Positions 1 through 64,000 of a DNA stretch of 64,000 nucleotides are shown here, one piece after another. The position numbers were made by a program, and so were the translations under genes. This stretch comes from Parapedobacter pyrenivorans. Lineage in GTDB: Bacteria; Bacteroidota; Bacteroidia; Sphingobacteriales; Sphingobacteriaceae. The stretch covers positions 1,290,718 to 1,354,717 of the forward strand of contig NZ_BMER01000001.1 of the NCBI RefSeq assembly GCF_014636865.1, given 5' to 3'. Position 1 is the first letter of the stretch. The number at the start of each line of letters is the position of its first letter. The notes under the pieces are model-generated. The model was not told the origin of the DNA. It was given only the letters and a program-made list of their open reading frames with translations, and did no database searches.

Positions 1-448
1 TGATCACATTGGCGGGATCTTTTGCCGCTTCACTGTACGGGATGTCGCCATAAGCATCGGTCATACGCTGATAAAGAAACGCATTCCAGATCCGGGCAAT
101 GGCCACCTGGTTGCTTTTTCGAGGATCAGGAGCGGCTAGCCTGATCAGTTCATTTAAATTGACAATAAACCGGCGATAATAATTGAAGGGATTGGCACAG
201 TCGCAAGGGAGAAAAATGTCACCTGTTTCTTCATAGGCGACATAACCGGCATATTCTCTGATAGACCACGGCGTGTTCGGGCCGAAATATTCAAAAACAG
301 AATGCTTCAGTGACCACGTAAGCAGCATCTCCGGTTTTAAATTTTCCTCTTTTATCATCGCGGGATTCGTATTAATCTCCTCGAAATTTTGGGTGCACGA
401 ACCACCCAATAAAGCGATCAGTGCAAGCTGTAAATATCTCTTTTTCAT
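1..448 (-). CDS. SusD/RagB-like outer-membrane lipoprotein, N-terminal part
   Basis: This is the first 149 codons of a surface glycan-binding lipoprotein; the rest lies outside the window. The start MKKRYLQLAL leads into a lipobox LLGGSC with the lipidated cysteine at residue 18. The mature protein opens with the phrase FEEINTNP, typical of the SusD_2 type of SusD proteins, and later reads AYGDIPYSEA, another family hallmark. It lies 23 bases downstream of the SusC receptor and is certainly its partner: SusD caps SusC and hands over oligosaccharides. Identification rests on these motifs and position, since the C-terminus is unseen. Confidence 0.9.
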   Translation of the reverse strand, partial: MKKRYLQLALIALLGGSCTQNFEEINTNPAMIKEENLKPEMLLTWSLKHSVFEYFGPNTPWSIREYAGYVAYEETGDIFLPCDCANPFNYYRRFIVNLNELIRLAAPDPRKSNQVAIARIWNAFLYQRMTDAYGDIPYSEAAKDPANVI

Positions 449-471
449 GTTAAACAAGATCATATGATAAA

Positions 472-3400
472 TTATAACGCAAATGATAGATTGAAGCCAA
501 ACGTCCTTGTCGTTGGAAGTGTTGCTACTTCATACCCCTGCGCCGCTGAATTAGGAGCAAAAGCGCCTTCGGGTGTAATCCCCATCTGCTTCATTTGCGG
601 GTCGCGTTTGAGGTAAAACAGGTTCCGGCCTACCAAAGACAATTTAACACTATTGAAAGGTGTTTTCGCCAAGAAACCCGGCCTAAACGCATACCCTAAT
701 GTTAACTCCCGCAATGCAATGTAATCGGCATCCAACACAAAATCCTCTCCGACGTTTCCCCACGCCCGCTGTGCGTAGTAGTCTTGAGAAGTTAGCACGA
801 TATCACTTTGCTTATACGTGCCATCTTCCTGCAAGATAACCCCGTCATTGATCAGGTTTTCCCTATCGCTGGTGAATACACCGGTTCCTTTGCGTGTCTG
901 CTGATCTTTACTGAACGAATAGACCTGTCCGCCCAAGCGGATATCGAACAGCCCACTTAGCGAAAGGCCTTTATAAGCAAACGTGCTCGTCAACCCACCA
1001 AGAAAATCAGGTTGAATATTCCCCAAAACCACTTGCTCTGCGGCACGTTGAACAATACCCGTTTCGCCAAGCAACAAGCGGCCGTCATCCGTACGGAGAA
1101 ACGGGAACCCGACGATATTACCATAGGCTTCACCAACTCTCGCCTCTATTCGTCCGTTTGCGTTATCAATCAGTACGTGCGTCGAAATATTTGGAGCCAA
1201 CGAAATGACTTTTGAACGGTTTCTTGAAAAGTTCAGTGAAAGATCCCAGCGGAAATTGCCTATCGCAAGCGGTGTTCCGTTAACCAGTAACTCAACGCCA
1301 TGGTTTCGTATTTCACCTGCATTGATTACGCGTGTAGCGTAGCCCGTGGCCATCGATACCTGAACCGGTAAGATCTGGTTTTTGGTGGATTGCGAATAAT
1401 AGGTGAAATCGATCGCCAACCGGTTCTTAAAAAACCTCAACTCGGTGCCGGCTTCATAGCCGGTAGTCAGCTCATTCTTCAAGTCAATAAGCGGCACCTG
1501 GCTGCGCAATGTGGCATACGGCAACCCCGCTCCATATCCCACCATGTCAAGGGCGTAGCCGCCAGTCGTTTGAAAGGGCAACGCATCGTTACCCGCCTGC
1601 GCAACAGAGAGCCGAATTTTACCGAAAGACAATACCGGGTTGTTGCTCATGCCAAGCGCGTCCGTGAAGACGAAACTCGCGGCAACGGATGGATAGAAAA
1701 ACGAATTGTTGTTTAGTCCCAAGGTGGACGACCAGTCGTTCCGCCCGGTGATGTCCAAAAACAAATAGTCTTTAAAGCCGACCTGCCCCGCGAAGTATAC
1801 GGAATTCATCTGTTTCCGACTCAACGAATTCCGCGGCGTTACCAGCTGCGCATTGCTGATGTGATACACGTAGGGGATATTCAGATTCTGTCCGTCTAAT
1901 CCGACAACCTCCTGTTTACGATTTAAGTGGTTTGCACCCACAGAAAAATACCCTTTGAAATTTTCCGACAGGTCGCCATTTGCAGTTAATAACAGGTCGA
2001 AATTTTCTTCCTTTACATGCCAGGTGGTGTTGCTCACCGTCCCAGGCATTAAATTGGCAGGTGGAGAATTGGTTCCCTTGCGGTCGAAGCGAACATCCGT
2101 ATAAAAATCGGTTCCGGCCCGTGCCTGCAAACTCAGCCAATCTGAAAAGGCGTACCTGCCCATCAGCATACCGATAACCCGATCCCTCTTATCCTCGTTT
2201 AGGAATTCGTTAACAATCCAATATGGATTGTAAGGCGTTCCGCTTTTCCAGTTCACCATGGTTCCATCTTCCTTCTTGTAGTCTTTCAGCCAATCTAGGT
2301 CGACGAAACGGGGTGTCAGGTAGAGGCTGTAGGCCGGATTTTGCGTAGTCAAACCGGTCGATTGCCGGTTTTCGCCGGTCTGGCGGATGTAATTTATTTT
2401 TCCTTCAACAAAAAGCTTATCCGTAATATTCGATGTCGCTCTTAAATTGATGGTCTGCCTGTCTAATTTATTGTTTGGCAGAATGCCCGTATTCCGCATA
2501 TCGGATACCGATAGTCGGAACGCATTCTTATCGCCCCCTCCAGAAACGGCAATCGTGTTTGTGAATGTCTTTCCGGTTTCAAAAAAATCACGGATATTAT
2601 CGGCAGGCTGTGGTGAGTACGGTCTGGGGCTCCATTCCGGCATGTACGTGTACATAATCAGCTGCCCGTCCAGCGGCCCCCCAAATTGATCACCATTTCC
2701 CGTCTGTGCGGGATAAGTCGTGCCTTCATACTCCATCGATCCAAAACCGTTGGTGCCACCATACCCCACCCCCCACTTGTCCTGCATGGTTGGGATCACA
2801 TTGATGGTTTCCATGACAAAATTGGAATTGAATTCAACGCCGATGCCTTTCCGGCCTCTACCGCTTTTGGTGGTGATTAAAATGACGCCGTTTGCTCCGC
2901 GTGCGCCATAGAGTGCCGCACCGGCGGGGCCTTTCAGCACAGACATTTCCGCAACATCGTCCGGATTGATGTTATTGATACCGTCACCAAAATCCTTACC
3001 GCCGAAGATACCGGCCTGATCCAGCGATTGATTGTCAATAGGTACGCCATCTACCACATACAGGGGTTGATTTTCACCAGCAATCGAGCTGCTGCCTCGG
3101 ATCACCACGAACGATGATGAACCTGCCCCGCCTGTTGTTGGGCTTACATGTACGCCGGCCACCTTACCTTTCAGGGAATTGGCGATGTTTGATTCCCGTG
3201 CTTCCGTAACGGTCGACAGGTCGACTTCCTGGATAGCATAACCTAAAGCTTTCTTTTCCCGTTCGATACCAAGCGCCGTCACCAGAACTTCGCCGATTTC
3301 CGTAGCGCCCTCCTGCAATTCCACATGGATTACCGTGCGGTTATTGATGGGTACCTGCTGCGTTACAAAGCCGACGTACGACACCACCAACATACTGCTG

Positions 3401-3606
3401 CCGGACGCCGCTGTTATCGAATAGGTCCCGTCTTGATTTGTCTGTACGGCAGTCGACGTGCCTGCAACCTGTACGGAAGCACCAACAACCGGTTGGCCAT
3501 TTGCCGTAACCCGACCAGAAATCGCCTGCTGTGCTTTACCATAAAGCGAAAAGCAACAAGCAATCAGCGTTACCGTCCATAATTTGTTGAGTAGTTTCAT
3601 TTTCAT
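472..3606 (-). CDS. SusC/RagA-family TonB-dependent outer-membrane receptor
   Basis: This 1044-residue protein is an outer-membrane importer energised by TonB. It has a signal peptide ending near KAQQ, then a carboxypeptidase-regulatory-like domain (about residues 28-105), then the plug domain, which contains the SusC signatures VDGVPIDNQ, GPAGAALYGARGANGV and LITTKSGRG (about residues 180-250), then a long beta barrel ending in an aromatic-rich strand FGFNLSFAL. It pairs with the SusD gene just downstream. The genes upstream in the same direction encode GalNAc-directed enzymes, which suggests that it imports GalNAc-containing oligosaccharides. That substrate is inferred from neighbours only. 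Confidence 0.95.
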   Translation of the reverse strand: MKMKLLNKLWTVTLIACCFSLYGKAQQAISGRVTANGQPVVGASVQVAGTSTAVQTNQDGTYSITAASGSSMLVVSYVGFVTQQVPINNRTVIHVELQEGATEIGEVLVTALGIEREKKALGYAIQEVDLSTVTEARESNIANSLKGKVAGVHVSPTTGGAGSSSFVVIRGSSSIAGENQPLYVVDGVPIDNQSLDQAGIFGGKDFGDGINNINPDDVAEMSVLKGPAGAALYGARGANGVILITTKSGRGRKGIGVEFNSNFVMETINVIPTMQDKWGVGYGGTNGFGSMEYEGTTYPAQTGNGDQFGGPLDGQLIMYTYMPEWSPRPYSPQPADNIRDFFETGKTFTNTIAVSGGGDKNAFRLSVSDMRNTGILPNNKLDRQTINLRATSNITDKLFVEGKINYIRQTGENRQSTGLTTQNPAYSLYLTPRFVDLDWLKDYKKEDGTMVNWKSGTPYNPYWIVNEFLNEDKRDRVIGMLMGRYAFSDWLSLQARAGTDFYTDVRFDRKGTNSPPANLMPGTVSNTTWHVKEENFDLLLTANGDLSENFKGYFSVGANHLNRKQEVVGLDGQNLNIPYVYHISNAQLVTPRNSLSRKQMNSVYFAGQVGFKDYLFLDITGRNDWSSTLGLNNNSFFYPSVAASFVFTDALGMSNNPVLSFGKIRLSVAQAGNDALPFQTTGGYALDMVGYGAGLPYATLRSQVPLIDLKNELTTGYEAGTELRFFKNRLAIDFTYYSQSTKNQILPVQVSMATGYATRVINAGEIRNHGVELLVNGTPLAIGNFRWDLSLNFSRNRSKVISLAPNISTHVLIDNANGRIEARVGEAYGNIVGFPFLRTDDGRLLLGETGIVQRAAEQVVLGNIQPDFLGGLTSTFAYKGLSLSGLFDIRLGGQVYSFSKDQQTRKGTGVFTSDRENLINDGVILQEDGTYKQSDIVLTSQDYYAQRAWGNVGEDFVLDADYIALRELTLGYAFRPGFLAKTPFNSVKLSLVGRNLFYLKRDPQMKQMGITPEGAFAPNSAAQGYEVATLPTTRTFGFNLSFAL

Positions 3607-3671
3607 TTCATAATAGTTTTACGTGTAAAACATGGTTAATTGATTGTCGTGTTAACGGAATACGTGTATGG

Positions 3672-4658
3672 TTAATAATCAGGTAATGGCGAAGTGAAAT
3701 AGGCTTCGATTTGCTCGGCGGTCGGCTGCTTCAAGGGTCGTACGATCCGAAAGCCCACAAATGACGCATCCGTCAACCACCAATCGCTCTTGGGAATCTG
3801 GGGGTCGCGTTGTTTCCATTCGGGCCGCGATTGTCCGCGTGCGGCAGAGCGCAATGCCGGTGCCGGCGCCTCCCAATGCCCGCCACGCACCGCGTGCGGA
3901 TAAAGGCGGGTAGCCTTCGCCCACGGGTTCTTCGTATCGGTCCGGGTACGGTAAAAATCGGGTACGTATTGATCCAGTGTCCATTCGGCCACATTGCCGT
4001 GCATGTCATGCAAGCCCCAGGCGTTCGGCTTTCGGGTACCCACTTTATGGTATTTCCCACCGCTGTTTCCCAGGTACCAAGCGTAGGCACCAAGCTGTTT
4101 CGCATCCGACCCAAAACCATAGGCAGTTTGGGTGCCGGCCCTGCAGGCATATTCCCACTCCGCTTCGGTCGGAAGCCGGTGGAATTTACCGGTCTTCGCC
4201 GTCAGCCATTTGCAATAAGCCAATGCCGCGTATTGCGTCATATTCACAGCTGGAAATCCACTTTTCCCCATGCCAAAACTCATGTCCATGAAGGGTGGCG
4301 TGGGGCGCGTTACGCCGTCAACAAGCGGATGCCTCGCATCGGGCATCTTTTTAACGGTTGCTTGCTTTTCCAATTCAGCATAGACAAACAGTTCATATTC
4401 GTCCCAAGTCACTTCGAATTTACCCATCCAGAAAGCGTCGACCGCCACCGTCCTTGCCGGTCCCTCATCGGTGTTCCTTCCGTTTTCGGAGGCAGGGCTT
4501 CCCATTTGGAAAGTGCCCTTCGGGATCGCTACCATGTCAAAGGTGACCGTTGTGCCGGGAATGGTCGCCACATACGAGTCCATCCCCTGAAAAGAAGGGT
4601 GCCAAACGCAAAACAGGGCTGAAGACGTGAGCCTAATAAGGGTAACGGCGGTTATCAT
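3672..4658 (-). CDS. SUMF1/formylglycine-generating-enzyme-fold exported protein lacking the active-site cysteines
   Basis: The 328-residue protein has the FGE-sulfatase fold: MVAIPKGTFQMGS near residue 42, the RLPTEAEWEYACRAG block, then GLHDMHGNVAEWT, RGGHW and a final GFRIVRP. True formylglycine-generating enzymes carry two cysteines just after the RGGS(Y/W) block; here that stretch reads RGGHWEAPAPALRSAARG with no cysteine. It is therefore probably a binding or structural member of the fold, or an enzyme with different chemistry, and not a sulfatase activator. No sulfatase gene is visible in the window. Its ATG overlaps the stop of the GH20 gene (ATGA), so translation is coupled. An N-terminal hydrophobic stretch suggests export. 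Confidence 0.85.
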   Translation of the reverse strand: MITAVTLIRLTSSALFCVWHPSFQGMDSYVATIPGTTVTFDMVAIPKGTFQMGSPASENGRNTDEGPARTVAVDAFWMGKFEVTWDEYELFVYAELEKQATVKKMPDARHPLVDGVTRPTPPFMDMSFGMGKSGFPAVNMTQYAALAYCKWLTAKTGKFHRLPTEAEWEYACRAGTQTAYGFGSDAKQLGAYAWYLGNSGGKYHKVGTRKPNAWGLHDMHGNVAEWTLDQYVPDFYRTRTDTKNPWAKATRLYPHAVRGGHWEAPAPALRSAARGQSRPEWKQRDPQIPKSDWWLTDASFVGFRIVRPLKQPTAEQIEAYFTSPLPDY

Positions 4659-6928
4659 TTTAAGTATATTTGCTCCGGTTTGACGATACGCTCGTAAAAA
4701 AGGTCCCGATAAGCGGTCAGTTTATCCAAGTAGTTTTCCAGTCCCAAAAGCTGCTCGTCATAGATGTGATAAGTCAGATCGGGCGTCCGGTTTGCAAAAT
4801 GGCGGGCACGGTCTTGCTGGAAGAAATATTCCTTTTCTTCCGTATCCATCCCCTTGGGCAGACGCGTTTTTTCCCAAACGCCAACCAAGTAGTCAAACAC
4901 TTCCTTGCGCCTCGCCAATTGATTGTTCACCGTAGCGTGCGCTTGATCCAAGTGATAAAGGGTGGAATCGAGATCGAGGAACCGTTGTTGGTGCGCCTTC
5001 GTAATCGAATGCTCAAGGGAAGACAGGTCGAGGTAGGTTTTTGCGGTATGTTCAATCAGCTTAGCTAGGGATGTGAATACCTCGAAATCGTACTTATTAT
5101 CGATGTCGGCGATTAAATTATTTTCGCAAATCTGCAATGCGCGTTCCATTTTCCCTAGAAATTCATTCGCGAGGGTCACCCGGTGCGCATACTCCGTGTT
5201 CCAATACGGGTTGTATTCCAGCACATCCGTTCGCGGCAGATCGGGGATATGGGTTTTACCGATTTCGCCGTGGTGCCAGACATTGCGTTCAAAACTCTCC
5301 TGATAAAAATAGGCGCCTTCATTGAGCAGCAGAAACAGCTCCTCCATGTCGGTAACGTCGTCGCCGTAATAATTTCGGAAGTACTTCGCGGTAAATTCCG
5401 CGAGTGACTGATCTGAACGTGCATTCCATGAAAATTCGGCCGCGGTGATGAAGCGCAACATCCAGGTTTGGTTGTGGAGGCCCGAGTCGTCCCACGACGT
5501 ACAGATCATGCCGTCAAATAGGTTTTCGCCCAAACGCGAGCGGAAGAAATGATAGGAATGTTCCAAACTGCCCTCGATAACCTGGGGATTATTGCGCATG
5601 GCTCCCTTCTTTCGGTGAAAATAAGGTACGAAAAGGCATTCGATTCCCGCATTCGGGTCATAAGCAAAAAGCTGAAAGCCCAGCGCTTTTGCCTGCCGTG
5701 CGTATTTCAGATCCGGCGTTTCATAGCCGTAGGCTTCCGTCAATACAATTCCCTCATGCGGGGTAACCTTGTACTGCGGGGATAATTCCTGCCCCACACC
5801 TTCGTCGGTCGTCACGTCCCGCGTCCAGCCCATCGGCCTTTCCCAAACCATAACCTCGCGCCCCGTTTTCTGCAAATGCCGGGCGCTTTTTTCAACAAAC
5901 AGGTGATACAAGCCATTCCGCCCGATTTCCTTTGCTTTTTCGCGCGTTGTGGGGCCTTTCCCTAATTCAAATGTTTCGTCCGAGCCAATGTGGATGTATC
6001 GCGAGCCCGGAGTAGCTTCCATCGCATCGGCCCAAAGATCGAATAGCAAATCATAAGACCCCTCATTCAACGGATCGAATTCCCAATTGGAAGCGGGGAT
6101 TTCCCGCAGATGCGCGTATTGGGGCCACTTCAGGATAAAGCTCACATGACCCAGCCCTTGCACCAACGGCACGATCTGTACGTGATAGTTCTGTGCATAC
6201 CGGGTAATCTCCTGCATTTCTTGCATGGTGAACGCTCCCGGTGCTCCGATTTCGGGATGGCTGGGATAGGCGAATTTATCTTCCCACTCCCACACCAATA
6301 GGTTTATCTTGTATTTGGCCAAATCGCGAATGAACCCTTCGACGTATTCACGTGTGTCCTGATGGTGTTTGGTGTCATAATGGATGGCCCGATTAGCGGT
6401 ATGCGGCCAGTCCTTGATGGCCATGCCCAGTACAAAGGGAGATGTGCCATCGCCCGATTGAATAAGTTGGCAAAGTGTCTGCACGCCGTAAAACAAACCC
6501 GGTTCACCCGAAGCGCTAACGGTTATGCGCTTGCTCGTTACCTGCAATTGGTAACCTTGATTCCCGTGCTTCTTCTCTGTATCGCTTTTCGTCAATACGA
6601 TATGTGCGCTGCGGCGATTGGTTGTCAATTCCGTGCTGATGTTCCAGCGATCGCTCAATTGACGCCGCAGCTCGCCGGTAGCAAACTTGTCCTTTTCAGT
6701 TGCATCGTGGTCGATAGCAATGGTTAACGGATTTGGAAGATTGAATGTTTCTCCGGTAAGCCGAACTTCTTGCGGGTAGGGGATTAATGTAATGCCGGCT
6801 TTATAAAGCGGTGTGTCTCCTTGGGTTAGGAAAGGCAACAATAAATTCACAATGAAAAGTAAAGCGGGGACGATTACCCTGTTTGCGTTTTTAAAACAGG
6901 TCTTTTTCAAGCAGCGGTTTCCTTTCAT
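4655..6928 (-). CDS. Glycoside hydrolase family 20 beta-N-acetylhexosaminidase
   Basis: This 757-residue exported enzyme should remove terminal beta-linked GlcNAc or GalNAc in the periplasm by substrate-assisted catalysis. An N-terminal hydrophobic signal (residues 17-36) is followed by a GH20b-like domain (about 45-170) and the catalytic TIM barrel, which begins at RAIHYDTKHH and carries the family catalytic pair Asp317-Glu318 in HIGSDETF. The catalytic Asp-Glu pair and the HVSFILKWPQYAHLREIP stretch match the family. A C-terminal helical domain of roughly 250 residues follows. A good Bacteroidota promoter lies about 50 bases upstream, so this gene probably begins its own transcript with the SUMF-like, SusC and SusD genes. 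Confidence 0.92.
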   Translation of the reverse strand: MKGNRCLKKTCFKNANRVIVPALLFIVNLLLPFLTQGDTPLYKAGITLIPYPQEVRLTGETFNLPNPLTIAIDHDATEKDKFATGELRRQLSDRWNISTELTTNRRSAHIVLTKSDTEKKHGNQGYQLQVTSKRITVSASGEPGLFYGVQTLCQLIQSGDGTSPFVLGMAIKDWPHTANRAIHYDTKHHQDTREYVEGFIRDLAKYKINLLVWEWEDKFAYPSHPEIGAPGAFTMQEMQEITRYAQNYHVQIVPLVQGLGHVSFILKWPQYAHLREIPASNWEFDPLNEGSYDLLFDLWADAMEATPGSRYIHIGSDETFELGKGPTTREKAKEIGRNGLYHLFVEKSARHLQKTGREVMVWERPMGWTRDVTTDEGVGQELSPQYKVTPHEGIVLTEAYGYETPDLKYARQAKALGFQLFAYDPNAGIECLFVPYFHRKKGAMRNNPQVIEGSLEHSYHFFRSRLGENLFDGMICTSWDDSGLHNQTWMLRFITAAEFSWNARSDQSLAEFTAKYFRNYYGDDVTDMEELFLLLNEGAYFYQESFERNVWHHGEIGKTHIPDLPRTDVLEYNPYWNTEYAHRVTLANEFLGKMERALQICENNLIADIDNKYDFEVFTSLAKLIEHTAKTYLDLSSLEHSITKAHQQRFLDLDSTLYHLDQAHATVNNQLARRKEVFDYLVGVWEKTRLPKGMDTEEKEYFFQQDRARHFANRTPDLTYHIYDEQLLGLENYLDKLTAYRDLFYERIVKPEQIYLK

Positions 6929-6977
6929 AATTTACTTTTTCTGTTGACTGGCGGATATTGACGACTATCCAATAATC

Positions 6978-7010
6978 AAATATAGATAAAATCTTTTGTT
7001 TTAAGCAAAA
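6978..7010 (-). promoter_or_regulatory. Promoter of the GH20-SusC-SusD transcript
   Basis: On the minus strand the sequence shows TTTG (7010-7007), 21 bases, then TATATTTG (6985-6978), matching the Bacteroidota consensus TTTG-N19..21-TAnnTTTG. It sits about 50 bases upstream of the GH20 start codon. A CTTTCG element at 7025-7030, just upstream, recurs near the DeoR gene and could be a regulator site. Confidence 0.6.
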
Positions 7011-7170
7011 ATTATTTATTTTTTCTTTCGTAACCTTTGTTTTCTATCGGGGCGCGTTGCTATAAAAGCATATATCCTTTCTTTGAGAAGGGCTGATTAG
7101 CCTTATTACGTGAAAGAAATCCGACAAAAGAATGATGCCTTACGGTTATGAAGGGCAGGCGAAGCGATAC

Positions 7171-8526
7171 TCAAAGCGCGAATATCGGTTTACGGTTTTT
7201 CCATTTTCCCCGTGTAAAGTCCGGAATCTTAACCGGGGCGGATCCTTGGGTGATGGACTGCGCTGATAAAGGTCCGATAACAGACCACGCCGCTGCATCG
7301 TAAACATCCATTGGTGGCGTTGCCTGTTCCCGGATGGCATCTACAAATTCCTTGATCACAAAATAGTCAATACCGTCATGCCCTGTTTTTTCGGCTTCGG
7401 GTCCGAACTCCTTCCACAGGCGGTGGTCGTATTGCTCAAGGTAAGGCTCAAAGGATTCCCATTTGTGATCCTCCGATTCGTGTTCGATGTAGATCTCGTT
7501 GGGTTCGTACTCATTCTTATACCGCCATATGCCTTTGGTGGCCTGCACGGTGTATCCAAGCGAGTATGGACGGGGCAAGTTGGTGTCGTGGGTTATGGTA
7601 ATTGTTTCACCGTTGATGCATTTGATCATCGTACGCACCACATCGCCGAGTTTGAAAGCCACGTCGGCGTTCGGGTGGTTTTTACCGCCATTGTCAACGA
7701 TGTAATTATGGAGTCCCCTGCTTTTGGTGGCCATAGAGACCAGGTAGTCAAACTGATTTCCCCGGTTGATATCGACCATTTCCGCCATCGGTCCCAGTCC
7801 ATGGGTGGGATACAGGTCGCCGTTGCGCTCCACTGCGTGCTGGGTACGCCAGCGTGCTTCGCTGAAGCCCTTTTCGCCGAATTCCACGCCACCGCCATAC
7901 GGTTGCTTGCCGTTATTGAATTTAACATGCCGAAGATCATGCAGGTATCCGCCTTCCAACTGGATGATTTCACCTAGTCGACCTTGTCTAACCATATTCA
8001 GGACAGCCAAGATATCCCGCCGGTAGCATGCATTCTCTAGGATCATGCAATGGCTTCCCGTCGATTCGTGCGCATCGACCAGCTTCCAGGTTTCCGCTAC
8101 AGTAATGGACGCCGGGACTTCAAGGCCGGCATATTTCCCAGCTTTCATCACGGCCACTGCCATCGGCACGTGCCATTCCCAGGGGGTCGATATAATAACG
8201 CCATCCAAGTCATCACGTCGGACGAGGTTCTCAAAATCGTGCTCGCCGTCGGTATAGCTTTTCGCTTCCGGCAATCCGGCTTTCCTCAGGATACGCTGTG
8301 TCTCCGCGATGGCATCCTGATCGATGTCGCATATGGCGGGTATGTCGACGCCGGGAATCATCAAGGCGCTTGCTACATGGGCCCGCCCACGCAACCCTAC
8401 GCCAATGAAGCCTAGCCGGATTTTTTTCATGGGCCTCCCCAGTGTAAACTGGGGAGGCAGTAATGCGGCCCCAGCGAAAGCCATGGCGCCGTGTTTGATA
8501 AATGTTCGTCTCGGAATATGTTTCAT
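7171..8526 (-). CDS. GH109-type NAD-dependent alpha-N-acetylgalactosaminidase (Gfo/Idh/MocA fold)
   Basis: The 451-residue protein opens with a Tat signal (RRTFIKHGAMAFAG) and a Rossmann motif GFIGVGLRGRAHV. Family GH109 cleaves terminal alpha-GalNAc with a tightly bound NAD through an oxidation-elimination mechanism. From my recollection of characterised GH109 enzymes, the segments CYRRDILAVLNMVRQGRLGE, PYGGGVEFGEKGFSEARWRT, NGDLYPTHGLGP, GGKNHPNADV, THDTNLPRPYSLGY and PPMDVYDAAAWSVI match that family closely, much better than generic oxidoreductases. Tat export fits folding with a nucleotide cofactor before reaching the periplasm. Together with GH20 and the AgaS pathway it defines the locus as GalNAc-directed. 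A search against CAZy GH109 would settle the call. Confidence 0.88.
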   Translation of the reverse strand: MKHIPRRTFIKHGAMAFAGAALLPPQFTLGRPMKKIRLGFIGVGLRGRAHVASALMIPGVDIPAICDIDQDAIAETQRILRKAGLPEAKSYTDGEHDFENLVRRDDLDGVIISTPWEWHVPMAVAVMKAGKYAGLEVPASITVAETWKLVDAHESTGSHCMILENACYRRDILAVLNMVRQGRLGEIIQLEGGYLHDLRHVKFNNGKQPYGGGVEFGEKGFSEARWRTQHAVERNGDLYPTHGLGPMAEMVDINRGNQFDYLVSMATKSRGLHNYIVDNGGKNHPNADVAFKLGDVVRTMIKCINGETITITHDTNLPRPYSLGYTVQATKGIWRYKNEYEPNEIYIEHESEDHKWESFEPYLEQYDHRLWKEFGPEAEKTGHDGIDYFVIKEFVDAIREQATPPMDVYDAAAWSVIGPLSAQSITQGSAPVKIPDFTRGKWKNRKPIFAL

Positions 8527-8596
8527 CTGTTTGATTTTTTGTTTCAGTTGTCAGCACTTGTCCGCGTTGGCGGGATGGAGCCTTTACAGGCCACCG

Positions 8597-9931
8597 TCAT
8601 CGGCGATCCGTTTGCTTTGGCTGCAGCAGCGAAAGGACTGCTGCACTCATGGTTTTCACGCCGGTGGGTATGCTTGGGCCGGGCTCCGGAACGTACAACG
8701 ACCCGTGCAGCGGTGGCAATATCAGTTGGCCGGCAGCTGCCGCGGCCACGCGGTCTGGATGTACGGTGCCTAGCGAATAAATCATCGTGGGTATGGGCGG
8801 CTGCTCCCGTCCGTACCGTGCAAAATCCTCACCTACGAGTTCCCGGGGAAGCTCCAGCACATGCTGTTCGCCCAGTGTTTGGCGGAATACCGATGCCAGT
8901 TGCGCGGTCAACTTCGGATCGTTATACATGGAGGGGAAAAACTCGCCGTCATGCTTGATTTGTGGATATTCTTCCGGGGTCAGTCCCGCCGCATGCGCCT
9001 CGCCGTCACAAACGCGCTTTATTGCGTTCAAGAGGTGTTGGCGCGTCTGGTCTTCAAATGTGCGGACCGTAAGAGCGAGTTCCACTTCACTGGGGATGAT
9101 GTTGCTGCGTGATCCGCCGTGAATGGAGCCTACACTGATGACCGCCGGTTCGGTCGGCGCGATCTCCCGGCTAATGATCGACTGGAGCGACAAGACAATC
9201 TTTGACGTCAACACGATCGGATCAATAGTCTGTTGCGGGGCGGCTCCATGCCCCCCTCGGCCCTTCACCGCGATATGGAGGTTGTCAATGCTCGCTAAAA
9301 ACATGCCTGCATGATACCCTACCGTACCCGCGGGCAGTGTCGAGCTGACATGGAGAGCGAGTGCATAATCCGGTCTTGGAAATCGCGTAAATAACCCGTC
9401 GGCGAGCATGGCTTTGGCACCGATGCCAGTCTCTTCGGCAGGCTGTGCAACAAAAACAACGGTGCCGCGCCACCGGTCCCGAAGCTTCGATACAACCGAC
9501 GCCGTACCTTTCCATACCGTCATGTGAACGTCGTGCCCACATGCATGCATGACACCGGGTGTCTTACTGGCGTAAGGAACGTTCGTAAGTTCCTCAATAG
9601 GAAGCGCGTCCATATCGGTCCGCACCATAACCACGGGTCCGTCGCCATTTTCCATCACCCCTACCACGCCATATCCACCTACCCGCTCGGTGACGTCGAA
9701 GCCCAGCGCGCGCAGCTCATCGGCGAGCAGCCGTGAGGTCTCCTTTTCCTGTTCCGAAAGCTCCGGGTGTTGATGTAACTGCTGGTATAAGGCAATCAGT
9801 TCTGGGGTTTCGGCTTGTACGATTTCAGCGATTCCGCTGGATTGGGGTTGCGCCGCCGCGTGCAGGCAAAATATCATTGCCGAAACCAAGCAACGGAAAC
9901 ATATGTTGATATGAGGTGTCATGAGGTTCAA
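8597..9931 (-). CDS. Exported M20-family amidohydrolase (N-acyl amino acid / hippurate hydrolase type)
   Basis: This 444-residue zinc peptidase-fold enzyme hydrolyses N-acyl bonds. A signal peptide ends around CLHAAAQ (residue 28). Metal and catalytic residues are present: the ACGHDVH motif (Cys131, His133, Asp134), the glutamate pair in QPAEETG (166-167), LHVSST, and the C-terminal histidine in LPPLHGSLY. It is predicted to be periplasmic, unlike most relatives, which are cytoplasmic. It is followed by the GH109 gene and preceded, with a 4-base overlap, by the DUF1080 gene. In this setting it may remove an N-acyl group, possibly an acetyl or an amino-acid substituent on an amino sugar. That role is an inference. 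Confidence 0.85.
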   Translation of the reverse strand: MNLMTPHINICFRCLVSAMIFCLHAAAQPQSSGIAEIVQAETPELIALYQQLHQHPELSEQEKETSRLLADELRALGFDVTERVGGYGVVGVMENGDGPVVMVRTDMDALPIEELTNVPYASKTPGVMHACGHDVHMTVWKGTASVVSKLRDRWRGTVVFVAQPAEETGIGAKAMLADGLFTRFPRPDYALALHVSSTLPAGTVGYHAGMFLASIDNLHIAVKGRGGHGAAPQQTIDPIVLTSKIVLSLQSIISREIAPTEPAVISVGSIHGGSRSNIIPSEVELALTVRTFEDQTRQHLLNAIKRVCDGEAHAAGLTPEEYPQIKHDGEFFPSMYNDPKLTAQLASVFRQTLGEQHVLELPRELVGEDFARYGREQPPIPTMIYSLGTVHPDRVAAAAAGQLILPPLHGSLYVPEPGPSIPTGVKTMSAAVLSLLQPKQTDRR

Positions 9932-11208
9932 TCTAGCGGCTTGATGAATAAATTGGCGAATTGAAAGCGATTGTCATCCCAATGGTCGTCTTGAAGTGCG
10001 ATAGGGCCCGCGGCCGCAATGCCAGGTAGCACTGCGTGGTCAATGACCACTTGGTCATTCAGCACCACGGTTATGTAATCCCCAACCATGGTGATGATCA
10101 GCCGATTCCATTCCCCAGCCGGTTTATCGGCTTTTGTAGTTGGTGTAACTGCAGCCCTAACCGCAGCCGGGAGGTTCGTATCCACGCGGTACCCATAGAT
10201 TTCTCCGGAACCGATATACCGATTCCCGATGTTGATCTGGTTTTTCGAATGCCCTCGCAAGTAAATGCCGGTATCGCCGAAATAGGGTAAATCTACGGTT
10301 TTTGCAGAGCCGTCTTCGTTGAGTGCAGGCTCGCCGCTAGGCAGTATGACCGGCGCTGGCATCGTCTCCGGTTCGCGCGTAAACCGTACATCGGCGATGA
10401 GCATGAAATCCCTGAATGAAGCTTTGCTCCACAGGCACTTGTCCTTTTCCTCACTTTTGCCATCATAATCGATCAGCCAATCCCTTGCCACCCAATGCCC
10501 GATGTGTCCGGGTTTGAGATCCCAGTTTTCCAGTTGTTCCCCAGCAAACAGGGTTGTCCAGCCGGTACCGGCTGTGGCAATCTGATTGGCTTTTGGATGA
10601 TGGGTAGGCAAGCGGTTAAGCCTGATGTTGCGATAGGCAATGGATGGGCCGGTAGCCGCAAACGCAATGTGCCCTTTCCGGGGCAGCGCAGCGGTTCCCC
10701 GGGCAATTTCCTTATCATTGACCGAAACCACAATTGTTCCGCCCAGGCATTCCAAGCGGTAGGTATTCCATAAACCACTCAGAACAATATCGCCCACGAA
10801 GCGGCGGGGTTTGATCGATGCACTGCCTGTCGCAGCGAGCCCCGCACGCAATGTCGGACCTTTGATCCCACGCGGAAATGGACTACCCACGGCAGGAAGG
10901 GCATCACTATGGATCAATAGCTCAGGAAGATCCTGTCCATTTACGGAAAACCACTCGAAATCAAGGATATAGTTCTCGTACATATCGTCAGTTCGCAGGT
11001 AGCCCGTGGGAGATCCTGAGCAGTATATTGCATTTTCTTCAACGATCCAGGTATCTTTGGCTGTATTGACATTGGTCCATCCCGTCAGATTATGGCCGTT
11101 GAACAGTAGGTCGGATTCGGCGTTCGCCGGCAATTGCCCGGCCAACACCGGCGTGGACATGGCGAACGTCAACGCAGCGGCCATCGGTAAGATAACGTGC
11201 ACGTTCAT
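9928..11208 (-). CDS. Exported protein with two DUF1080 (3-keto-disaccharide hydrolase-like) domains
   Basis: I place the start at 11208 (MNVHVILPMAAALTFAMSTP, a clear signal peptide). This ATG overlaps the stop of the preceding oxidoreductase (ATGA), and the in-frame extension upstream of it has no signal-like character. The 426-residue product has two tandem DUF1080 jelly rolls: the first begins LLFNGHNLTGWT (about residue 35) and the second LFAGEQLENWDLK (about residue 215). DUF1080 proteins act with Gfo/Idh/MocA dehydrogenases in cleaving glycosides through 3-keto intermediates, as described in Bacteroides. The tight coupling to such a dehydrogenase supports that role here. The exact linkage is unknown. 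Confidence 0.85.
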   Translation of the reverse strand: MNVHVILPMAAALTFAMSTPVLAGQLPANAESDLLFNGHNLTGWTNVNTAKDTWIVEENAIYCSGSPTGYLRTDDMYENYILDFEWFSVNGQDLPELLIHSDALPAVGSPFPRGIKGPTLRAGLAATGSASIKPRRFVGDIVLSGLWNTYRLECLGGTIVVSVNDKEIARGTAALPRKGHIAFAATGPSIAYRNIRLNRLPTHHPKANQIATAGTGWTTLFAGEQLENWDLKPGHIGHWVARDWLIDYDGKSEEKDKCLWSKASFRDFMLIADVRFTREPETMPAPVILPSGEPALNEDGSAKTVDLPYFGDTGIYLRGHSKNQINIGNRYIGSGEIYGYRVDTNLPAAVRAAVTPTTKADKPAGEWNRLIITMVGDYITVVLNDQVVIDHAVLPGIAAAGPIALQDDHWDDNRFQFANLFIKPLD

Positions 11209-12515
11209 AAAACCAGGGCTTGACCAGGTATCGGGATAGGGTATCGGCCCTCGTTGTCCGGCAGCGTGGGCGGAGCGGCATCCCACGCAAATGTTTCGGG
11301 TAGGATAGACAATTCCGAATTCAGGGCGTCTTCCCATTCGACCAGCTTTCCCGAGTGTGCTGCCATCCGGCCCAAGATCGTCGTCATCGTGCTCATCGCT
11401 GCCCATTCCGTGTCGTTCATGGGGGTGTTATCTCGAATAGCTGCAAAAAACTGGTCGTGTTGCAGCTGGTAGGAGTTCGCGCGACTTTCACTGCGCCACT
11501 GTCCGTTTCCTTGCAAGTCGCTTATCGTCTTGGCAGCCGCATCCGCTCGTCCCTCAGTACCGATAAACGTAGCGCCACCGCGGTTCCATGTGCCTGCAAT
11601 GCTGCGGATCTGGCTGTTCAGCTTCGTGCCGTCGGCGTATTCGTATTCGATAAAAAAGGAGTCAAAAATATCGCCATATCCAGGCGCATAGGAGCCGCTG
11701 CGTCCGCCCATTCCCTGGGCCCTTACGGGATAGCCTCCCTTTACCCAATTGACAATATCGGTATTATGGATCTGGAGCGCGGCCGGCGACCCCGCCCAGA
11801 GCCAATTGAAATACCGCCAGTTTCGCATCTGGTATTCCATCTCGGTCTGTCCGGGCAGGCGGTCTACATGCCGTACCGGCCCGATCAAATAGTAGTCGGT
11901 CGCCGAAACGATTTCACCGATTTGACCCCCCTGCAATCGTTCTTTCAGCTCGATGAAGGCCGGGTCGTATCGATTCTGCAACCCTACGGATACTTTTAGG
12001 TTTTTCTGGCGGGCTGCCTCCCCTGCGGCTAAGACCTGCCGGATACCCTGAGCGTCTGAGGCAAGCGGTTTCTCCATGAACGTATGCTTACCCGCTGCTA
12101 CAACGGCGTCGAAATGCAATGGCCGGAAAGCGGGGGGAGTTGCTAATATCACCACATCTGCCAGGGCAATAGCCTCCTTATACCCATCAAATCCAACAAA
12201 CATGTGGCTTTCCGGCACCCGTACGGCATCCTTAATGTCTGTGATTTTAAGTAATGTACTGTGGGTCGTCGCCAGCTGATCGGCAAAGGCGTCGGCCATA
12301 GCCACCAGCTGGACGTTCTTGTCGGCCCGCAATGCGTTGACCGCGGCACCCGCGCCGCGGCTGCCACACCCGATGAGTGCGATTTTGAGTGTGTCACTGC
12401 CCGACAGGTGGCCGTTAGCCCGAACCGAATGGGTGCCCAATAGCGTTGCGCCTGCCAGCGCTGCGGAATTTTTCAGGAACGTCCTTCGGGATGAAGATAA
12501 ATTGTCAGTATTCAT
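11205..12515 (-). CDS. Tat-exported Gfo/Idh/MocA-family oxidoreductase
   Basis: The start at 12515 gives MNTDNLSSSRRTFLKNSAAL, a canonical twin-arginine signal. A longer in-frame reading to 12629 runs into the preceding gene and adds nothing signal-like. The 436-residue enzyme has the Rossmann motif ALIGCGSRGAGAAV near residue 50 and the EKPL motif (MEKPLASDAQGI), whose lysine is the usual catalytic or binding residue of the family. It probably oxidises a sugar hydroxyl, with NAD carried through Tat export. Its stop overlaps the start of the DUF1080 gene by 4 bases, which suggests a two-step keto-sugar pathway in the periplasm. The substrate is not readable from sequence. Confidence 0.87.
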   Translation of the reverse strand: MNTDNLSSSRRTFLKNSAALAGATLLGTHSVRANGHLSGSDTLKIALIGCGSRGAGAAVNALRADKNVQLVAMADAFADQLATTHSTLLKITDIKDAVRVPESHMFVGFDGYKEAIALADVVILATPPAFRPLHFDAVVAAGKHTFMEKPLASDAQGIRQVLAAGEAARQKNLKVSVGLQNRYDPAFIELKERLQGGQIGEIVSATDYYLIGPVRHVDRLPGQTEMEYQMRNWRYFNWLWAGSPAALQIHNTDIVNWVKGGYPVRAQGMGGRSGSYAPGYGDIFDSFFIEYEYADGTKLNSQIRSIAGTWNRGGATFIGTEGRADAAAKTISDLQGNGQWRSESRANSYQLQHDQFFAAIRDNTPMNDTEWAAMSTMTTILGRMAAHSGKLVEWEDALNSELSILPETFAWDAAPPTLPDNEGRYPIPIPGQALVL

Positions 12516-12528
12516 CGAAATTAATTTG

Positions 12529-13524
12529 TTAGTGCCTAATCGGGCCAATGCGTTTGGTAGCAATGACCAGGTGGCTGTATTGTACATAGTTATGATGCCC
12601 TTCCGGGCTTTTCGTGTCGTAAAATTCAAACTTCACGTTGTTTACGTTGAGTCCGGGATGCGCGGCGTCACGCCACATGAATCCTTCAAACGGGTCTCCG
12701 TCAGCGGCGTGCGTAAATCGGTCCCGGTTCCAACTACCGCGCGGGCTGCCCGGTTTCCAATGGCCCATTTCCTGCCCATCATGCCATACCCGCAGTTCGC
12801 CGTCGTGTTTGCCGGGTGTATTCAACTTAACCATGAGTTCCACACAGATCCACTGGTCATAGGCGACGGATTTCCTTCCGGCATTGTTGATCAGGTAATT
12901 GCCGTAGCATTGGTCGCCAGCGGCATTTGACGCCCGCATCTCGGGCCAGTAAATATAAGTTTCCATTTCGCCATCTTGCCCGGTAATCGGTTCGTAAGAT
13001 ACGTTGAACCGCGTAGGCAGGTCGCATATGCCCGCGGTTCCATACGGCCAATCGGACGGCGGATCGTAACCGCCGATGCGGACACTGACGTGGTGGAAGT
13101 TATTTCGAGAAGCTTGCGGATACTTTACGTAGTAGCGAAGAAAAACGGTGTCATCGATCCCTGGAGCGAACCGTTTATACAAATGCCCACCGTCTGTTGT
13201 GCCCCCGTTGTTGGTGATGCAGATCGATTTACCGATATGACTCCCCGCAGGCGCGTCCGCTTCTAAAGACATATCCGCTGCGTTTTTGACATCGGTATAC
13301 CGGGCAAATATCTCCTCAAGGTCCCCGTCGAATAGTTCGGCAAAGCGCACGTGGGGGTCGGTTTCGATACCCTTATCATTCGGGTATTGGTCGGCGAGCA
13401 GCGAGTCGGCTACTCCATTCTCCCGGTCGTCGTCGGTCCGTGCGCAACTTGTGGGCGCGCCCATATAGCTGATGGCCAACAGCAGCGTAATAACTGATCT
13501 TAAGAAGCCTAATCTTTTTTTCAT
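12529..13524 (-). CDS. ConA-like lipoprotein related to polysaccharide lyase families (paralogue 1)
   Basis: The 331-residue protein begins with a lipoprotein signal ending at APTSC (Cys28). The body is beta-rich with segments YVKYPQASRNNFHHVSVRIGG, VELMVKLNTPGKHDGELRVW and HLVIATKRIGPI. The KLNTPG-HDG segment is common in jelly-roll lyases and lectins of the PL14/PL20 type. It shares KLNTPGxHDG and the I(A/S)TKRIG ending with the lipoprotein at 14561-15472, so the two are paralogues on either side of a DeoR gene. Likely role: surface glycan binding or depolymerisation. Whether it is an active lyase cannot be told from sequence alone. Confidence 0.7.
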   Translation of the reverse strand: MKKRLGFLRSVITLLLAISYMGAPTSCARTDDDRENGVADSLLADQYPNDKGIETDPHVRFAELFDGDLEEIFARYTDVKNAADMSLEADAPAGSHIGKSICITNNGGTTDGGHLYKRFAPGIDDTVFLRYYVKYPQASRNNFHHVSVRIGGYDPPSDWPYGTAGICDLPTRFNVSYEPITGQDGEMETYIYWPEMRASNAAGDQCYGNYLINNAGRKSVAYDQWICVELMVKLNTPGKHDGELRVWHDGQEMGHWKPGSPRGSWNRDRFTHAADGDPFEGFMWRDAAHPGLNVNNVKFEFYDTKSPEGHHNYVQYSHLVIATKRIGPIRH

Positions 13525-13534
13525 AATTCAGTAA

Positions 13535-13546
13535 TTTTGCGAAAGC
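13535..13546. promoter_or_regulatory. CTTTCG-type element upstream of the first ConA-like lipoprotein
   Basis: TTTTGCGAAAGC lies 11 to 22 bases upstream of the start codon at 13524. Read on the coding strand it gives GCTTTCGCAAAA, sharing CTTTCG with the perfect palindrome upstream of the DeoR gene and with a site upstream of GH20. It is a candidate half-operator for the local DeoR repressor; this is inference from recurrence only. Confidence 0.3.
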
Positions 13547-13720
13547 TTACTAAACAGAAGTAAAAGTAAGGATAATTTTTTCAAAACATTTATTTTTTAA
13601 CAAAAAAGAAAGGATAAAGTTATTGGTTCGGGTTGTAAAGAAAAGACAAGGGGGCTGATGAGGTCATCGCTCATCAGCCGCCGGTGTTATCGTGGGATCG
13701 AAAGAACGGCCAGTAAATCG

Positions 13721-14500
13721 CTACAAAGCGATAACCACCTCAATTCCGGCGTTTTCCAGTTTCCGCTTATCTTCTACGGGGATACCTTCATCGGTGACCA
13801 CAACATCAATCTCAGCAATGGAGGCGATGAAGGCCAGGCTCCGCTTATTGAATTTGCTGGAATCGGTCACAACAATTACTTTTTTGGAAATAGCGATCAT
13901 AATCCGGTTGAGATGCGCCTCTTCTACGTTTGGGGTGGAGAGCCCAAAGTCGGCACTGATCCCATCGACAGCGAGGAAAAGCTTATCACAAAAGTAATTT
14001 TTAAGACTGTCTTCGGCACCGGCACCCACCAAAGAGAGGGAATTTTTCCTCAAGAACCCACCGGGAACAATGACGGCCACATGCTCATGGTCGGCCAGTT
14101 GATTCACTACATTAAGGGCGTTCGTGATAACCGTCAACCCGGCAACACGCAGGTTTTTGGTGATTTCCAACGTCGTAGTACCCGAATCCAAGATGATTGT
14201 GTCTCCATCTTCAATGAGCTGGGCGGCGGCCTTGCCGATTCGGGATTTCTCCTCGTAGTGATGCCTATTCTTATCGGATAGTGTAAAATCTGCGCTCACG
14301 CGGTCCACTTTAATCGCCCCGCCCCGCGCCCGGATCAACATGTTTTTCTGCTCTAGCCGCGCGAGGTCGTTTCTGATGGTCACCTCGGTTACGCCTAGCT
14401 CCTTACTAAGGGAAATGACATCGACCTGCCCGTCTTGATCTAGTTTTTCAAGGATGATTACCCTACGTTGTACCGTGGATTTCTTATTTTTTACGCTCAT
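13721..14500 (-). CDS. DeoR-family transcriptional repressor, probably AgaR-like
   Basis: The 259-residue protein has a DeoR winged helix-turn-helix at residues 11-65 (ILEKLDQDGQVDVISLSKEL, VTIRNDLARLEQKNMLIRARGGA) and a C-terminal DeoRC sugar-phosphate sensor domain with the phosphate-binding DSGTTTLE motif near residue 105 and ITNALNVVNQLADH. DeoR proteins of this kind are released from DNA by phosphorylated sugars. AgaR, the GalNAc regulator of enterobacteria, belongs to the same family, and the position inside a GalNAc locus suggests an analogous effector such as GalNAc-6-P or tagatose-6-P. A perfect palindrome just upstream may be its own operator. Confidence 0.9.
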   Translation of the reverse strand: MSVKNKKSTVQRRVIILEKLDQDGQVDVISLSKELGVTEVTIRNDLARLEQKNMLIRARGGAIKVDRVSADFTLSDKNRHHYEEKSRIGKAAAQLIEDGDTIILDSGTTTLEITKNLRVAGLTVITNALNVVNQLADHEHVAVIVPGGFLRKNSLSLVGAGAEDSLKNYFCDKLFLAVDGISADFGLSTPNVEEAHLNRIMIAISKKVIVVTDSSKFNKRSLAFIASIAEIDVVVTDEGIPVEDKRKLENAGIEVVIAL

Positions 14501-14522
14501 CAGGATATTGCAATTTTCAAAT

Positions 14523-14534
14523 ACTTTCGAAAGT
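14523..14534. promoter_or_regulatory. Perfect 12-bp palindrome upstream of the DeoR gene
   Basis: ACTTTCGAAAGT is its own reverse complement and lies 23 bases before the DeoR start codon. The position suits an autoregulatory operator. Related CTTTCG elements occur at 7025-7030 and 13535-13546, and a TTTGAAA palindrome occurs at 17760-17770. Confidence 0.45.
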
Positions 14535-14560
14535 TAAAGATAAATTTTTAAAGTGACCCC

Positions 14561-15472
14561 TTATCTTGCGCAATTGCAACCGATCCGTTTGGTGGAAATC
14601 ACAATATTGTCGAAATACCGTTCCTGATCTTGGACCGAGCCACTATTCCAGTAGTTCTCAAAAAACACGGCGTTTATTTTAAAATGATCCGGATTGCTAT
14701 TCCAGTCGCCATGCCAGTTCATGCCAACGGCCTTGGCCTGCAATTCGTCATTGATCCAAAATTCGAACACGCCGTCATGTTGTCCCGGTGTGTTGAGTTT
14801 CATGTGGCCTTCGATACAAAACCATTCTCCCGCATATTTGTCACTGAATATCGGGGTCGTTCCGACGGCTTTCCCCAGATTCCAACGCAAGTTATCGAAG
14901 TCGTTATACCGGGTGGCCTTCAGTACGCCTTCCTCCGTAATTCCACTTGCGGGGTCCACCATAAGGTACCATTTTTCTGTAGACCAAATATGACCGATGG
15001 CCCCCTGTGCCCAGTCATCGTTGGCTATTACCGTGGCCCGCGTGAGTTTATCTCCGCCGCCGCCTCGCCAGCCTTCCTGAAGCTTGATGTCTATCCGCCA
15101 ATAAATTTCATCAAAGTCCTGTTCCGGATTCACAGCATTTTTTCCGATATATTCACTCGGTGTCCGGCCTATTGATTTTCTCAGCGCACCAACATCAACA
15201 TCACCCTTTTTGAAAACGGCTTTCATGCCCCGGCTACCATTGCGACCCACCGTGTCATCAAGCACAAATTTCCCACCGCCGTCCGCATATTCAAAGTATT
15301 TTTCGCTCAGTGCCAGATCGGCCTCAAAATCGTCACAGAAAATCGTTCCCGGAGGTGCCTGGTCACAGCTAAAGCAATGCGCGGTCAATTGCGCCTGTGT
15401 GTCTTTCCTCCCCAAGCAACCGTATAAGGCGGTACAAGAAGTCAGCAAAAGGAGTGGAATGTTAACGTTCAA
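14561..15472 (-). CDS. ConA-like lipoprotein related to polysaccharide lyase families (paralogue 2)
   Basis: The 303-residue protein starts MNVNIPLLLLTSCTALYGC, a lipoprotein signal with the cysteine at residue 19. The body is beta-rich: FCDDFEADLALSEKYFEY near the N-terminus, then EGHMKLNTPGQHDGVFEFWI, and the ending IVISTKRIGCNC. KLNTPGxHDG and STKRIG tie it to the lipoprotein at 12529-13524. The aspartate-rich opening is typical of bacterial LamG/ConA-like proteins. Its first 11 bases overlap the end of the upstream amidohydrolase gene, so they share a transcript. Function is probably surface binding or cleavage of the target polysaccharide. Confidence 0.7.
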   Translation of the reverse strand: MNVNIPLLLLTSCTALYGCLGRKDTQAQLTAHCFSCDQAPPGTIFCDDFEADLALSEKYFEYADGGGKFVLDDTVGRNGSRGMKAVFKKGDVDVGALRKSIGRTPSEYIGKNAVNPEQDFDEIYWRIDIKLQEGWRGGGGDKLTRATVIANDDWAQGAIGHIWSTEKWYLMVDPASGITEEGVLKATRYNDFDNLRWNLGKAVGTTPIFSDKYAGEWFCIEGHMKLNTPGQHDGVFEFWINDELQAKAVGMNWHGDWNSNPDHFKINAVFFENYWNSGSVQDQERYFDNIVISTKRIGCNCAR

Positions 15473-16577
15473 GGCCTAATATCTTTAATGCATTCAATCG
15501 GTATACCTTTTCCAAAACACTCTTGTCGAGACCATAACCATTCATCGACCAGTGATACGTCGAAATCTGATGATCATAAAAATGCTCGTCTTCGGTTTCG
15601 AGGATCCGGATGGTGGTCTTGTACATGGCTTCTTCCACCCCCATGTCTGTGCCGTACACGATACGGTCAGCATACCGTTTATAGAATTTTGCAGTCGTTC
15701 GCGGGATGACCGATGTTTCTCCATACTGCGCTGCATTGTCTACGTAAAGGTTCGGAAACCGATCAAGCAGCAGTGCAAGTGACGCCAAATCATGGGAGAA
15801 ATTAGCGTAGTGGCACGCAATAAAGGTGACTTGTGGGTTATCTCCAACCACATTAGCCAGTACCTCCATCATGCCCGCATGATCCACGATGGCTTCCTTG
15901 TCATCAAGACGCCATTTAAAGGCATTCATTAATCCATCATTCAGCGAATCCATGGGTTGGTACATCCAGATCGGATCTGCCACATGTATGCTTACCGGCA
16001 AATTCAGTTCGGCACATTTTTCCAGCAAAGGTTTCATTCGGGCGTCATCCGGATGCATACCCAGCGCCTTTTGCGGCTTGGAATACATTTCGCCCCAACC
16101 CTTGTCGCCAAGCTCGCCCACGCCTTTTGCTCCCACCGCTACACATCGTTCAAGCTCTTTGATCGCCGCGGGGCCGAATCCCGGTTGATCATATCCCGTA
16201 TAATCGAATCCGCAAAACAAAATAAACCGGTCATTATATTTGGAATACACATTCACCAACGAGTCAAATCCGTTGCCGGTCTGGCCGGTGAGCAACACGG
16301 TCTTGGCGATGCCGAGCCTATCCATTGTCATGACCCATTCATCAATGCCTTCAAGCGTTTTCGGATAAGCATGCGAATGCATGTCGATCACGGGAAACGC
16401 TGCCCGCCCGATGGCGGTTTCCGCGGTTCTGTGGAGGGACCGGGGCTTAAAATCTTTCAGCAGCAGGCTTGTTGCCTTTTCGTTCTGCGGGGTCGCTCCT
16501 TTTTCGGATGTGTGTTGGTCGGTGGTACAGCCAAGTACAACGGCACTCCATACTAACATTAGGTGTATACGTTTCAT
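15462..16577 (-). CDS. Lipoprotein amidohydrolase (Amidohydro_2 family)
   Basis: The 371-residue protein has a lipoprotein signal (LVWSAVVLGC, Cys17) and a TIM-barrel amidohydrolase with the full metal set of the Amidohydro_2 family: HSH in VIDMHSHAYP (about residues 67-69), a histidine in PVSIHVAD, a histidine in FIACHYAN, and the aspartate of VYGTDMG. The family includes decarboxylases, lactonases and hydrolases, so the reaction is open. Its C-terminal part (VYGTDMG through SVLEKVYRLNALKILGL) resembles the C-terminal half of the aldolase fusion at 20010-21827, so related chemistry may occur in both periplasm and cytoplasm. Confidence 0.82.
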   Translation of the reverse strand: MKRIHLMLVWSAVVLGCTTDQHTSEKGATPQNEKATSLLLKDFKPRSLHRTAETAIGRAAFPVIDMHSHAYPKTLEGIDEWVMTMDRLGIAKTVLLTGQTGNGFDSLVNVYSKYNDRFILFCGFDYTGYDQPGFGPAAIKELERCVAVGAKGVGELGDKGWGEMYSKPQKALGMHPDDARMKPLLEKCAELNLPVSIHVADPIWMYQPMDSLNDGLMNAFKWRLDDKEAIVDHAGMMEVLANVVGDNPQVTFIACHYANFSHDLASLALLLDRFPNLYVDNAAQYGETSVIPRTTAKFYKRYADRIVYGTDMGVEEAMYKTTIRILETEDEHFYDHQISTYHWSMNGYGLDKSVLEKVYRLNALKILGLER

Positions 16578-16600
16578 AACGGACTTATTGTTGGTTTTTG

Positions 16601-17617
16601 TTATTCCTTAAGCGGCGTTTCCGTCGCGGCCTCGATCAATTCCTCGTAAAACAACGGTAGGTCCATGCCTGCAGCACGCACCTGCTTTGGAATGAAGCTA
16701 TGGTCGGTCTGACCCGGAATGGTGTTAATCTCAATAAAATAGAACTTTCCAGTTTGATCTTCAAGAAAGAAATCAACCCGTACCATGCCCTTGCAGGCCA
16801 AGCGCTTATATACCGCAATCACCACCTCTTCCACCAAGCTGCGTTGATCTTGGCTCAGCAGTGCGGGTGTCATATCATTGGCTATTTCCGATAGATACTT
16901 GGTTTCGTAGTCAAAAAAACCATCGGCTACCATTACCTCGGTAATGGGCAATACAATCGTCTTATTGCCCCGTTTAAAAGCCCCGACAGAGAATTCCCTG
17001 CCGGTTACAAACTCTTCCACAAGAATCTGGTTGCCCGCGTTTTTCGTGCTGAATGCACGGTCCAACGCTACTGGCAGTTCCTCGGGCGATCTCACTTTGC
17101 TCATGCCGATGCTGCTGCCGCTGCAGTTGGGTTTTACAAAGTACGGCAGTCGGAGCCGCTCGGTGATTAGCCGTTTCGCCACGTCCCTTTCCGACTTGTC
17201 TATCTGTACAGACTTGGCAACAAACAGGTTTTCGATATCGGCCACCACCGCTTTTGTATACGCTTTATTCATGGTAATGGCAGATGTTGCCGCATCACAC
17301 GATGTGTAGGGGATACCCAATAATTCCAGGTACGCCTGAACGTAACCGTTCTCTCCGGGAATGCCATGAAGCATGATAAAAGCAACGTCAAAATGAATGA
17401 TCTCATGGGGTAGCTGTAGGGTAAAATCAGCACGGTTTACAGGGTGAGTATCCTGGTTTTCATCGCTGTATTCCCATCGGTCCTCAAAAACAACTATTTT
17501 GTACACCTCATACTTCGTGGCGTCGAGCATGCCTTCAACGAACGCCGCGCTCAATAATGAGATGGTAAATTCGTCGGTATAACCACCCGTAACCAACGCA
17601 ATTCTTTTCTTTCGCAT
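16601..17617 (-). CDS. D-alanine-D-alanine ligase-like ATP-grasp enzyme
   Basis: The 338-residue protein has the Ddl organisation: N-terminal pre-ATP-grasp domain with the HGIPGENG loop (about residue 85), PYTSCDAATSAITMNK, the ATP-binding strand PYFVKPNCSGSSIGMSK, and the metal-binding FIEINTIPGQTDHS near residue 305. Ddl joins two D-amino acids using ATP. Placement as the first gene of a glycan-utilisation operon is unusual, and the usual N-L-P-G-M segment reads INTIPGQ, so it may act on another amino-acid-like substrate. It could also be a duplicate Ddl. Cytoplasmic; no signal peptide. Confidence 0.85.
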   Translation of the reverse strand: MRKKRIALVTGGYTDEFTISLLSAAFVEGMLDATKYEVYKIVVFEDRWEYSDENQDTHPVNRADFTLQLPHEIIHFDVAFIMLHGIPGENGYVQAYLELLGIPYTSCDAATSAITMNKAYTKAVVADIENLFVAKSVQIDKSERDVAKRLITERLRLPYFVKPNCSGSSIGMSKVRSPEELPVALDRAFSTKNAGNQILVEEFVTGREFSVGAFKRGNKTIVLPITEVMVADGFFDYETKYLSEIANDMTPALLSQDQRSLVEEVVIAVYKRLACKGMVRVDFFLEDQTGKFYFIEINTIPGQTDHSFIPKQVRAAGMDLPLFYEELIEAATETPLKE

Positions 17618-17643
17618 GTAAATGAATGATCAGTTAAAAAATC

Positions 17644-17662
17644 GTCACTATCGAACGGTGAC
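17644..17662. promoter_or_regulatory. Inverted repeat in the divergent Ddl-like/agaS promoter region
   Basis: GTCAC (17644-17648) and GTGAC (17658-17662) form a 5-bp inverted repeat around a 9-base centre, 27 bases upstream of the Ddl-like start codon. The region between the two divergent genes is otherwise very AT-rich, so the element stands out as a possible operator. Short arms make chance occurrence possible. Confidence 0.3.
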
Positions 17663-17751
17663 TGCACAAACAAACGAAAAAAAAATATAAAATCAAATAA
17701 TGTAAGGAAAAATAAAAAATATCAATAAATATAAAAGGAAATAAAAATTTA

Positions 17752-17770
17752 TATATTTGCGTTTGAAACG
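17752..17770 (+). promoter_or_regulatory. agaS -7 element with overlapping CGTTTGAAACG palindrome
   Basis: TATATTTG (17752-17759) fits the Bacteroidota -7 consensus TAnnTTTG. Immediately after it is CGTTTGAAACG (17760-17770), an exact inverted repeat with a single central base, extended by a further AAACG at 17773-17777. This places a candidate operator across the transcription start of agaS, a position that would block transcription. Confidence 0.5.
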
Positions 17771-17788
17771 TTAAACGTATTTAGGAAA

Positions 17789-19024
17789 ATGGATAAAGAG
17801 CGTATAACTGCTGAAACCACAACGGAAAGAAAAACGTGGCTCGGAATGGATGGGATGCAATTGCGGGAAGCCGGCGGAACTTTTACTGCGAAGGAGATTG
17901 CACAGCAACCGCGATTATGGAAAAGCACCTGGGCGCTGGTCAACGAAAACAAATCAGCCCTACAGGCCTTTCTTGGTACCATATTCGCCTCCGAGGATAT
18001 GGAAGTGATCTTGACCGGTGCTGGTACGTCTGCCTATATTGGTAGTATATTACGCGACCCTTTTCAGAAAGGGTCCCATAAGCATACATGGGCCGTGCCT
18101 ACAACCGATCTGGTATCCCATCCGCATCACTACTTCCAGTCAGACCGCAGCTTATTACTCGTTTCGTTTGCGCGTTCAGGCAACAGCCCGGAGAGCGTTG
18201 CCGCTATTAATCTGGCTAATGCGTTATGTAAAAAGGCATTTCACCTCATCATTACCTGTAATACCGAAGGAGACCTGGCCCGTATGGGCGACCGGCCCGA
18301 TTGTTTTGTTTTTCATTTGCCAGCGGAAACGAATGACCGCGGTTTGGCGATGACGAGCAGTTTTACCTGCATGTTATTAGCCGGACTCCTGATAACGCGC
18401 ATAGACCGGATTCACCGCTATGAGGAAACCGTTTCACGTCTTGCAGATTATGGTAATCGCATTATCAGCCAATACACACAGCCGCTGAAGGACATGGCGT
18501 CGCTTGATTTTAACCGCGCCGTCTTCCTGGGCTCAGGCCCCCTGCAAAGCGCTGCCCAGGAATCACAGTTGAAATTGCAGGAGCTTACGGACGGTAAAGT
18601 GATTTGCAAACACGATTCATTTTTAGGATTAAGGCATGGACCCAAAGTGGTTATCGACCCCAAAACCCTTATCTTTTTCTTGTACTCCAATGATGATTAC
18701 GTACACTTATACGAGGCTGACCTGGTCAAATCCATCTTAGCGACAGAGAAAGGGATTGGGCAGATCGGCATCAGCGAGTCTCCAGACAACGATCTACAAG
18801 CCACATTGGGCATTTACTTTTCCGGTTACGGAGAAAAAATAGAAGAGGACTTCCTATCCGTTTGCAGTGTCCTCCCCGCCCAAATCCTGGCTTTCTTTAA
18901 GTCGGTTAATTTGGGGCTCAAGCCCGATGCTCCATCAGCAAACGATACGATTACCCGTGTCGTGCAGGGCGTCACAATTTATCCATACCGTGCAGACCAT
19001 ATCCATGCATTTAACCGCTTATAA
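17789..19024 (+). CDS. agaS: AgaS-type SIS-domain galactosamine-6-phosphate deaminase/isomerase
   Basis: The 411-residue cytoplasmic enzyme has two SIS (sugar isomerase) domains, one around residues 65-210 (VILTGAGTSAYIGSIL, FARSGNSPESVAA, MTSSFTCMLLA) and one around 240-390 (VFLGSGPLQSAAQESQLKLQ, LGLRHGPKVVI). These phrases match AgaS, which converts galactosamine-6-phosphate to tagatose-6-phosphate with release of ammonia, rather than GlmS, which also has a glutaminase domain absent here. It heads the plus-strand operon of a kinase and aldolase that would use its product. Family assignment is firm; substrate is inferred from family and neighbours. Confidence 0.92.
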   Translation: MDKERITAETTTERKTWLGMDGMQLREAGGTFTAKEIAQQPRLWKSTWALVNENKSALQAFLGTIFASEDMEVILTGAGTSAYIGSILRDPFQKGSHKHTWAVPTTDLVSHPHHYFQSDRSLLLVSFARSGNSPESVAAINLANALCKKAFHLIITCNTEGDLARMGDRPDCFVFHLPAETNDRGLAMTSSFTCMLLAGLLITRIDRIHRYEETVSRLADYGNRIISQYTQPLKDMASLDFNRAVFLGSGPLQSAAQESQLKLQELTDGKVICKHDSFLGLRHGPKVVIDPKTLIFFLYSNDDYVHLYEADLVKSILATEKGIGQIGISESPDNDLQATLGIYFSGYGEKIEEDFLSVCSVLPAQILAFFKSVNLGLKPDAPSANDTITRVVQGVTIYPYRADHIHAFNRL

Positions 19025-19062
19025 GGGTAATGACTATATTTATGGTCAGATCATAATCACGT

Positions 19063-20013
19063 ATGGAAAACCAATTTGACGTCATCGTCGTCGGCGAACT
19101 AAATGCCGATCTCATCCTGAATCATATCAGCACCTTTCCGCAAATAGGTAAGGAAGTATTAGCACAGGATATGCAAGTCGCGCTGGGCAGTTCGTCCGCT
19201 ATTTTTGCCAGCAACCTCAGTACATTGGGGGCAAAAGTGCTCTTCAAAGGGGTTACGGGATGCGATATGTTGGGCGATTTTGTTGTAAGCGAACTGGCTA
19301 AGCGCGGAGTCGATACTGCTGCCATCGTACGGAATGAGCAAACAAAAACGGGTGCTACCGTGGCGATGAACTTCGAAAACGACAGAGCGATGGTTACGTA
19401 TCCGGGTGCCATGGAACAGTATGGTGCTGAAGACATCGATTCAGATTTATTGCGTCGCGCAAAGCACCTTCATATTTCGTCCGTGTTTTTACAGCCTGCG
19501 CTGAAACGCAACCTGCTCACCCTGCTAGACCAAGCAAAATCCGAAAACCTAACAACCTCACTCGATACGCAATGGGATCCCGCCGAGAAATGGGAACTCG
19601 ATCTCGCGGCATTGCTGCCGTTGGTCGATGTCTTCCTTCCCAATGAAGCGGAGATTAAATGGCTTACCAATCAGCCCACGGTAGAAAGTGCTCTCCAGCA
19701 CATTGGTGGCTATTCGAATACCGTAGTGGTAAAATTGGGTACACGAGGATCGGTATCCTGTCACAACGCGGTTCAAACGCATGTTCCGCCCTTTTTGAAC
19801 AGTGAAGTAGTGGATGCCATCGGGGCGGGCGACAGCTTTAATGCGGGTTTTATCTATCGCTATCTCTCGGGGGCTACCATCAGCGATTGCCAGCGATTTG
19901 GCAACCTCATTGGCGCCATTTCCACGACAGCCCCTGGCGGAACAGGTGCGTTTACCAGCCGCTCTGCGGTAATGAAAAAAGCAAAAGATTACTTCAATTA
20001 TACGGAAAAATGA
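19063..20013 (+). CDS. PfkB-family sugar kinase, probable tagatose-6-phosphate kinase
   Basis: The 316-residue protein has the ribokinase/PfkB fold: N-terminal VVGELNADLILNHIS, glycine-rich VALGSSSAIFASNLSTLGA and the C-terminal PfkB signature VDAIGAGDSFNAGFIYRYL (about residues 247-265), whose aspartate is the catalytic base. In enterobacteria the step between AgaS and the aldolase is phosphorylation of tagatose-6-phosphate by a PfkB enzyme or phosphofructokinase. The position directly between those two genes supports this substrate, although ribokinase-like specificity cannot be excluded. Its stop overlaps the next start (ATGA). Confidence 0.85.
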   Translation: MENQFDVIVVGELNADLILNHISTFPQIGKEVLAQDMQVALGSSSAIFASNLSTLGAKVLFKGVTGCDMLGDFVVSELAKRGVDTAAIVRNEQTKTGATVAMNFENDRAMVTYPGAMEQYGAEDIDSDLLRRAKHLHISSVFLQPALKRNLLTLLDQAKSENLTTSLDTQWDPAEKWELDLAALLPLVDVFLPNEAEIKWLTNQPTVESALQHIGGYSNTVVVKLGTRGSVSCHNAVQTHVPPFLNSEVVDAIGAGDSFNAGFIYRYLSGATISDCQRFGNLIGAISTTAPGGTGAFTSRSAVMKKAKDYFNYTEK

Positions 20014-21827
20014 CCTTAACAGATAAGCTGCAAGCGCTTTATTCATCAAACGGCTGTTTACTGGCTACCAATTTTTATAACTTCGAAACGCTTTCCGGCG
20101 TAATGGCCGCAGCTTCCGAGCTGCAGCAACCGATCATACTGCAGGTCACCAAAGGATCGATCGATTATTTGGGGCTGTCTATGGCGGTGAGCATGGCTAA
20201 GTCGGCTTTGGCAGGCCATGAAGCTGGCGGCTGGCTCCACCTGGATCATGCCGAATCCTATGACTTGATCGCACGCTGTCTGGACGCCGGATTCGACTCC
20301 GTCATGATTGACTACAGCGAACGGCCATTTCATGAAAACGTGGTGATGACTAAAAAGGTGGTGAAACTCGCCGAGCAATACAATGCCAACGTAGAAGCCG
20401 AACTCGGTTATGTTGCCAAACTCGGCCAGACGAAAGCGAAGCTCGGCTTTACCGAACCGGAAGAAGCCAGGCAGTTTGTGTACGATACGGGCGTACATGC
20501 ACTGGCCGTTGCCATTGGCTCGGCCCATGGTTTTTACACGGAAACACCCAAGCTCGATCTGGAACGGCTAAGTGCGATCAAGGAAGCCACAAAAATCCCA
20601 CTGGTGCTTCATGGCGGCTCCGGCATTCCAGCTAATGTATTGCAGGAATCGATCCAGCGGGGGATATGTAAAATAAATTTAGCCACAGAGATCAAAGACA
20701 CGTTTATGCGTAACCTGAAACGACTGCTCTCCGAAAGTGACGAAATTGACCTACGGAAAGTATTCCCTCCCGCTACGCAAGCCGTGTCGGCATTGGTAAA
20801 AGAAAAGCTCGAAACTGTGGCAGGGGATTATACCCTTGAAGATTTTCCAGCCGTACCCAAGTATGACGTCCACACCCATGCAAATATACCGGATGGGAGG
20901 CTTGTTGAATTTTCGAAGTCGGACAATTTCAAACTATTGAGTATAAATCTGATTGCACCCGGGTTTCCGCCGTTGGAAGAACAACTTGCGATCAGCGTGG
21001 CGCACCTGGGCGACTACCGGGGCGATTTTGCCTTTGCCTGCAACTTTCCAGTCAACGATTGGGAGCACGAGGACTGGGCCGCTTCCACAATCGCCCGCAT
21101 CGAGCAAGCACGCGCCGCAGGCGCCGTTGCCGTGAAAGTATGGAAAAACATCGGTATGGAATTGCGAGACACGTCCGGCAAGTTCATCATGATTGACCAC
21201 CCCAGGTTCGACCCGATCATGGCGCATTTGGTTCGTCATCAAATCCCGCTTATCGGCCACTTGGGTGAGCCAAGAAATTGCTGGCTACCCCTTGAAGAAA
21301 TGACGGTTAGCAGTGACCGAAGTTACTTTTCGGACTACCCGCAATATCACATGTTTTTGCATCCATCCTTTCCGTCATACGAGGAGCAAATAGCAGCCCG
21401 GGACCGCTTACTAGCAAAATTTCCCCAGCTTCGCTTCGTAGGCGCGCACTTAGCCAGTCTCGAGTGGAGTGTTGACGAATTGGCGAAGCGGTTAGACGCC
21501 TATCCCAATATGATGGTTGATACGGCCGAGCGGATTTGCCACTTGCAGCATCAAGCCGTTTCGGATTGGCAGCACGTGCGCGACTTTTTTATGGCTTACC
21601 AAGATCGAATCATGTACGGAACGGATATCGTAGATGACGGCAGTGAGGAGAGCGAAAGCTTCCGGCAACGTATAAACACGATCCGAAAACGGCATTGGCA
21701 ATTTTTCACCACAACCGGGTTGATGGAAGCACCAAAAGTAACCGGTGCGTTTCGAGGGATGGGTTTACCTCGATCCGTGGTTGATAAGATCTATCGTATC
21801 AACGCAGAAAAAACCTATTTCGCCTGA
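20010..21827 (+). CDS. Class II tagatose-bisphosphate aldolase fused to an Amidohydro_2 domain
   Basis: The start at 20010 (MTLTDKLQALYSS) overlaps the kinase stop by 4 bases and gives 605 residues. Residues 1-275 are a class II aldolase of the GatY/KbaY type: LHLDHAESYD carries the catalytic aspartate and a zinc histidine, and AIGSAHGFY and PLVLHGGSGIP supply the other zinc and phosphate-binding residues. Residues 280-605 form a second enzyme, an amidohydrolase with His288 and His290 (YDVHTHAN), histidines in LIGHLGE and FVGAHLAS, and Asp539 (MYGTDI), the complete Amidohydro_2 metal set. KbaY normally has about 285 residues and no such extension. The C-terminal half resembles the lipoprotein amidohydrolase at 15462. 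Its reaction is unknown; a missing step of the pathway is the attractive guess. Confidence 0.9.
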   Translation: MTLTDKLQALYSSNGCLLATNFYNFETLSGVMAAASELQQPIILQVTKGSIDYLGLSMAVSMAKSALAGHEAGGWLHLDHAESYDLIARCLDAGFDSVMIDYSERPFHENVVMTKKVVKLAEQYNANVEAELGYVAKLGQTKAKLGFTEPEEARQFVYDTGVHALAVAIGSAHGFYTETPKLDLERLSAIKEATKIPLVLHGGSGIPANVLQESIQRGICKINLATEIKDTFMRNLKRLLSESDEIDLRKVFPPATQAVSALVKEKLETVAGDYTLEDFPAVPKYDVHTHANIPDGRLVEFSKSDNFKLLSINLIAPGFPPLEEQLAISVAHLGDYRGDFAFACNFPVNDWEHEDWAASTIARIEQARAAGAVAVKVWKNIGMELRDTSGKFIMIDHPRFDPIMAHLVRHQIPLIGHLGEPRNCWLPLEEMTVSSDRSYFSDYPQYHMFLHPSFPSYEEQIAARDRLLAKFPQLRFVGAHLASLEWSVDELAKRLDAYPNMMVDTAERICHLQHQAVSDWQHVRDFFMAYQDRIMYGTDIVDDGSEESESFRQRINTIRKRHWQFFTTTGLMEAPKVTGAFRGMGLPRSVVDKIYRINAEKTYFA

Positions 21828-21842
21828 TGTGCTAAGCGGGGT

Positions 21843-22700
21843 TTAGCTGGCTTGGGCAGCGCCGAGATGAAATTTAACTAAGTCATCTATCGGCGAGCGT
21901 ATAATCTGACCCATCTCCATGCCGTATTTCTTTACGGTGTCTTCAAGGATGTTCCTGAATGTATAGGCGACTGACCCGATGCAGTTAAACGAATAGTCGC
22001 GATATCCGGGGTAATTACTGACCAGATTTCTAAAGAAATCCTCAAACGCGGATTGTACAATCGCCTTGGAATACTCCACGTTGACCGTATTGTCATACAC
22101 AAACTTACTAAAGCTTGCGCAAAACCGATTAGCAAGCGGTTTGGAGTAAACGGCATCCATCACCTCATCGGGGGTAAGGCCATAGATCTCCCAAAACTTT
22201 TCACGGACTTCCAGGGGCATATAACCCCTCACATAATCCGTTAAAATTTTCTTTCCCATATGACACCCGCTACCCTCATCACCCAGTATGTACGCGGCCG
22301 AGTCGATATGATGAGTAATCACCTTGCCATCATATATACAGGAGTTGGTCCCCGTTCCCAGTATCGCTACAAACCCCGGCTGGTGAGCAAGTAGTGCTCT
22401 GGCGGCGGCCAAGAGATCGTGTCCAACGAACACCGATGCCCCGGTAAATACCGAACTGATGGCTTGGCTGACAATGCCTGCTTTGCTTTCGCCGTGCACA
22501 CCGGCTCCATAATAATTTACCTCGGTTATCTGCTCTAGCGGAAGATCCGAAGGCAACGCCTTTTTTAACGAGCTAATAATATATGAAGTATCTACAAAAA
22601 AAGGATTATACCCCTCCGTATTAAAGTGTATTTTGTTGCCATCTTCATTAATGAGACACCAATTGGTCTTTGTAGACCCCCCGTCTGCGACAATAATCAT
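21843..22700 (-). CDS. BadF/NagK-type amino-sugar kinase
   Basis: I choose the start at 22700 (MIIVADGGSTKTNW), because these kinases begin directly with the phosphate-1 strand; a reading from 22736 adds only 12 unlikely residues. The 285-residue protein has the BadF/BadG/BcrA ATPase fold with the DGGSTK loop, AILGTGTNSCIYDG (phosphate-2) and LGDEGSGCHMGK. Bacteroidota relatives are annotated as N-acetylglucosamine kinases. In this GalNAc locus it is the best candidate for making GalNAc-6-phosphate. It is convergent with the aldolase gene, 15 bases away, with no obvious terminator between. Confidence 0.85.
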   Translation of the reverse strand: MIIVADGGSTKTNWCLINEDGNKIHFNTEGYNPFFVDTSYIISSLKKALPSDLPLEQITEVNYYGAGVHGESKAGIVSQAISSVFTGASVFVGHDLLAAARALLAHQPGFVAILGTGTNSCIYDGKVITHHIDSAAYILGDEGSGCHMGKKILTDYVRGYMPLEVREKFWEIYGLTPDEVMDAVYSKPLANRFCASFSKFVYDNTVNVEYSKAIVQSAFEDFFRNLVSNYPGYRDYSFNCIGSVAYTFRNILEDTVKKYGMEMGQIIRSPIDDLVKFHLGAAQAS

Positions 22701-22746
22701 AAGTCGTTGATATATCAATACAATAATGGCTTGCAAGATACGATTA

Positions 22747-23544
22747 TTACTGGTTATTGTTTCCTAAATATTCAGTTAGCGCCGCTAGATATCGTTGGTT
22801 AAACGCACTTCCCGAAAACGGATTCTGGCTGGTCACCAAATTTCTGTCTTTTACCGCATAGTTTGCTTTTGGTAGTCCGCTGCTGTATTTTAGGCCCAGT
22901 TTTCTTAAATTCTTTGCTATTTTTCTGTCTTTGGGTTTCCCTTTCATAATGAAACGCTCAATGACAAACTCTTCAAATGGCGAGACCGAGTTGACGTTAA
23001 AACCGATGTATGGGTTCTCACCTTTCGGGATAGTTAGTATCAGGCTTGGTGCATGGCAAATCAGCCCCGTGGGTTTATTTTGCTTTGCGAAGTACGTTAA
23101 GAGAACGGGTATGTGACGATCATTTTTCAGGTCTACCATTAAGCCTTGCCCGCCTGGAATGATTAAACCTATATATTCAGATCTTCGCTCAATAGCCTGT
23201 TCAAGTGTTTGAGGATTATTAAACAAATGATCGGTCTTCGTGAATATTAACGCCTCGGTTTTTACTTCCATGTTGTTTTTCCAGTATTTATCGTTAATGC
23301 TTTCTTCGTCTATTGTTGCGACGATGCCATTCGGCGTTGCAAAATCTACGGTATATCCGGCTTCAGTCACCGATTTATAGGCAAGATAAAACTCATTCAA
23401 AAAAACGCCAGTTTGTCGCAGTTTTTCACCATGGTTTAATTCCAAGGTGTCTGCTGCACTCATTACAAACAGTATTTTGTTGTTTTGGGCAGAAACCGTG
23501 TTGGATAAAAGCACTCCTGCTGCAATTAAATTCTTGATTTTCAT
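22747..23544 (-). CDS. Exported DJ-1/PfpI-family (Hsp31-like) protein
   Basis: The start at 23544 (MKIKNLIAAGVLLSNTVSAQ) gives a signal peptide; an upstream in-frame reading to 23598 has none. The 265-residue product has the DJ-1/PfpI fold with the nucleophile elbow GLICHAPSLIL and the GLIIPGGQG strand. The loop YWKNNMEVKTEA and the overall size resemble the Hsp31/large PfpI group. Such proteins act as glyoxalases, deglycases or chaperones; the periplasmic location is uncommon. The Crp-type gene lies 99 bases upstream on the same strand and may control it. Confidence 0.8.
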   Translation of the reverse strand: MKIKNLIAAGVLLSNTVSAQNNKILFVMSAADTLELNHGEKLRQTGVFLNEFYLAYKSVTEAGYTVDFATPNGIVATIDEESINDKYWKNNMEVKTEALIFTKTDHLFNNPQTLEQAIERRSEYIGLIIPGGQGLMVDLKNDRHIPVLLTYFAKQNKPTGLICHAPSLILTIPKGENPYIGFNVNSVSPFEEFVIERFIMKGKPKDRKIAKNLRKLGLKYSSGLPKANYAVKDRNLVTSQNPFSGSAFNQRYLAALTEYLGNNNQ

Positions 23545-23643
23545 TTTATACGTTTTTAATAATGCCGATTTGAATTCATGTCCGTGATAGTATGGCAAAT
23601 TTCACGAGAATAGAATCGGGAAGCATTTACATAGGTAAAGATT

Positions 23644-24210
23644 TTACTTCTTTGCCCTTATTCGGCTCAATTGAGTTGGAGTAATGCCCAAATACGAAGC
23701 GATATGGTATTGGTTAATTAGGTTTTCTAAATTAGGATGTTCTATTTTGAAAATTTCATAGCGTTTGGTTGCCTCAAGGGTTACGAGTTCAATTTCACGT
23801 TTCTCCTTTATGGCAAATTTATATTCTGCTAGTATTCGAGCAAGACTTTCAAATTTTGGATAGTCTTTATAAAGCGCGGTGAGTTGTGTAAAGTCAGCAA
23901 CAAATAGTGTACAGTCTGTCAAACATTGAATGTTGATTAAATTTCTCCGTTTAGTTGTTATTGAGGAATAAGCTGCAACGAAACTTGGGGGGGTAAAGAA
24001 CGTTTTGTTATATTCACTTCCAGCATCATTACGAAAAAAGGCTCGTAAAACTCCATTTGAAACAAAAGCCAACCTTGTTGAAAACTCTCCTTCTTTGGCA
24101 AAATAATCCGATTTTTTTAACCGAATTTCAGCAAACAGTGAAGTAAAGCGCTTCATTTCACTTTCCGTAAAATGGATTAAGCTTTCGAGATATATTTCCA
24201 GTTCATTCAT
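23644..24210 (-). CDS. Crp/Fnr-family transcriptional regulator
   Basis: The 188-residue protein has an N-terminal cyclic-nucleotide-binding-like domain (RLKKSDYFAKEGEFSTRLAF, SNGVLRAFFRN) and a short C-terminal helix-turn-helix (HIASYLGITPTQLSRIRAKK). It belongs to the abundant Bacteroidota group without the conserved cAMP phosphate-binding arginine block, so a nucleotide ligand should not be assumed. The neighbouring DJ-1/PfpI gene on the same strand is the likely target. Confidence 0.88.
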   Translation of the reverse strand: MNELEIYLESLIHFTESEMKRFTSLFAEIRLKKSDYFAKEGEFSTRLAFVSNGVLRAFFRNDAGSEYNKTFFTPPSFVAAYSSITTKRRNLINIQCLTDCTLFVADFTQLTALYKDYPKFESLARILAEYKFAIKEKREIELVTLEATKRYEIFKIEHPNLENLINQYHIASYLGITPTQLSRIRAKK

Positions 24211-24434
24211 TTTTGATTAGATGCAAGTATACCCTTCAAATTTAACAAAAATGCTCATACAAGCGTGGATCGCCGGTACGTCTTGATACAAATCGCGTAT
24301 TTTGAAAATCTTTAGCCTATGAAGATACCACCCCGATATTTTTTGAACTGATACGGAAATACAATGATTTTTTTTCATTTTTACAGCTGTCCGGCGTACG
24401 GACCCACATTAACCGTGATGATTAACTAGAACCA

Positions 24435-25964
24435 ATGAAAATCCGCTACACCAACCTCGCCCTAATCCTGGTATTTACCTTTGGTTTGCGTACCGCCAAA
24501 TCCCAGCTCTATACACCTGATGTGCAGGTGGTATCTGAATTGGTCAGTGCCAAGCAAGAGGAAATCAAGAAACGGGTGCTAAAAAACATCGTCGTCAAAA
24601 ATATTAAGCCAACCAACTACACCACCTATAACACGATTTACAACCTGCTCGATATCATCACCACTGAAAAGAACAAAACCGTGATGACCAATTACCTGAT
24701 TGCTGAAATCGCCGACTACGCCATCACCAATGCGCTTGCTAACCGTTTTCTCGATACGCTGAGGTCTCCTGGCATTGCTGCCGTTCAGCTTGAAGCGGGA
24801 AAGAACCTGTATGAACTGATGGCCACGGCGGTTGAACTCGATGAAACGAAAAAGCGGAGCGATCAGGACATACAGAAGGATATAACGTCGAAAAGGAAGC
24901 CGGAAAAGGTCGGAATGGTCGTTCGGGTACCGGACGATGTTATCGTGAACTTTGTGGTTGATACGCTGTGGAACAAGTTGAGCGAAACCGCGTTTTTCAG
25001 CGCTAAAGGCTTGTTCCAAAAGCGCCCCTTCGTTGGGCGGTTCAAAGGGGGCTACAAACTCGATTATTCCGAGTTGGATTCCATCACAAGCGCCGCGATT
25101 ATCGAGAAGATGGACGCGTTTATCGCAGCGGTCGAGCAGAATACGGCATCCCTTGACTGGGTTGACCAGTTCCTTCACCACCCAAGTAAAAGCCTTGATA
25201 GCCTCGGTTCATTGGAGCGGGGTGATATCAAAAAACTGATGGAACTGTTTTCCGGCTCCTTGGATTTTTTCCGCAAGCAAATCGGTCGGAACAGTTTTAT
25301 CGCCAAAATCGGCGACGTCATCTCTACCTATGTAATCATCGACCTTCCGAAAAACGAGACCGAGAAGCTGTACCAATTCCAGATTGATGTCGAATCCATT
25401 GTCCTCTCACTGGAAGACCAATTCGCCAATGCGGGTAGGAATGGTATCCAGCGTTGGTACGTCGGGTTTGTGCCGTTCTTCGATATCGGCATCAATTACG
25501 GTGTTAAAACCAACAATGCGGCTGCGACCGTTATGGGAATCGTTCCGCTAGCACCGCAGACCCCAGATTTTTCCCAGCTGGCTTATGTGTCCGAAAAATT
25601 CGGTTTCAAAATTATCCTGGCCGATTTCAAATACACCCATTCACACCGGCCCATGGAATGGTTCCGGTACCGAGGGAGTTACCGTCGGTGGAAGGCCCCG
25701 TCAAGCAACCCATTGGTCAGCAACCTCTATCTTTCGTTATACGGTTCGGGAATATTGTACAACGTAGTCAACCTCAAGTCCGAAAAGGCGTTCGATTACG
25801 CTATTGCCGGAGCCGGAGCTGGCGTTACCTTTTTCAATAGCCTTGGTTTCAACCTTTCCTACGCCATTCCCGTCTTTGATGGGAATCCGAAGGACCGGGG
25901 CATGATGGTGGCGGGGTTCGATATTCCGATTTTCGAATACCTCCAGGCATTGCGAACAAAATAG
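24435..25964 (+). CDS. Unrecognised exported protein with a beta-rich C-terminal half
   Basis: The 509-residue product has a signal peptide (ALILVFTFGLRTAKSQ, cleavage near residue 24). Residues 25-330 are charged and helical, with spans such as DVQVVSELVSAKQEEIKKRV. From about residue 330 the sequence becomes rich in glycine and aromatic residues with alternating patterns (GIQRWYVGFVPFFDIGINYG, NLYLSLYGSGILYNVVN, GAGAGVTFFNSLGFNLSYAI), which suggests beta strands of an outer-membrane barrel. No family is recognised. It is monocistronic as far as visible. Confidence 0.75.
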   Translation: MKIRYTNLALILVFTFGLRTAKSQLYTPDVQVVSELVSAKQEEIKKRVLKNIVVKNIKPTNYTTYNTIYNLLDIITTEKNKTVMTNYLIAEIADYAITNALANRFLDTLRSPGIAAVQLEAGKNLYELMATAVELDETKKRSDQDIQKDITSKRKPEKVGMVVRVPDDVIVNFVVDTLWNKLSETAFFSAKGLFQKRPFVGRFKGGYKLDYSELDSITSAAIIEKMDAFIAAVEQNTASLDWVDQFLHHPSKSLDSLGSLERGDIKKLMELFSGSLDFFRKQIGRNSFIAKIGDVISTYVIIDLPKNETEKLYQFQIDVESIVLSLEDQFANAGRNGIQRWYVGFVPFFDIGINYGVKTNNAAATVMGIVPLAPQTPDFSQLAYVSEKFGFKIILADFKYTHSHRPMEWFRYRGSYRRWKAPSSNPLVSNLYLSLYGSGILYNVVNLKSEKAFDYAIAGAGAGVTFFNSLGFNLSYAIPVFDGNPKDRGMMVAGFDIPIFEYLQALRTK

Positions 25965-26021
25965 GCAGCCATTACGAGACAATCGTTCAGGTTCTTATAA
26001 AAGCAAAAGATACGCAAAGTC

Positions 26022-28100
26022 CTAAGGTTTGAAATCTGTGATACGTACCTTAATCGCTAAGCGGTCAATGATGTGTTCATCCTGATAAAGGTATACCCAC
26101 AGCGGGAGGTCGTACGGATCGACTCCCCGCCTCGGAACAGAAAAATACAAGGATAGTGCACACATTTGCGGTATCGGGCCGCTATCACCGGTGATGTACA
26201 TGAAGTCATTACCATCCCCAAAGCGGGCATTCACCGCAAAACCAGCCAAGCGCAGTTTTTCTTCCGCGTTGTCCGTCCGGGGTGCTACCGGGTTGAATAG
26301 GCATGAGCCGTCCAGCCGATCTTCTACACTGACCATTATTGGATAAGGAATACCGCCGGTAAACGATTGGCCTGCACCAGCTACATATTTGATTTTGTAG
26401 CTGGTTGTCTTGACCTCAACCTCGGTATGGATGGACTCATCATCTGCCGCACGTGCCCGTACGGTCGTATAGCCATATCCTGTTGTGTCGTTGGTCGTCT
26501 TAAAGGTAGAAGTTACCCCGCCATCCTGGCTGATGGTGGCTAGCTTATGCCCCTCGGTGATTGACCAAAAGACGTCCTGTGGTGCCGCTTCTGGATATAC
26601 ACGCGCGTTGAGCTTTAAATTCATCCGGCCATAAGGCAATGTAAAACGCATAGGTGTATCATCCTCAGCCGATATGACGATGCGCTCGGGATCCGGGGCC
26701 TGGATTTTTATGGGTACGTGCTGGCGGTATGCATTAAAGTCATCAATCCGCTCAAACTGAATATCCAAGCCGTGCACCTCGCGGTATTTGGCGCGGAAGT
26801 TCCCATTATAGCCAACCGTTAGCAACGCCATGCCCGGATTCGGCGCTTTGTCTATCATCACAAAGCGGTCCGTGGCGTCATCTAGGGTCAGATGCTCAGC
26901 GATCCATTGCGCAGACATAGGCGCCCATAGGTAGTCCTGATCCGGTGCTGTTTCGGGCAGCAGCGGCAACGCAAGTGCAGGTATATCTTCATAAAACGGG
27001 TATTCGGGTACTGCCGCCATGGCGGTATTGATGTATTCGGCTCCGACTACGGCCAAGTCGTAAGCGTCAAAAAACAACGGTAGCAATCGCGGGGCGCTGC
27101 CACTGTCCGTTGTTGGGCGGTCTACCATCGCGATGCTGCGGAACGTCACGGCGGCATAGAACGGAAATTCAAGCCCTGCTTTGAAAATGGGAAACGAAGC
27201 CGGATCGGTTGCTGCCGGCGGAGGCGGTAACTCCATCAGCTGGTTTGCCGAAAGAAACACCCGGTCGATGATCGGCTGGCTTCCCAGCACTTGCCGGAAA
27301 TGATACCCCGCGAGTTGTCCGTATAGCCAACCGATATAAGTCACTATCGCTTTCTCTGGCGAGTTTGGCGGAGCCAACAGCGCATACCGCGCATAGGCAT
27401 CCAGTTGGAAGCACGCTGCCGCATACCGAGTTGTTTCCGTAGCCAGTTGGGCGGTTCCATCCTGCACACCGGCATAGGGTACACCTTTAACTGACCCGAC
27501 TTTAAGCAGATTGGATAGCGGATCCGGTAAACGCGCTTGGCTTTCAGGCGCCGATGCCTGCTGGATCAGCTTGAAGAAGCGGGCCAGCCGAAGCTTATCG
27601 GTTGGCGACAGCTGAGTCAAAAAGCGGTGTATCGCCTCATAGCCCACCGGTGGCTCCTGGGGCATGAACTCGCCGAGCTGGCCGGCAAGTGATTCGATCA
27701 ACCCACTTACCGCTGCGTGGTGTTCATCAATACCTGTTAAGGGAGCGGATTCTTTCACCCGGATGTGGTATTCAAAGCTCAGGGCAGGTATCTTTAAGGT
27801 GACGATACCGGTGTCAATATCCGGCGGTATCGCTACAATCAAGGCCGTATCGCCACTGTTCAGCACGTGCACTGCAACGTCGCCCAGTGTTGCCCGAAAT
27901 GACGTGCTATCCAGGTTTGCCGGGTAGGGAATCGTGGTTACACCGGCTTGCGTGCTCTCCGTATCCGGAACCACCTGTACAGGTGGCTCTTCCGGATCGG
28001 GTGGCTCGGGCGTGTTCGGATCTTTTTTCTGGCAGGAAGCTGCGAATAGGATGCCAAGGAGCAATGTTAAATACCTCAGTGTAGGAAATGAATAGTTCAT
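26022..28100 (-). CDS. Unrecognised lipoprotein with Ig-like C-terminal region
   Basis: The 692-residue protein has a lipoprotein signal (LLGILFAASC, Cys23) followed by a proline/acidic linker (PNTPEPPDPEEPPVQVVPD) that would extend it from the membrane. The middle part (about residues 130-450) has no recognised domain. Residues around 500-600 (LNARVYPEAAPQDVFWSITE, ATISQDGGVTSTFKT, TVRARAADDESIHTEVEV) look like a bacterial Ig-like (Big_2/BACON type) fold. It is convergent with the upstream hypothetical gene, 57 bases apart. Likely surface-exposed; no function can be assigned. Confidence 0.72.
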   Translation of the reverse strand: MNYSFPTLRYLTLLLGILFAASCQKKDPNTPEPPDPEEPPVQVVPDTESTQAGVTTIPYPANLDSTSFRATLGDVAVHVLNSGDTALIVAIPPDIDTGIVTLKIPALSFEYHIRVKESAPLTGIDEHHAAVSGLIESLAGQLGEFMPQEPPVGYEAIHRFLTQLSPTDKLRLARFFKLIQQASAPESQARLPDPLSNLLKVGSVKGVPYAGVQDGTAQLATETTRYAAACFQLDAYARYALLAPPNSPEKAIVTYIGWLYGQLAGYHFRQVLGSQPIIDRVFLSANQLMELPPPPAATDPASFPIFKAGLEFPFYAAVTFRSIAMVDRPTTDSGSAPRLLPLFFDAYDLAVVGAEYINTAMAAVPEYPFYEDIPALALPLLPETAPDQDYLWAPMSAQWIAEHLTLDDATDRFVMIDKAPNPGMALLTVGYNGNFRAKYREVHGLDIQFERIDDFNAYRQHVPIKIQAPDPERIVISAEDDTPMRFTLPYGRMNLKLNARVYPEAAPQDVFWSITEGHKLATISQDGGVTSTFKTTNDTTGYGYTTVRARAADDESIHTEVEVKTTSYKIKYVAGAGQSFTGGIPYPIMVSVEDRLDGSCLFNPVAPRTDNAEEKLRLAGFAVNARFGDGNDFMYITGDSGPIPQMCALSLYFSVPRRGVDPYDLPLWVYLYQDEHIIDRLAIKVRITDFKP

Positions 28101-28236
28101 GACGTTAAGTACGGGTAGTGTGTGGCAAAATTAGGGTCTTATGGACGAGGGTTAAATACCCAGTAGAAGGTATTTTTATAAATCCCATAACGATTCCGAC
28201 AACGAAAAGCCATTCTTAATAAGCACTACTATACGA

Positions 28237-28414
28237 GGCTGCAGCAGGCGTAGCAGAAGTGTCCATTGACTTCGTCAAGAAAGAAATAGTCTGGACAAAT
28301 AATGCCATTGCCGATTTGGATGATATCGGCGAATACATCGCAAAAGAATCCAGTCGCTATGCCGAATTAACCGTGTCAAAGCTATTTCCAGCTCCTGATA
28401 TATTGGAAACCTAG
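28237..28414 (+). pseudogene. Remnant of a RelE/ParE-family toxin fused to an Rpn-like tail
   Basis: Translation ending at the stop at 28412-28414 reads EIVWTNNAIADLDDIGEYIA followed by KESSRYAELTVSKLF, the start of a RelE/ParE toxin, but it stops after about 48 residues where the family needs about 95. Upstream in the same frame is VSIDFVKKE, matching the end of the neighbouring Rpn proteins (FVKKVRADL). No start codon is evident. It is a recombination junction joining two broken genes. The rest of 28101-28479 holds nothing else that I recognise. Confidence 0.6.
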
Positions 28415-28452
28415 TAGTACGAGAGTCGGGCGCAATGTGCAGCAGCCACGGT

Positions 28453-28834
28453 CTTTGACCCGCAAGTTTCGCTCGTATATTATTCTTTTCCTTTCTTTAC
28501 CGGATACTTTTCAACATAGTCTTTCATCATTTCACCCGGCTCTTTGCCGACAGCTTTTTCGATAAGCAAAAACTCATAAGGGTTCTGGCGCACCGGTGTT
28601 GAAATAGCTGTCTTTCAACCGCTGCTCCGGGATTCCGGTCTTAGCCTGGATTTTTTCAAAGCCATTCTCGTCGTCTACAATAGCTATGTTTTCGCTTTCG
28701 AAATGGTCTTGCATGTATTTTCCGAAGTTCGTCCGGGGCTTTTTAGCCGCTGCAACTGAAGACACATTTATTAACTCAAAACTGCGGTGTGGATATACCG
28801 CATCTCGCACATTTTCAAGATTCTTTCTTTCCAA
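28453..28834 (-). pseudogene. Repeat copy A: frameshifted HTH-like protein gene
   Basis: This copy encodes the same protein as 32022-32417 (ENVRDAVYPHRSFEL, SVAAAKKPRTNFG, KIQAKTGIPEQRLKD), but an extra base near 28582 shifts the frame after GAPEP, so the conserved ending (YEFLLIEKAVGKLPGEMM, then the end at 28480) is read in another frame. The ending resembles the HTH-like segment of a small Bacteroidota regulator family. N-terminal residues differ from copy C, indicating a junction. It starts about 95 bases upstream of, and divergent from, an Rpn gene. Confidence 0.6.
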
Positions 28835-28928
28835 GCAGGGTAATTGTTTTTGCTAATTAAATTATCATTCGGTATATTTGTGAGCGCTGACACCATTACT
28901 TCACCGTTTATGAATAACCATCCGGACC

Positions 28929-29870
28929 ATGGCCAACACCCTTAACGTACATGACACTTTCGTCAGGAGCCTGCTTGCCGATAAGCAAATGGCCATCGAC
29001 TATTTCCGGTCTGCGTTGCCGGCACACATTGCCGATAAGCTGGATTTCAGCACCCTCAGTCCATTGCCCGGAACGTATGTTTCCAAAGAGCTGCAAACCG
29101 CCATCGCGGATGTGGTCTATACCTGCCAGCGCAAAGACCGCAGGGGGAGCATACACATCTCGCTGCTCCTGGAGCACAAGAGCGCACCGGACAAATATAC
29201 GCCCGTGCAGATCGGCGGTTACCTGTTTTCCGGTTACCAGCAGCAAATCCAGCAGAAGCGTAAGCGATTATCCCCCATCATACCCGTCCTGTTTTACCAT
29301 GGCGAACAACAGTGGGAGTATTGGACGCTGGACAGGCTATTCGACGGATTGGACGGGGAGCTGCTTGGATATCTGCCGAAGTTTGACTATATTTACACCA
29401 ACTTGCGTGATACGCCCGACGAGGTTATCAAGGCGGTAGGCAACCGGTTTTTGGTATCCTCTTTGCTGATGCTTAAGCACGCTTTCGAGGAATTTTGGCT
29501 CAGCCAAAATTTCACTGGTGAGTTGGCGGTTGGTTTGGATGATGGGAGTGGCGAGCTGCAGCAGGCGTTTTTGATATATTACTTTAACAGAGCCAAATTC
29601 ACGCCAGAACAATTGGTGAAAATGGTGAAGGATTTGCCGTTGACAATTAGAGATACTGTCATGAGTACGTATGATTTATTGATCGAAAAAGGGATCGAAA
29701 AAGGGATCGAAAAAGGAATTGAAAAAGGTGCCGAGTTAAAAAGCTATGAGGTTGTCCGCAATCTGTTGGCTACCGGAAAATTCACCGTGTCTGAAATTGC
29801 CAACTTTGCTACGGTAACGGAAGCGTTTGTAAAGAAAGTCCGCGCTGATTTGGGCAAAAAGAAAAAATAG
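28929..29870 (+). CDS. Rpn/YhgA-like PD-(D/E)XK nuclease (recombination-promoting nuclease family)
   Basis: The 313-residue protein belongs to the Rpn group formerly called transposase_31. The nuclease core shows Asp61 (IADVVY), Glu82 and Lys84 in SLLLEHKSAP, followed by QIGGYLFSGYQQQ and IIPVLFYHGEQQW, the family hallmarks. A run of four IEKG repeats (bases 29682-29730) links to a C-terminal module of about 50 residues ending FVKKVRADLGKKKK. In enterobacteria Rpn proteins are toxic DNases with anti-phage activity that also raise recombination. An in-frame internal ATG at 29661 would give a 69-residue C-terminal product. A terminator follows. Confidence 0.88.
   Translation: MANTLNVHDTFVRSLLADKQMAIDYFRSALPAHIADKLDFSTLSPLPGTYVSKELQTAIADVVYTCQRKDRRGSIHISLLLEHKSAPDKYTPVQIGGYLFSGYQQQIQQKRKRLSPIIPVLFYHGEQQWEYWTLDRLFDGLDGELLGYLPKFDYIYTNLRDTPDEVIKAVGNRFLVSSLLMLKHAFEEFWLSQNFTGELAVGLDDGSGELQQAFLIYYFNRAKFTPEQLVKMVKDLPLTIRDTVMSTYDLLIEKGIEKGIEKGIEKGAELKSYEVVRNLLATGKFTVSEIANFATVTEAFVKKVRADLGKKKK
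29682..29730 (+). repeat. Tandem 12-bp repeat encoding IEKG x4 inside Rpn1
   Basis: Four nearly identical 12-base units (consensus ATCGAAAAAGGG) encode four IEKG tetrapeptides between the nuclease domain and the C-terminal module. Rpn2 has a single IEKG at the matching place. Copy number could change by slippage in steps of four residues without loss of frame, varying the linker length. Confidence 0.8.
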
Positions 29871-29871
29871 C

Positions 29872-30160
29872 GGTCGCTTAATTTGCCATTATGATGATAT
29901 TCGGCCATCCAGTAGGATGGCTTTTATTTTATTCCAGAATATGGCAGCAGTTCCTATTTCCCTCCTTTCGACTATCGATAAACTTATCAACGATCGCAAT
30001 TTGTAACCCGCAAGTTTCGCTCGTATATTATTCTTTTCCTTTCTTTACCGGATACTTTTCAACATAGTCTTTCATCATTTCACCGGGCAGTTTTCCGACA
30101 GCTTTTTCGATAAGCAAAAACTCATAAGGTTCCGGCGCACCGGTGTTGAAATAGATGTCT
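29872..30160. repeat. Repeat copy B: duplicated Rpn 3' flank plus end of HTH-like gene
   Basis: About 290 bases here match 31863-32155: the Rpn 3' flank, its terminator, a segment ending CAATTTGTAACCCGCAAGTT, and the last 50 codons of the HTH-like protein on the minus strand. Similarity ends at about 30157, where this copy is joined to unrelated sequence; the resulting open frame (30028-30360, minus) is a chimera and unlikely to be functional. Confidence 0.75.
29904..29930 (+). terminator. Rho-independent terminator after Rpn1
   Basis: GCCATCC (29904-29910), loop AGTA, GGATGGC (29915-29921), then TTTTATTTTATT. A perfect 7-bp stem with a T-rich tail, 34 bases after the stop codon. Confidence 0.85.
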
Positions 30161-30262
30161 TGCGGCCGCTGCTTCTCTATTCCTTCTGCTGGAATGGAAA
30201 ATTTATGCTTGCACGTTTTGGGAAAGCTTATCATTATTCGAATAGTAGTACCCAAAAAATAC

Positions 30263-30590
30263 CTATAAACCTTCATCTTTGTTTCCACCACTCTGATACC
30301 CAATTTTTTGCCGTTCTTTCGGAGCGGGTTCTTCCAATTTCTCTTGTAGTCGATCCACATATTGGAACAGCAGTTCTATGTTTTTATCTTGATTTTCCTG
30401 CTTTCTGCTTTGATGTGTGATATAGTTTTTAATTTGCTCGATTTCCAATTTAAGTTCAGTGTGAGCAGTCAGGTTCCTTCGTAAGTGAACGAAAATCTCA
30501 ATTAGCTTGATGCTCATTTTTCGTGGCTAACTCGCTCTTTAATACGTTAGACAACATCAGTACGCCATGTTCGGTAAAAGCGTAAGGCAT
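30263..30590 (-). pseudogene. Frameshifted C-terminal remnant of an ORF6N/KilA-type DNA-binding protein
   Basis: On the minus strand MPYAFTEHGVLMLSNVLKSE (from 30590) matches the end of the ORF6N domain. A frameshift near 30517 moves the rest, IKLIEIFVHLRRNLTAHTEL to the ending QKIGYQSGG, into another frame; this corresponds to the usual coiled tail of ORF6N proteins. The N-terminal half of the domain is missing. ORF6N proteins are typical of phages and mobile elements in Bacteroidota. Confidence 0.65.
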
Positions 30591-30855
30591 TGCGACAATG
30601 CTGCTGCACTTCCGATACATCACGCCACTCCTTGAAATAGCCTGATGGGATCAGTCCGTCTTCCAGCAGATCGATCAGCTTGGGGTCTTTGAAGAGATTT
30701 TTATAGACATCCGAGCCGTTCGCTTTGTGGAACTTGATGAGTTGCGCCTTTAGCTTGTCGGCCGATGGCAGGGGTTTGTCGAAGTTGAAGAAGTTGGGGA
30801 GGGTGAAGCCGCAGAAATAGTGGAAGAATTGAATGAGGCTTCCGTTTAACGGATA
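30547..30855 (-). pseudogene. Open frame without a start, unrecognised gene remnant
   Basis: About 100 codons are open on the minus strand ending at 30547, reading GSLIQFFHYFCGFTLPNFF, then DKLKAQLIKFHKANGSDVYK and YFKEWRDVSEVQQHCRN. Composition looks like a real protein, but there is no start codon, and the frame runs into the ORF6N remnant. I do not recognise the family. Confidence 0.4.
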
Positions 30856-30914
30856 AAATAATTAGCAATTTATACTGGTTTATTTTACATTTGCCTTTAC
30901 ACCAACTATGAAGC

Positions 30915-31865
30915 ATGGCTGAACCTAAAAAGGCAAATGGAAACACCAGGCAGGATGACCGGCTATGGAAAGCTGTATTGGAGCACGTATTCCCCTATTT
31001 CCTGAAATTCTTCTTTCCGAATGCGGCAGGAATATTTGATTTCAGCAAAGGTTTTGAATACTGGGATAAGGAATTAGATGAGCTTTTTCCCGAACATCGT
31101 CGGGGTGGCAGCAGGGGTGTACGTTATGTGGATAAATTGGTCAAGGTATTTCTCAAGGATGGCGGCGAGCAGTTCATATTATGCCACATCGAAGTGCAGT
31201 CACAGAAAGGCAGGAGGGATCTGGCCAAGCGCATGGCAGATTATTACATCAAGCTCAGGGAAAGGTACAAAGTACCCGTTACGGCCGTTGCCATACTTGG
31301 GGACGGTAATAAAAACTACCGGCCATCGGGATATGAGGAAGGGCTACTGGGCACCAGGCTCACCTATGAATTTACCAGTTACAAGATACTGGACCAGGAT
31401 GAGGCTGCACTTCGGACTGACCCGAATCCGTTTGCCGTGGTGATACTAACGGCACTGCTGGCCATTAAGCAAAAGAATGCAGATGATGAATTACTGCGGA
31501 ATATCAAGCGTGACTTGTACCACGAGATGAAGGGGCGGAAGATGCCAAAGTACGCTCGCGCCGGCATTTACGATTTCTTGAAATATTATGTATCCTTTGA
31601 AGATTCGAATCAATTCGCTATCTTTGAAAGTGAAACAGTACAGCTAGAAGGAAGGAGCACAGAAGCTATGGGAACAAAGGAATATTTATTGGATAGGGCT
31701 GAACGTCAAGGCATTGAAAAAGGTGCCGAAGTTAAAAGCTACGAATTTGTTAAGAACTTAATTCAGAATACAGCGTTTGATGATGCCAAGATCGCATCGT
31801 TAGCCGTAGTGCGCGAATCCTTCGTCAAGAAAGTCCGCGCTGATCTGGCCCAGAAAAAGAAATAG
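30915..31865 (+). CDS. Rpn-family PD-(D/E)XK nuclease, second subfamily
   Basis: The 316-residue protein has a PD-(D/E)XK core with Asp73 (RYVDKLVKV) and the Glu93-Val-Gln95 motif in LCHIEVQSQKGR, followed by LAKRMADYYIKLRERY, which places it in the other large Rpn subfamily, different from its neighbour at 28929. The last 60 residues (GIEKGAEVKSYEFVKNLI to FVKKVRADLAQKKK) are nevertheless homologous to the neighbour's C-terminus. An in-frame ATG at 31668, preceded by AAGGAAGGAG, could start a separate 65-residue C-terminal protein. No terminal inverted repeats were found, so it is not an insertion sequence. Confidence 0.87.
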   Translation: MAEPKKANGNTRQDDRLWKAVLEHVFPYFLKFFFPNAAGIFDFSKGFEYWDKELDELFPEHRRGGSRGVRYVDKLVKVFLKDGGEQFILCHIEVQSQKGRRDLAKRMADYYIKLRERYKVPVTAVAILGDGNKNYRPSGYEEGLLGTRLTYEFTSYKILDQDEAALRTDPNPFAVVILTALLAIKQKNADDELLRNIKRDLYHEMKGRKMPKYARAGIYDFLKYYVSFEDSNQFAIFESETVQLEGRSTEAMGTKEYLLDRAERQGIEKGAEVKSYEFVKNLIQNTAFDDAKIASLAVVRESFVKKVRADLAQKKK

Positions 31866-31898
31866 CGGCAGCTTAATTTGCCATTGTAATGATATCGA

Positions 31899-31921
31899 GC
31901 CATCCAGTAGGGTGGCTTTTA
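31899..31921 (+). terminator. Rho-independent terminator after Rpn2
   Basis: GCCATCC (31899-31905), loop AGTA, GGGTGGC (31910-31916), then TTTTACTTTATT. It is the homologue of the terminator after Rpn1, with one G-U pair in place of A-U. Confidence 0.8.
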
Positions 31922-32021
31922 CTTTATTCCAGAATATACAATAGTTCCTATTTCCCTCCTTTCGACTATCGATAAACTTATCAACGATCGCAATTTGTAA
32001 CCCGCAAGTTTCGCTCGTATA

Positions 32022-32417
32022 TTATTCTTTTCCTTTCTTTACCGGATACTTTTCAACATAGTCTTTCATCATTTCACCGGGCAGTTTTCCGACAGCTTTT
32101 TCGATAAGCAAAAACTCATAAGGTTCCGGCGCACCGGTGTTGAAATAGATGTCTTTCAACCGCTGCTCCGGGATTCCGGTCTTAGCTTGGATTTTTTCAA
32201 AGCTATTCTCATCGCCTACAATAACTGTGTTTTCGCTTTCGAAATGATCCTTCATGTATTGTCCGAAGTTCGTCCGGGGCTTTTTAGCCGCTGCAACTGA
32301 CGACACATTTTTTAATTCAAAACTGCGGTGTGGATATACGGCATCTCGCACATTTTCAATAGCAACCTGAATTGCCGGCAAAATTAAGCTAAAATTTTTG
32401 TCTTTGCGTAAGACCAA
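32022..32417 (-). CDS. Small HTH-like protein, repeat-borne (copy C)
   Basis: The 131-residue frame is the only copy of three with an unbroken conserved region. Its last 50 residues (KTGIPEQRLKDIYFNTGAPE, then PYEFLLIEKAVGKLPGEMM) resemble the segment found after the recognition helix in small Bacteroidota helix-turn-helix proteins. The first 20 residues have no counterpart in copy A, and the start codon is uncertain, so the gene may be 5'-truncated. Function unknown; its association with Rpn genes in three places suggests a shared mobile or defence context. Confidence 0.5.
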   Translation of the reverse strand: MVLRKDKNFSLILPAIQVAIENVRDAVYPHRSFELKNVSSVAAAKKPRTNFGQYMKDHFESENTVIVGDENSFEKIQAKTGIPEQRLKDIYFNTGAPEPYEFLLIEKAVGKLPGEMMKDYVEKYPVKKGKE

Positions 32418-32432
32418 TCAAAGGAACCTAAA

Positions 32433-32872
32433 GTAGGGAAATTCATAGACCCTTTAACCGACTGGGGATCGGGCAGGAGCCCAACAAGGAGATTTTAAAA
32501 GAGTTCCTAAACGACCTTTTTCAGGGAGAGATGCATATCGTTGATCTCGAATATGCACCTAACGAACACGATGGCGATGAGGACAAACGCGTTGTTTTCG
32601 ACCTACATTGCCGCGGCGATAACGGCGAGTATTTCATCGTCGAGATGCAGCGCATCAGGCAGGATTTCTTCAAAGATAGGGCACTGTATTACGTATCGCG
32701 GCTCATCCAGCGGTTGCTGAAAAAGGGCAAGGCATCCAATGATTACCAATTGCCGGAGGTTTACTTAATCGGTATTCTGGAGTTCAATATGGATGCCGTA
32801 AGCCTCAAAGTTATCCCCCACCCATCGGTCGCTCGCCGTTACCGTAGAAGTAGTGGAATAGTTTGTCTTTAG
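32433..32872 (+). pseudogene. Broken third Rpn gene (PDDEXK_2 family transposase-like)
   Basis: The family start FIDPLTDWG appears at about 32440 but in a different frame from what follows; a deletion near 32466 leads into GQEPNKEILKEFLNDLFQGE, then VVFDLHCRGDNGEYFIVEMQ and LPEVYLIGILEFNMD, the conserved nuclease core (Asp in VFDLHC, Glu-Met-Gln in FIVEMQR). After residue NMD the sequence stops matching and terminates, so roughly the C-terminal half is lost. It is a double-broken relic of a third Rpn-type subfamily. Confidence 0.8.
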
Positions 32873-32884
32873 GCTAATCTTGAA

Positions 32885-32899
32885 GTCACAATTTGTGAC
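32885..32899. repeat. 15-base inverted repeat at the edge of the Rpn island
   Basis: GTCACAATTTGTGAC is a perfect inverted repeat with 7-bp arms and one central base. It overlaps the degenerate fourth copy of the boundary motif that marks repeat copies A, B and C. Confidence 0.55.
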
Positions 32900-32989
32900 C
32901 GCAAGTTTGGTTAGTATCTTGATTTTTCTTTTCTTATTCGTTTAAATTCATTAAAATCAGCTAATTAACCCAAATACTGGGGTACCGTT

Positions 32990-33868
32990 TTAACTATAAT
33001 CCGTCAACTTAGAAATCTTGCCGGTTGGCAAAAACTCAAAAACAGACCTACCCGATAGTTGTACCCTATCGCCCTCTTTGATGCCATTTGGAAAATCCAT
33101 CCCCGCTATTGCTTCATAGCTAACGGTGATTTCCGTAGTGTTAGATTTGTGAGTTATGGATAGGATTTTTTGTTGTCGTTCAGTAAAATAGGCAAGTGCC
33201 TCCACAGCCTGTTTCCTAAACTCGTCAATCCCTTCCAGATGCAAGGTTGACTGGTTGTTTTCGTAGTTGTCAAAAACTACCGAATCAGCCATATGATCCA
33301 ACATATTGGGTACGTCGAATTCATTGTAAGCTTCTATGTATTGGTAGATTTTAGTAGTTCTTTCATTTAAAATTTCAGGGTAAGGGAGAGAAGCGCTTTC
33401 GTCTTCACCGATTGGTCCAAATATTTCTTTGAACGTCTCCAACACATCTAGTCCTAAACCTTCTATAAAACATATCAATTCGACGGCTAATAAGTCTTTG
33501 GCTTTATTATTTACAAGTCTGCTAATTTTATTTTCTGCCATCCCAATATTTTCTTCGACTTCACCTTGCTTAAGCATATGTTTTTTTAGAAACCTTATAT
33601 CCTCTGACATATGCTGAAACCCTTCTAAAAAATTATTCTTTGGCCTATCGGGGAAAATGAAGTCAATTGCATTTACGAACTCTTTGTCTTCTAAATCGGC
33701 TAGTTTGATTGCTACGACAATGATTTTATAAAATTCTTCAGGTAAGGGCTTAGCTGTATCTTTGTTATTTAGGTCGTTCATTCTTGGGCTCTTTACATTT
33801 GCCAAGCTCCTAACTTTTTCTTTCGTCACCCCTAGTTTATTCAGATAGGCTCCTAATAATGTTGCCAT
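32990..33868 (-). CDS. Helix-turn-helix regulator fused to a SnoaL/NTF2-like domain
   Basis: The 292-residue protein has two repeated DNA-binding-like segments (LLGAYLNKLGVTKEKVRSLA at the N-terminus, and IGMAENKISRLVNNKAKDLL around residue 105) and a C-terminal SnoaL/NTF2-like domain (IYQYIEAYNEFDVPNMLDHM, HLEGIDEFRKQAVEALAYF, RVQLSGRSVFEFLPTGKISK). SnoaL-like folds bind small hydrophobic ligands or catalyse simple reactions, so this could be a one-component sensor. An inverted repeat directly upstream of its start suggests autoregulation. The gene is lower in GC than its neighbours. Confidence 0.65.
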   Translation of the reverse strand: MATLLGAYLNKLGVTKEKVRSLANVKSPRMNDLNNKDTAKPLPEEFYKIIVVAIKLADLEDKEFVNAIDFIFPDRPKNNFLEGFQHMSEDIRFLKKHMLKQGEVEENIGMAENKISRLVNNKAKDLLAVELICFIEGLGLDVLETFKEIFGPIGEDESASLPYPEILNERTTKIYQYIEAYNEFDVPNMLDHMADSVVFDNYENNQSTLHLEGIDEFRKQAVEALAYFTERQQKILSITHKSNTTEITVSYEAIAGMDFPNGIKEGDRVQLSGRSVFEFLPTGKISKLTDYS

Positions 33869-33883
33869 ATTAACTATTTTATG

Positions 33884-33914
33884 TGACTTTTGATTGAAAT
33901 ACTTTTAAAAGTCA
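33884..33914. promoter_or_regulatory. Inverted repeat upstream of the HTH-SnoaL gene
   Basis: TGACTTTT (33884-33891) and AAAAGTCA (33907-33914) are exact inverted copies, and the second arm overlaps the perfect 12-bp palindrome ACTTTTAAAAGT (33901-33912). The site begins 16 bases before the regulator's start codon and overlaps the -33 region of the divergent promoter. Confidence 0.5.
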
Positions 33915-33933
33915 TATTAATATTCTATATTTG
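33903..33933 (+). promoter_or_regulatory. Bacteroidota-type promoter pointing away from the regulator
   Basis: TTTT (33903-33906), 19 bases, TATATTTG (33926-33933). It reads into 33940-34670, where no recognised gene is found; a 94-codon frame at 33956-34240 follows but has no protein-like features. Confidence 0.5.
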
Positions 33934-34673
33934 TTTCGTTGATATGCGAATTTGAATGAGGGAAGTACTCTCATTTACGATGTCACTCATGGATGAAAAC
34001 CGCCAATATTTCCACATGAGTCGATGCGGAGTTCGCTTTCTATTGGATTTTGTATCTTCGCGATATATTCCAATAGGGCGAGCTCTTTGTAAGACTTTGT
34101 GGAACTTAAGTTTCGATTTAAGGGGCGCTTGGCGGTGCCACATCCAAAGCATAAGGGTTCGCTCTATTGGTTTTATGCCAATTTGCTTGCCTTTAAGCTT
34201 CTTGAGTGCACGTCGTAATCATAAACCAAAGCGATTATGAGAACGATATTTACCAAACAACCAAAGCACCTAGCCCGCAATTCACTAGCGGTAGGTATCG
34301 CACATTGCGATAACCTCCGCGTGCGTGCCAAACCTCTTCAATCCATTTCAAAAAACGTCATATCTGCGCCCGAGTAAGGCCTGCCAAAAACGCCGCGACC
34401 GTGGAAACGCATAGGGAAGAGGCAACTTAAGAAAGCCTACCCCGAAAGCACGGGCAAAAAAGCCCCGCTTCCCGGTTGCTACCGACCCCATGCCAACAGA
34501 AAACGCACATGTTTGCTACAGGTCAAGGGCAGCTTACTTTATCGGTTATTCGCAATTTCGATTAAAGGTAGCTTCTTTTCCCTTTACCTACAAATAAAAC
34601 ACTGACTTTTCAATCGGTTTGGCGGTCGGTTACTTAAAGCTTGAATTTGTAACTAACTTAAAACCAATACCGA
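33934..34673. other. Non-coding stretch of 740 bases with several hairpins
   Basis: I see no convincing gene here. Inverted repeats include CTATTGGA/TCCAATAG (34040-34047, 34069-34076) and ATCGCA/TGCGAT (about 34298-34313). GC content changes abruptly near 34250. Open frames on both strands look like random translation. The stretch may be the scar of a lost mobile element between the Rpn island and the second SusC operon. Confidence 0.4.
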
Positions 34674-37600
34674 ATGAAGCAAAAAATACGCTTAATGGCC
34701 ATGCTATGGCCAATACTAACGATCATGTGTTTGTATGCCCGCGCACAGCGCCCCGATTCTTCGGGGCCTGTGCTGTCGGGTGTTGTTGCCGATACCACAG
34801 GTCGCCCCATATCGGGGGCCACCGTGGCGGTAAAGGGCACGAACACCAAAACCATCACCGGCCGCGATGGCCGCTTCAACCTGCGTGCACCACAGCAAAC
34901 CGGCACAGTCATCATCTCTTACGTCGGCCATGAGGCCATCCAAGAAAAATTTAATGAAGCAGACATCGGCCCTGGCCATTTCACGCTTGTACCCACCGAA
35001 AAAATGTTGGAAGAGGTGGATGTAAGCACCGGCTACCAGACCATCCCGAAAGAACGGGCTACGGGAAGTTTTGAGGTGGTCGACAACGCGCTGCTCAACC
35101 ACAACACCGCCACCAACATTATCAACCGGTTAGACGGTATAACCACCGCCGTAAAATTTCCCTATGCCGGTTACGGCGCCATGATAAACCACGTCATGCG
35201 CCCGGAACCTACATTACGGGGAAAAAGCGGCCTGCACCATTCGGGCCAGGTGCTCATCGTGGTTGATAATTTTCCTTACGAAGGCGATATAAACAACATC
35301 AACCCAAATGACGTCGAGTCGGTTACCCTGCTTAAGGATGCCGCGGCAGCCTCCATCTGGGGAGCAAGGGCCGGAAACGGGGTGATACTGATCACAACCA
35401 AGAAGGTCCGCTATAACCAGCCGCTCCGGGTTTCCTTAAACAGTGCCATGACAATCGGTGAGCGGCCTGATTTATTTTATGTCCCTCAGATATCGCCGGA
35501 GGATCTTATAGCGGTCGAACGCGAGTTATATGACCAGGGATATTATCGATCCCGGTTAACGAATACCCGTACATTCCCCTCGGTCAGCCCGATGGTAGAT
35601 CTATGGGATCAATTCGATCGCGGTCTTATCAGCGAAGAAGACCTAAACCAACAAAAGATGTTTTATAGCAAGCAGGACGTACGCAGGGACTACAGCCGGT
35701 ATATCTATCGTCCCTCGGTTAACCAACAGCATTCGCTGGCCCTGAGCGGCGGTAATGAGAAAATCAAATACGGATTCAGTGCGGGATACGACAACAACCG
35801 GCTGCACGTGGTTACCGGATCCTTCGCTCGTCTCACCCTAAGGTCGGATGCAAGCTTCCGACCCATTGAAGACCTGGAAATCACCTCCGGAATATGGTAT
35901 AGCCAGACCAACACCCGGGATATCGGCCCAGATACAGACATCCAATATGGGTATGATGCTCGGAAGCCCGTTCCCTACCTTCCATTTTTTGACGATGATG
36001 GAAACAAAATTTACCGCTCCCCGCGGATCAGGATGAGTGCGCTTCCGACCCTTGGCGATGGATTGTTGCAGGACTGGCGCACACATCCGCTTGACGTGGC
36101 AAATACGAGCAGTTATAGCATTAACGATGGAGATATACTGATTAATACGGGCCTTAACTATCAATTGCTACCGGGCATAAAAGCTTCCGCCAAATACCAA
36201 TACGAGACAGGGCACAGACGCAGCACAAGGCTGTATGAACAGGAAAGCTATTTGGTGCGAGACTACATCAATAATTTTACCACGATTGAGAATGGTGTAC
36301 CCAACTACGGGTTTCCACTCGGCGACTATTATTTGCCGCAAACCACCGATCTGACTGTGCATAACATCCGCGCCCAGGTAGATATCGATAAACGTATGGG
36401 TTTACACCAGCTTTTCGGTGTCGCAGCCGCAGAATTGCGCAGTTCCAATTTTTATACCGAATCTACACGGTACTTCGGATATGATCCACAACGGCGTACC
36501 ACCGTCAATATCGATCCAATCCGGCCATTACCAACATTCTTCGGAGGCACCCAAAGATTACCTTATTCTTCCTCCATGGAAGATATCTATAACCGCTATA
36601 CGGCCATCCTTGCAAACCTATCTTACGACTATAATGGCCGATATACCGTTTCGGCAAGCGCACGGAAGGACGCCAGTAATCTTTTTGGGGTAACCAGCAA
36701 CAGACGGGGAAGCCCCTTTTGGTCAATCGGGGCTTCTTGGAAGGTGCATAACGAAGCATTTTTCAAATTAACCCCTTTTTCGGCACTCACGCTGCGTGCC
36801 ACATACGGGTACAGCGGGAATACGTCGAACACCGTACCCGCTGTGCCGGTAATCTATTTGGCCGGGGCAGATTTCAATACCGGGCTCCCCTATGCAACGA
36901 CCTCAAATCCGCCGAACCCATCCTTACGTTGGGAAAAAGTAGGACAGTTCAATGCGGGTTTGGATTTTGCACTGGCGGGCAATCGTATCTCGGGCAGTAT
37001 CGAATACTACGACAAACGACCCAAAGATGTGATCGCGAGTGCACCTGTTGATCTTAGTTCGGGATTCCAGACACTTACGGTCAACAGTGCTGACCTGCAT
37101 GTGACCGGTTGGGATGTCAACCTGCAAGCCGAGCATCTTAAAAGGGGTAAATTCAGCTGGAACGGTCACTACCTGTTCAGCTATAACCGGCAGCGGGTCA
37201 CAAAATATCTTGAGCCTACACTCTATCCAATGCGGTTTGTCGGAAACATGTCCCTTAATCCCATCGAAGGAAAAGATGCATATTCGGTCGTTGTCTATCG
37301 ATATGCTGGTCTTGATGCGGAAAACGGTGATCCCCAGGGTTATCTCGAAGGAGAGCTGAGCACCGACTATATCGGGTTAACTAACGCTCCGTTAGAAGAT
37401 TACCAGTATCTCGGATCCTCCTCGCCCCGTTATTTCGGTTCGGTCAGGCAAACCGTCTTCTTTGGCCCTTTCAGCCTCGGCATCAATATTCAATATAAAG
37501 CGAGATACTATTTCATGCGGCAGAGTATCAACTACGGAGATCTGTTCGCCAATAACTACGGCCATGCCGACTTCTACAAGAGATGGCAACAGCCCGGCGA

Positions 37601-37901
37601 CGAGCGTTACACGGCGGTGCCGTCAATGCGCTATCCCAACAACAACTATCGGAACGATTTCTATGCAAACTCTTCGGCCCTTGCCGAACGCGGTGACCAT
37701 GTAAGGATCCAGGAAATTACCGCTGCTTATGAGTCAAGAATGGGCAGGAATGACCGTATTTCAACGCGCTTCTTTCTTACGGCCAGCAATCTGGGCATCG
37801 TTTGGAGGGCAAATAAGCATGGGTTGGATCCGGATCTATATGCCAATAGGCCCATGCCCATACCGTCCAATTACGCAGTCGGAATACAAATCACCTACTA
37901 A
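34674..37901 (+). CDS. SusC/RagA-family TonB-dependent outer-membrane receptor (second system)
   Basis: The 1075-residue receptor has a signal peptide ending LYARAQ (residue 25), a carboxypeptidase-regulatory-like domain (VLSGVVADTTGRPISGATV, residues 33-115), a plug with NPNDVESVTLLKDAAAASIW and GVILITTKK (to about residue 240), and a large barrel ending NYAVGIQITY. It is followed 18 bases later by its SusD partner and then by a thioredoxin-like gene. No glycosidase, sulfatase or sigma/anti-sigma pair accompanies it, so its ligand is unknown and could be a peptide or a glycoconjugate. Confidence 0.95.
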   Translation: MKQKIRLMAMLWPILTIMCLYARAQRPDSSGPVLSGVVADTTGRPISGATVAVKGTNTKTITGRDGRFNLRAPQQTGTVIISYVGHEAIQEKFNEADIGPGHFTLVPTEKMLEEVDVSTGYQTIPKERATGSFEVVDNALLNHNTATNIINRLDGITTAVKFPYAGYGAMINHVMRPEPTLRGKSGLHHSGQVLIVVDNFPYEGDINNINPNDVESVTLLKDAAAASIWGARAGNGVILITTKKVRYNQPLRVSLNSAMTIGERPDLFYVPQISPEDLIAVERELYDQGYYRSRLTNTRTFPSVSPMVDLWDQFDRGLISEEDLNQQKMFYSKQDVRRDYSRYIYRPSVNQQHSLALSGGNEKIKYGFSAGYDNNRLHVVTGSFARLTLRSDASFRPIEDLEITSGIWYSQTNTRDIGPDTDIQYGYDARKPVPYLPFFDDDGNKIYRSPRIRMSALPTLGDGLLQDWRTHPLDVANTSSYSINDGDILINTGLNYQLLPGIKASAKYQYETGHRRSTRLYEQESYLVRDYINNFTTIENGVPNYGFPLGDYYLPQTTDLTVHNIRAQVDIDKRMGLHQLFGVAAAELRSSNFYTESTRYFGYDPQRRTTVNIDPIRPLPTFFGGTQRLPYSSSMEDIYNRYTAILANLSYDYNGRYTVSASARKDASNLFGVTSNRRGSPFWSIGASWKVHNEAFFKLTPFSALTLRATYGYSGNTSNTVPAVPVIYLAGADFNTGLPYATTSNPPNPSLRWEKVGQFNAGLDFALAGNRISGSIEYYDKRPKDVIASAPVDLSSGFQTLTVNSADLHVTGWDVNLQAEHLKRGKFSWNGHYLFSYNRQRVTKYLEPTLYPMRFVGNMSLNPIEGKDAYSVVVYRYAGLDAENGDPQGYLEGELSTDYIGLTNAPLEDYQYLGSSSPRYFGSVRQTVFFGPFSLGINIQYKARYYFMRQSINYGDLFANNYGHADFYKRWQQPGDERYTAVPSMRYPNNNYRNDFYANSSALAERGDHVRIQEITAAYESRMGRNDRISTRFFLTASNLGIVWRANKHGLDPDLYANRPMPIPSNYAVGIQITY

Positions 37902-37919
37902 CCCCTAATACTTTTTGTT

Positions 37920-39269
37920 ATGAAAAGACTCAATATATTTTTTATCATCATTCCAATCCTTGCTGGATGTGAACATTTTCTTGACAAACCATCGAGTAGC
38001 AAACTCGTGATCCCGCAGACATTAAGAGACTGCGAAGCCCTGCTTAATGATTACAGCAAAATGAATGGCAACTACCCTTCAGCAGGTGAAGCCTCGGCAG
38101 ACAATTACTATTTGACAACCGAAAATTGGCAGTATCTTAATTTGTCTGAACGCGAATTGTATATCTGGGGAGAAAATGCCTATCCCGCTTACACGGAATG
38201 GCTTTACCCATATCAAGTGGTTTACAATGCAAATCTGGTGTTGAAAACGGTCGACGAACTCAACCCTGAGAGCCATGAAGTGGATCGCTACAATCAAATA
38301 CGTGGATCGGCTTTTTTTTTCCGGGCCTTCGCCTACTATGAATTGGTACAACTTTTTGCTCCGGCTTACCGTATCGAAGGAACGAACGAAGTCCCCTCGG
38401 TCCCTCTCCGGCTAACGGCTGATCTGGACGGGCCCGCTCCGCGGGTCGACTTGGAAACACTCTACAGGCAAATACTTTCTGATCTGGATAACGCCTCGGT
38501 GTCTTTGCCGATATCAACCCGTGTTCCTACCCAGCCAACCAGGGCGGCAGCATCTGCAATGCTTGCACGGGTGTATTTAACGATGGGACGTTATGCTGAT
38601 GCTTCTGGAGCAGCAACGAAAGCACTGGATCTACAAGCGGAATTAATCGATTACAATGGCCTTGACCCACAGGCATACATCCCGTTTGTTCGATTCAACG
38701 AGGAGGTCATCTTTCACAGTACCTGTCAGTACAGCGGCTTGCTATCGCCATACGCTGCCTGGGTGGACAGTACATTGGTCGAAAGTTACGACAGCAACGA
38801 CCTCCGGAAATCGCTGTTCTTTTCGGTTAACGGTGATGGTACTTACGCTTTCAGGGGCAGTTATGACGGTACGATGAATGGCACGCTATTTAATGGGCTG
38901 ACGACCGCCGAACTTTATCTCATCCTGTCAGAATGCAAGGCGCGAAATGGGGACATTGAAGATGCTGTTGGGGATCTGGAATTATTGCTGCGGCACAGGT
39001 GGGTGAACTGCGATTACCGGCCTCCGGTAGGATTAGACCGAGAACAGCTATTGAGGTTGGTACTCCACGAACGTCGAAAAGAACTGGTTATGAGAGGCGC
39101 GCGCTGGTCCGATCTACGTCGCCTAAACCAATATGAGCAGTTGAAGTTCACACCGATCCGCAATATCAACAACTCCATATACGAGTTGCCTCCCGAAGAT
39201 TATCGCTATACATTATTATTCCCCCTTGAAGTTATTCAAACCACATCCATTATTCAAAACAAACGGTAA
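37920..39269 (+). CDS. SusD/RagB-like outer-membrane lipoprotein (second system)
   Basis: The 449-residue lipoprotein has the signal MKRLNIFFIIIPILAGC (Cys17). The family features are present: FLDKPSSSKLVIPQTLRDCE after the lipid anchor, RGSAFFFRAFAYYELVQLFA in the TPR-like helices, and the C-terminal VLHERRKELVMRGARWSDLR followed by LNQY. It is a little shorter than most SusD proteins (about 500-600 residues). It works as the lid of the preceding SusC barrel. The next gene starts one base after the stop codon. Confidence 0.93.
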   Translation: MKRLNIFFIIIPILAGCEHFLDKPSSSKLVIPQTLRDCEALLNDYSKMNGNYPSAGEASADNYYLTTENWQYLNLSERELYIWGENAYPAYTEWLYPYQVVYNANLVLKTVDELNPESHEVDRYNQIRGSAFFFRAFAYYELVQLFAPAYRIEGTNEVPSVPLRLTADLDGPAPRVDLETLYRQILSDLDNASVSLPISTRVPTQPTRAAASAMLARVYLTMGRYADASGAATKALDLQAELIDYNGLDPQAYIPFVRFNEEVIFHSTCQYSGLLSPYAAWVDSTLVESYDSNDLRKSLFFSVNGDGTYAFRGSYDGTMNGTLFNGLTTAELYLILSECKARNGDIEDAVGDLELLLRHRWVNCDYRPPVGLDREQLLRLVLHERRKELVMRGARWSDLRRLNQYEQLKFTPIRNINNSIYELPPEDYRYTLLFPLEVIQTTSIIQNKR

Positions 39270-39270
39270 A

Positions 39271-40635
39271 ATGAAAAAAATTAACTTATCATTTGGTGTT
39301 TTCCTATTTGTCATGTTCACGTGGACCGATTCCCGCGCACAGTTCTTGGAGCAGCCACTATTCCAAAATTCGACTACGTCTGTCTCGGTGGGGGATCGGA
39401 TACCTGATATTTCGCTCCCATACGTGTTGGACAATGGAATAGTTCACGAACAAGCCCTTCGAGATTTTGATGACCGCTTGCTTATCATAGACTTTTGGTC
39501 GACCTATTGTTCGGGATGTATCAAATCATTTCCAAAGTTGGATTCATTGCAACGTTTATTTGGTGACCGAATCCACGTCTTGCTCAGCACCTATCAAGAT
39601 GAGGCGTTGGTAAGGCAATTCATGGAAAAAAATCCAATTGGCCAACGGATTAAACTACCTACCGTCATACAGGATACAACCTTGGGTGGACATTTTCCTC
39701 ATCGGTCCATACCGCATATCGTTTGGATTAACAAAGGCGTCGTGACAGCTATTACAAGCACCGAATACATCAATAAAGAAAACGTCCAAATGATACTGGA
39801 TGGCAAGCCCGTTAACTGGCCGGTAAAAAATGAGAAAAACGGCTATGATTATAACAAACCGCTATTGCAGTTGACCACCAATCGACAATTCACAGACAAA
39901 AAGCTGCAATATACAGCGCTGATGGGGTACCAGGATGGATTATCTGGAAAATTGGACATTTCGGTCGATTCGATCAGTGGCACCCGTAGAGGGTATATTA
40001 TTAATCTACCCATAGTTAATGCTTATTTTTTGCTACAGATGAAGACTCTTGACATATTTGCCCTTCATCGACCCCATTTGTTCCTCACGCCAAACCAACT
40101 GGTTGTAGAGGGGCTCGATATCAACGACATTTGGTACGATCGGAAGGTTTCGGGCTACCAGGCCGCCTGGGAGCGCGAACATGACCTATCGCTTGAAGTC
40201 GTTTTGCAGGACACCAACCAATCTGAACAGGATATTTATCTGTTTATGATTGCTGAACTCAATCGCCTGCTGGGAATAACGGCTAGATTTGAAAGGCGAA
40301 CTGTGGATTGCTGGATATTGCGTAAAATATCCGATACTGAAACAAGTCCCTCAAAGACCATCCTGAGCACCACTCCTGAAGATGCATTCAAATCTTTGGT
40401 TGGCCAAGGCAGCCCGGCAAGCGATATGGTTTACCGGATGAATTGCCAAACCGGAAATCCACCCGTCTTTGACGAGTCCGGGTATTTGGGGAAATTGGAC
40501 TTAAATAATCCCGAATGGTCAGACATTAGCCGATTAAACATCAAGCTCAAAAAGCAGGGTCTTAAATTCGTCTCAGCAAAACGTAATGTCGATCTTTTTG
40601 TAATCCGGAAAACCGCCCGCGGTAACCGATTGTAG
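39271..40635 (+). CDS. TlpA-like thioredoxin-domain protein with long C-terminal extension
   Basis: The start at 39271 (MKKINLSFGVFLFVMFTWTD) gives a signal peptide and follows the SusD stop directly. Residues 40-190 are a TlpA/ResA-like thioredoxin fold with the active site WSTYCSGC (Cys80, Cys83) and a cis-proline segment HRSIPHIVW. Residues 200-454 are an extension without a family I can name; its segments LLQLTTNRQ and MIAELNRLLGITARFERRTV recur in proteins paired with SusC/SusD in this group, as far as I recall. It probably reduces disulfides in exported proteins or imported ligand. Confidence 0.85.
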   Translation: MKKINLSFGVFLFVMFTWTDSRAQFLEQPLFQNSTTSVSVGDRIPDISLPYVLDNGIVHEQALRDFDDRLLIIDFWSTYCSGCIKSFPKLDSLQRLFGDRIHVLLSTYQDEALVRQFMEKNPIGQRIKLPTVIQDTTLGGHFPHRSIPHIVWINKGVVTAITSTEYINKENVQMILDGKPVNWPVKNEKNGYDYNKPLLQLTTNRQFTDKKLQYTALMGYQDGLSGKLDISVDSISGTRRGYIINLPIVNAYFLLQMKTLDIFALHRPHLFLTPNQLVVEGLDINDIWYDRKVSGYQAAWEREHDLSLEVVLQDTNQSEQDIYLFMIAELNRLLGITARFERRTVDCWILRKISDTETSPSKTILSTTPEDAFKSLVGQGSPASDMVYRMNCQTGNPPVFDESGYLGKLDLNNPEWSDISRLNIKLKKQGLKFVSAKRNVDLFVIRKTARGNRL

Positions 40636-40649
40636 AATGTCGATAAACA

Positions 40650-40684
40650 AAAGGTTGGCCCGCGTTAGACTCAGGCCAACCTTT
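40650..40684. terminator. Bidirectional terminator
   Basis: AAAGGTTGGCC (40650-40660) and GGCCAACCTTT (40674-40684) form a perfect 11-bp stem around a 13-base loop, between the end of the SusC operon and the convergent small gene. The A and T ends allow function on either strand. Confidence 0.8.
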
Positions 40685-40709
40685 ACCTACCCGGGGTAAT
40701 AGCTATCTG

Positions 40710-40928
40710 CTATTGTTCTGGCTTCAGCCGCACATTCGCGCTGGGCGTTTGTGTGACGACGGCTACCAACATTTCGCTGATGAGCGGTGCTGTAATTGTA
40801 GGTTGTGTCGAACCGCTGGCATTTATAGCGCAAAGTTGCGACCCGGTGTTACAATCGGGATCACCGTCAACAGGGGAATAACTTCCCGGTGCTGTTGGAT
40901 TGCCTGAATCGTAAGAAAACCATGGCAT
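40710..40928 (-). CDS. Small cysteine-containing protein, DUF6520-like
   Basis: The 72-residue frame MPWFSYDSGNPTAPGSYSPV, then DGDPDCNTGSQLCAINA, resembles the C-terminal half of small exported Bacteroidota proteins such as DUF6520 (aromatic residue, short proline/serine linker, two cysteines separated by about seven residues), but the signal peptide normally in front is missing. A near-ideal Shine-Dalgarno (AAGGAGG at 40943-40937, 8 bases from the ATG) supports translation from this start. The sequence after the second cysteine (PLISEMLVAVVTQTP) is of unknown role. It could be a secondary start or a truncated paralogue. Confidence 0.55.
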   Translation of the reverse strand: MPWFSYDSGNPTAPGSYSPVDGDPDCNTGSQLCAINASGSTQPTITAPLISEMLVAVVTQTPSANVRLKPEQ

Positions 40929-40936
40929 ACCTAATA

Positions 40937-40943
40937 CCTCCTT
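40937..40943 (-). promoter_or_regulatory. Strong Shine-Dalgarno for the 72-residue protein
   Basis: AAGGAGG lies 8 bases upstream of the ATG at 40928. Such a perfect site is rare in Bacteroidota, where initiation usually relies on A/T-rich leaders; it fixes the start of this small gene and argues that it is highly translated. Confidence 0.6.
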
Positions 40944-41122
40944 TCTTCTAAAATTTTTGAATCGGAGCCGCTATCTGAAGCTTCCTTTCCGCGCGGGTAC
41001 TTCTCCGATTCAATACAACCAAGGTAACGGCTATTTCGCCCTCATCCGATAGTCGAAACGAACACGCACCGGATAATTTGTATGCTAAATGTTCGTTTTA
41101 AACTGATTCGGGCAGGAAGCCG

Positions 41123-42118
41123 TCAGGCGTGCCGCCTCCGGAACACGGAAGGGCTCATGCCGACCTGTTTCTTAAACAGTCTAATAAAGCTATCGGTATA
41201 TTCGTAGCCGACTTTGGCTGCGATTTCGGCAATTGTGAGGTTGGTTGTTTGCAAAAGTTCCTTCCCCGCTTCCACCCGTAGCGTTTGGATATGCCCGCGT
41301 ATGGTGATACCGTAGCTTTCCTGGAAAATACGGCGCATATGGGTATCGCTGATTTGAAATTGTTGCATAAGCGCTTCGGCGGAAATCTGGTCCGCTTCAT
41401 GGTAGTGCTCTTGAAGGTAGGCCGCTACCCGTCTCGATAGGCCTTCGTTCTTTTCCGCAGCCGACAACCGTTGCTCAGCAAGTTGCGTAGCGTAGCGGGT
41501 AACCAACCGTGCCAGGTAAACTTTGAGCGCCCCGTCCAATTCGGTGCCGCGCTTGGGGCAGCTTTTTATCTGCGCAAAGGTGCGCCAAATGGTACCATCG
41601 AGCTTGCAAGCGGGCAATGCAAAGGGTTCATTGGGCAGTAATTTCCACCGGTCGGCCAGTCCGGCTAGCTCGGCGTAATGCCGTGTGAGCCAAATGAGGT
41701 AGCCATAAGGCAGGCTGAAGCCGAAAAGTGTATGATGTGGTTTGCCCAATGTCAACCTGTATTTGCCTTTTGGCAGGTAAATCGCCACATAATTCCCATG
41801 GGAGAGGCTATGGCGCCCGCCGTTCGGCGTACGATAATGAAATACTCCGTTTAGGGCATACAGGAAAAACACCCGGCTTTCGTTGACGGTAAGCGTGATG
41901 GGCGTACGGTCTCGGCATCGGCATCGGTACAACGATAGCTCAAATTGCCATCCGCTCACGCCTTGGCAAAGGATACGGCTATCGGTACCCCGGTCTGCCA
42001 GTAGGCTGATATCGCCGAAAGGGATGCGGTGTTCGCAGTCCTTTGGAAGCATATCGAGCGGCTGGAACATCGCCTTCGGTGCGTTTTGCAATTGTATGGT
42101 AATGGTTTGCATCATCAT
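41123..42118 (-). CDS. AraC-family transcriptional regulator
   Basis: The 331-residue protein has an N-terminal cupin-like sensing region (RYRTPNGGRHSLSHGNYVAI in spirit of AraC_binding domains; HYRTPNGGRHSLSHGNY is at about residue 95) and a C-terminal double helix-turn-helix (ALMQQFQISDTHMRRIFQES, LTIAEIAAKVGYEYTDSFIR, FKKQVGMSPSVFRRR). It resembles the PchR-like group of regulators that respond to siderophores or surface-nutrient signals in Bacteroidota. No target is adjacent; the nearest candidate is the small gene downstream. Confidence 0.9.
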   Translation of the reverse strand: MMMQTITIQLQNAPKAMFQPLDMLPKDCEHRIPFGDISLLADRGTDSRILCQGVSGWQFELSLYRCRCRDRTPITLTVNESRVFFLYALNGVFHYRTPNGGRHSLSHGNYVAIYLPKGKYRLTLGKPHHTLFGFSLPYGYLIWLTRHYAELAGLADRWKLLPNEPFALPACKLDGTIWRTFAQIKSCPKRGTELDGALKVYLARLVTRYATQLAEQRLSAAEKNEGLSRRVAAYLQEHYHEADQISAEALMQQFQISDTHMRRIFQESYGITIRGHIQTLRVEAGKELLQTTNLTIAEIAAKVGYEYTDSFIRLFKKQVGMSPSVFRRRHA

Positions 42119-42328
42119 TCGAAAACCGGTGCCCCGTAGGGCTACCGGCAGTAAAGCATGTTGAAAAATCTGGTTGGCGCGGTGACCGCGGTTAAACCAT
42201 TGTATTAATTTTTCATAAGGGCCAAGATACGTGCAATCACTGCGGGTGAACCGCCGAAATGCGAAGTGCTCACGTTGGAAATCGAAACAGTTGGCTTCGA
42301 AAATAGGTGGTTTGTCGGTAGGGCATGC

Positions 42329-42865
42329 TTACAGATTGCCGCTCAGGTAGCCCGGGCTGACGTGGATAAACTGGGCAAGATCTTTTTTTGCAATCCGGCT
42401 GGCCATGCCCGGAAAGGCTGCCCGGAATGCGGCTGCCCGGTCTTTCTTCAGTCCGTGGAGCAGTGCGATGCGTATTTCCAACAGATTCATCCACTCTGCG
42501 AACAGCAGGGCGAATAAGGTAGCCAATAGGGGATCTGCTTGCGTGAGCTGCCGCAGGTCGTCAGCCGGGATTTTCAAGAGCACGGAATCTTCCAGCGCCT
42601 CGAAATCCTGCTGCTGGCCTGGCCACGTAATGAAACACGGCGTGCCTTTGTCCAGAAACCGTTCGATAACGGGCGCGCCATTGAAGAGGTATTCCTGTTT
42701 AAGCAAGCCCTCGGCAACAAAAAAGAAGTCCCCGCAAAGATAGGGGAGCGAACGCCCCTTGCGGCGTGTAACCTGCACGGTGGTAGCTGATAATGCCTGC
42801 CACGCAACCGGGGTGATGCCCAGTGTGATGAGCTTTCGGTGTAAGATGGTTAAATGTGTCTGCAT
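42329..42865 (-). CDS. Crp/Fnr-type cyclic-nucleotide-binding-fold regulator
   Basis: The 178-residue protein shows a cNMP-binding-like barrel (VTRRKGRSLPYLCGDFFFVA, LFNGAPVIERFLDKGTPCFI, LLKIPADDLRQL) and a short C-terminal helix-turn-helix (FPGMASRIAKKDLAQFIHVS, ending PGYLSGNL). It is shorter than classical Crp (about 210) because the winged helix is truncated. It follows the response-regulator gene by 22 bases on the same strand and may be in the same transcript. Confidence 0.8.
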   Translation of the reverse strand: MQTHLTILHRKLITLGITPVAWQALSATTVQVTRRKGRSLPYLCGDFFFVAEGLLKQEYLFNGAPVIERFLDKGTPCFITWPGQQQDFEALEDSVLLKIPADDLRQLTQADPLLATLFALLFAEWMNLLEIRIALLHGLKKDRAAAFRAAFPGMASRIAKKDLAQFIHVSPGYLSGNL

Positions 42866-42887
42866 GTGTCTGTAATTGGTTAGTTTA

Positions 42888-43601
42888 TTATTCGTTCTTG
42901 GTCGTTTTTAATCGGTTTACGGTCTCCCGGAGCTCATCAGGCATGCTATTGGGCATGAGCCCATGCCAGAAAGCCTGGGCCACCATGGCCTTGGCATAGG
43001 TAACCCCGAAAAACCGGCAAAGGTGGCTGATGTAATTTTTTACGGTCCGTTCGCTGAGGTACACCGCTTCACCGATCTGCGCAGTAGTAAGGTCTGTAGC
43101 GCACAAGAACATGATCTGCTGCAGGGTGCCTGTTATTTTACACGGATCATCCAGCACCAAGCGTTGCGCGGCATCCAAAAAAGCGTCGTCTGGAATAAAC
43201 GCATTGAAGTGGTAACCCGATTCGTACACATCAAACAAGGCCGACTTGAGCGACTGGGCTCCCAATCCTTTTTCGATGAAGGCGCGTGCGCCGCAGCCGA
43301 TAAGCCGTTGTATGGTTTCCGCATGTGGATAGTCTGAGTAACCGATTACCCGTATTTGGGGATAGGCTTCGCGCAACCAACACGTACACTCAAATCCATT
43401 ATCGTTCACGCCAAGCTGGATATCCATAAGCACAATATCTGGCGGGGGCGAGCAAGAGGCAATGCGGTCTTGTAGTGCTTGCGTGCTAGCGGCATGAAAC
43501 ACCGCTTTGGCTCCGGTGATGTGCTTTAGCTTGTGCTGCAATGCGGTGTAGAAAAGTTCCTTATCATCAACCAGGGCAACGCGTATGTCTCTTCTAGGCA
43601 T
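42888..43601 (-). CDS. NarL/LuxR-family response regulator
   Basis: The 237-residue protein has a receiver domain with Asp12-Asp13 and the phosphorylation site Asp60 (PDIVLMDIQLG), the conserved lysine in RAFIEKGLGAQ, and a C-terminal LuxR-type HTH (LTTAQIGEAVYLSERTVKNY, ISHLCRFFGV). It overlaps the histidine kinase gene by 8 bases, so the two form a two-component system. Confidence 0.93.
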   Translation of the reverse strand: MPRRDIRVALVDDKELFYTALQHKLKHITGAKAVFHAASTQALQDRIASCSPPPDIVLMDIQLGVNDNGFECTCWLREAYPQIRVIGYSDYPHAETIQRLIGCGARAFIEKGLGAQSLKSALFDVYESGYHFNAFIPDDAFLDAAQRLVLDDPCKITGTLQQIMFLCATDLTTAQIGEAVYLSERTVKNYISHLCRFFGVTYAKAMVAQAFWHGLMPNSMPDELRETVNRLKTTKNE

Positions 43602-44397
43602 ATTTTGGTAGATTAATGGTGACTGTCGTACCCTTTCCAGGCGAAGCTTCCACGACAGCGGTGCCCTCGGAAAGGATGGATCGGAAACGGATGTTGTTTA
43701 GCCCCATCCCGTTGGTATGCTCGGGTTGGAACCCACACCCATCGTCGCTAACCGTCAGGACAACGTTTTGCCCCTGCCCGCTGAGCGATACCTTCAGGTG
43801 AGAAGCGCCCGCATGCTTCTGTACATTCTGCACGGATTCGAGGAAGATGTAATAAAGGTGTTCCGTGTTTTTATGCGTCAGGCTTCCTTCGTGATACTTG
43901 TTTACCGCCAGCTCGACGGTCAGATTGCTGGTTTTCCGTACGCGTTCGATTTCTTTTTGGATGGCTTTCACCAACCCAAACATCTTGAAGTTGTGCCCGG
44001 CGTAGTTGTGGGATGTATTGCGGATCTCCTCCCTGATCAGTTTGATGTCCTCGCAGAGCTTGGCGGCGACCTCCGGATTGAATTCTTCGGGGTACTCCCT
44101 GATGAGGTGTAACTCCGTACTGAGCAGCGTCACATAATGGCCCACCCCATCATGCAGCTGGCGGCCGATGCGTTCGGTTTCTTCCCGGGCGGCGTCAAGC
44201 GCTGCCCGTAGCTGGTCATTTTCGGCCTGCATTCGCATCCGCTCCGCCTGGGCATCATAGTGCTTGCGTTGCTCATGCTGCCGGACGGTAAAAAAGGCGA
44301 GCATCGATGGCACAGCCACCATGAGGAGCAACAGTACGATCAGGAATTGATGGCCAAGCTGTGCTGCTTGTGCCGCAAGTAAAACGCATAACTCCAT
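43594..44397 (-). CDS. HisKA_3-type sensor histidine kinase
   Basis: The 267-residue kinase has one N-terminal membrane segment (FLIVLLLLMVAVPSMLAFF), a coiled coil (residues 40-80), the phosphoacceptor His82 in RQLHDGVGHYVT, and an ATPase domain (YYIFLESVQNVQKHAGASHL N-box, DDGCGFQPEHTNGMGLNNIR G-boxes). It has no extracellular sensor domain of its own. Its start overlaps the end of the upstream membrane-protein gene by 58 bases, which suggests that the multi-pass protein may be the sensing partner. Confidence 0.92.
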   Translation of the reverse strand: MELCVLLAAQAAQLGHQFLIVLLLLMVAVPSMLAFFTVRQHEQRKHYDAQAERMRMQAENDQLRAALDAAREETERIGRQLHDGVGHYVTLLSTELHLIREYPEEFNPEVAAKLCEDIKLIREEIRNTSHNYAGHNFKMFGLVKAIQKEIERVRKTSNLTVELAVNKYHEGSLTHKNTEHLYYIFLESVQNVQKHAGASHLKVSLSGQGQNVVLTVSDDGCGFQPEHTNGMGLNNIRFRSILSEGTAVVEASPGKGTTVTINLPKYA

Positions 44398-45014
44398 AGT
44401 CCGTACAATAAACTGATTAAAATAACATAGATGACCGTGTGCAGCGAAGCACCCCAGATGGTCGTGTCGGTAACCGCCAGCAGCCGGATATACTGGTTAG
44501 CGATACTTTGCCCAAAGAAAAAGCAGCAGGTGCCATAAATCCACCAAAACTCAGGCGTGGCCTTCACGTTGCGGTATTCCTTGGCTCGCAGCTGCAGGAT
44601 AAAGTAGTAAAAGCAGCCTGCACTAATGCTCATATTGATGAAAAGCCGGGTATGCTGTAGGTATACGTATAGGCCCCCGTTGGCCCATGCTTCGGCACCG
44701 TAGGCTACTGCGCATGCCCACCACCAGGTGTATAGCCATACCCGTTGGATGGTAATCAATTGGCCAATGCCCGAAAATGTCAACCGGCCAACGAACACCG
44801 CGATGGCTGGCATGACTAGATTGTATACCCATTGGTTAGCCGGATGGCCCAGCACCCAAGTCCAATACAGGGCTGTGAGCTCACCCAGCAGCACGATACC
44901 CAGGTACCAGCGCAACATACCCCACGCACTGCCCCGTTCGTGGCGGAGGAAAACCAGTGAGGCCATGAGGCAAGCCGCTTCAATGCAGGTATAATAGGTA
45001 AAGAGGCTGTTCAT
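44340..45014 (-). CDS. Seven-helix membrane protein, likely sensor partner of the kinase
   Basis: The start at 45014 (MNSLFTYYTCIEAACLMASL) overlaps the stop of the preceding lipoprotein gene by 4 bases; a longer open frame upstream has no membrane character and lies inside that gene. The 224-residue product has about seven hydrophobic spans, among them WYLGIVLLGELTALYWTWV, LVMPAIAVFVGRL, VWLYTWWWACAVAYGAEAW and VIYVILISLLYGLWSYAFYL. The order lipoprotein, membrane protein, kinase, regulator with overlaps suggests one signalling unit. Family not recognised. Confidence 0.75.
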   Translation of the reverse strand: MNSLFTYYTCIEAACLMASLVFLRHERGSAWGMLRWYLGIVLLGELTALYWTWVLGHPANQWVYNLVMPAIAVFVGRLTFSGIGQLITIQRVWLYTWWWACAVAYGAEAWANGGLYVYLQHTRLFINMSISAGCFYYFILQLRAKEYRNVKATPEFWWIYGTCCFFFGQSIANQYIRLLAVTDTTIWGASLHTVIYVILISLLYGLWSYAFYLRHKQHSLAINS

Positions 45015-45577
45015 GGAAGAGGCGGTTCGATCAGGTCGGCGCCGGGGCAATTCGGCGGGCACATCGCGGCATCGTTTTCGATCGGTGCGGCAATCCTTAG
45101 TTCGATGCTTTCTTGCCCATACGCGTAGTCGGCATAATAGTCTTGGTGGAATACCATCCCATTGGTGTCCGCTGCTTCGCGTGTGGGTACCATAAGCAGG
45201 GTATGGTGCCCCCATTGGTCTCGCGGCGGGACGTAGGCCTCACCACTATCCGGATAATGATCGTTATAAGTGGCCAGGTAAAAACGGATGCCGTCCCCAC
45301 CATCGGTCCGGATTCGGTCTAGGAGGGCCTCAAGTTGCTCCGCGCTAAACCATAGCGCGCGTGTGTTTGAAGAGGTGTCGCCCTGCGCATTGACGACGTA
45401 CCCTGCATGCGGGGCATAGTTGGCCACCAGCTGCTTAGCCGTTGCGACAGGCACGATCACCGAGTCCGGGGTGATTGGCGATACCGAAGTCAGGGCATCT
45501 TCCCCGACGTTACCCGAGCAGGCAGCTGAAATAAACAAAATGGTCGCCATTGCTGGCTGCAATTTTCTTAAATTCAT
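45011..45577 (-). CDS. Unrecognised lipoprotein opening the two-component operon
   Basis: The start at 45577 (MNLRKLQPAMATILFISAAC) gives a lipoprotein signal with Cys20; the reading from 45622 adds 15 residues that would disrupt it. The 188-residue protein contains NAQGDTSSNTRALWFSAEQL and LEALLDRIRTDGGDGIRFYL, then LATYNDHYPDSGEAYVPPRD, and ends in the cysteine-proline-rich CPPNCPGADLIEPPLP. I recall similar small lipoproteins next to kinase operons in Bacteroidota, but no function is known. It may sense or be controlled by the downstream system. Confidence 0.7.
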   Translation of the reverse strand: MNLRKLQPAMATILFISAACSGNVGEDALTSVSPITPDSVIVPVATAKQLVANYAPHAGYVVNAQGDTSSNTRALWFSAEQLEALLDRIRTDGGDGIRFYLATYNDHYPDSGEAYVPPRDQWGHHTLLMVPTREAADTNGMVFHQDYYADYAYGQESIELRIAAPIENDAAMCPPNCPGADLIEPPLP

Positions 45578-45840
45578 AACGGTTATTTTTAGTGTCTGAC
45601 TGATGCCGATAAAGTTGGTCATTTTTATTTAAAGGGGGCGATGCCCTATCGGGTATATTTTCGGTGCGTTTCATGTGGGTGTATGCGGTGGAAGGAAATG
45701 CGAAAAACGGTCGATTAGGAGCAGATACCGTGCTTTCTTGGCATTCCCAGGGGCTTCTTCAGGTGCATGGGGGGCGGTACAATCCGAGATCAGCTGCTGC
45801 CTCGTTGGCCGTGGATTCTGCGTAAAATCCCAGCTAAGTA

Positions 45841-45862
45841 AAAAAAGGCCGCCCCGTGCGGC
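45841..45862 (-). terminator. Minus-strand rho-independent terminator without an obvious upstream gene
   Basis: Read on the minus strand: GCCGC (45862-45858), ACGGG, GCGGC (45852-45848), then CTTTTTTT. A textbook terminator, but no minus-strand gene is recognised between it and 46100; it could serve a short unannotated transcript from the inverted-repeat region at 45894-45932. Confidence 0.6.
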
Positions 45863-45893
45863 ATTTATGCCCAAACCTACCAAAAAGCTCCAT

Positions 45894-45951
45894 GTTATAC
45901 CCAAAGTGCCCTTTTACTCCTTGTGGTATAACTGGTTTAGGGCTATATTTG
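45894..45951 (+). promoter_or_regulatory. Promoter with operator-like inverted repeat for the HTH pair
   Basis: GTTATACC (45894-45901) and GGTATAAC (45925-45932) are exact inverted copies 23 bases apart. The right arm lies inside the promoter TTG (45921-45923), 20 bases, TATATTTG (45944-45951). Protein binding to the pair would cover the promoter of the two small HTH genes. The remainder of 45623-46085 shows nothing more that I recognise. Confidence 0.55.
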
Positions 45952-46115
45952 ACGCCAAGCATCGTGCAGTATGCTGCTTATGCAGGGCTTGTGCACTGTG
46001 TAACGCGTGTAAAGCACATGCAAAGTAATAGTAAAGCATTGTTGAAAAATCGATTACCACTGCCTGTGGAACGCATCACCATAGCGTGGTAAGGGTCGGC
46101 GGCTGCATAAACAGT

Positions 46116-46331
46116 ATGTCACCTATGATCATCAAACGCATTTGTATCCGTACCAACGAAGCGGCAGCCCTGTTGGGTGTCGACAAAAAACAAGGCGAGC
46201 GCAAGCTGCGCCTTATCAAAGCAGCACTAGGCAAAGAAAACCGGCACTACATAACCTTCCGCGAATTTGCCGAATATACCGGCATCCCGCTAGCGGAGGT
46301 GTTGGAAGCATGTGTTCCGTCGACGCGATGA
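46116..46331 (+). CDS. Small helix-turn-helix-like protein 1
   Basis: A 71-residue protein from ATG 46116 (68 residues if ATG 46125 is used; a further upstream ATG at 46086 is less likely). The sequence IKRICIRTNEAAALLGVDKK followed by RKLRLIKAALGKENRHYITF and REFAEYTGIPLAEVLEA reads as a compact DNA-binding-like helical fold common in Bacteroidota accessory modules. It is followed 130 bases later by a second HTH gene. Likely a local regulator of the repeat array or of DUF6266. Confidence 0.65.
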   Translation: MSPMIIKRICIRTNEAAALLGVDKKQGERKLRLIKAALGKENRHYITFREFAEYTGIPLAEVLEACVPSTR

Positions 46332-46460
46332 GTCAGTTTGCAAAGTGTCGCTACGCCAACCATTCCCAGAAATTATTGCGGTGAATCGCTAAAGTGTCGC
46401 GAAGTAAAATCTATTAATGCTTAACGTGTTTCTTTTTTCAATTCAAAAATGGAGGTTTTT

Positions 46461-46757
46461 ATGCAATCGAACCCTTATCTCTCGTACCCAAAAAAGGAAA
46501 ATGCCGTGGTGGACGCGGTGCTTCCGTTGCTCAACCTGCTCGCCGAGCTGCTCAAACGGCTGCTTGCCGGCTTGGGCAACCCGGCCCATCAGCACGGGCT
46601 GTTGCTGCCCGAAGAAGTCACCATGATGCTGCGCATCAGCATCCGCACGCTGCGGCGCTACAACGAACAGGGCATTTTGCGGCCGCTCAAGATCGGCGGC
46701 ATGCGCTACTACCTGATGAGTGACATCATCGAATCGGGTAGTAGCGGTACAAGCTGA
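46461..46757 (+). CDS. Small MerR/excisionase-like helix-turn-helix protein 2
   Basis: The start at 46461 is set by GGAGGT at 46451-46456; an ATG at 46449 overlaps that site. The 98-residue protein has a leucine-rich helix (VVDAVLPLLNLLAELLKRLL) and an HTH_17/MerR-like domain (LLPEEVTMMLRISIRTLRRY, NEQGILRPLKIGGMRYYLM). Such domains bind DNA in excisionases and small regulators. A terminator follows 19 bases downstream, then the 11-bp repeat array, a natural candidate target. Confidence 0.8.
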   Translation: MQSNPYLSYPKKENAVVDAVLPLLNLLAELLKRLLAGLGNPAHQHGLLLPEEVTMMLRISIRTLRRYNEQGILRPLKIGGMRYYLMSDIIESGSSGTS

Positions 46758-46775
46758 TCGCATCCTTAATGATAG

Positions 46776-46812
46776 AAGCCTGCCGGACCGTAGGGGTGGC
46801 AGGCTTTTTTTT
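46776..46812 (+). terminator. Rho-independent terminator after the HTH pair
   Basis: AAGCCTGCC (46776-46784) pairs with GGCAGGCTT (46798-46806) around a 13-base loop, followed by a run of eight T. It ends the HTH transcript exactly where the 11-bp array begins (46811). Confidence 0.88.
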
Positions 46813-47021
46813 ACCTGATGCCTACCAAATGCTTACCTTCTGCTTAGTCTTCACTTACTACTGGCTTACCCTTTCCTTACCTCCGCCTTACCAGTTGCTT
46901 ACCTATTCCTTACCTATTCTTTACCTATTCTTTACCTCGGGCTTACCAATTCCTTACCAAATCTTTACCAAAGGGGTAGGGGAAAGGTAGCGAATGGGTA
47001 AACGAAGGGTAGGGAAGGTAT
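46811..47021. repeat. Array of 11-bp phased TTACC units with an inverted GGTA continuation
   Basis: TTACC (or a one- or two-base variant) begins at 46811 and at every eleventh base up to 46965: fifteen units without a single slip in phase. Each unit is TTACC, four variable bases, S, then C or T; the four bases are mostly A/T. From 46975 the reverse complement takes over with GGTAG/GGTAA at 46975, 46986, 46997 and 47008 (again 11-bp steps), and GGTAT at 47017. The period is not a multiple of three, so it is not coding. It places identical contacts on one face of the helix and can fold into an imperfect hairpin around 46970. Confidence 0.85.
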
Positions 47022-47061
47022 AGCGGGATACTTATTAGGTGATACAGATCTGGTCGCAAGC

Positions 47062-47106
47062 AGCCATTCCCGGCCACCTCTGGCCAGCCGCGGCCAATGG
47101 TTGCCA
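47062..47106. repeat. Second phased array: five GCCA units on a 10-bp period
   Basis: NGCCA occurs at 47062, 47072, 47082, 47092 and 47102 (A, G, G, G, T as first base), exactly 10 bases apart. It lies between the 11-bp array and the DUF6266 start codon at 47251. It could be a second set of same-face protein contacts. With only five units, chance is less easily excluded than for the first array. Confidence 0.55.
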
Positions 47107-47250
47107 CCAGGTTTTTTCCACGCTTTTCCCACCCGATGTTTGCTTCCGGAAACGGCACTGTACCGGTACGAAAACGGAGTAACGAACGCCAGCTGCCCAC
47201 GCCGGTTCCGGCAGCAGGCACAGTATTGAAAATATTAATTAATAAGTATT

Positions 47251-47925
47251 ATGGGAAGTTTTAACAGGGGAATCCACGGCGGATTCTCGGGAAAAGTAGG
47301 AAACGTGGTAGGCGCCCACTGGCGCGGCATCGATTACATGCGCAGCCTGCCACGGGTAAACAAGGGCAGGCCGGTCACCGAAGAGCAGCTGATGCACCGC
47401 GTACGGTTCGCCGCAGCGGTGGTGTTTGCCAAGCCGATCAGCTACGTATTCAACGTTGGCTATGGGAAGGAGGCCAAGCAAAAGCTCACGGGCTACAACC
47501 TGGCCGTGCGGCAGATCTACAAGGAGGCCATTATTGGCGAGCACCCCGACGTGTCGGTAGACCCGGCGCTGGTGCGCATCAGCGCGGGCGACCTGGTGCG
47601 GCCGTTCAACCCTTCGGCGGAGGCATTGCCGGGGCAGGTGCTGCGCGTGTCGTGGATAGACAACACGAAACCACGCACCAAATCGGATCACAGCGACCAG
47701 GCCATCGTGGTGGCGTACAACGCCGCCAAGGCGGAGTACCAGTATGATATCGGTAGTGCCAAGCGCCTCGACGAGGAGCTGCTGCTGGAGTTGCCGGATT
47801 ATTTCGCCGGTGATGAAGTGCACGTGTACCTGGGGATGGTGAGCAAGACGGGTGGCATTGCGTGCAACAGCCTCTACCTGGGCACAGTAGTAGTGGCTGA
47901 GGACGAACCCGAACCGGGGCCATAA
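47251..47925 (+). CDS. DUF6266-family protein
   Basis: The 224-residue protein starts MGSFNRGIHGGFSGKVGNVV, then GAHWRGIDYMRSLPRVNKGR, the hallmark of DUF6266, a Bacteroidota-restricted family of unknown function. The glycine-rich start is followed by a helical stretch and two beta-rich segments (residues 95-220). There is no signal peptide. A 10-bp palindrome ATTAATTAAT (47234-47243) precedes the start. Family members tend to sit with small HTH and membrane genes, as here; a structural or phage-like role has been suggested by context only. Confidence 0.8.
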   Translation: MGSFNRGIHGGFSGKVGNVVGAHWRGIDYMRSLPRVNKGRPVTEEQLMHRVRFAAAVVFAKPISYVFNVGYGKEAKQKLTGYNLAVRQIYKEAIIGEHPDVSVDPALVRISAGDLVRPFNPSAEALPGQVLRVSWIDNTKPRTKSDHSDQAIVVAYNAAKAEYQYDIGSAKRLDEELLLELPDYFAGDEVHVYLGMVSKTGGIACNSLYLGTVVVAEDEPEPGP

Positions 47926-47998
47926 CCGGAGGTTGGATTCAATGCCGCGGGGCGGGGAAGGCCCTGCGGCTTTTTGTTCAATCAATAACAGTTGAAAA

Positions 47999-48223
47999 AT
48001 GCAAAACGAAAAAAACACAGTCGAGCTTCCCGAAGCGGAAAAGCCGACATTATACGACAGGATCAAAGAAACCTTGGCCATGGCCAGCCAGTTTATTATC
48101 GCTGCACCATTGAAGCTGCCGCCTAAAGTGGTGACCGTCGCCAAGTATGTGGCGCTGGCGCTCGGCGTACTGGAAGCCGTGGAAAGTGCTGCAAAGAAAG
48201 GGGACGACGGCGATGAAGACTAA
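47999..48223 (+). CDS. Small hypothetical protein downstream of DUF6266
   Basis: The 74-residue protein has a charged start (MQNEKNTVELPEAEKPTLYD), an amphipathic middle (MASQFIIAAPLKLPPKVVTV) and a hydrophobic helix (AKYVALALGVLEAVESAA), ending in acidic residues GDDGDED. Its last 11 bases overlap the next small gene, indicating coupled translation. No family recognised; it may be membrane-associated. Confidence 0.65.
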   Translation: MQNEKNTVELPEAEKPTLYDRIKETLAMASQFIIAAPLKLPPKVVTVAKYVALALGVLEAVESAAKKGDDGDED

Positions 48224-48383
48224 CCATCAGCTCGGCATAGGCACCACCGGCGGTGCGCTCCTGGGTATCATCGGTCAACTGGGCATGCACGATATCATAA
48301 AAACCGCCCTACTTGCCGCAATAGGCGCCGCGGTGAGTTTTAGTGTGACGCTACTGTTGCAGCGGTGGCGCAGGCGGAGGTAA
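48213..48383 (+). CDS. 56-residue single- or two-span membrane protein
   Basis: Starting inside the preceding gene, MKTNHQLGIGTTGGALLGII is followed by a short loop and the helix TALLAAIGAAVSFSVTLLL, ending in RWRRRR. Size, one or two membrane spans and a basic tail resemble small holins or membrane toxins, but no family match is claimed. It ends the DUF6266 operon; a hairpin follows. Confidence 0.65.
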   Translation: MKTNHQLGIGTTGGALLGIIGQLGMHDIIKTALLAAIGAAVSFSVTLLLQRWRRRR

Positions 48384-48388
48384 TGTTC

Positions 48389-48414
48389 AAAGCGGGTGCG
48401 CTAGCATCCGCTTT
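48389..48414 (+). terminator. Hairpin ending the DUF6266 operon
   Basis: AAAGCGGGTGC (48389-48399), loop GCTA, GCATCCGCTTT (48404-48414): an 11-bp stem with one G-T pair. The T tail is weak, so it is probably but not certainly a terminator. Confidence 0.6.
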
Positions 48415-48489
48415 GATTGCTAAAACTTTCTGCTCCCAATTTTCGCAGAACTTAAAGATTGCGTATATTTGGCCTAAACTGGCGCAAAT

Positions 48490-48723
48490 ATGGAACGAAT
48501 CACTATAGAATTGAGAAGCAAAAGTAAACGTGAGATGTTGCTGAAAATCCTTGATGCAGTCGGGATCCCTTATTCTAGTGCACAAAATCCAAGCCCTAGT
48601 GGGGATAAATGGTTTCTTGAGTCAGGTAATGTCGAATTGCTTGATAAAGGAATTGCAGATGTCGAGGCCGGCAGGGTAACTCGGATTAAAGACGTCAACA
48701 ATATATGGGAAAGTATTTTGTAG
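48490..48723 (+). CDS. DUF2683-like antitoxin of a YoeB-type pair
   Basis: The 77-residue protein starts MERITIELRSKSKREMLLKI and ends DKGIADVEAGRVTRIKDVNN (then IWESIL), the layout of the small Bacteroidota antitoxins that pair with YoeB/Txe toxins. The toxin frame begins 19 bases before its stop. The antitoxin frame is intact although the toxin is broken. Confidence 0.72.
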   Translation: MERITIELRSKSKREMLLKILDAVGIPYSSAQNPSPSGDKWFLESGNVELLDKGIADVEAGRVTRIKDVNNIWESIL

Positions 48724-48986
48724 ACATCTCTAAAGAAGCTAAAAAACACCTTGCATTTCATCATAGATAAGGAAACAAGGTAAGCGTACGAAAAATCGAG
48801 CAAATTTTTCGTGAACTTTCGGAAACACCGTACGTCGGAACAGGAGAACCTGAGCTCCTTAAATATAACTACGCTGGCCATTGGTCCAGAAGAATAAATC
48901 AAAAAGACTGAATCATCTATAAAGTTAACGAAGACGTGGTCACCGTCACAGTTATTTCCGCAAAAGGGCACTACGGAGACAGGTAA
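48705..48986 (+). pseudogene. YoeB/Txe-type toxin inactivated by two nonsense codons
   Basis: From ATG 48705 the frame reads MGKYFVDISKEAKKHL, then TAA at 48768-48770, then KIEQIFRELSETPYVGTGEP, LLKYNYAGHWSRRINQKD, TGA at 48909-48911, IIYKVNEDVV and the ending SAKGHYGDR before the true stop at 48984-48986. Length (94 codons) and motifs are those of YoeB, an mRNA-cleaving toxin. Both internal stops are explained by single-base changes from likely sense codons (TCA to TAA, CGA to TGA), with no indels. Confidence 0.88.
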
Positions 48987-49062
48987 CATTTACATTTTTG
49001 CTGTTTACCTTTTGCGTTTTGCCTTTGCAATAGAAGCAAACAGCAAATCGCAAAAAACCAAC

Positions 49063-49093
49063 TTTGCAATCACCCGAAAAAAGAGTACTTTTG
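49063..49093 (+). promoter_or_regulatory. Promoter of the capsule-linked regulator
   Basis: TTTG (49063-49066), 19 bases, TACTTTTG (49086-49093), a full match to the Bacteroidota consensus. It lies 25 bases before the ATG at 49118, which supports that start over the ATG at 49064 inside the promoter. Confidence 0.75.
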
Positions 49094-49117
49094 TTGCTCG
49101 TTATACGGACGCTTTAC

Positions 49118-49621
49118 ATGCTCGATTCGCTGATTACCTCAAAAACCCGATTGCGCCTGTTGGTGAAGTTCTTCATCAACGCCGCCAACCGCGGGCATAT
49201 GCGAGGGCTGGCAGAAGAATTCAACGAATCCACCAATGCCATCCGTAAGGAACTCAACAACCTGTCTGAGGCCGGTTACTTGGAAAAAGAAGCCCAGCAG
49301 AACCGGGTTTCCTACCGTGCCAATGTAAAGCATCCGCTGTTTGGATCACTGCAAGATATCGTACACAAGTATTTGGGATTGGACCGCATCGTGGAAACCG
49401 TGCTGAGGCGCATGGGCGATGTGGAGCAAGTCGTTCTTATTGGCGATTATGCCGAAGGGCGCGACAGCGGCACGATTGAGGTCGTCATTGTAGGCCAAGA
49501 GCTGAATGCGGCCTATTTGGAGCAGTTGGCACCGAAGGTAGAAGGGGTGATCGAGCGGAAGGTGATATTCACCTTGAGCAGTGAGAGAATTGATGATGGC
49601 TTGGTGTTATATGAACATTAA
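49118..49621 (+). CDS. Winged-helix regulator with nucleotidyltransferase-like C-terminus
   Basis: The start at 49118 gives MLDSLITSKTRLRLLVKFFI; the promoter rules out the earlier one. The 167-residue protein has an ArsR/MarR-like winged helix (HMRGLAEEFNESTNAIRKEL, NNLSEAGYLEKEAQQNRVSY) and a C-terminal part (VEQVVLIGDYAEGRDSGTIE) reminiscent of a minimal nucleotidyltransferase fold with its key acidic residues altered. As far as I recall, proteins of this kind commonly precede polysaccharide clusters in Bacteroidota. It is probably the regulator of the export genes that follow. Confidence 0.75.
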   Translation: MLDSLITSKTRLRLLVKFFINAANRGHMRGLAEEFNESTNAIRKELNNLSEAGYLEKEAQQNRVSYRANVKHPLFGSLQDIVHKYLGLDRIVETVLRRMGDVEQVVLIGDYAEGRDSGTIEVVIVGQELNAAYLEQLAPKVEGVIERKVIFTLSSERIDDGLVLYEH

Positions 49622-49683
49622 AAAAACTGGCGCAGTTTTAGCGGTGCTTCCGCTCAAAAAACGTTAAATTGCATACAAAACAA

Positions 49684-49712
49684 TTGAGGACTAACGAGAA
49701 TATGTACCTTTG
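49684..49712 (+). promoter_or_regulatory. Promoter of the polysaccharide export operon
   Basis: TTG (49684-49686), 18 bases, TACCTTTG (49705-49712). Transcription would begin near 49720, downstream of the ATG codons at 49669 and 49702, so the exporter must start later; GTG 49744 is the first suitable codon before the signal peptide. Confidence 0.65.
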
Positions 49713-49743
49713 CCACATTCGAACCTTATATAAAATAACAAAA

Positions 49744-52224
49744 GTGAATAGATCGATCAAACGATGTACACTATTGCTGGCAGGCCTTTTCTGGTTAGTC
49801 ATGGCCGAAGCACAGGCCCAAATGCCAGATGTGTCCAAAGTCCGCGTAGAGCAGTTGTCGGATCAACAAGTGAAGCGCATCATCACCGAAGCGGAGAAAC
49901 GCAACTTGACGGACGACCAGTTGATACAGAGCTTAGGCCAGCGCGGGATGCCCGCGGCTGAACAGCAAAAGCTCCGTAGCCGGATTGCGCTCGTGCGGCA
50001 GCAAAATACGCCAGCAGGAAAGCGCGCTTCGACTCTGGCGGCGCCCACTGACCAACAGGGACGCCGTGTCGTAGATACCACAACCGCGTTTTTGGACAGT
50101 CTCGTATTAATGAAAGATACCGCCGACACCAGCCGTGTTTTTGGCGCCAAACTGTTCCGCAACACGGATATCCGCTTCCAGCCGAACCTGAATATTCCAA
50201 CACCCAAAAATTATGTGATTGGCACGGGTGATGAACTCTTGCTTGTGCTGACAGGCGATAACGAAGCTAGTTACACGCTTCCCGTCACACCGGAAGGAAC
50301 CGTCAACATCGATTACGTAGGTATCGTGCCGGTCGCCGGCCTCACCGTCGAAGATGCGAGCAACAAAATCCGTAGCCAGCTACGATCTACTTATCCGCAA
50401 TTGAGTTCAGGCCGCACGCGGTTATCACTCACATTGGGCAATATCCGCAGCATCAAAGTGACGCTCACGGGCTATGTTACCCGCCCCGGTACGTACACGC
50501 TGCCCTCGTTGGCCAACGTGTTCCACGCGCTATACGCATCCGGCGGTCCTACCGATAAAGGTACGTTCCGTAACATCCAGCTCGTGCGGAATAATCAGGT
50601 GATTGAAACCATCGATGCTTATGACTTCCTGACCAAAGGCATCCAACCCGGCAATGTCCGGTTGGAAGATGGCGACGTCATCCATATCCCCGTATTTGAT
50701 CGGCACGTCACTGTTGATGGCTTAGTCAACAACCCTGGCATTTTCGAACCGGTAGCGAGTGAAACGCTGGCGGATGTATTACGGTTTGCCGGCGACTTTG
50801 CGCCGGAAGCTTACCGGGCCAAGGTAAAGGTACTCCAGATCACTGACCGCCAGCGCAGCGTAGCCGATATTTATGCCGAAGATTACGCCAGCTATACGCC
50901 ACAAAACGGCGACCAGTATCTAGTTGAAGAGGTACTCGACCGGTATGATAACCGCGTAGCGATAGAAGGAGCGGTATTCCGCCCGGGTTTATACGCCCTT
51001 ACAGACGGACTTACCCTCCGGCAGCTGATTCAACGCGCTGATGGTCTCAAGGAGGACGCCTTCATGGCGCGGGCTTATATCAATCGACTTAACCCGGATA
51101 ATACCCAACAACTGATTACGGTTGATTTGAATCAATTAATGGCGGGGAATGCGCAACAAGATCAGGTGTTACAGCGTGAAGATAAAGTCATCATCTCGTC
51201 CATCTTTGACCTCCGTGAAGAATACACGGTATCCATCAGTGGACAGGTCCGCAAGCCGGGTCAGTTTCCTTATGTCGAAAATATGACGCTTGGTAACCTT
51301 ATCCAGCTAAGCGGAGGCTTAGCCGAAGCCGCTAATATCGAAATGGTCGATGTGGCTCGGCGAATCCGAAAGAATACCAACGAACCGGACTCGGTACTCT
51401 CGGAATTGGTGCAGGTAAAATTCAATAACCGGGAGGAAGCGATGCAGTCGGATTTTGTGCTGGAACCCTTCGATGTGGTGAGCGTGCAAACCAGTACGGG
51501 CTATCAAGTACAGCGGTTGGTACGTATTGAGGGCGAAGTGAGGTATCCCGGTGAGTATGTGTTGTTAAAGAAAGACGAAACCATCTCCGACCTCATCAAG
51601 CGCGCCGGAGGCGTTACGGAGTTTGCTTACCTACCCGGTGCCTCGCTTCAGCGCAACGTATCAGACGCATTGGTTGCGCAGGGCCACAGTGCATTGACTG
51701 GCGCTGCCCGTCAAGAATTATTAGCGCTAGAAAAGGAGCAGGAAGAAATACAAAGCATGGCGCTCGAGAATACACTCCAAAGCGGAGACAGTGCAAAGTC
51801 AGATTTGTTTTTCAGCAACTATGTAGGCATCCGGCTAGACAAGATTCTAGATGGAGTTAGGAAGTTTGATATTCCCTTGGAGGACGAGGACGTAATTATT
51901 GTACCTCGACAACTGCGAACGGTGATGGTTCGTGGGCAGGTGCTTAACCCTAATCGGGTAGTATATCAAGATGGAAAATCGTTGAAGTATTACATCCGCC
52001 AAGCCGGTGGCTTTACGGCGAAGGCGCATAAGCGCAAAACGTTTGTTCAGCACGCCAACGGCGCAGTGGAAGGGTCTATAGGAGGTTATCCCGACGTGCA
52101 ACCCGGTAGTGAAATCATTGTACCCACCAAACCGGAGCGCGAAAAGCTCGGGGTGCAGGCTTGGGTGAGTATGGGCAGTGTAGCAACGTCTCTTGCGGCG
52201 GTGATTGTTAGTTTATTGAGGTAG
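49744..52224 (+). CDS. Wza-like polysaccharide export protein with SLBB repeats
   Basis: Starting at GTG 49744 (VNRSIKRCTLLLAGLFWLVM, signal peptide ending EAQAQ), the protein has 826 residues. A poly-export domain (YVIGTGDELLLVLTGDNEAS, about residues 150-230) is followed by several SLBB domains (VTLTGYVTRPGTYTLPSLAN, VDGLVNNPGIFEPVASETLA, ISGQVRKPGQFPYVENMTLG, IEGEVRYPGEYVLLKKDETI, VRGQVLNPNRVVYQDG) and a C-terminal hydrophobic helix. This large multi-SLBB type is common in Bacteroidota and forms the outer-membrane channel for capsule or exopolysaccharide. The Wzz gene follows immediately. Confidence 0.92.
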   Translation: MNRSIKRCTLLLAGLFWLVMAEAQAQMPDVSKVRVEQLSDQQVKRIITEAEKRNLTDDQLIQSLGQRGMPAAEQQKLRSRIALVRQQNTPAGKRASTLAAPTDQQGRRVVDTTTAFLDSLVLMKDTADTSRVFGAKLFRNTDIRFQPNLNIPTPKNYVIGTGDELLLVLTGDNEASYTLPVTPEGTVNIDYVGIVPVAGLTVEDASNKIRSQLRSTYPQLSSGRTRLSLTLGNIRSIKVTLTGYVTRPGTYTLPSLANVFHALYASGGPTDKGTFRNIQLVRNNQVIETIDAYDFLTKGIQPGNVRLEDGDVIHIPVFDRHVTVDGLVNNPGIFEPVASETLADVLRFAGDFAPEAYRAKVKVLQITDRQRSVADIYAEDYASYTPQNGDQYLVEEVLDRYDNRVAIEGAVFRPGLYALTDGLTLRQLIQRADGLKEDAFMARAYINRLNPDNTQQLITVDLNQLMAGNAQQDQVLQREDKVIISSIFDLREEYTVSISGQVRKPGQFPYVENMTLGNLIQLSGGLAEAANIEMVDVARRIRKNTNEPDSVLSELVQVKFNNREEAMQSDFVLEPFDVVSVQTSTGYQVQRLVRIEGEVRYPGEYVLLKKDETISDLIKRAGGVTEFAYLPGASLQRNVSDALVAQGHSALTGAARQELLALEKEQEEIQSMALENTLQSGDSAKSDLFFSNYVGIRLDKILDGVRKFDIPLEDEDVIIVPRQLRTVMVRGQVLNPNRVVYQDGKSLKYYIRQAGGFTAKAHKRKTFVQHANGAVEGSIGGYPDVQPGSEIIVPTKPEREKLGVQAWVSMGSVATSLAAVIVSLLR

Positions 52225-52229
52225 TGAAC

Positions 52230-53336
52230 ATGGCAACTGAACCGAGAAATCAGATGGAAGATGATGAGATTTCCTTTAAGGAATTAATATTGGCTGTTCA
52301 AGGATGGTTAAGTTATCTTCTGTCCAGATGGAAAGTTATACTGATTATCGGTATTTTGGGCGGTATCGTAGGTTTAGGGTATTCGGTATTGAAGAAACCA
52401 CTGTACACGGCCAGTACGACCTTTGTATTAGAAGGGAATGATGTTGGAAAGGGCGGGCTTGGGGGGCTTTCCGGAGTGGCAGCCATGGCCGGGATTAATC
52501 TTGGAGGCGACGTTGGTGGGCTTTTTCAGGGCAATAATATCTTGGAATTGTATAAATCCCGCAGGATGCTGGAGCAAACATTATTGTCTAAAGCGAACCC
52601 TGATAAAGACGAATTGCTCATTGAGCGTTATATTGCGTACAACGAAATAAAAGACGATTGGAAGGACCAACCAGAGTTGCTCAATTTAGATTTTCGTCGT
52701 GATCCAGAAATCTTAGATTCACTCACACACCGACTGCGCAATGGTGCGATTTCGTCTTTTGTCAACGCTATTAGGTCGGATGTGTTATTGGTAGAAAAGA
52801 TTGATAAAAACCTTTCTATCATAAAGGTGGATGTAACTTCACCAGATGAGGTGTTTTCCAAGGTATTTAATGAAACCTTAGTTAGAAAAGTGAACGAATT
52901 TTATGTTCAGACAAAGACAAGAAAGTCGACGGACAACATTGTGATTTTGGAACAGAAGGTAGATTCTGTCCGTGCGGTGATGACCGGGGCAATTTATTCG
53001 GCAGCGCGTGTTTCGGATGCTACACCAAATCTTAATCCTACACGACAAGTGCAACGGATTGCTCCGACACAGGAGGCTCAATTTTCTGCAGAGGCTAATA
53101 AAGCGATACTAAGTCAATTACTGCAGAACCTGGAATTAACCAAAATGACTTTTTTGCAGGAACAGCCACTCATCCAGTTGGTTGACACGCCAGTTTATCC
53201 GCTTAAAATAGAACGAGTTGGCAAAATAAAAGGAATTGTCATAGGTGGTTTCTTTTTTGCGTTTTTAGCCGTCTTTTCGGTAATTTTAAGTAAATACTTT
53301 CAAAATATTATGGCGGAAGATAATTACGGAAAGTAA
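52230..53336 (+). CDS. Wzz-family polysaccharide chain-length determinant
   Basis: I use ATG 52230 (MATEPRNQMEDDEISFKEL); GTG 52224, overlapping the Wza stop, is an alternative adding two residues. The 368-residue protein has two membrane helices (WKVILIIGILGGIVGLGYSV near residue 35 and GIVIGGFFFAFLAVFSVIL near 340) flanking a long periplasmic coiled region, the Wzz arrangement. It ends after the second helix, so no tyrosine kinase domain is fused and none is nearby. It controls chain length with the Wza-like exporter. Confidence 0.9.
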   Translation: MATEPRNQMEDDEISFKELILAVQGWLSYLLSRWKVILIIGILGGIVGLGYSVLKKPLYTASTTFVLEGNDVGKGGLGGLSGVAAMAGINLGGDVGGLFQGNNILELYKSRRMLEQTLLSKANPDKDELLIERYIAYNEIKDDWKDQPELLNLDFRRDPEILDSLTHRLRNGAISSFVNAIRSDVLLVEKIDKNLSIIKVDVTSPDEVFSKVFNETLVRKVNEFYVQTKTRKSTDNIVILEQKVDSVRAVMTGAIYSAARVSDATPNLNPTRQVQRIAPTQEAQFSAEANKAILSQLLQNLELTKMTFLQEQPLIQLVDTPVYPLKIERVGKIKGIVIGGFFFAFLAVFSVILSKYFQNIMAEDNYGK

Positions 53337-53405
53337 CAATTTGACATGACTTGCTTGGAAGAGGACGCTGATTTCTCTTTTTATTGCCATATTCATAATA
53401 CGGAT

Positions 53406-53436
53406 TTTACGAAAAGAATTTAAATGAGTACTTTTG
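53406..53436 (+). promoter_or_regulatory. Promoter of the sugar-dehydrogenase gene
   Basis: TTTA (53406-53409), 19 bases, TACTTTTG (53429-53436). The stretch GAGTACTTTTGTTGCTC is identical to that at the regulator promoter (49083-49099), so the two may be co-regulated or duplicated. Confidence 0.55.
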
Positions 53437-53507
53437 TTGCTCATGCATTACTGGAGTTGAGACAGATAACTAAAACACCCTAATATACCAAAAAAATATT
53501 CGATTAG

Positions 53508-54821
53508 ATGAGCAGCCATTCTTCATCAACAACTGTAGAAAACGTCAACCTTGCCGTTATTGGATTGGGCTATGTGGGTTTACCACTAGCAATTGAATTT
53601 GGAAAGAAATATAACGTATTGGGATTCGATATCAACAGAGAGCGAGTACAAGAACTTCAATCGGGCAAGGATCGTACTCAAGAGGCAGACTTAAAGAGCT
53701 TGAAAGCCGTGATAGGGTTGAAAAAAGGATCAGATGTTGGTTTGTCGTTCTCTTCCAAGATAGAAGACCTTGCCTCATATAACACCTACATCGTTACCGT
53801 ACCAACTCCTATCGATCAGTTTAAGGCTCCAGATTTAGCCCCTCTGATCAAAGCATCTGAAATGTTGGGAAAAATATTAAAGGTTGGCGATATTGTAATA
53901 TACGAATCGACGGTTTATCCCGGTTGTACAGAAGAAGACTGCGTGCCTGTTTTGGAGCGTATCTCCGGGCTCACGTTTAATCAAGATTTCTTTGCGGGCT
54001 ATTCTCCGGAGCGTATTAACCCCGGAGATAAAGTCAATACGCTGACGAAAATTAAAAAGGTAACTAGCGGTTCAACCTCAGAAATTGCCGACCGGGTGGA
54101 TAGCCTTTATCGTTCCATTATTGAGGCTGGTACGCATAAGGCACCGAGCATTAAAGTGGCTGAAGCTTCGAAAGCCATTGAGAATGCGCAACGGGATGTG
54201 AACATTTCATTCGTAAACGAATTGTCGTTAATTTTCGATCGCATCGGTATCGATACCCACGATGTTATTGAAGCAGCAGGAACGAAATGGAACTTTCTGA
54301 AATATCAGCCGGGTTTGGTAGGTGGCCATTGTATCGGTGTAGATCCCTATTACCTTGCACATAAAGCACAGGCCTTGGGCTACCATCCACAGGTTATCCT
54401 TTCCGGCCGCCGGGTTAACGACTACATGGGCGCTTTCGTGGCCGACAAGGTGGTGAAATTGATGATTCAGAAAGACCATAAGATTAAAGATTCCCGGGCA
54501 TTAATCATGGGCATCACTTTTAAAGAGAACTGCCCGGATATTCGGAATACTCGCGTGGTTGATATTTATCACGAATTGGTGCAATTTGGTCTCCGCGTGG
54601 ATATTTATGACCCTTGGGCGGATGCAGGAGAAGTTAAACACGAATATGGGTTGACGATTCTAAACGAAGTAGACACCCATGTGGTTTACGATGCTATTGT
54701 TGTTGCTGTCGCTCACAACGAATTTCTTAAGTTTGATTATCATAAAGTAAAGCGCAATAATGGGGTAGTTTTCGATACTAAGGCTTGTCTCAATCGAGAT
54801 TTGGTTGATGGTCGGCTATAG
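53508..54821 (+). CDS. UDP-N-acetylhexosamine 6-dehydrogenase (WbpA/WbpO/TviB type)
   Basis: The 437-residue enzyme has the NAD Rossmann motif VIGLGYVGLPLAIEFGKKYN, the central domain with the catalytic cysteine in GLVGGHCIGVDPYYLAHKAQ, and the C-terminal nucleotide-binding domain (IMGITFKENCPDIRNTRVVD). It oxidises C6 of a UDP-sugar to a uronic acid in two steps. The PDIRNTRV signature and the size fit the UDP-GlcNAc/GalNAc group better than UDP-glucose dehydrogenase. The product would be an N-acetylhexosaminuronic acid of the surface polymer. Confidence 0.9.
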   Translation: MSSHSSSTTVENVNLAVIGLGYVGLPLAIEFGKKYNVLGFDINRERVQELQSGKDRTQEADLKSLKAVIGLKKGSDVGLSFSSKIEDLASYNTYIVTVPTPIDQFKAPDLAPLIKASEMLGKILKVGDIVIYESTVYPGCTEEDCVPVLERISGLTFNQDFFAGYSPERINPGDKVNTLTKIKKVTSGSTSEIADRVDSLYRSIIEAGTHKAPSIKVAEASKAIENAQRDVNISFVNELSLIFDRIGIDTHDVIEAAGTKWNFLKYQPGLVGGHCIGVDPYYLAHKAQALGYHPQVILSGRRVNDYMGAFVADKVVKLMIQKDHKIKDSRALIMGITFKENCPDIRNTRVVDIYHELVQFGLRVDIYDPWADAGEVKHEYGLTILNEVDTHVVYDAIVVAVAHNEFLKFDYHKVKRNNGVVFDTKACLNRDLVDGRL

Positions 54822-54885
54822 GTGATTTATTGTCATATATCATAAGAACAAATCCCTTCGTTTTGTATAAACCAAAAAGATCAAT

Positions 54886-55896
54886 ATGCTTGGAGGCAAA
54901 TCAATTTTAATTACGGGTGGTACCGGTTCGCTTGGAAAGGCGTTGACCAAACATATCATTGAAAGTTATCCAAATATCAAACGACTAGTAATTTTCTCTA
55001 GAGATGAGCAAAAGCAATTTCAGATGGCTCAGGAGTACCCAGCGGATCGTTTTCCTCAAATTCGATTCTTTATTGGGGATGTGCGCGATCGAGAGCGACT
55101 GGTTAGGGCCTTTAAAGGAGTGGATTATGTAATTCATGCCGCTGCAATGAAACACGTCCCTATTGCGGAGTATAACCCGGATGAGTGTGTTAAAACAAAT
55201 ATCCATGGCGCACAAAATGTTATTGACGCTTGTTTTGAAACGGAGGTGGAACGTGTGGTAGCACTATCTACTGACAAAGCTTGTGCACCGATTAACCTAT
55301 ACGGAGCAACAAAGCTTGCATCCGACAAGTTATTTGTTGCAGCCAATAATATTCGGGGCAATAATCCTATACGTTTTTCGGTAGTCCGTTACGGGAATGT
55401 AATGGGGTCTAACGGGTCTGTCATTCCCTTCTTTATCAATAAGAGGAAAACAGGAGTATTACCAATAACGGATTCCAACATGACAAGATTCAATATTAGC
55501 CTCCAAGGAGGGGTGGATATGGTTATGCATGCATTGTTCTATGCGTGGGGAGGGGAAATTTTTATCCCAAAAATTCCTTCCTATAGAATTATGGATGTCG
55601 CTACTGCGATAGCACCCGATTGCGAATATAAAGTTGTGGGGATAAGACCCGGAGAGAAAGTGCACGAAGAGATGATTACCCCTTCCGACTCGTTTTATAC
55701 TTATGATTTAGGTAAGTACTATACCATATTACCATCGGTCACCAAATGGAATTTGGCCGAATTCTTAAAGGAGTTTAATGGTACAAAGGTTGCTGAAGGC
55801 TTCGCATACAATTCTGGTGGTAATACCGAATGGGAAACCGTGGAGTCATTACGCACTTTAATTAAAGAACACGTTGACCCGACATTTCAATCGTAG
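54886..55896 (+). CDS. pseB: UDP-GlcNAc 4,6-dehydratase (inverting), PseB
   Basis: The 336-residue short-chain dehydratase has the NADP motif ILITGGTGSLGKALTKHIIE, HAAAMKHVPIAEYNPDECVK (family catalytic-site region), and the catalytic Tyr-Lys in LYGATKLASDKLF. The phrase LSTDKACAPINLYGATKLAS is diagnostic of the PseB/FlaA1 group. It starts pseudaminic acid synthesis from UDP-GlcNAc. Two bases separate it from pseC. Confidence 0.93.
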   Translation: MLGGKSILITGGTGSLGKALTKHIIESYPNIKRLVIFSRDEQKQFQMAQEYPADRFPQIRFFIGDVRDRERLVRAFKGVDYVIHAAAMKHVPIAEYNPDECVKTNIHGAQNVIDACFETEVERVVALSTDKACAPINLYGATKLASDKLFVAANNIRGNNPIRFSVVRYGNVMGSNGSVIPFFINKRKTGVLPITDSNMTRFNISLQGGVDMVMHALFYAWGGEIFIPKIPSYRIMDVATAIAPDCEYKVVGIRPGEKVHEEMITPSDSFYTYDLGKYYTILPSVTKWNLAEFLKEFNGTKVAEGFAYNSGGNTEWETVESLRTLIKEHVDPTFQS

Positions 55897-55898
55897 TC

Positions 55899-57086
55899 AT
55901 GGCAAATAATAGTATTCCTTACGGTCGGCAACATATTACGGACGAAGACATTCAGGCTGTCATTGAAACCCTTCGTTCGGATTATCTTACTCAAGGACCA
56001 AAGATTAAAGAGTTTGAAGAATCCTTTGCTACCTATATTGGTGCCAAGTATGCCGTGGCAGTAGCCAATGGAACTGCAGCATTGCATTTATGTGCTATGG
56101 CATTAAATGTGGAACCAGGAGACAAGGTCATCACTACGCCAATTACTTTTGCTGCCTCAGCCAATTGTATACGTTATTGTGGCGGAGAAGTGGTATTTGG
56201 CGACATCAACCCAGAAACATATTTACTGGACATCAATTCGGTGAGAGATCTCTTGGAGAGCTCCCCGAAGGGAACCTATAAGGGAATAGTGCCGGTCGAT
56301 TTTGCGGGGAGATCAATTGATTTAGAGGTGTTTAAAGCACTTGCTGAAGAATATAACCTATGGATTGTAGAAGATGCTTGCCACGCGCCGGGAGGATACT
56401 TTGTCGATACGCAGGGAAATGAACAACGTTGCGGTAATGGAAATTTTGCAGATTTAGCTATCTTCTCATTTCACCCGGTCAAGCACATCGCCAGCGGAGA
56501 AGGAGGGATGATTACCACCAATGATGAGAAGCTTTACTACAAGTTACTTCAATTGCGTACACATGGTATCATTAAGCAGGATAACCTTTATACTAACACC
56601 ATCGAATTTGCCGGTGGCGATGAAGCTTATCCTAGTTGGTATATGGAAATGCAGACTCTGGGGTATAATTACCGACTAACCGATTTTCAAGCCGCGTTAG
56701 GCATCAGCCAGTTAAAGCGTGCAGACCAAGGGATAAAAAGGCGGCGGGAACTAGCAAAAAGATACGAGAATGCATTCACTGGCAAAGATTACATCAAAAG
56801 ACAATCAGGTGTAGTAGAAGGCCATGCATACCATCTATACATTTTAGAAGTACGGGATAGGTTGGGGCTATATAATTACTTGCGCAGTAAAAATATATTT
56901 GCTCAAATCCATTATATCCCTTGTCATTTAATGCCCTACTACCGGCAGTTCGGTTGTAAAGAAGGCGATCGACCTCATTCAGAAGAATATTATCGTGGCT
57001 GTATAAGTTTGCCGATGTATCCGACATTGAGTGAAGAAGAGCAAGAATACGTAATCTCAACCATCCACCAATATTTTCATGGCTAA
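55899..57086 (+). CDS. pseC: UDP-4-amino-sugar transaminase, PseC
   Basis: The 395-residue PLP enzyme of the DegT/DnrJ/EryC1 family begins IPYGRQHITDEDIQAVIETL, the PseC start. PLP contacts include VANGTAALHLCAMAL, EDACHAPGG and the Schiff-base lysine in FSFHPVKHIASGEGGMI. It converts the keto product of PseB to a 4-amino sugar with glutamate. The next gene overlaps it by 8 bases. Confidence 0.93.
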   Translation: MANNSIPYGRQHITDEDIQAVIETLRSDYLTQGPKIKEFEESFATYIGAKYAVAVANGTAALHLCAMALNVEPGDKVITTPITFAASANCIRYCGGEVVFGDINPETYLLDINSVRDLLESSPKGTYKGIVPVDFAGRSIDLEVFKALAEEYNLWIVEDACHAPGGYFVDTQGNEQRCGNGNFADLAIFSFHPVKHIASGEGGMITTNDEKLYYKLLQLRTHGIIKQDNLYTNTIEFAGGDEAYPSWYMEMQTLGYNYRLTDFQAALGISQLKRADQGIKRRRELAKRYENAFTGKDYIKRQSGVVEGHAYHLYILEVRDRLGLYNYLRSKNIFAQIHYIPCHLMPYYRQFGCKEGDRPHSEEYYRGCISLPMYPTLSEEEQEYVISTIHQYFHG

Positions 57087-57774
57087 TCTGTGCATCATAC
57101 CTGCTCGCGGTGGAAGCAAACGCATTCCTAGAAAGAATATCAAAGAATTCTTAGGAAAGCCAATCATTGCATATTCTATAGAGGCTGCACTGAAGAGTGG
57201 ATTGTTTAAGGAAGTTATGGTATCTACCGATGACGAGGATATTAAAAAGATTGCCATAAAATACGGGGCAAAGGTGCCCTTTTTGCGTTCTGAGAAGAAT
57301 TCAGATGATTATGCTACTACGTTGGATGTGTTGAGAGAGGTGATAACCGAGTATGCTAATAATAAAATTCATTTTGATAATTTATGCTGTATTTATGCAA
57401 CGGCACCTTTTGTCGAAGCACAGACATTAAAAAATTCATTTGAAGTGTTTAGAGACAATAAATTTGATACACTTTTTCCGGTTTTACGCTATGGGTATCC
57501 TATTCAACGGTCTCTGAATATGAAGGAAGGAAGGGTTTTTTTTAATTGGCCGGAAAATGCTAATAAAAGAAGTCAAGATTTGCCTGCTTCCTATTATGAC
57601 GCGGGACAATTTTATTGGTTGAAAAAAGAAGCTTTACAACTTAATAGTATTATGACAAACAATTCGGGGAGTATTCATATTAGCGAACTGGAAGCTCAAG
57701 ATATTGATACTTTAGTGGATTGGAATATGGCTGAATTAAAATATTCATTAATGCATGAAAGAATTTCCAAATAG
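57079..57774 (+). CDS. pseF: Pseudaminic acid cytidylyltransferase, PseF
   Basis: The 231-residue enzyme has the CMP-nonulosonate synthetase motifs CIIPARGGSKRIPRKNIKEF and a further STDDEDIKKIAIKYGAKVPF, and the acceptor-site segment FPVLRYGYPIQRSLNMKEGR. It activates pseudaminic acid with CTP. In the usual order it precedes pseG, but here a GNAT gene follows. No other cytidylyltransferase is present. Confidence 0.93.
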   Translation: MANLCIIPARGGSKRIPRKNIKEFLGKPIIAYSIEAALKSGLFKEVMVSTDDEDIKKIAIKYGAKVPFLRSEKNSDDYATTLDVLREVITEYANNKIHFDNLCCIYATAPFVEAQTLKNSFEVFRDNKFDTLFPVLRYGYPIQRSLNMKEGRVFFNWPENANKRSQDLPASYYDAGQFYWLKKEALQLNSIMTNNSGSIHISELEAQDIDTLVDWNMAELKYSLMHERISK

Positions 57775-57796
57775 TTATAAAGTACTTGGTTCCAAT

Positions 57797-58783
57797 ATGT
57801 TTAAATATGGTGGGTATGCCATTGTCCCCATTCGCTTCCAAGACCGTTATGACATCATGCGTTGGCGTAACGAGCAAATTTATCATCTGAGACAAGAAAG
57901 ACCTCTAACCGAAGAAGACCAAAACAGGTATTTTTCTAGTGTCGTAGCTAAACTTTTTGTTCAAGAGCAGCCGAATCAAATACTATTTTCGTACTTAGAC
58001 AATGGGCACTGTGTCGGTTACGGAGGGTTGGTACATATCAATTGGCTTGATAGAAATGCGGAAATCTCTTTTATTATGGCCACGAGCCTCGAAAAGGACT
58101 ATTTTCATAAGCACTGGGGAATCTATTTGGAAATGTTAGAAGCGGTAGCGTTTGAAGAACTTGGTTTACATAAAATATATACCTATGCTTTTGATGTTAG
58201 ACCGCATCTATATGAGGCCATCGAAGTAGTAGGGTATAAAAAAGAAGCAGTTCTCCCTGAGCATTGTTATTTCGATGGAGACTACAAGGATGTGGTAATT
58301 CACGCGAAAATAAGTAATAAAGTTTCGATACGGCGGGCGGTCGAATCGGATGCCAGTGTTACTCATGAGTGGGCAAATGATGAGGCCTCGCGTCAAAATT
58401 CATTTTCTTCTGAACCCATTCCTTTAGAAGCTCATTGTAATTGGTGGACAGCAAAAATGAATGATCCTAACGCCTTTTACTTTGTTGGAGAGATTGGCGG
58501 TAGTCCAGCGAGTATAATTCGTTTTGATAAAAAGAAAGGTGGGACTAACTTTATTATAGGTATCAATATGGCACCTAAATTCCGAGGTCAGGGGCTATCC
58601 CACCAATTTTTAACAGCTGCTTGCCATGAAGTCTTTAAAGCAAACGACTCATCCATCGAAGCTTATATTAAGCCTAAAAACCTTCCATCCATAAAATCTT
58701 TTGAGAAAGCTGGTTTTCGGTTGGTTAAGAAAATACTGGTAGATGGAAGCCCCGCGTTAAAATACGAATTGGCAAAGCAATGA
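57797..58783 (+). CDS. Fusion of two GNAT acetyltransferase domains (PseH plus PseG-tail type)
   Basis: The start at 57797 (MFKYGGYAIVPIRFQDRYDI) follows the PseH pattern; an ATG at 57755 inside pseF is less likely. Residues 1-185 are a PseH-like GNAT (RWRNEQIYHLRQERPLTEED, CVGYGGLVHINWLDRNAEIS). Residues 190-328 are a second GNAT (IRRAVESDASVTHEWANDEA, GINMAPKFRGQGLSHQFLTA with the acetyl-CoA loop RGQGLS). The second resembles the GNAT tail found on some bifunctional PseG proteins. The PseG UDP-hydrolase itself is absent. So one protein may supply the 4-N-acetylation and another acyl step. Confidence 0.8.
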   Translation: MFKYGGYAIVPIRFQDRYDIMRWRNEQIYHLRQERPLTEEDQNRYFSSVVAKLFVQEQPNQILFSYLDNGHCVGYGGLVHINWLDRNAEISFIMATSLEKDYFHKHWGIYLEMLEAVAFEELGLHKIYTYAFDVRPHLYEAIEVVGYKKEAVLPEHCYFDGDYKDVVIHAKISNKVSIRRAVESDASVTHEWANDEASRQNSFSSEPIPLEAHCNWWTAKMNDPNAFYFVGEIGGSPASIIRFDKKKGGTNFIIGINMAPKFRGQGLSHQFLTAACHEVFKANDSSIEAYIKPKNLPSIKSFEKAGFRLVKKILVDGSPALKYELAKQ

Positions 58784-59790
58784 AAAACAAGGTATTCATA
58801 ATAGCTGAACTTTCAGCTAATCATGGTGGTAAAATTGAAACCGCAATTGAAACGATTAAGGCTGCAAAACGCACTGGTGCCGATGCGATAAAATTACAAA
58901 CGTACACTCCAGATACCATAACACTCGATTGCGATAGTGATGATTTTATCATCAAAGGTACCATTTGGGAGAAGCGAAAACTTTATGACTTATACCAAGA
59001 AGCATTTCTACCTTGGGAGTGGCATGAGAAACTTTTCGAAGTAGCCAATGAGGAAGGATTGGTTTGCTTTTCTTCACCTTTTGACAAGACCGCTGTTGAC
59101 TTCTTGGAAAATCTGGGCACTCCAATTTATAAAATTGCATCGTTTGAAATTACTGATATCCCATTAATTGAATATGCTGCATCCAAAGGGAAGCCAATGA
59201 TTGTTTCTACTGGAATCGCTGATTATGAAGACATCAAATTGGCAGTTGATACATGCCGGTCCGTAGGAAATGATGATATTACGCTACTGAAGTGTACATC
59301 GTCCTATCCTGCCCCAATCGAAGAAGCAAACCTTGTGATGATGGGGCGCCTTGCCAAAGATTTTGGCGTAAAAGTAGGACTGTCTGATCACACCCTAGGT
59401 ATAGTTGTTCCTCTGTTATCGGTGGCAATGGGTGCGACCATGATTGAAAAGCATTTTATTCTTGACCGTGCTATTGGCGGACCAGATGCTTCTTTTTCGT
59501 TAAATGAACAAGAATTTACAGAAATGGTTAACGCAGTTAGGCAAGCAGAATCTGCTATTGGTACTGAGTCTTATGTGTTGACAGAAAAGCAGAAATCAGG
59601 CAAGGCGTTCTCTCGTTCTTTGTATGTAGCTAAGGATGTGAAAGAAGGAAATGTTGTCGACGCGATGAATGTACGGTCGGTGCGGCCGGGATTTGGACTT
59701 CACCCTAAACATTTTGGCGAAGTGTTAGGAAAAAAATTTAATCGTAGTTTAAATAAGGGGAGCCGTTTAGATTGGGAGCACCTGTCTTAA
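58780..59790 (+). CDS. pseI: Pseudaminic acid synthase, PseI
   Basis: The 336-residue NeuB-family enzyme condenses a 6-deoxy-diacetamido hexose with phosphoenolpyruvate. It has FIIAELSANHGGKIETAIET, the PEP-binding KLQTYTPDTIT and IKGTIWEKRKLYDLYQEAFL (the loop typical of PseI rather than NeuB), KCTSSYPAP, GLSDHTLGI, the metal histidine in MIEKHFILDR, and a C-terminal SAF/antifreeze-like domain (RSLYVAKDVKEGNVVDAMNV). Its ATG overlaps the preceding stop by 4 bases. Confidence 0.93.
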   Translation: MKNKVFIIAELSANHGGKIETAIETIKAAKRTGADAIKLQTYTPDTITLDCDSDDFIIKGTIWEKRKLYDLYQEAFLPWEWHEKLFEVANEEGLVCFSSPFDKTAVDFLENLGTPIYKIASFEITDIPLIEYAASKGKPMIVSTGIADYEDIKLAVDTCRSVGNDDITLLKCTSSYPAPIEEANLVMMGRLAKDFGVKVGLSDHTLGIVVPLLSVAMGATMIEKHFILDRAIGGPDASFSLNEQEFTEMVNAVRQAESAIGTESYVLTEKQKSGKAFSRSLYVAKDVKEGNVVDAMNVRSVRPGFGLHPKHFGEVLGKKFNRSLNKGSRLDWEHLS

Positions 59791-59799
59791 ATTTTGTGC

Positions 59800-61269
59800 A
59801 TGCAACATTCACCTTTATCGCGTCGGGAATTACTTGACTTCCTTGACAATGCAGAATCACGGTATCCTGTCGAAACATGGGAAATTGCTAGCGTACATGT
59901 TTGGCCACTTATAAAGATTGATCTTTTTTTTCGACATGTCAAAAGCGAAGGTAAAGATCAAGCACTGAACGCGTTACTTCCTAAACCATCCAAACCAAAT
60001 CGTATTAAGGTGCTGGCGAAAGCCGCGGGCTCTCTTTTACGTTTTCTACTCTTATTCTTAAAAAAGAAAAAGCAGGTTCATGCTTTTTTTTCCGATTCTG
60101 AAGGTCATCGGGTAGTTCACCATGAGGCGTTCATCAATCGATACTTCAAACCAATCATTGAACACTTAGAAAGTGAGGATTCTGAGTTCAACTATCTTTC
60201 TATAAGTGATGATAAGGGGAACCTAAAGCGCTATCCATCAAATGAACCCGTATTTTTCGCTCATCAGTATCTTTTAGGAGCAAAATTGTGGCGGAGGCTT
60301 TTCTCCCGTAATAAAGGTCGCTCAAAATTAGACGGTTATAATAAATTTATAGCCGAGCTTAACGATTCCAGATTTAGACACCTTCAAGTTGGTGAAAAAT
60401 ATCCGACGCAAGTTCGGCGTAAAATTGGCGATGTTCTCGCATATAGTGCAATCATACACTTATTAATCAAAAAGTACAAGCCTCGTGTGATTTTTGAATT
60501 GTGTTATTACAGCACACTACGATTTGGTATCAACCACGCGGCTTTTCAAACTGGAGTTAGGACAGTAGAAATACAACACGGGGGAATGGGAAGAGATCAT
60601 GTAAGCTATAGTGGTTGGAGCAAATTACCTACAGGCGGATATAACTTGCTTCCTGCAACCTTTTGGTTATGGGACGAATCAAGCAAGCATTTGATAGAGA
60701 AGTGGGTAAAAAATAACAAGTATCATTCGGCAATAGTGGGAGGTAATCCTTGGCTACCGTATGTGAAGGAGAGTGGTGAAATGTACTCCTTTCCTACAAA
60801 TCGCAATATTATTCTCTACACTCTCCAATATAGCGAAATACCCGATCACATCATTGACGCGATAAAATCTACCCCTGACCGTTTTCAATGGTGGATTAGA
60901 TTACATCCGCGAAAGTTGGAATCTAAACCTATTATCAATAAGCTTCTATTGGATAGCGGAGTGCAATTTGATTGTTTTGAGATTGAAAAGGCCACTTATT
61001 ATCCGCTTCCGACAATATTATTAAATACGCATATTCACCTCTCCGGGTCGTCAGGGTCCATTATTGAAGCAGCACAAATTGGAGTGCCCTCGATTATTTT
61101 GGAAGAGATAGGCACTGTCTATTATAGAGACTTAATTAGGCAGGGTAAAGCTACTGCGTTATTCAGTACAGACGAAATACTGAACGCAATTCTGAAAATA
61201 GAAAGGACAACTCTTGAAAGTTTGCAAGAGCATACCTATAAGTCAATCGTCGAAAAATTAATTAATTGA
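59800..61269 (+). CDS. Putative surface-polysaccharide glycosyltransferase (GT-B-like)
   Basis: The ATG at 59800 is preferred over a TTG at 59794. The 489-residue protein has no membrane helices. The C-terminal half looks GT-B-like: VRTVEIQHGGMGRDHVSYSG in the middle, NIILYTLQYSE, RFQWWIRLHPRKLESKPIIN, and HLSGSSGSIIEAAQIGVPSI followed by EEIGTVYYRDLI, the donor-binding pattern of capsule transferases. The EIQHG segment is shared, as I recall, by transferases of acidic nine-carbon sugars. The position directly after PseI makes a pseudaminyl transferase a plausible role, though not proven. Confidence 0.6.
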   Translation: MQHSPLSRRELLDFLDNAESRYPVETWEIASVHVWPLIKIDLFFRHVKSEGKDQALNALLPKPSKPNRIKVLAKAAGSLLRFLLLFLKKKKQVHAFFSDSEGHRVVHHEAFINRYFKPIIEHLESEDSEFNYLSISDDKGNLKRYPSNEPVFFAHQYLLGAKLWRRLFSRNKGRSKLDGYNKFIAELNDSRFRHLQVGEKYPTQVRRKIGDVLAYSAIIHLLIKKYKPRVIFELCYYSTLRFGINHAAFQTGVRTVEIQHGGMGRDHVSYSGWSKLPTGGYNLLPATFWLWDESSKHLIEKWVKNNKYHSAIVGGNPWLPYVKESGEMYSFPTNRNIILYTLQYSEIPDHIIDAIKSTPDRFQWWIRLHPRKLESKPIINKLLLDSGVQFDCFEIEKATYYPLPTILLNTHIHLSGSSGSIIEAAQIGVPSIILEEIGTVYYRDLIRQGKATALFSTDEILNAILKIERTTLESLQEHTYKSIVEKLIN

Positions 61270-61281
61270 TTACTTTGGGAG

Positions 61282-61788
61282 ATGATAATAAAGCGGTTTT
61301 TATTTAAAGTTATTAGGTGGCTCAATCGGTTAGAATCCGATATGATTCAGAGTGATTTGCGCAATAAGTATGAAATCCACCCCACCTTTAAATTCAACGG
61401 GCGATTTATTTCTTTTTACGGCGCCGGACGATTGATAATTGATGAGAACTCATATATAGGTGGGCTATCGACCATACAAATTCATGAAGACTGTAAAGTG
61501 TTTATAGGGAAAGGATGTAGTATAAGCCACAATGTCAGAATATATACTTCCTCCAAATCAGCTGACGGAGATTTTTCTGATAAAGAGAGTGTGCCGATTA
61601 AGAAAGGAAATGTGGTAATTGAAGATTTCGCTTGGATTGGTGCGAATGTATTTATTTCTCCAGGAGTTACAATTGGCAAAAACTCGGTGGTGGGAGCTAA
61701 TTCTATGGTAACCAAAGATGTTGCTGAGAACAGCATCTATGGAGGCGTGCCAGCGAAGCTGATTAGGATGAAGAAACTAAATGCTTAA
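61282..61788 (+). CDS. Hexapeptide-repeat (LbetaH) acyltransferase
   Basis: The 168-residue protein has a left-handed beta-helix (ENSYIGGLSTIQIHEDCKVF, IGKGCSISHNVRIYTSSKSA, VVIEDFAWIGANVFISPGVT, IGKNSVVGANSMVTKDVAEN) ending IYGGVPAKLIRMKKL, typical of sugar O-acetyltransferases of the WbbJ/maltose acetyltransferase type. It probably decorates the polymer. It overlaps the flippase gene by 8 bases. Confidence 0.85.
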   Translation: MIIKRFLFKVIRWLNRLESDMIQSDLRNKYEIHPTFKFNGRFISFYGAGRLIIDENSYIGGLSTIQIHEDCKVFIGKGCSISHNVRIYTSSKSADGDFSDKESVPIKKGNVVIEDFAWIGANVFISPGVTIGKNSVVGANSMVTKDVAENSIYGGVPAKLIRMKKLNA

Positions 61789-63175
61789 GAAACTTTTTTC
61801 GCATACTGCTATTTATGGCTTGGCTCCTCAGGTAACGCGAATTGCAAGTGTACTCTCGCTGCCTGTTATTACACAATACCTCAATAGCGTCGACTTTGGG
61901 GTATATGGTATTATTACGGCTGTCGCCGGTTCAATTGCTGTATTGAATACATTGGGATTAAGAATAATTCTGACTAATTCGTTTTACAAAAGTCCAGAAC
62001 AATATAAATGGGGTTGGCGTCAAGTGTACGGTTTTTTGATGCTTTGGAGCATACCTTATACCGTGCTGTTAGGGAGTGTTTTATGGTGGTTTGTTCCTCA
62101 AGAAGCGGTTAGTGATCGTTGGGAAATTATTGCATTAAATATCGCACCGATAGTGCTTTTTGGACCAACATCGATTATTGGGGTTACCTTTTTCCAATTG
62201 AAACAAAGACCTAGCCAAATAGTTGTTCGCAGTACGATATTTGGCTTGATTACGGTGTTTCTTAATATATATTTTATTGCTGTTTTGGAAATGGGGTATA
62301 TGGGGTGGTTTATATCTACGGGGATATCGACGATTTTAAGTCAGGCATCCTATTTCATACCAATCAATTTTAAGCTGGGATTGAAACCTATCTTCAATTT
62401 CAAATGGCGCTATATCAGACGGTCATTAAGGGTTTCCTTACCGACCGTGCCACACTATTATGCATCGTATCTTTTGGATACCTCAGATCGCTTAATTATG
62501 AAGGTGGTCGGTGTGAGTACAGCAAATATAGGATTATACAACGCCGCTTATACGGTAGGTAACCTGTTTAAGCAGTTTGGCACAGCTGCAGGGTTTGCTA
62601 TTGGCCCAATGATGAATGCTGCTTTTAAGGCTGGTCAAGATTTGAAAGCGAGAAATTTGGTGTTTATTTTGCAGATTACTTATTTTATATTGACATTTTT
62701 GGCAGCAGTTTGGCTGAAGGAAATCTTTCAGTTGCTACTCAAAAATAGAGAATTGCAAGCGACGTATCCATTAGGTATTGTTATCTTAATGGCATATAAT
62801 TACCGGCCTATGTATTTTGGTGCCAATAGTAAATTGTTTTATGCTGAAAAGACCAAGAGTCTACTAAAAGTTACTTTCATCGCGGGAATATTGAATGTTA
62901 CCTTAAACTTTAGTCTAATTCCCGCATTTGGTTTTGAAGTTGCGGCGATTACTACTTTTGTTTCACTTATGTATATGGCGTACGCAGGCTACTATTTAAA
63001 AGCTTTTAGAGAAGCTAACAACGTTCCTTATCATCAAATAGTTTGGTTAGTTATAACGATAATCCTCACACTTATTTCAGTAATCATTGTTGATCAAAAT
63101 ATTTTTATAAAAGTTCTTTCTTCCATTTTGGTTTTCGTAATTGGTTTTTTGTTTATTAGACGCTTTTCTCGTTGA
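61781..63175 (+). CDS. Wzx-type oligosaccharide flippase
   Basis: The 464-residue membrane protein has 12-14 hydrophobic spans and the polysaccharide-flippase layout: LFSHTAIYGLAPQVTRIASV at the start, TSDRLIMKVVGVSTANIGLY and GLYNAAYTVGNLF in the middle. It transports lipid-linked repeat units across the inner membrane. A Wzy polymerase is not seen in the window and may lie just beyond its end. Confidence 0.9.
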   Translation: MLKKLFSHTAIYGLAPQVTRIASVLSLPVITQYLNSVDFGVYGIITAVAGSIAVLNTLGLRIILTNSFYKSPEQYKWGWRQVYGFLMLWSIPYTVLLGSVLWWFVPQEAVSDRWEIIALNIAPIVLFGPTSIIGVTFFQLKQRPSQIVVRSTIFGLITVFLNIYFIAVLEMGYMGWFISTGISTILSQASYFIPINFKLGLKPIFNFKWRYIRRSLRVSLPTVPHYYASYLLDTSDRLIMKVVGVSTANIGLYNAAYTVGNLFKQFGTAAGFAIGPMMNAAFKAGQDLKARNLVFILQITYFILTFLAAVWLKEIFQLLLKNRELQATYPLGIVILMAYNYRPMYFGANSKLFYAEKTKSLLKVTFIAGILNVTLNFSLIPAFGFEVAAITTFVSLMYMAYAGYYLKAFREANNVPYHQIVWLVITIILTLISVIIVDQNIFIKVLSSILVFVIGFLFIRRFSR

Positions 63176-63270
63176 GAATTAAAGGTGATGTTTTTTTACC
63201 TACTATTTAAGTATACTCGAAGGTTTTCGGATATATGTGAATGCATGTTATATACTTAACATAATCAATA

Positions 63271-63999
63271 ATGAAGAAATATTATCGGAAAGTGGTTAAT
63301 CGTTTCATTAGATATTTTGAAGACTACAATGTCGTACAATTAAAATCTGGATATCAGGTCCACCCTTCTTCTGTATTGAAAGGGTCCAAGCTCAGCGGAA
63401 AGGTGTCGATAGCGGAAAAATGTAAAATTATTAATGGCGTTCGATTAATGGGACATGCTCCGATAACTGTGAAACGATTCACCTCTTTGAATGGCCCAAA
63501 TACAGATATTAGATCACTTATAAATCCAGTTTCTATTGGAGCGTTTTGTAGTATTGCAAGAGGAGTAAATATCCAAGAATTTAATCACAATCATAATTCA
63601 CTTTCAACCTATCACATTCATTTGAATATTTTTAAAGAGGATAGAAGACTCGATGTTCATTCAAAAGGACCTATAGAGATCGGAAATGATGTTTGGATTG
63701 GAGCACAATGTGTTATTTTGTCGGGAAGTAAAATCGGAGACGGCGCTATCATAGCCGCTAATAGCGTGGTTAATGGGAATATCCCGCCATACGCCATCGT
63801 TGGTGGTACGCCAGCCAAAGTAATAAAATATCGTTTTCCTGAAAAGGTTATAGCATTGTTGTTAAAGTTAAAATGGTGGGAATGGCCTGAGGAAAAAATC
63901 AAACTACACCGGGAACTTTTTGAGAACGAATTAAGCGAGGAAAAACTACTTGTTTTCCTCAAAAAAACCAAAAGGAACAATGATACTGAAGAGAGTTGA
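63271..63999 (+). CDS. Second hexapeptide-repeat acyltransferase (CatB/VatD-like)
   Basis: The 242-residue protein has a left-handed beta-helix: [40 protein letters not shown] region, [40 protein letters not shown] and [20 protein letters not shown]. The ending PAKVIKYRF with the helical tail ([14 protein letters not shown]) is characteristic of CatB/xenobiotic-acetyltransferase relatives. It stops one base before the window end. Likely an O- or N-acetyltransferase of the surface polymer. Confidence 0.87.
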
Positions 64000-64000
64000 A

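Follow-up and report, generated by a model that had tools for sequence, protein, structure and literature searches.

Among the described systems closest to the element analyzed here are operators bound by winged HTH (wHTH) proteins. As far as the accessible parts of these reports go, BldC, a small MerR-like wHTH protein, sits head-to-tail on direct repeats of variable number at the Streptomyces whiI and smeA-ssfA operators and protects tracts of 5 bp at regular intervals of one helical turn (PMC5859096); RdfS and other wHTH proteins form filaments, with one DNA turn between BldC molecules (PMC11963761); and CarH binds tandem 11-bp direct repeats, the MerR-type domains of CarH/CarA lying on one face (PMC9304148). 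BldC operators have two to four repeats, with 9-bp sites at whiI, and the available part of the report describes neither an inverted arm nor an exchange of core (PMC5859096), whereas the present arrays run to 6-25 units at an exact 11-bp pitch and include both a turn and an inverted arm. CarH/CarA operators hold three to five repeats of the core TnnACA and belong to a light/B12 regulator with a cobalamin-binding domain, according to an equally partial source (PMC9304148); the HTH protein encoded at our locus, at 102 aa, leaves no room for such a domain. Direct-repeat arrays of 11 bp (R1) or 10 bp (pB171) with a plasmid-specific sequence also occur in ParR/parC, but there, in the portion of the account at hand, the reader is a ribbon-helix-helix protein with ParM as its partner and the arrays are plasmid-borne, whereas the present ones are chromosomal and dispersed (PMC9426499). 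The TAACTGA heptamer repeats of Beggiatoaceae, Cyanobacteria and some Bacteroidetes are likewise dispersed intergenic direct repeats, but they consist of one fixed heptamer, mostly in few copies per set, near start codons in the main genome, and variable spacers at an 11-bp pitch are not reported in the accessible text (PMC4679880). Among the papers listed by a literature search outside subscription journals, which accounts in other wording may escape, none describes 11-bp arrays in the present group of bacteria. REP/BIME and MITE-type repeats are intergenic, multi-copy and partly palindromic, as are the present arrays, but we know of no 11-bp phased multi-unit arrays with an exchangeable core among them.

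The locus lies in a 64,000-nucleotide stretch of the Parapedobacter pyrenivorans genome, the whole of which is referred to as the window. A first-pass annotation had described TTACC or a close variant at every eleventh base from 46811 to 46965, followed by GGTA units, and our analysis bears this out. The 15 units of the direct arm follow one another in exact 11-bp steps; 12 of them are exact TTACC and 71 of the 75 core letters agree, the exceptions being 46822 (CTACC) and 46855 (TTACT) with one mismatch each and 46844 (TTAGT) with two. All four GGTA units are present, with their TA step in the same 11-bp phase as the TTACC units (Table 1). When five columns of 15 units were scored across the window at the other periods from 8 to 17, the best values were 43-49, as against 71 at period 11, and 100 first-order Markov windows reached a maximum of 45 at period 11. 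As had also been described, the small HTH gene is followed by a terminator-like hairpin, and it is within the T run of this hairpin (46805-46812) that the array begins, the run overlapping the first unit; by reading, other HTH-linked copies have G+C-rich inverted repeats at the same place. The array ends about 227 bp before the DUF6266 gene.

The spacers had been said to vary freely. Among 300 units from 22 arrays, a set that takes in orthologs and one duplicate, this holds for positions 6-7 (0.05-0.17 bit) but not for positions 8-11 (0.5-0.9 bit), and the unit consensus is TTACC-NN-TTCC; because units had been chosen by their core, the bit values can be interpreted for the spacers only. The units are not near-identical, as those of a CRISPR or a plain tandem repeat would be: the core is conserved and the spacers vary. 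Since phase is kept while spacers vary, we agree with the earlier view that recent plain duplication did not produce the array. Most Parapedobacter copies read have an aberrant unit again near position 4-5, and TTAGT/TTACT in the window is for that reason more than noise.

Table 1. Features of the array locus: feature, position in the window, strand, and basis of the assignment
Module HTH - terminator - 11-bp array - 10-bp array - DUF6266	46433..48058	+	blastn, flanks read
Small MerR/Xis/BldC-like winged HTH protein (HTH_17), 102 aa	46449..46757	+	Pfam HTH_17 E 3.8e-06
Terminator-like hairpin AAGCCTGCC/GGCAGGC with T run overlapping first array unit	46776..46812	+	sequence, RNA fold
Direct arm, 15 units x 11 bp, core TTACC, aberrant TTAGT/TTACT at 46844, 46855	46811..46975	+	sequence, scoring
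Inverted arm, GGTA(A/G) at 46975, 46986, 46997, 47008 and degenerate unit near 47019, in phase	46975..47023	-	sequence
Second array, 10-bp phased, core (G)GCCA, 5 units at 47062, 47072, 47082, 47092, 47102	47062..47106	+	sequence, any-core detector
Candidate -7 box GATGTTTG of DUF6266 promoter (TATGTTTG in L429, L450, L451)	47135..47142	+	sequence
Palindrome GTACCGGTAC, recurrent before several DUF6266 genes	47160..47169	.	sequence
DUF6266 protein, 224 aa	47251..47925	+	Pfam PF19781 E 2.5e-38

The array is real, and stretches of gene-free DNA of the same class recur in related bacteria. We searched the 5.93-Mb genome with a 3-unit TTACC pattern allowing up to 2 mismatches and read the matches with their sequences, which gave six clear arrays and, outside these six, a degenerate seventh (L016). 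The six are the window array, its 94%-identical duplicate (L011), and arrays in four other places: next to a class I tRNA synthetase gene read as ileS, in the ribD/prmC interval, next to a gene for an outer-membrane beta-barrel protein, and in the gap that separates an HTH paralog from a DUF6970 gene. The TTACC copies read are built alike: some three TTACC units come first, followed by one or two aberrant ones (such as TTAGTCTTC or TTACT), by further TTACC units in varying number and, after a turn, by inverted units; in most copies the turn is a 5-nt loop closed by TTACC/GGTAA. The exact 4-unit pattern matched seven of 60 genomes, our own included, and six of the seven are among nine Parapedobacter genomes, the other three of which gave no match. 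A pattern built on the turn matched 15 of 301 family genomes, against a single match, in one genome, for its reversed control; of 296 genomes sampled across the phylum, our own was the sole match. Among the matches listed, arrays of the TTACC form were found in Parapedobacter, Pedobacter, Niastella and Longitalea; at least 117 stretches matched, and this placement by genus rests on 50 hand-chosen rows read as units. Many other matches to the TTACC pattern, for example in phytoplasma and Alicyclobacillus, are ordinary tandem repeats whose spacers do not vary.

Besides TTACC there are other cores, and the word differs between arrays and between species. At the ileS site in nine Parapedobacter genomes, reading showed TTACC in five species, a TTCG array in its place in genome G001, and no array in three; the best segments of these orthologs range from 6 to 16 units. 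In front of a 647-aa gene, two species carry TTACC at a site where G001 carries TTCG. Between ribD and prmC, three of the nine genomes have TTACC, and the array is absent with conserved flanks in five (G001, G002, G005, G007, G008). At this site in G006 (L319, upstream of prmC), units resembling AATAAACTCCG can be read, their spacing faintly suggestive of 11 bp. Solo arrays beside housekeeping genes thus come and go between species. The first-pass annotation had held that absence from relatives with the same neighboring genes would speak against its reading; such sites exist, but the ileS array is kept in five species. We also recorded gene settings, with genes called by a simple codon-score ORF caller and four ileS sites (L012, L277, L285, L288) set to tandem because the caller missed an Fe-S biosynthesis gene. 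TTACC arrays at 28 of 31 loci, orthologs included, are divergent in 9 cases, tandem in 16 and convergent in 3, and TTCG arrays at 19 of 20 loci are divergent in 2, tandem in 14 and convergent in 3.

Four exact TTCG units matched 52 of 201 family genomes, with up to 175 matches in one genome; the reversed control matched in 14 genomes, 1-6 times in each. We read 13 G001 copies (L379-L391) among the matches listed, and in 12 of them a regular direct arm of TTCG units leads through a centre to an inverted arm of CGAA units, L385 being less regular. Eleven of the 13 share the centre GCAA-N4-TTGC, which is able to form a hairpin, and the inverted arm often has an aberrant unit near its far end. The TTCG copies in G002, G005 and G006 have a shared unit order.

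A detector that accepts any core was run at periods 7-20 over 464 kb, made up of twenty 20-kb stretches of our own genome (400 kb) and the window. Under strict settings it returned two arrays, that of the window and L400 with core ATAGG, both intergenic and both of period 11, and none at any other period. Looser settings gave 2-3 arrays of period 11 over the same 464 kb and from 0 to 2 of every other period, one of the non-11 arrays being the 10-bp array of the window. The ATAGG array (L400:2197-2260; C1:402197 in our genome) is followed by a CCTAT unit and lies between a ThiF/MoeB-like gene and an Alginate_exp-family gene. In Flavihumibacter (L075:590-660 and L114:237-310), AGGTAAGAA/AGGTTTCCA units are spaced 11 bp apart, with no clear second arm in these stretches. 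We tentatively raise the possibility of a period-locked, core-exchangeable class, in which the 11-bp pitch and the direct-centre-inverted layout would be invariant and the 5-bp word would be a lineage- or paralog-specific address for a cognate reader. If so, chromosomes would carry a cognate code with a logic like that of plasmid incompatibility groups: the word at one locus would depend on the species (TTACC or TTCG at ileS), and DUF6266 paralogs within a genome would use different words.

The HTH gene directly before the array encodes the candidate reader. Several homologs of this protein begin about 4 codons further in. It scores 18.4 bits (E 0.0014) against NCBIfam HTH_BldC (NF033787), far below the membership cut-off of 77. 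Its predicted structure, a modest model (mean pLDDT 70.7, 4 sequences), retrieved, in this Foldseek order, BldC-DNA (6amk/6ama), Pukovnik Xis (4j2n), RdfS (8dgl) and CarH-DNA (5c8e), none at E ≤0.001. Two traits of BldC-type operators are present at the locus, namely a nearby gene for a small MerR-like wHTH protein and direct repeats one helical turn apart. The association between array and HTH gene that had been proposed for testing is supported within the genus: six of eight family members (at least 67% identity, the protein of the window included) stand directly before a TTACC/ATACC array, one stands before a weak array of another core and one (G007) before none. A strict rule in which this HTH protein alone reads TTACC arrays was rejected, since G002 has TTACC arrays with no HTH match and G006 has them with only a weak 36% match; other readers must therefore exist if the model set out below holds. 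G001, whose arrays have the core TTCG and which gave no 4-unit TTACC match, lacks any relative of this HTH protein. A small ORF before the HTH gene (46119-46331) is weakly excisionase-like and has no relative elsewhere in the loci compared.

On the other side of the array, the DUF6266 protein is modeled at low confidence (mean pLDDT 63.7, 5 sequences) with helices in its N-terminal part and an FN3-like beta sandwich in its C-terminal part; its Foldseek matches are FN3-like and none suggests DNA binding. A full-text literature search for DUF6266 gave no paper. The Bacteroidota -7 consensus is TAnnTTTG, from which the candidate box in the window differs by one mismatch, and a strict box lies between the array and a same-strand downstream gene in only 14 of 32 cases, with a distance of 2.3 kb to the gene in one of these. 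By blastn, the 1.63-kb module occurs twice in the genome at 94% identity (L011). Period 11 was the top upstream autocorrelation in 15 of the first 22 DUF6266 genes. We then scored 41 DUF6266 loci, 29 among the matches listed and 12 from our own genome (where there are 19 matches); because some are near-duplicates, the 41 are not independent. Within 500 bp upstream, an array of period 11 was found in 21/41, of period 10 in 14/41 and of either in 30/41, while 2/41 had only another period and 9/41 had nothing. No array of period 10 or 11 was found within 500 bp downstream (0/41; five at 7 or 9). The same detector on 800 tiles of 500 bp from our own genome found period 11 in 4, period 10 in 3, either in 6, and other periods in up to 7. 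By reading, the upstream cores differ between DUF6266 genes: TTACC, TTCGG, ATCGTC, TAGGGG, ATAGGGG and CCGCA at 11 bp, and GGCCA, GGACA, GTCAAA and GCAAA at 10 bp. Upstream of the DUF6266 gene in L017 (C6 of our genome), direct repeats on GGCCAAACGTGT have a spacing of more than 11 bp.

The first-pass annotation had looked to a pattern search across Bacteroidota for a tie to DUF6266 or the HTH genes. Recurrence and both ties were found, the upstream position in 30 of 41 loci against 6 of 800 tiles upholding the link with DUF6266, but only two of the six clear TTACC arrays in our genome adjoin a DUF6266 gene and the other four do not. We thus rejected a general tie between DUF6266 and the TTACC core.

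The explanation we favor, to which we give an even chance of being right, is that the array is a DNA track for a cooperative wHTH filament with one protomer per turn, which would control neighboring promoters. Its tandem sites, one 5-bp core per helical turn, would hold a small wHTH protein of the BldC/Xis/CarH kind, whose protomers would assemble head-to-tail into a nucleoprotein filament, the orientation of the chain flipping at the turn. The likeliest reader of TTACC would be the HTH protein encoded just before the window array. The filament would be flanked by the upstream gene's terminator on one side and the downstream promoter on the other and would probably control that promoter, that of DUF6266 in the window and those of the tRNA synthetase gene, ribD/prmC and others elsewhere. 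The readers of other arrays would be further members of the family and the pitch would be set by the protein fold, so that the core could change and the 11-bp pitch could not. Plain B-DNA has 10.5 bp per turn, and an exact 11-bp period kept over 15-25 units would be expected to leave one face of it; same-face contact would therefore need a filament that sets its own pitch. The annotation had named DNA contacts and a stacked RNA as alternatives. Phase and layout, the intergenic location, the variation of the core and the ties to HTH and DUF6266 genes are all observed and speak for the former; from them we infer binding, filament formation, the identity of the reader and a regulatory effect. Counting against a filament, the 15-25 units seen here far exceed the 2-5 repeats given for BldC/CarH operators in the accessible parts of those reports, and the gain and loss of solo arrays between species is unlike an essential operator. 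Further points against it are the TTACC arrays of G002 and G006, which have no close homolog of this HTH protein, the HTH gene of G007 with no array after it, the weak structural and family matches of the HTH protein to BldC, and the presence of a strict promoter box in only 14 of 32 cases. If the filament explanation is right, head-to-tail operator arrays, so far of a few repeats, would reach 15-25, and Sphingobacteriaceae and some Chitinophagaceae would possess a dispersed element of a regulatory or architectural kind. Core words and their candidate readers would form natural pairs in which a change of DNA-binding specificity could be studied at fixed geometry, and the arrays would offer a handle on DUF6266.

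The main rival is that the arrays are selfish or neutral dispersed repeats of the REP/MITE kind, copied between genes and owing their regular form to the copying mechanism or an ancestral structure, with no host function. Their multi-copy, intergenic occurrence fits this, as do presence and absence between intact flanks (the five empty ribD-prmC sites), the unit order shared in three genomes, the centre shared by 11 of 13 G001 copies, the duplicated module and an expansion that differs strongly between species. On the other hand, cores remain conserved and phased while spacers diverge, which requires selection or homogenization, the same addresses carry different cores, and the upstream tie to DUF6266 is strong. 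We regard this account as somewhat improbable. Mere slippage of a tandem repeat whose unit is 11 bp by chance would explain why unit number varies between orthologs (6 to 16 at ileS) and why some adjacent units are identical. It is the least probable account we considered, given that strict core-only arrays at other periods are missing from the same 464 kb and that the inverted arm and the aberrant unit recur across genera, both of which are lacking in the constant-spacer repeats (phytoplasma, Alicyclobacillus and others) retrieved with the same pattern.

Two further accounts give the arrays a function of another kind. We consider it unlikely that they are centromere-like or nucleoid-organizing sites on which a protein positions, loops or segregates the chromosome, as ParR does on parC. 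ParR binds 10- or 11-bp tandem repeats of plasmid-specific sequence, in the accessible part of that report (PMC9426499), and our genomes have several dispersed arrays each with no strict orientation to genes; however, three of nine Parapedobacter genomes have no 4-unit TTACC match, and the recurrent placement upstream of one gene family, DUF6266, points to regulation. No partition gene was recognized among the neighboring ORFs read (some scanned by family), and the neighbors in the window are the HTH and DUF6266 genes. A structured RNA, whose two arms, direct and inverted, would form a long imperfect hairpin serving as a leader or sRNA, is less probable still. An A-form helix has 11 bp per turn, the array region of the window folds more stably than 200 shuffles (z -3.0), the 5-nt turn is closed by TTACC/GGTAA in most TTACC copies, and 11 of 13 G001 TTCG centres are hairpin-capable. 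Yet arms pair no better with their own partner than with arms of different copies: P was 0.71 and 0.39 for TTCG (12 copies, without L385), 0.96 and 0.99 for all Parapedobacter TTACC copies (21, without the window duplicate L011), and, in smaller TTACC sets, 0.82 and 0.96 for our own genome and 0.85 and 0.90 for P. luteus. The arms are also unequal, 15 versus 4-5 units in the window, and arrays occur in convergent and opposite-tandem settings as well. Rfam placed no family on the arrays of the window region and nine further loci, where it found two tRNAs only. The stacked-RNA alternative is thus not supported by arm pairing or by the spread over divergent, tandem and convergent settings, and a leader RNA was rejected on the same grounds of pairing and orientation. 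Together with the location between a hairpin and a promoter-like box, these results favor a DNA site.

A phage or plasmid origin was dropped because no relative of DUF6266 was found in the phage collection, the plasmid collection or IMG/VR. The TTACC pattern gave 74 matches in IMG/VR, and the five inspected as units are constant-spacer repeats. Seven further loci, six viral and one a genome contig, were inspected. Two of these (L222:4010-4250 and L223:700-940, IMG/VR) each contain a pair of opposed TTTACC arrays, of four units apiece and separated by about 190 bp, a third (L242:9757-9800, IMG/VR) has one four-unit TTTACC array, all with 11-bp steps and variable spacers, and L203 has a short opposed pair. 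The short TTTACC arrays on viral contigs are possibly small phage counterparts. Elsewhere in the window, positions 29681-29728 hold four copies of a 12-bp repeat, GATCGAAAAAGG.
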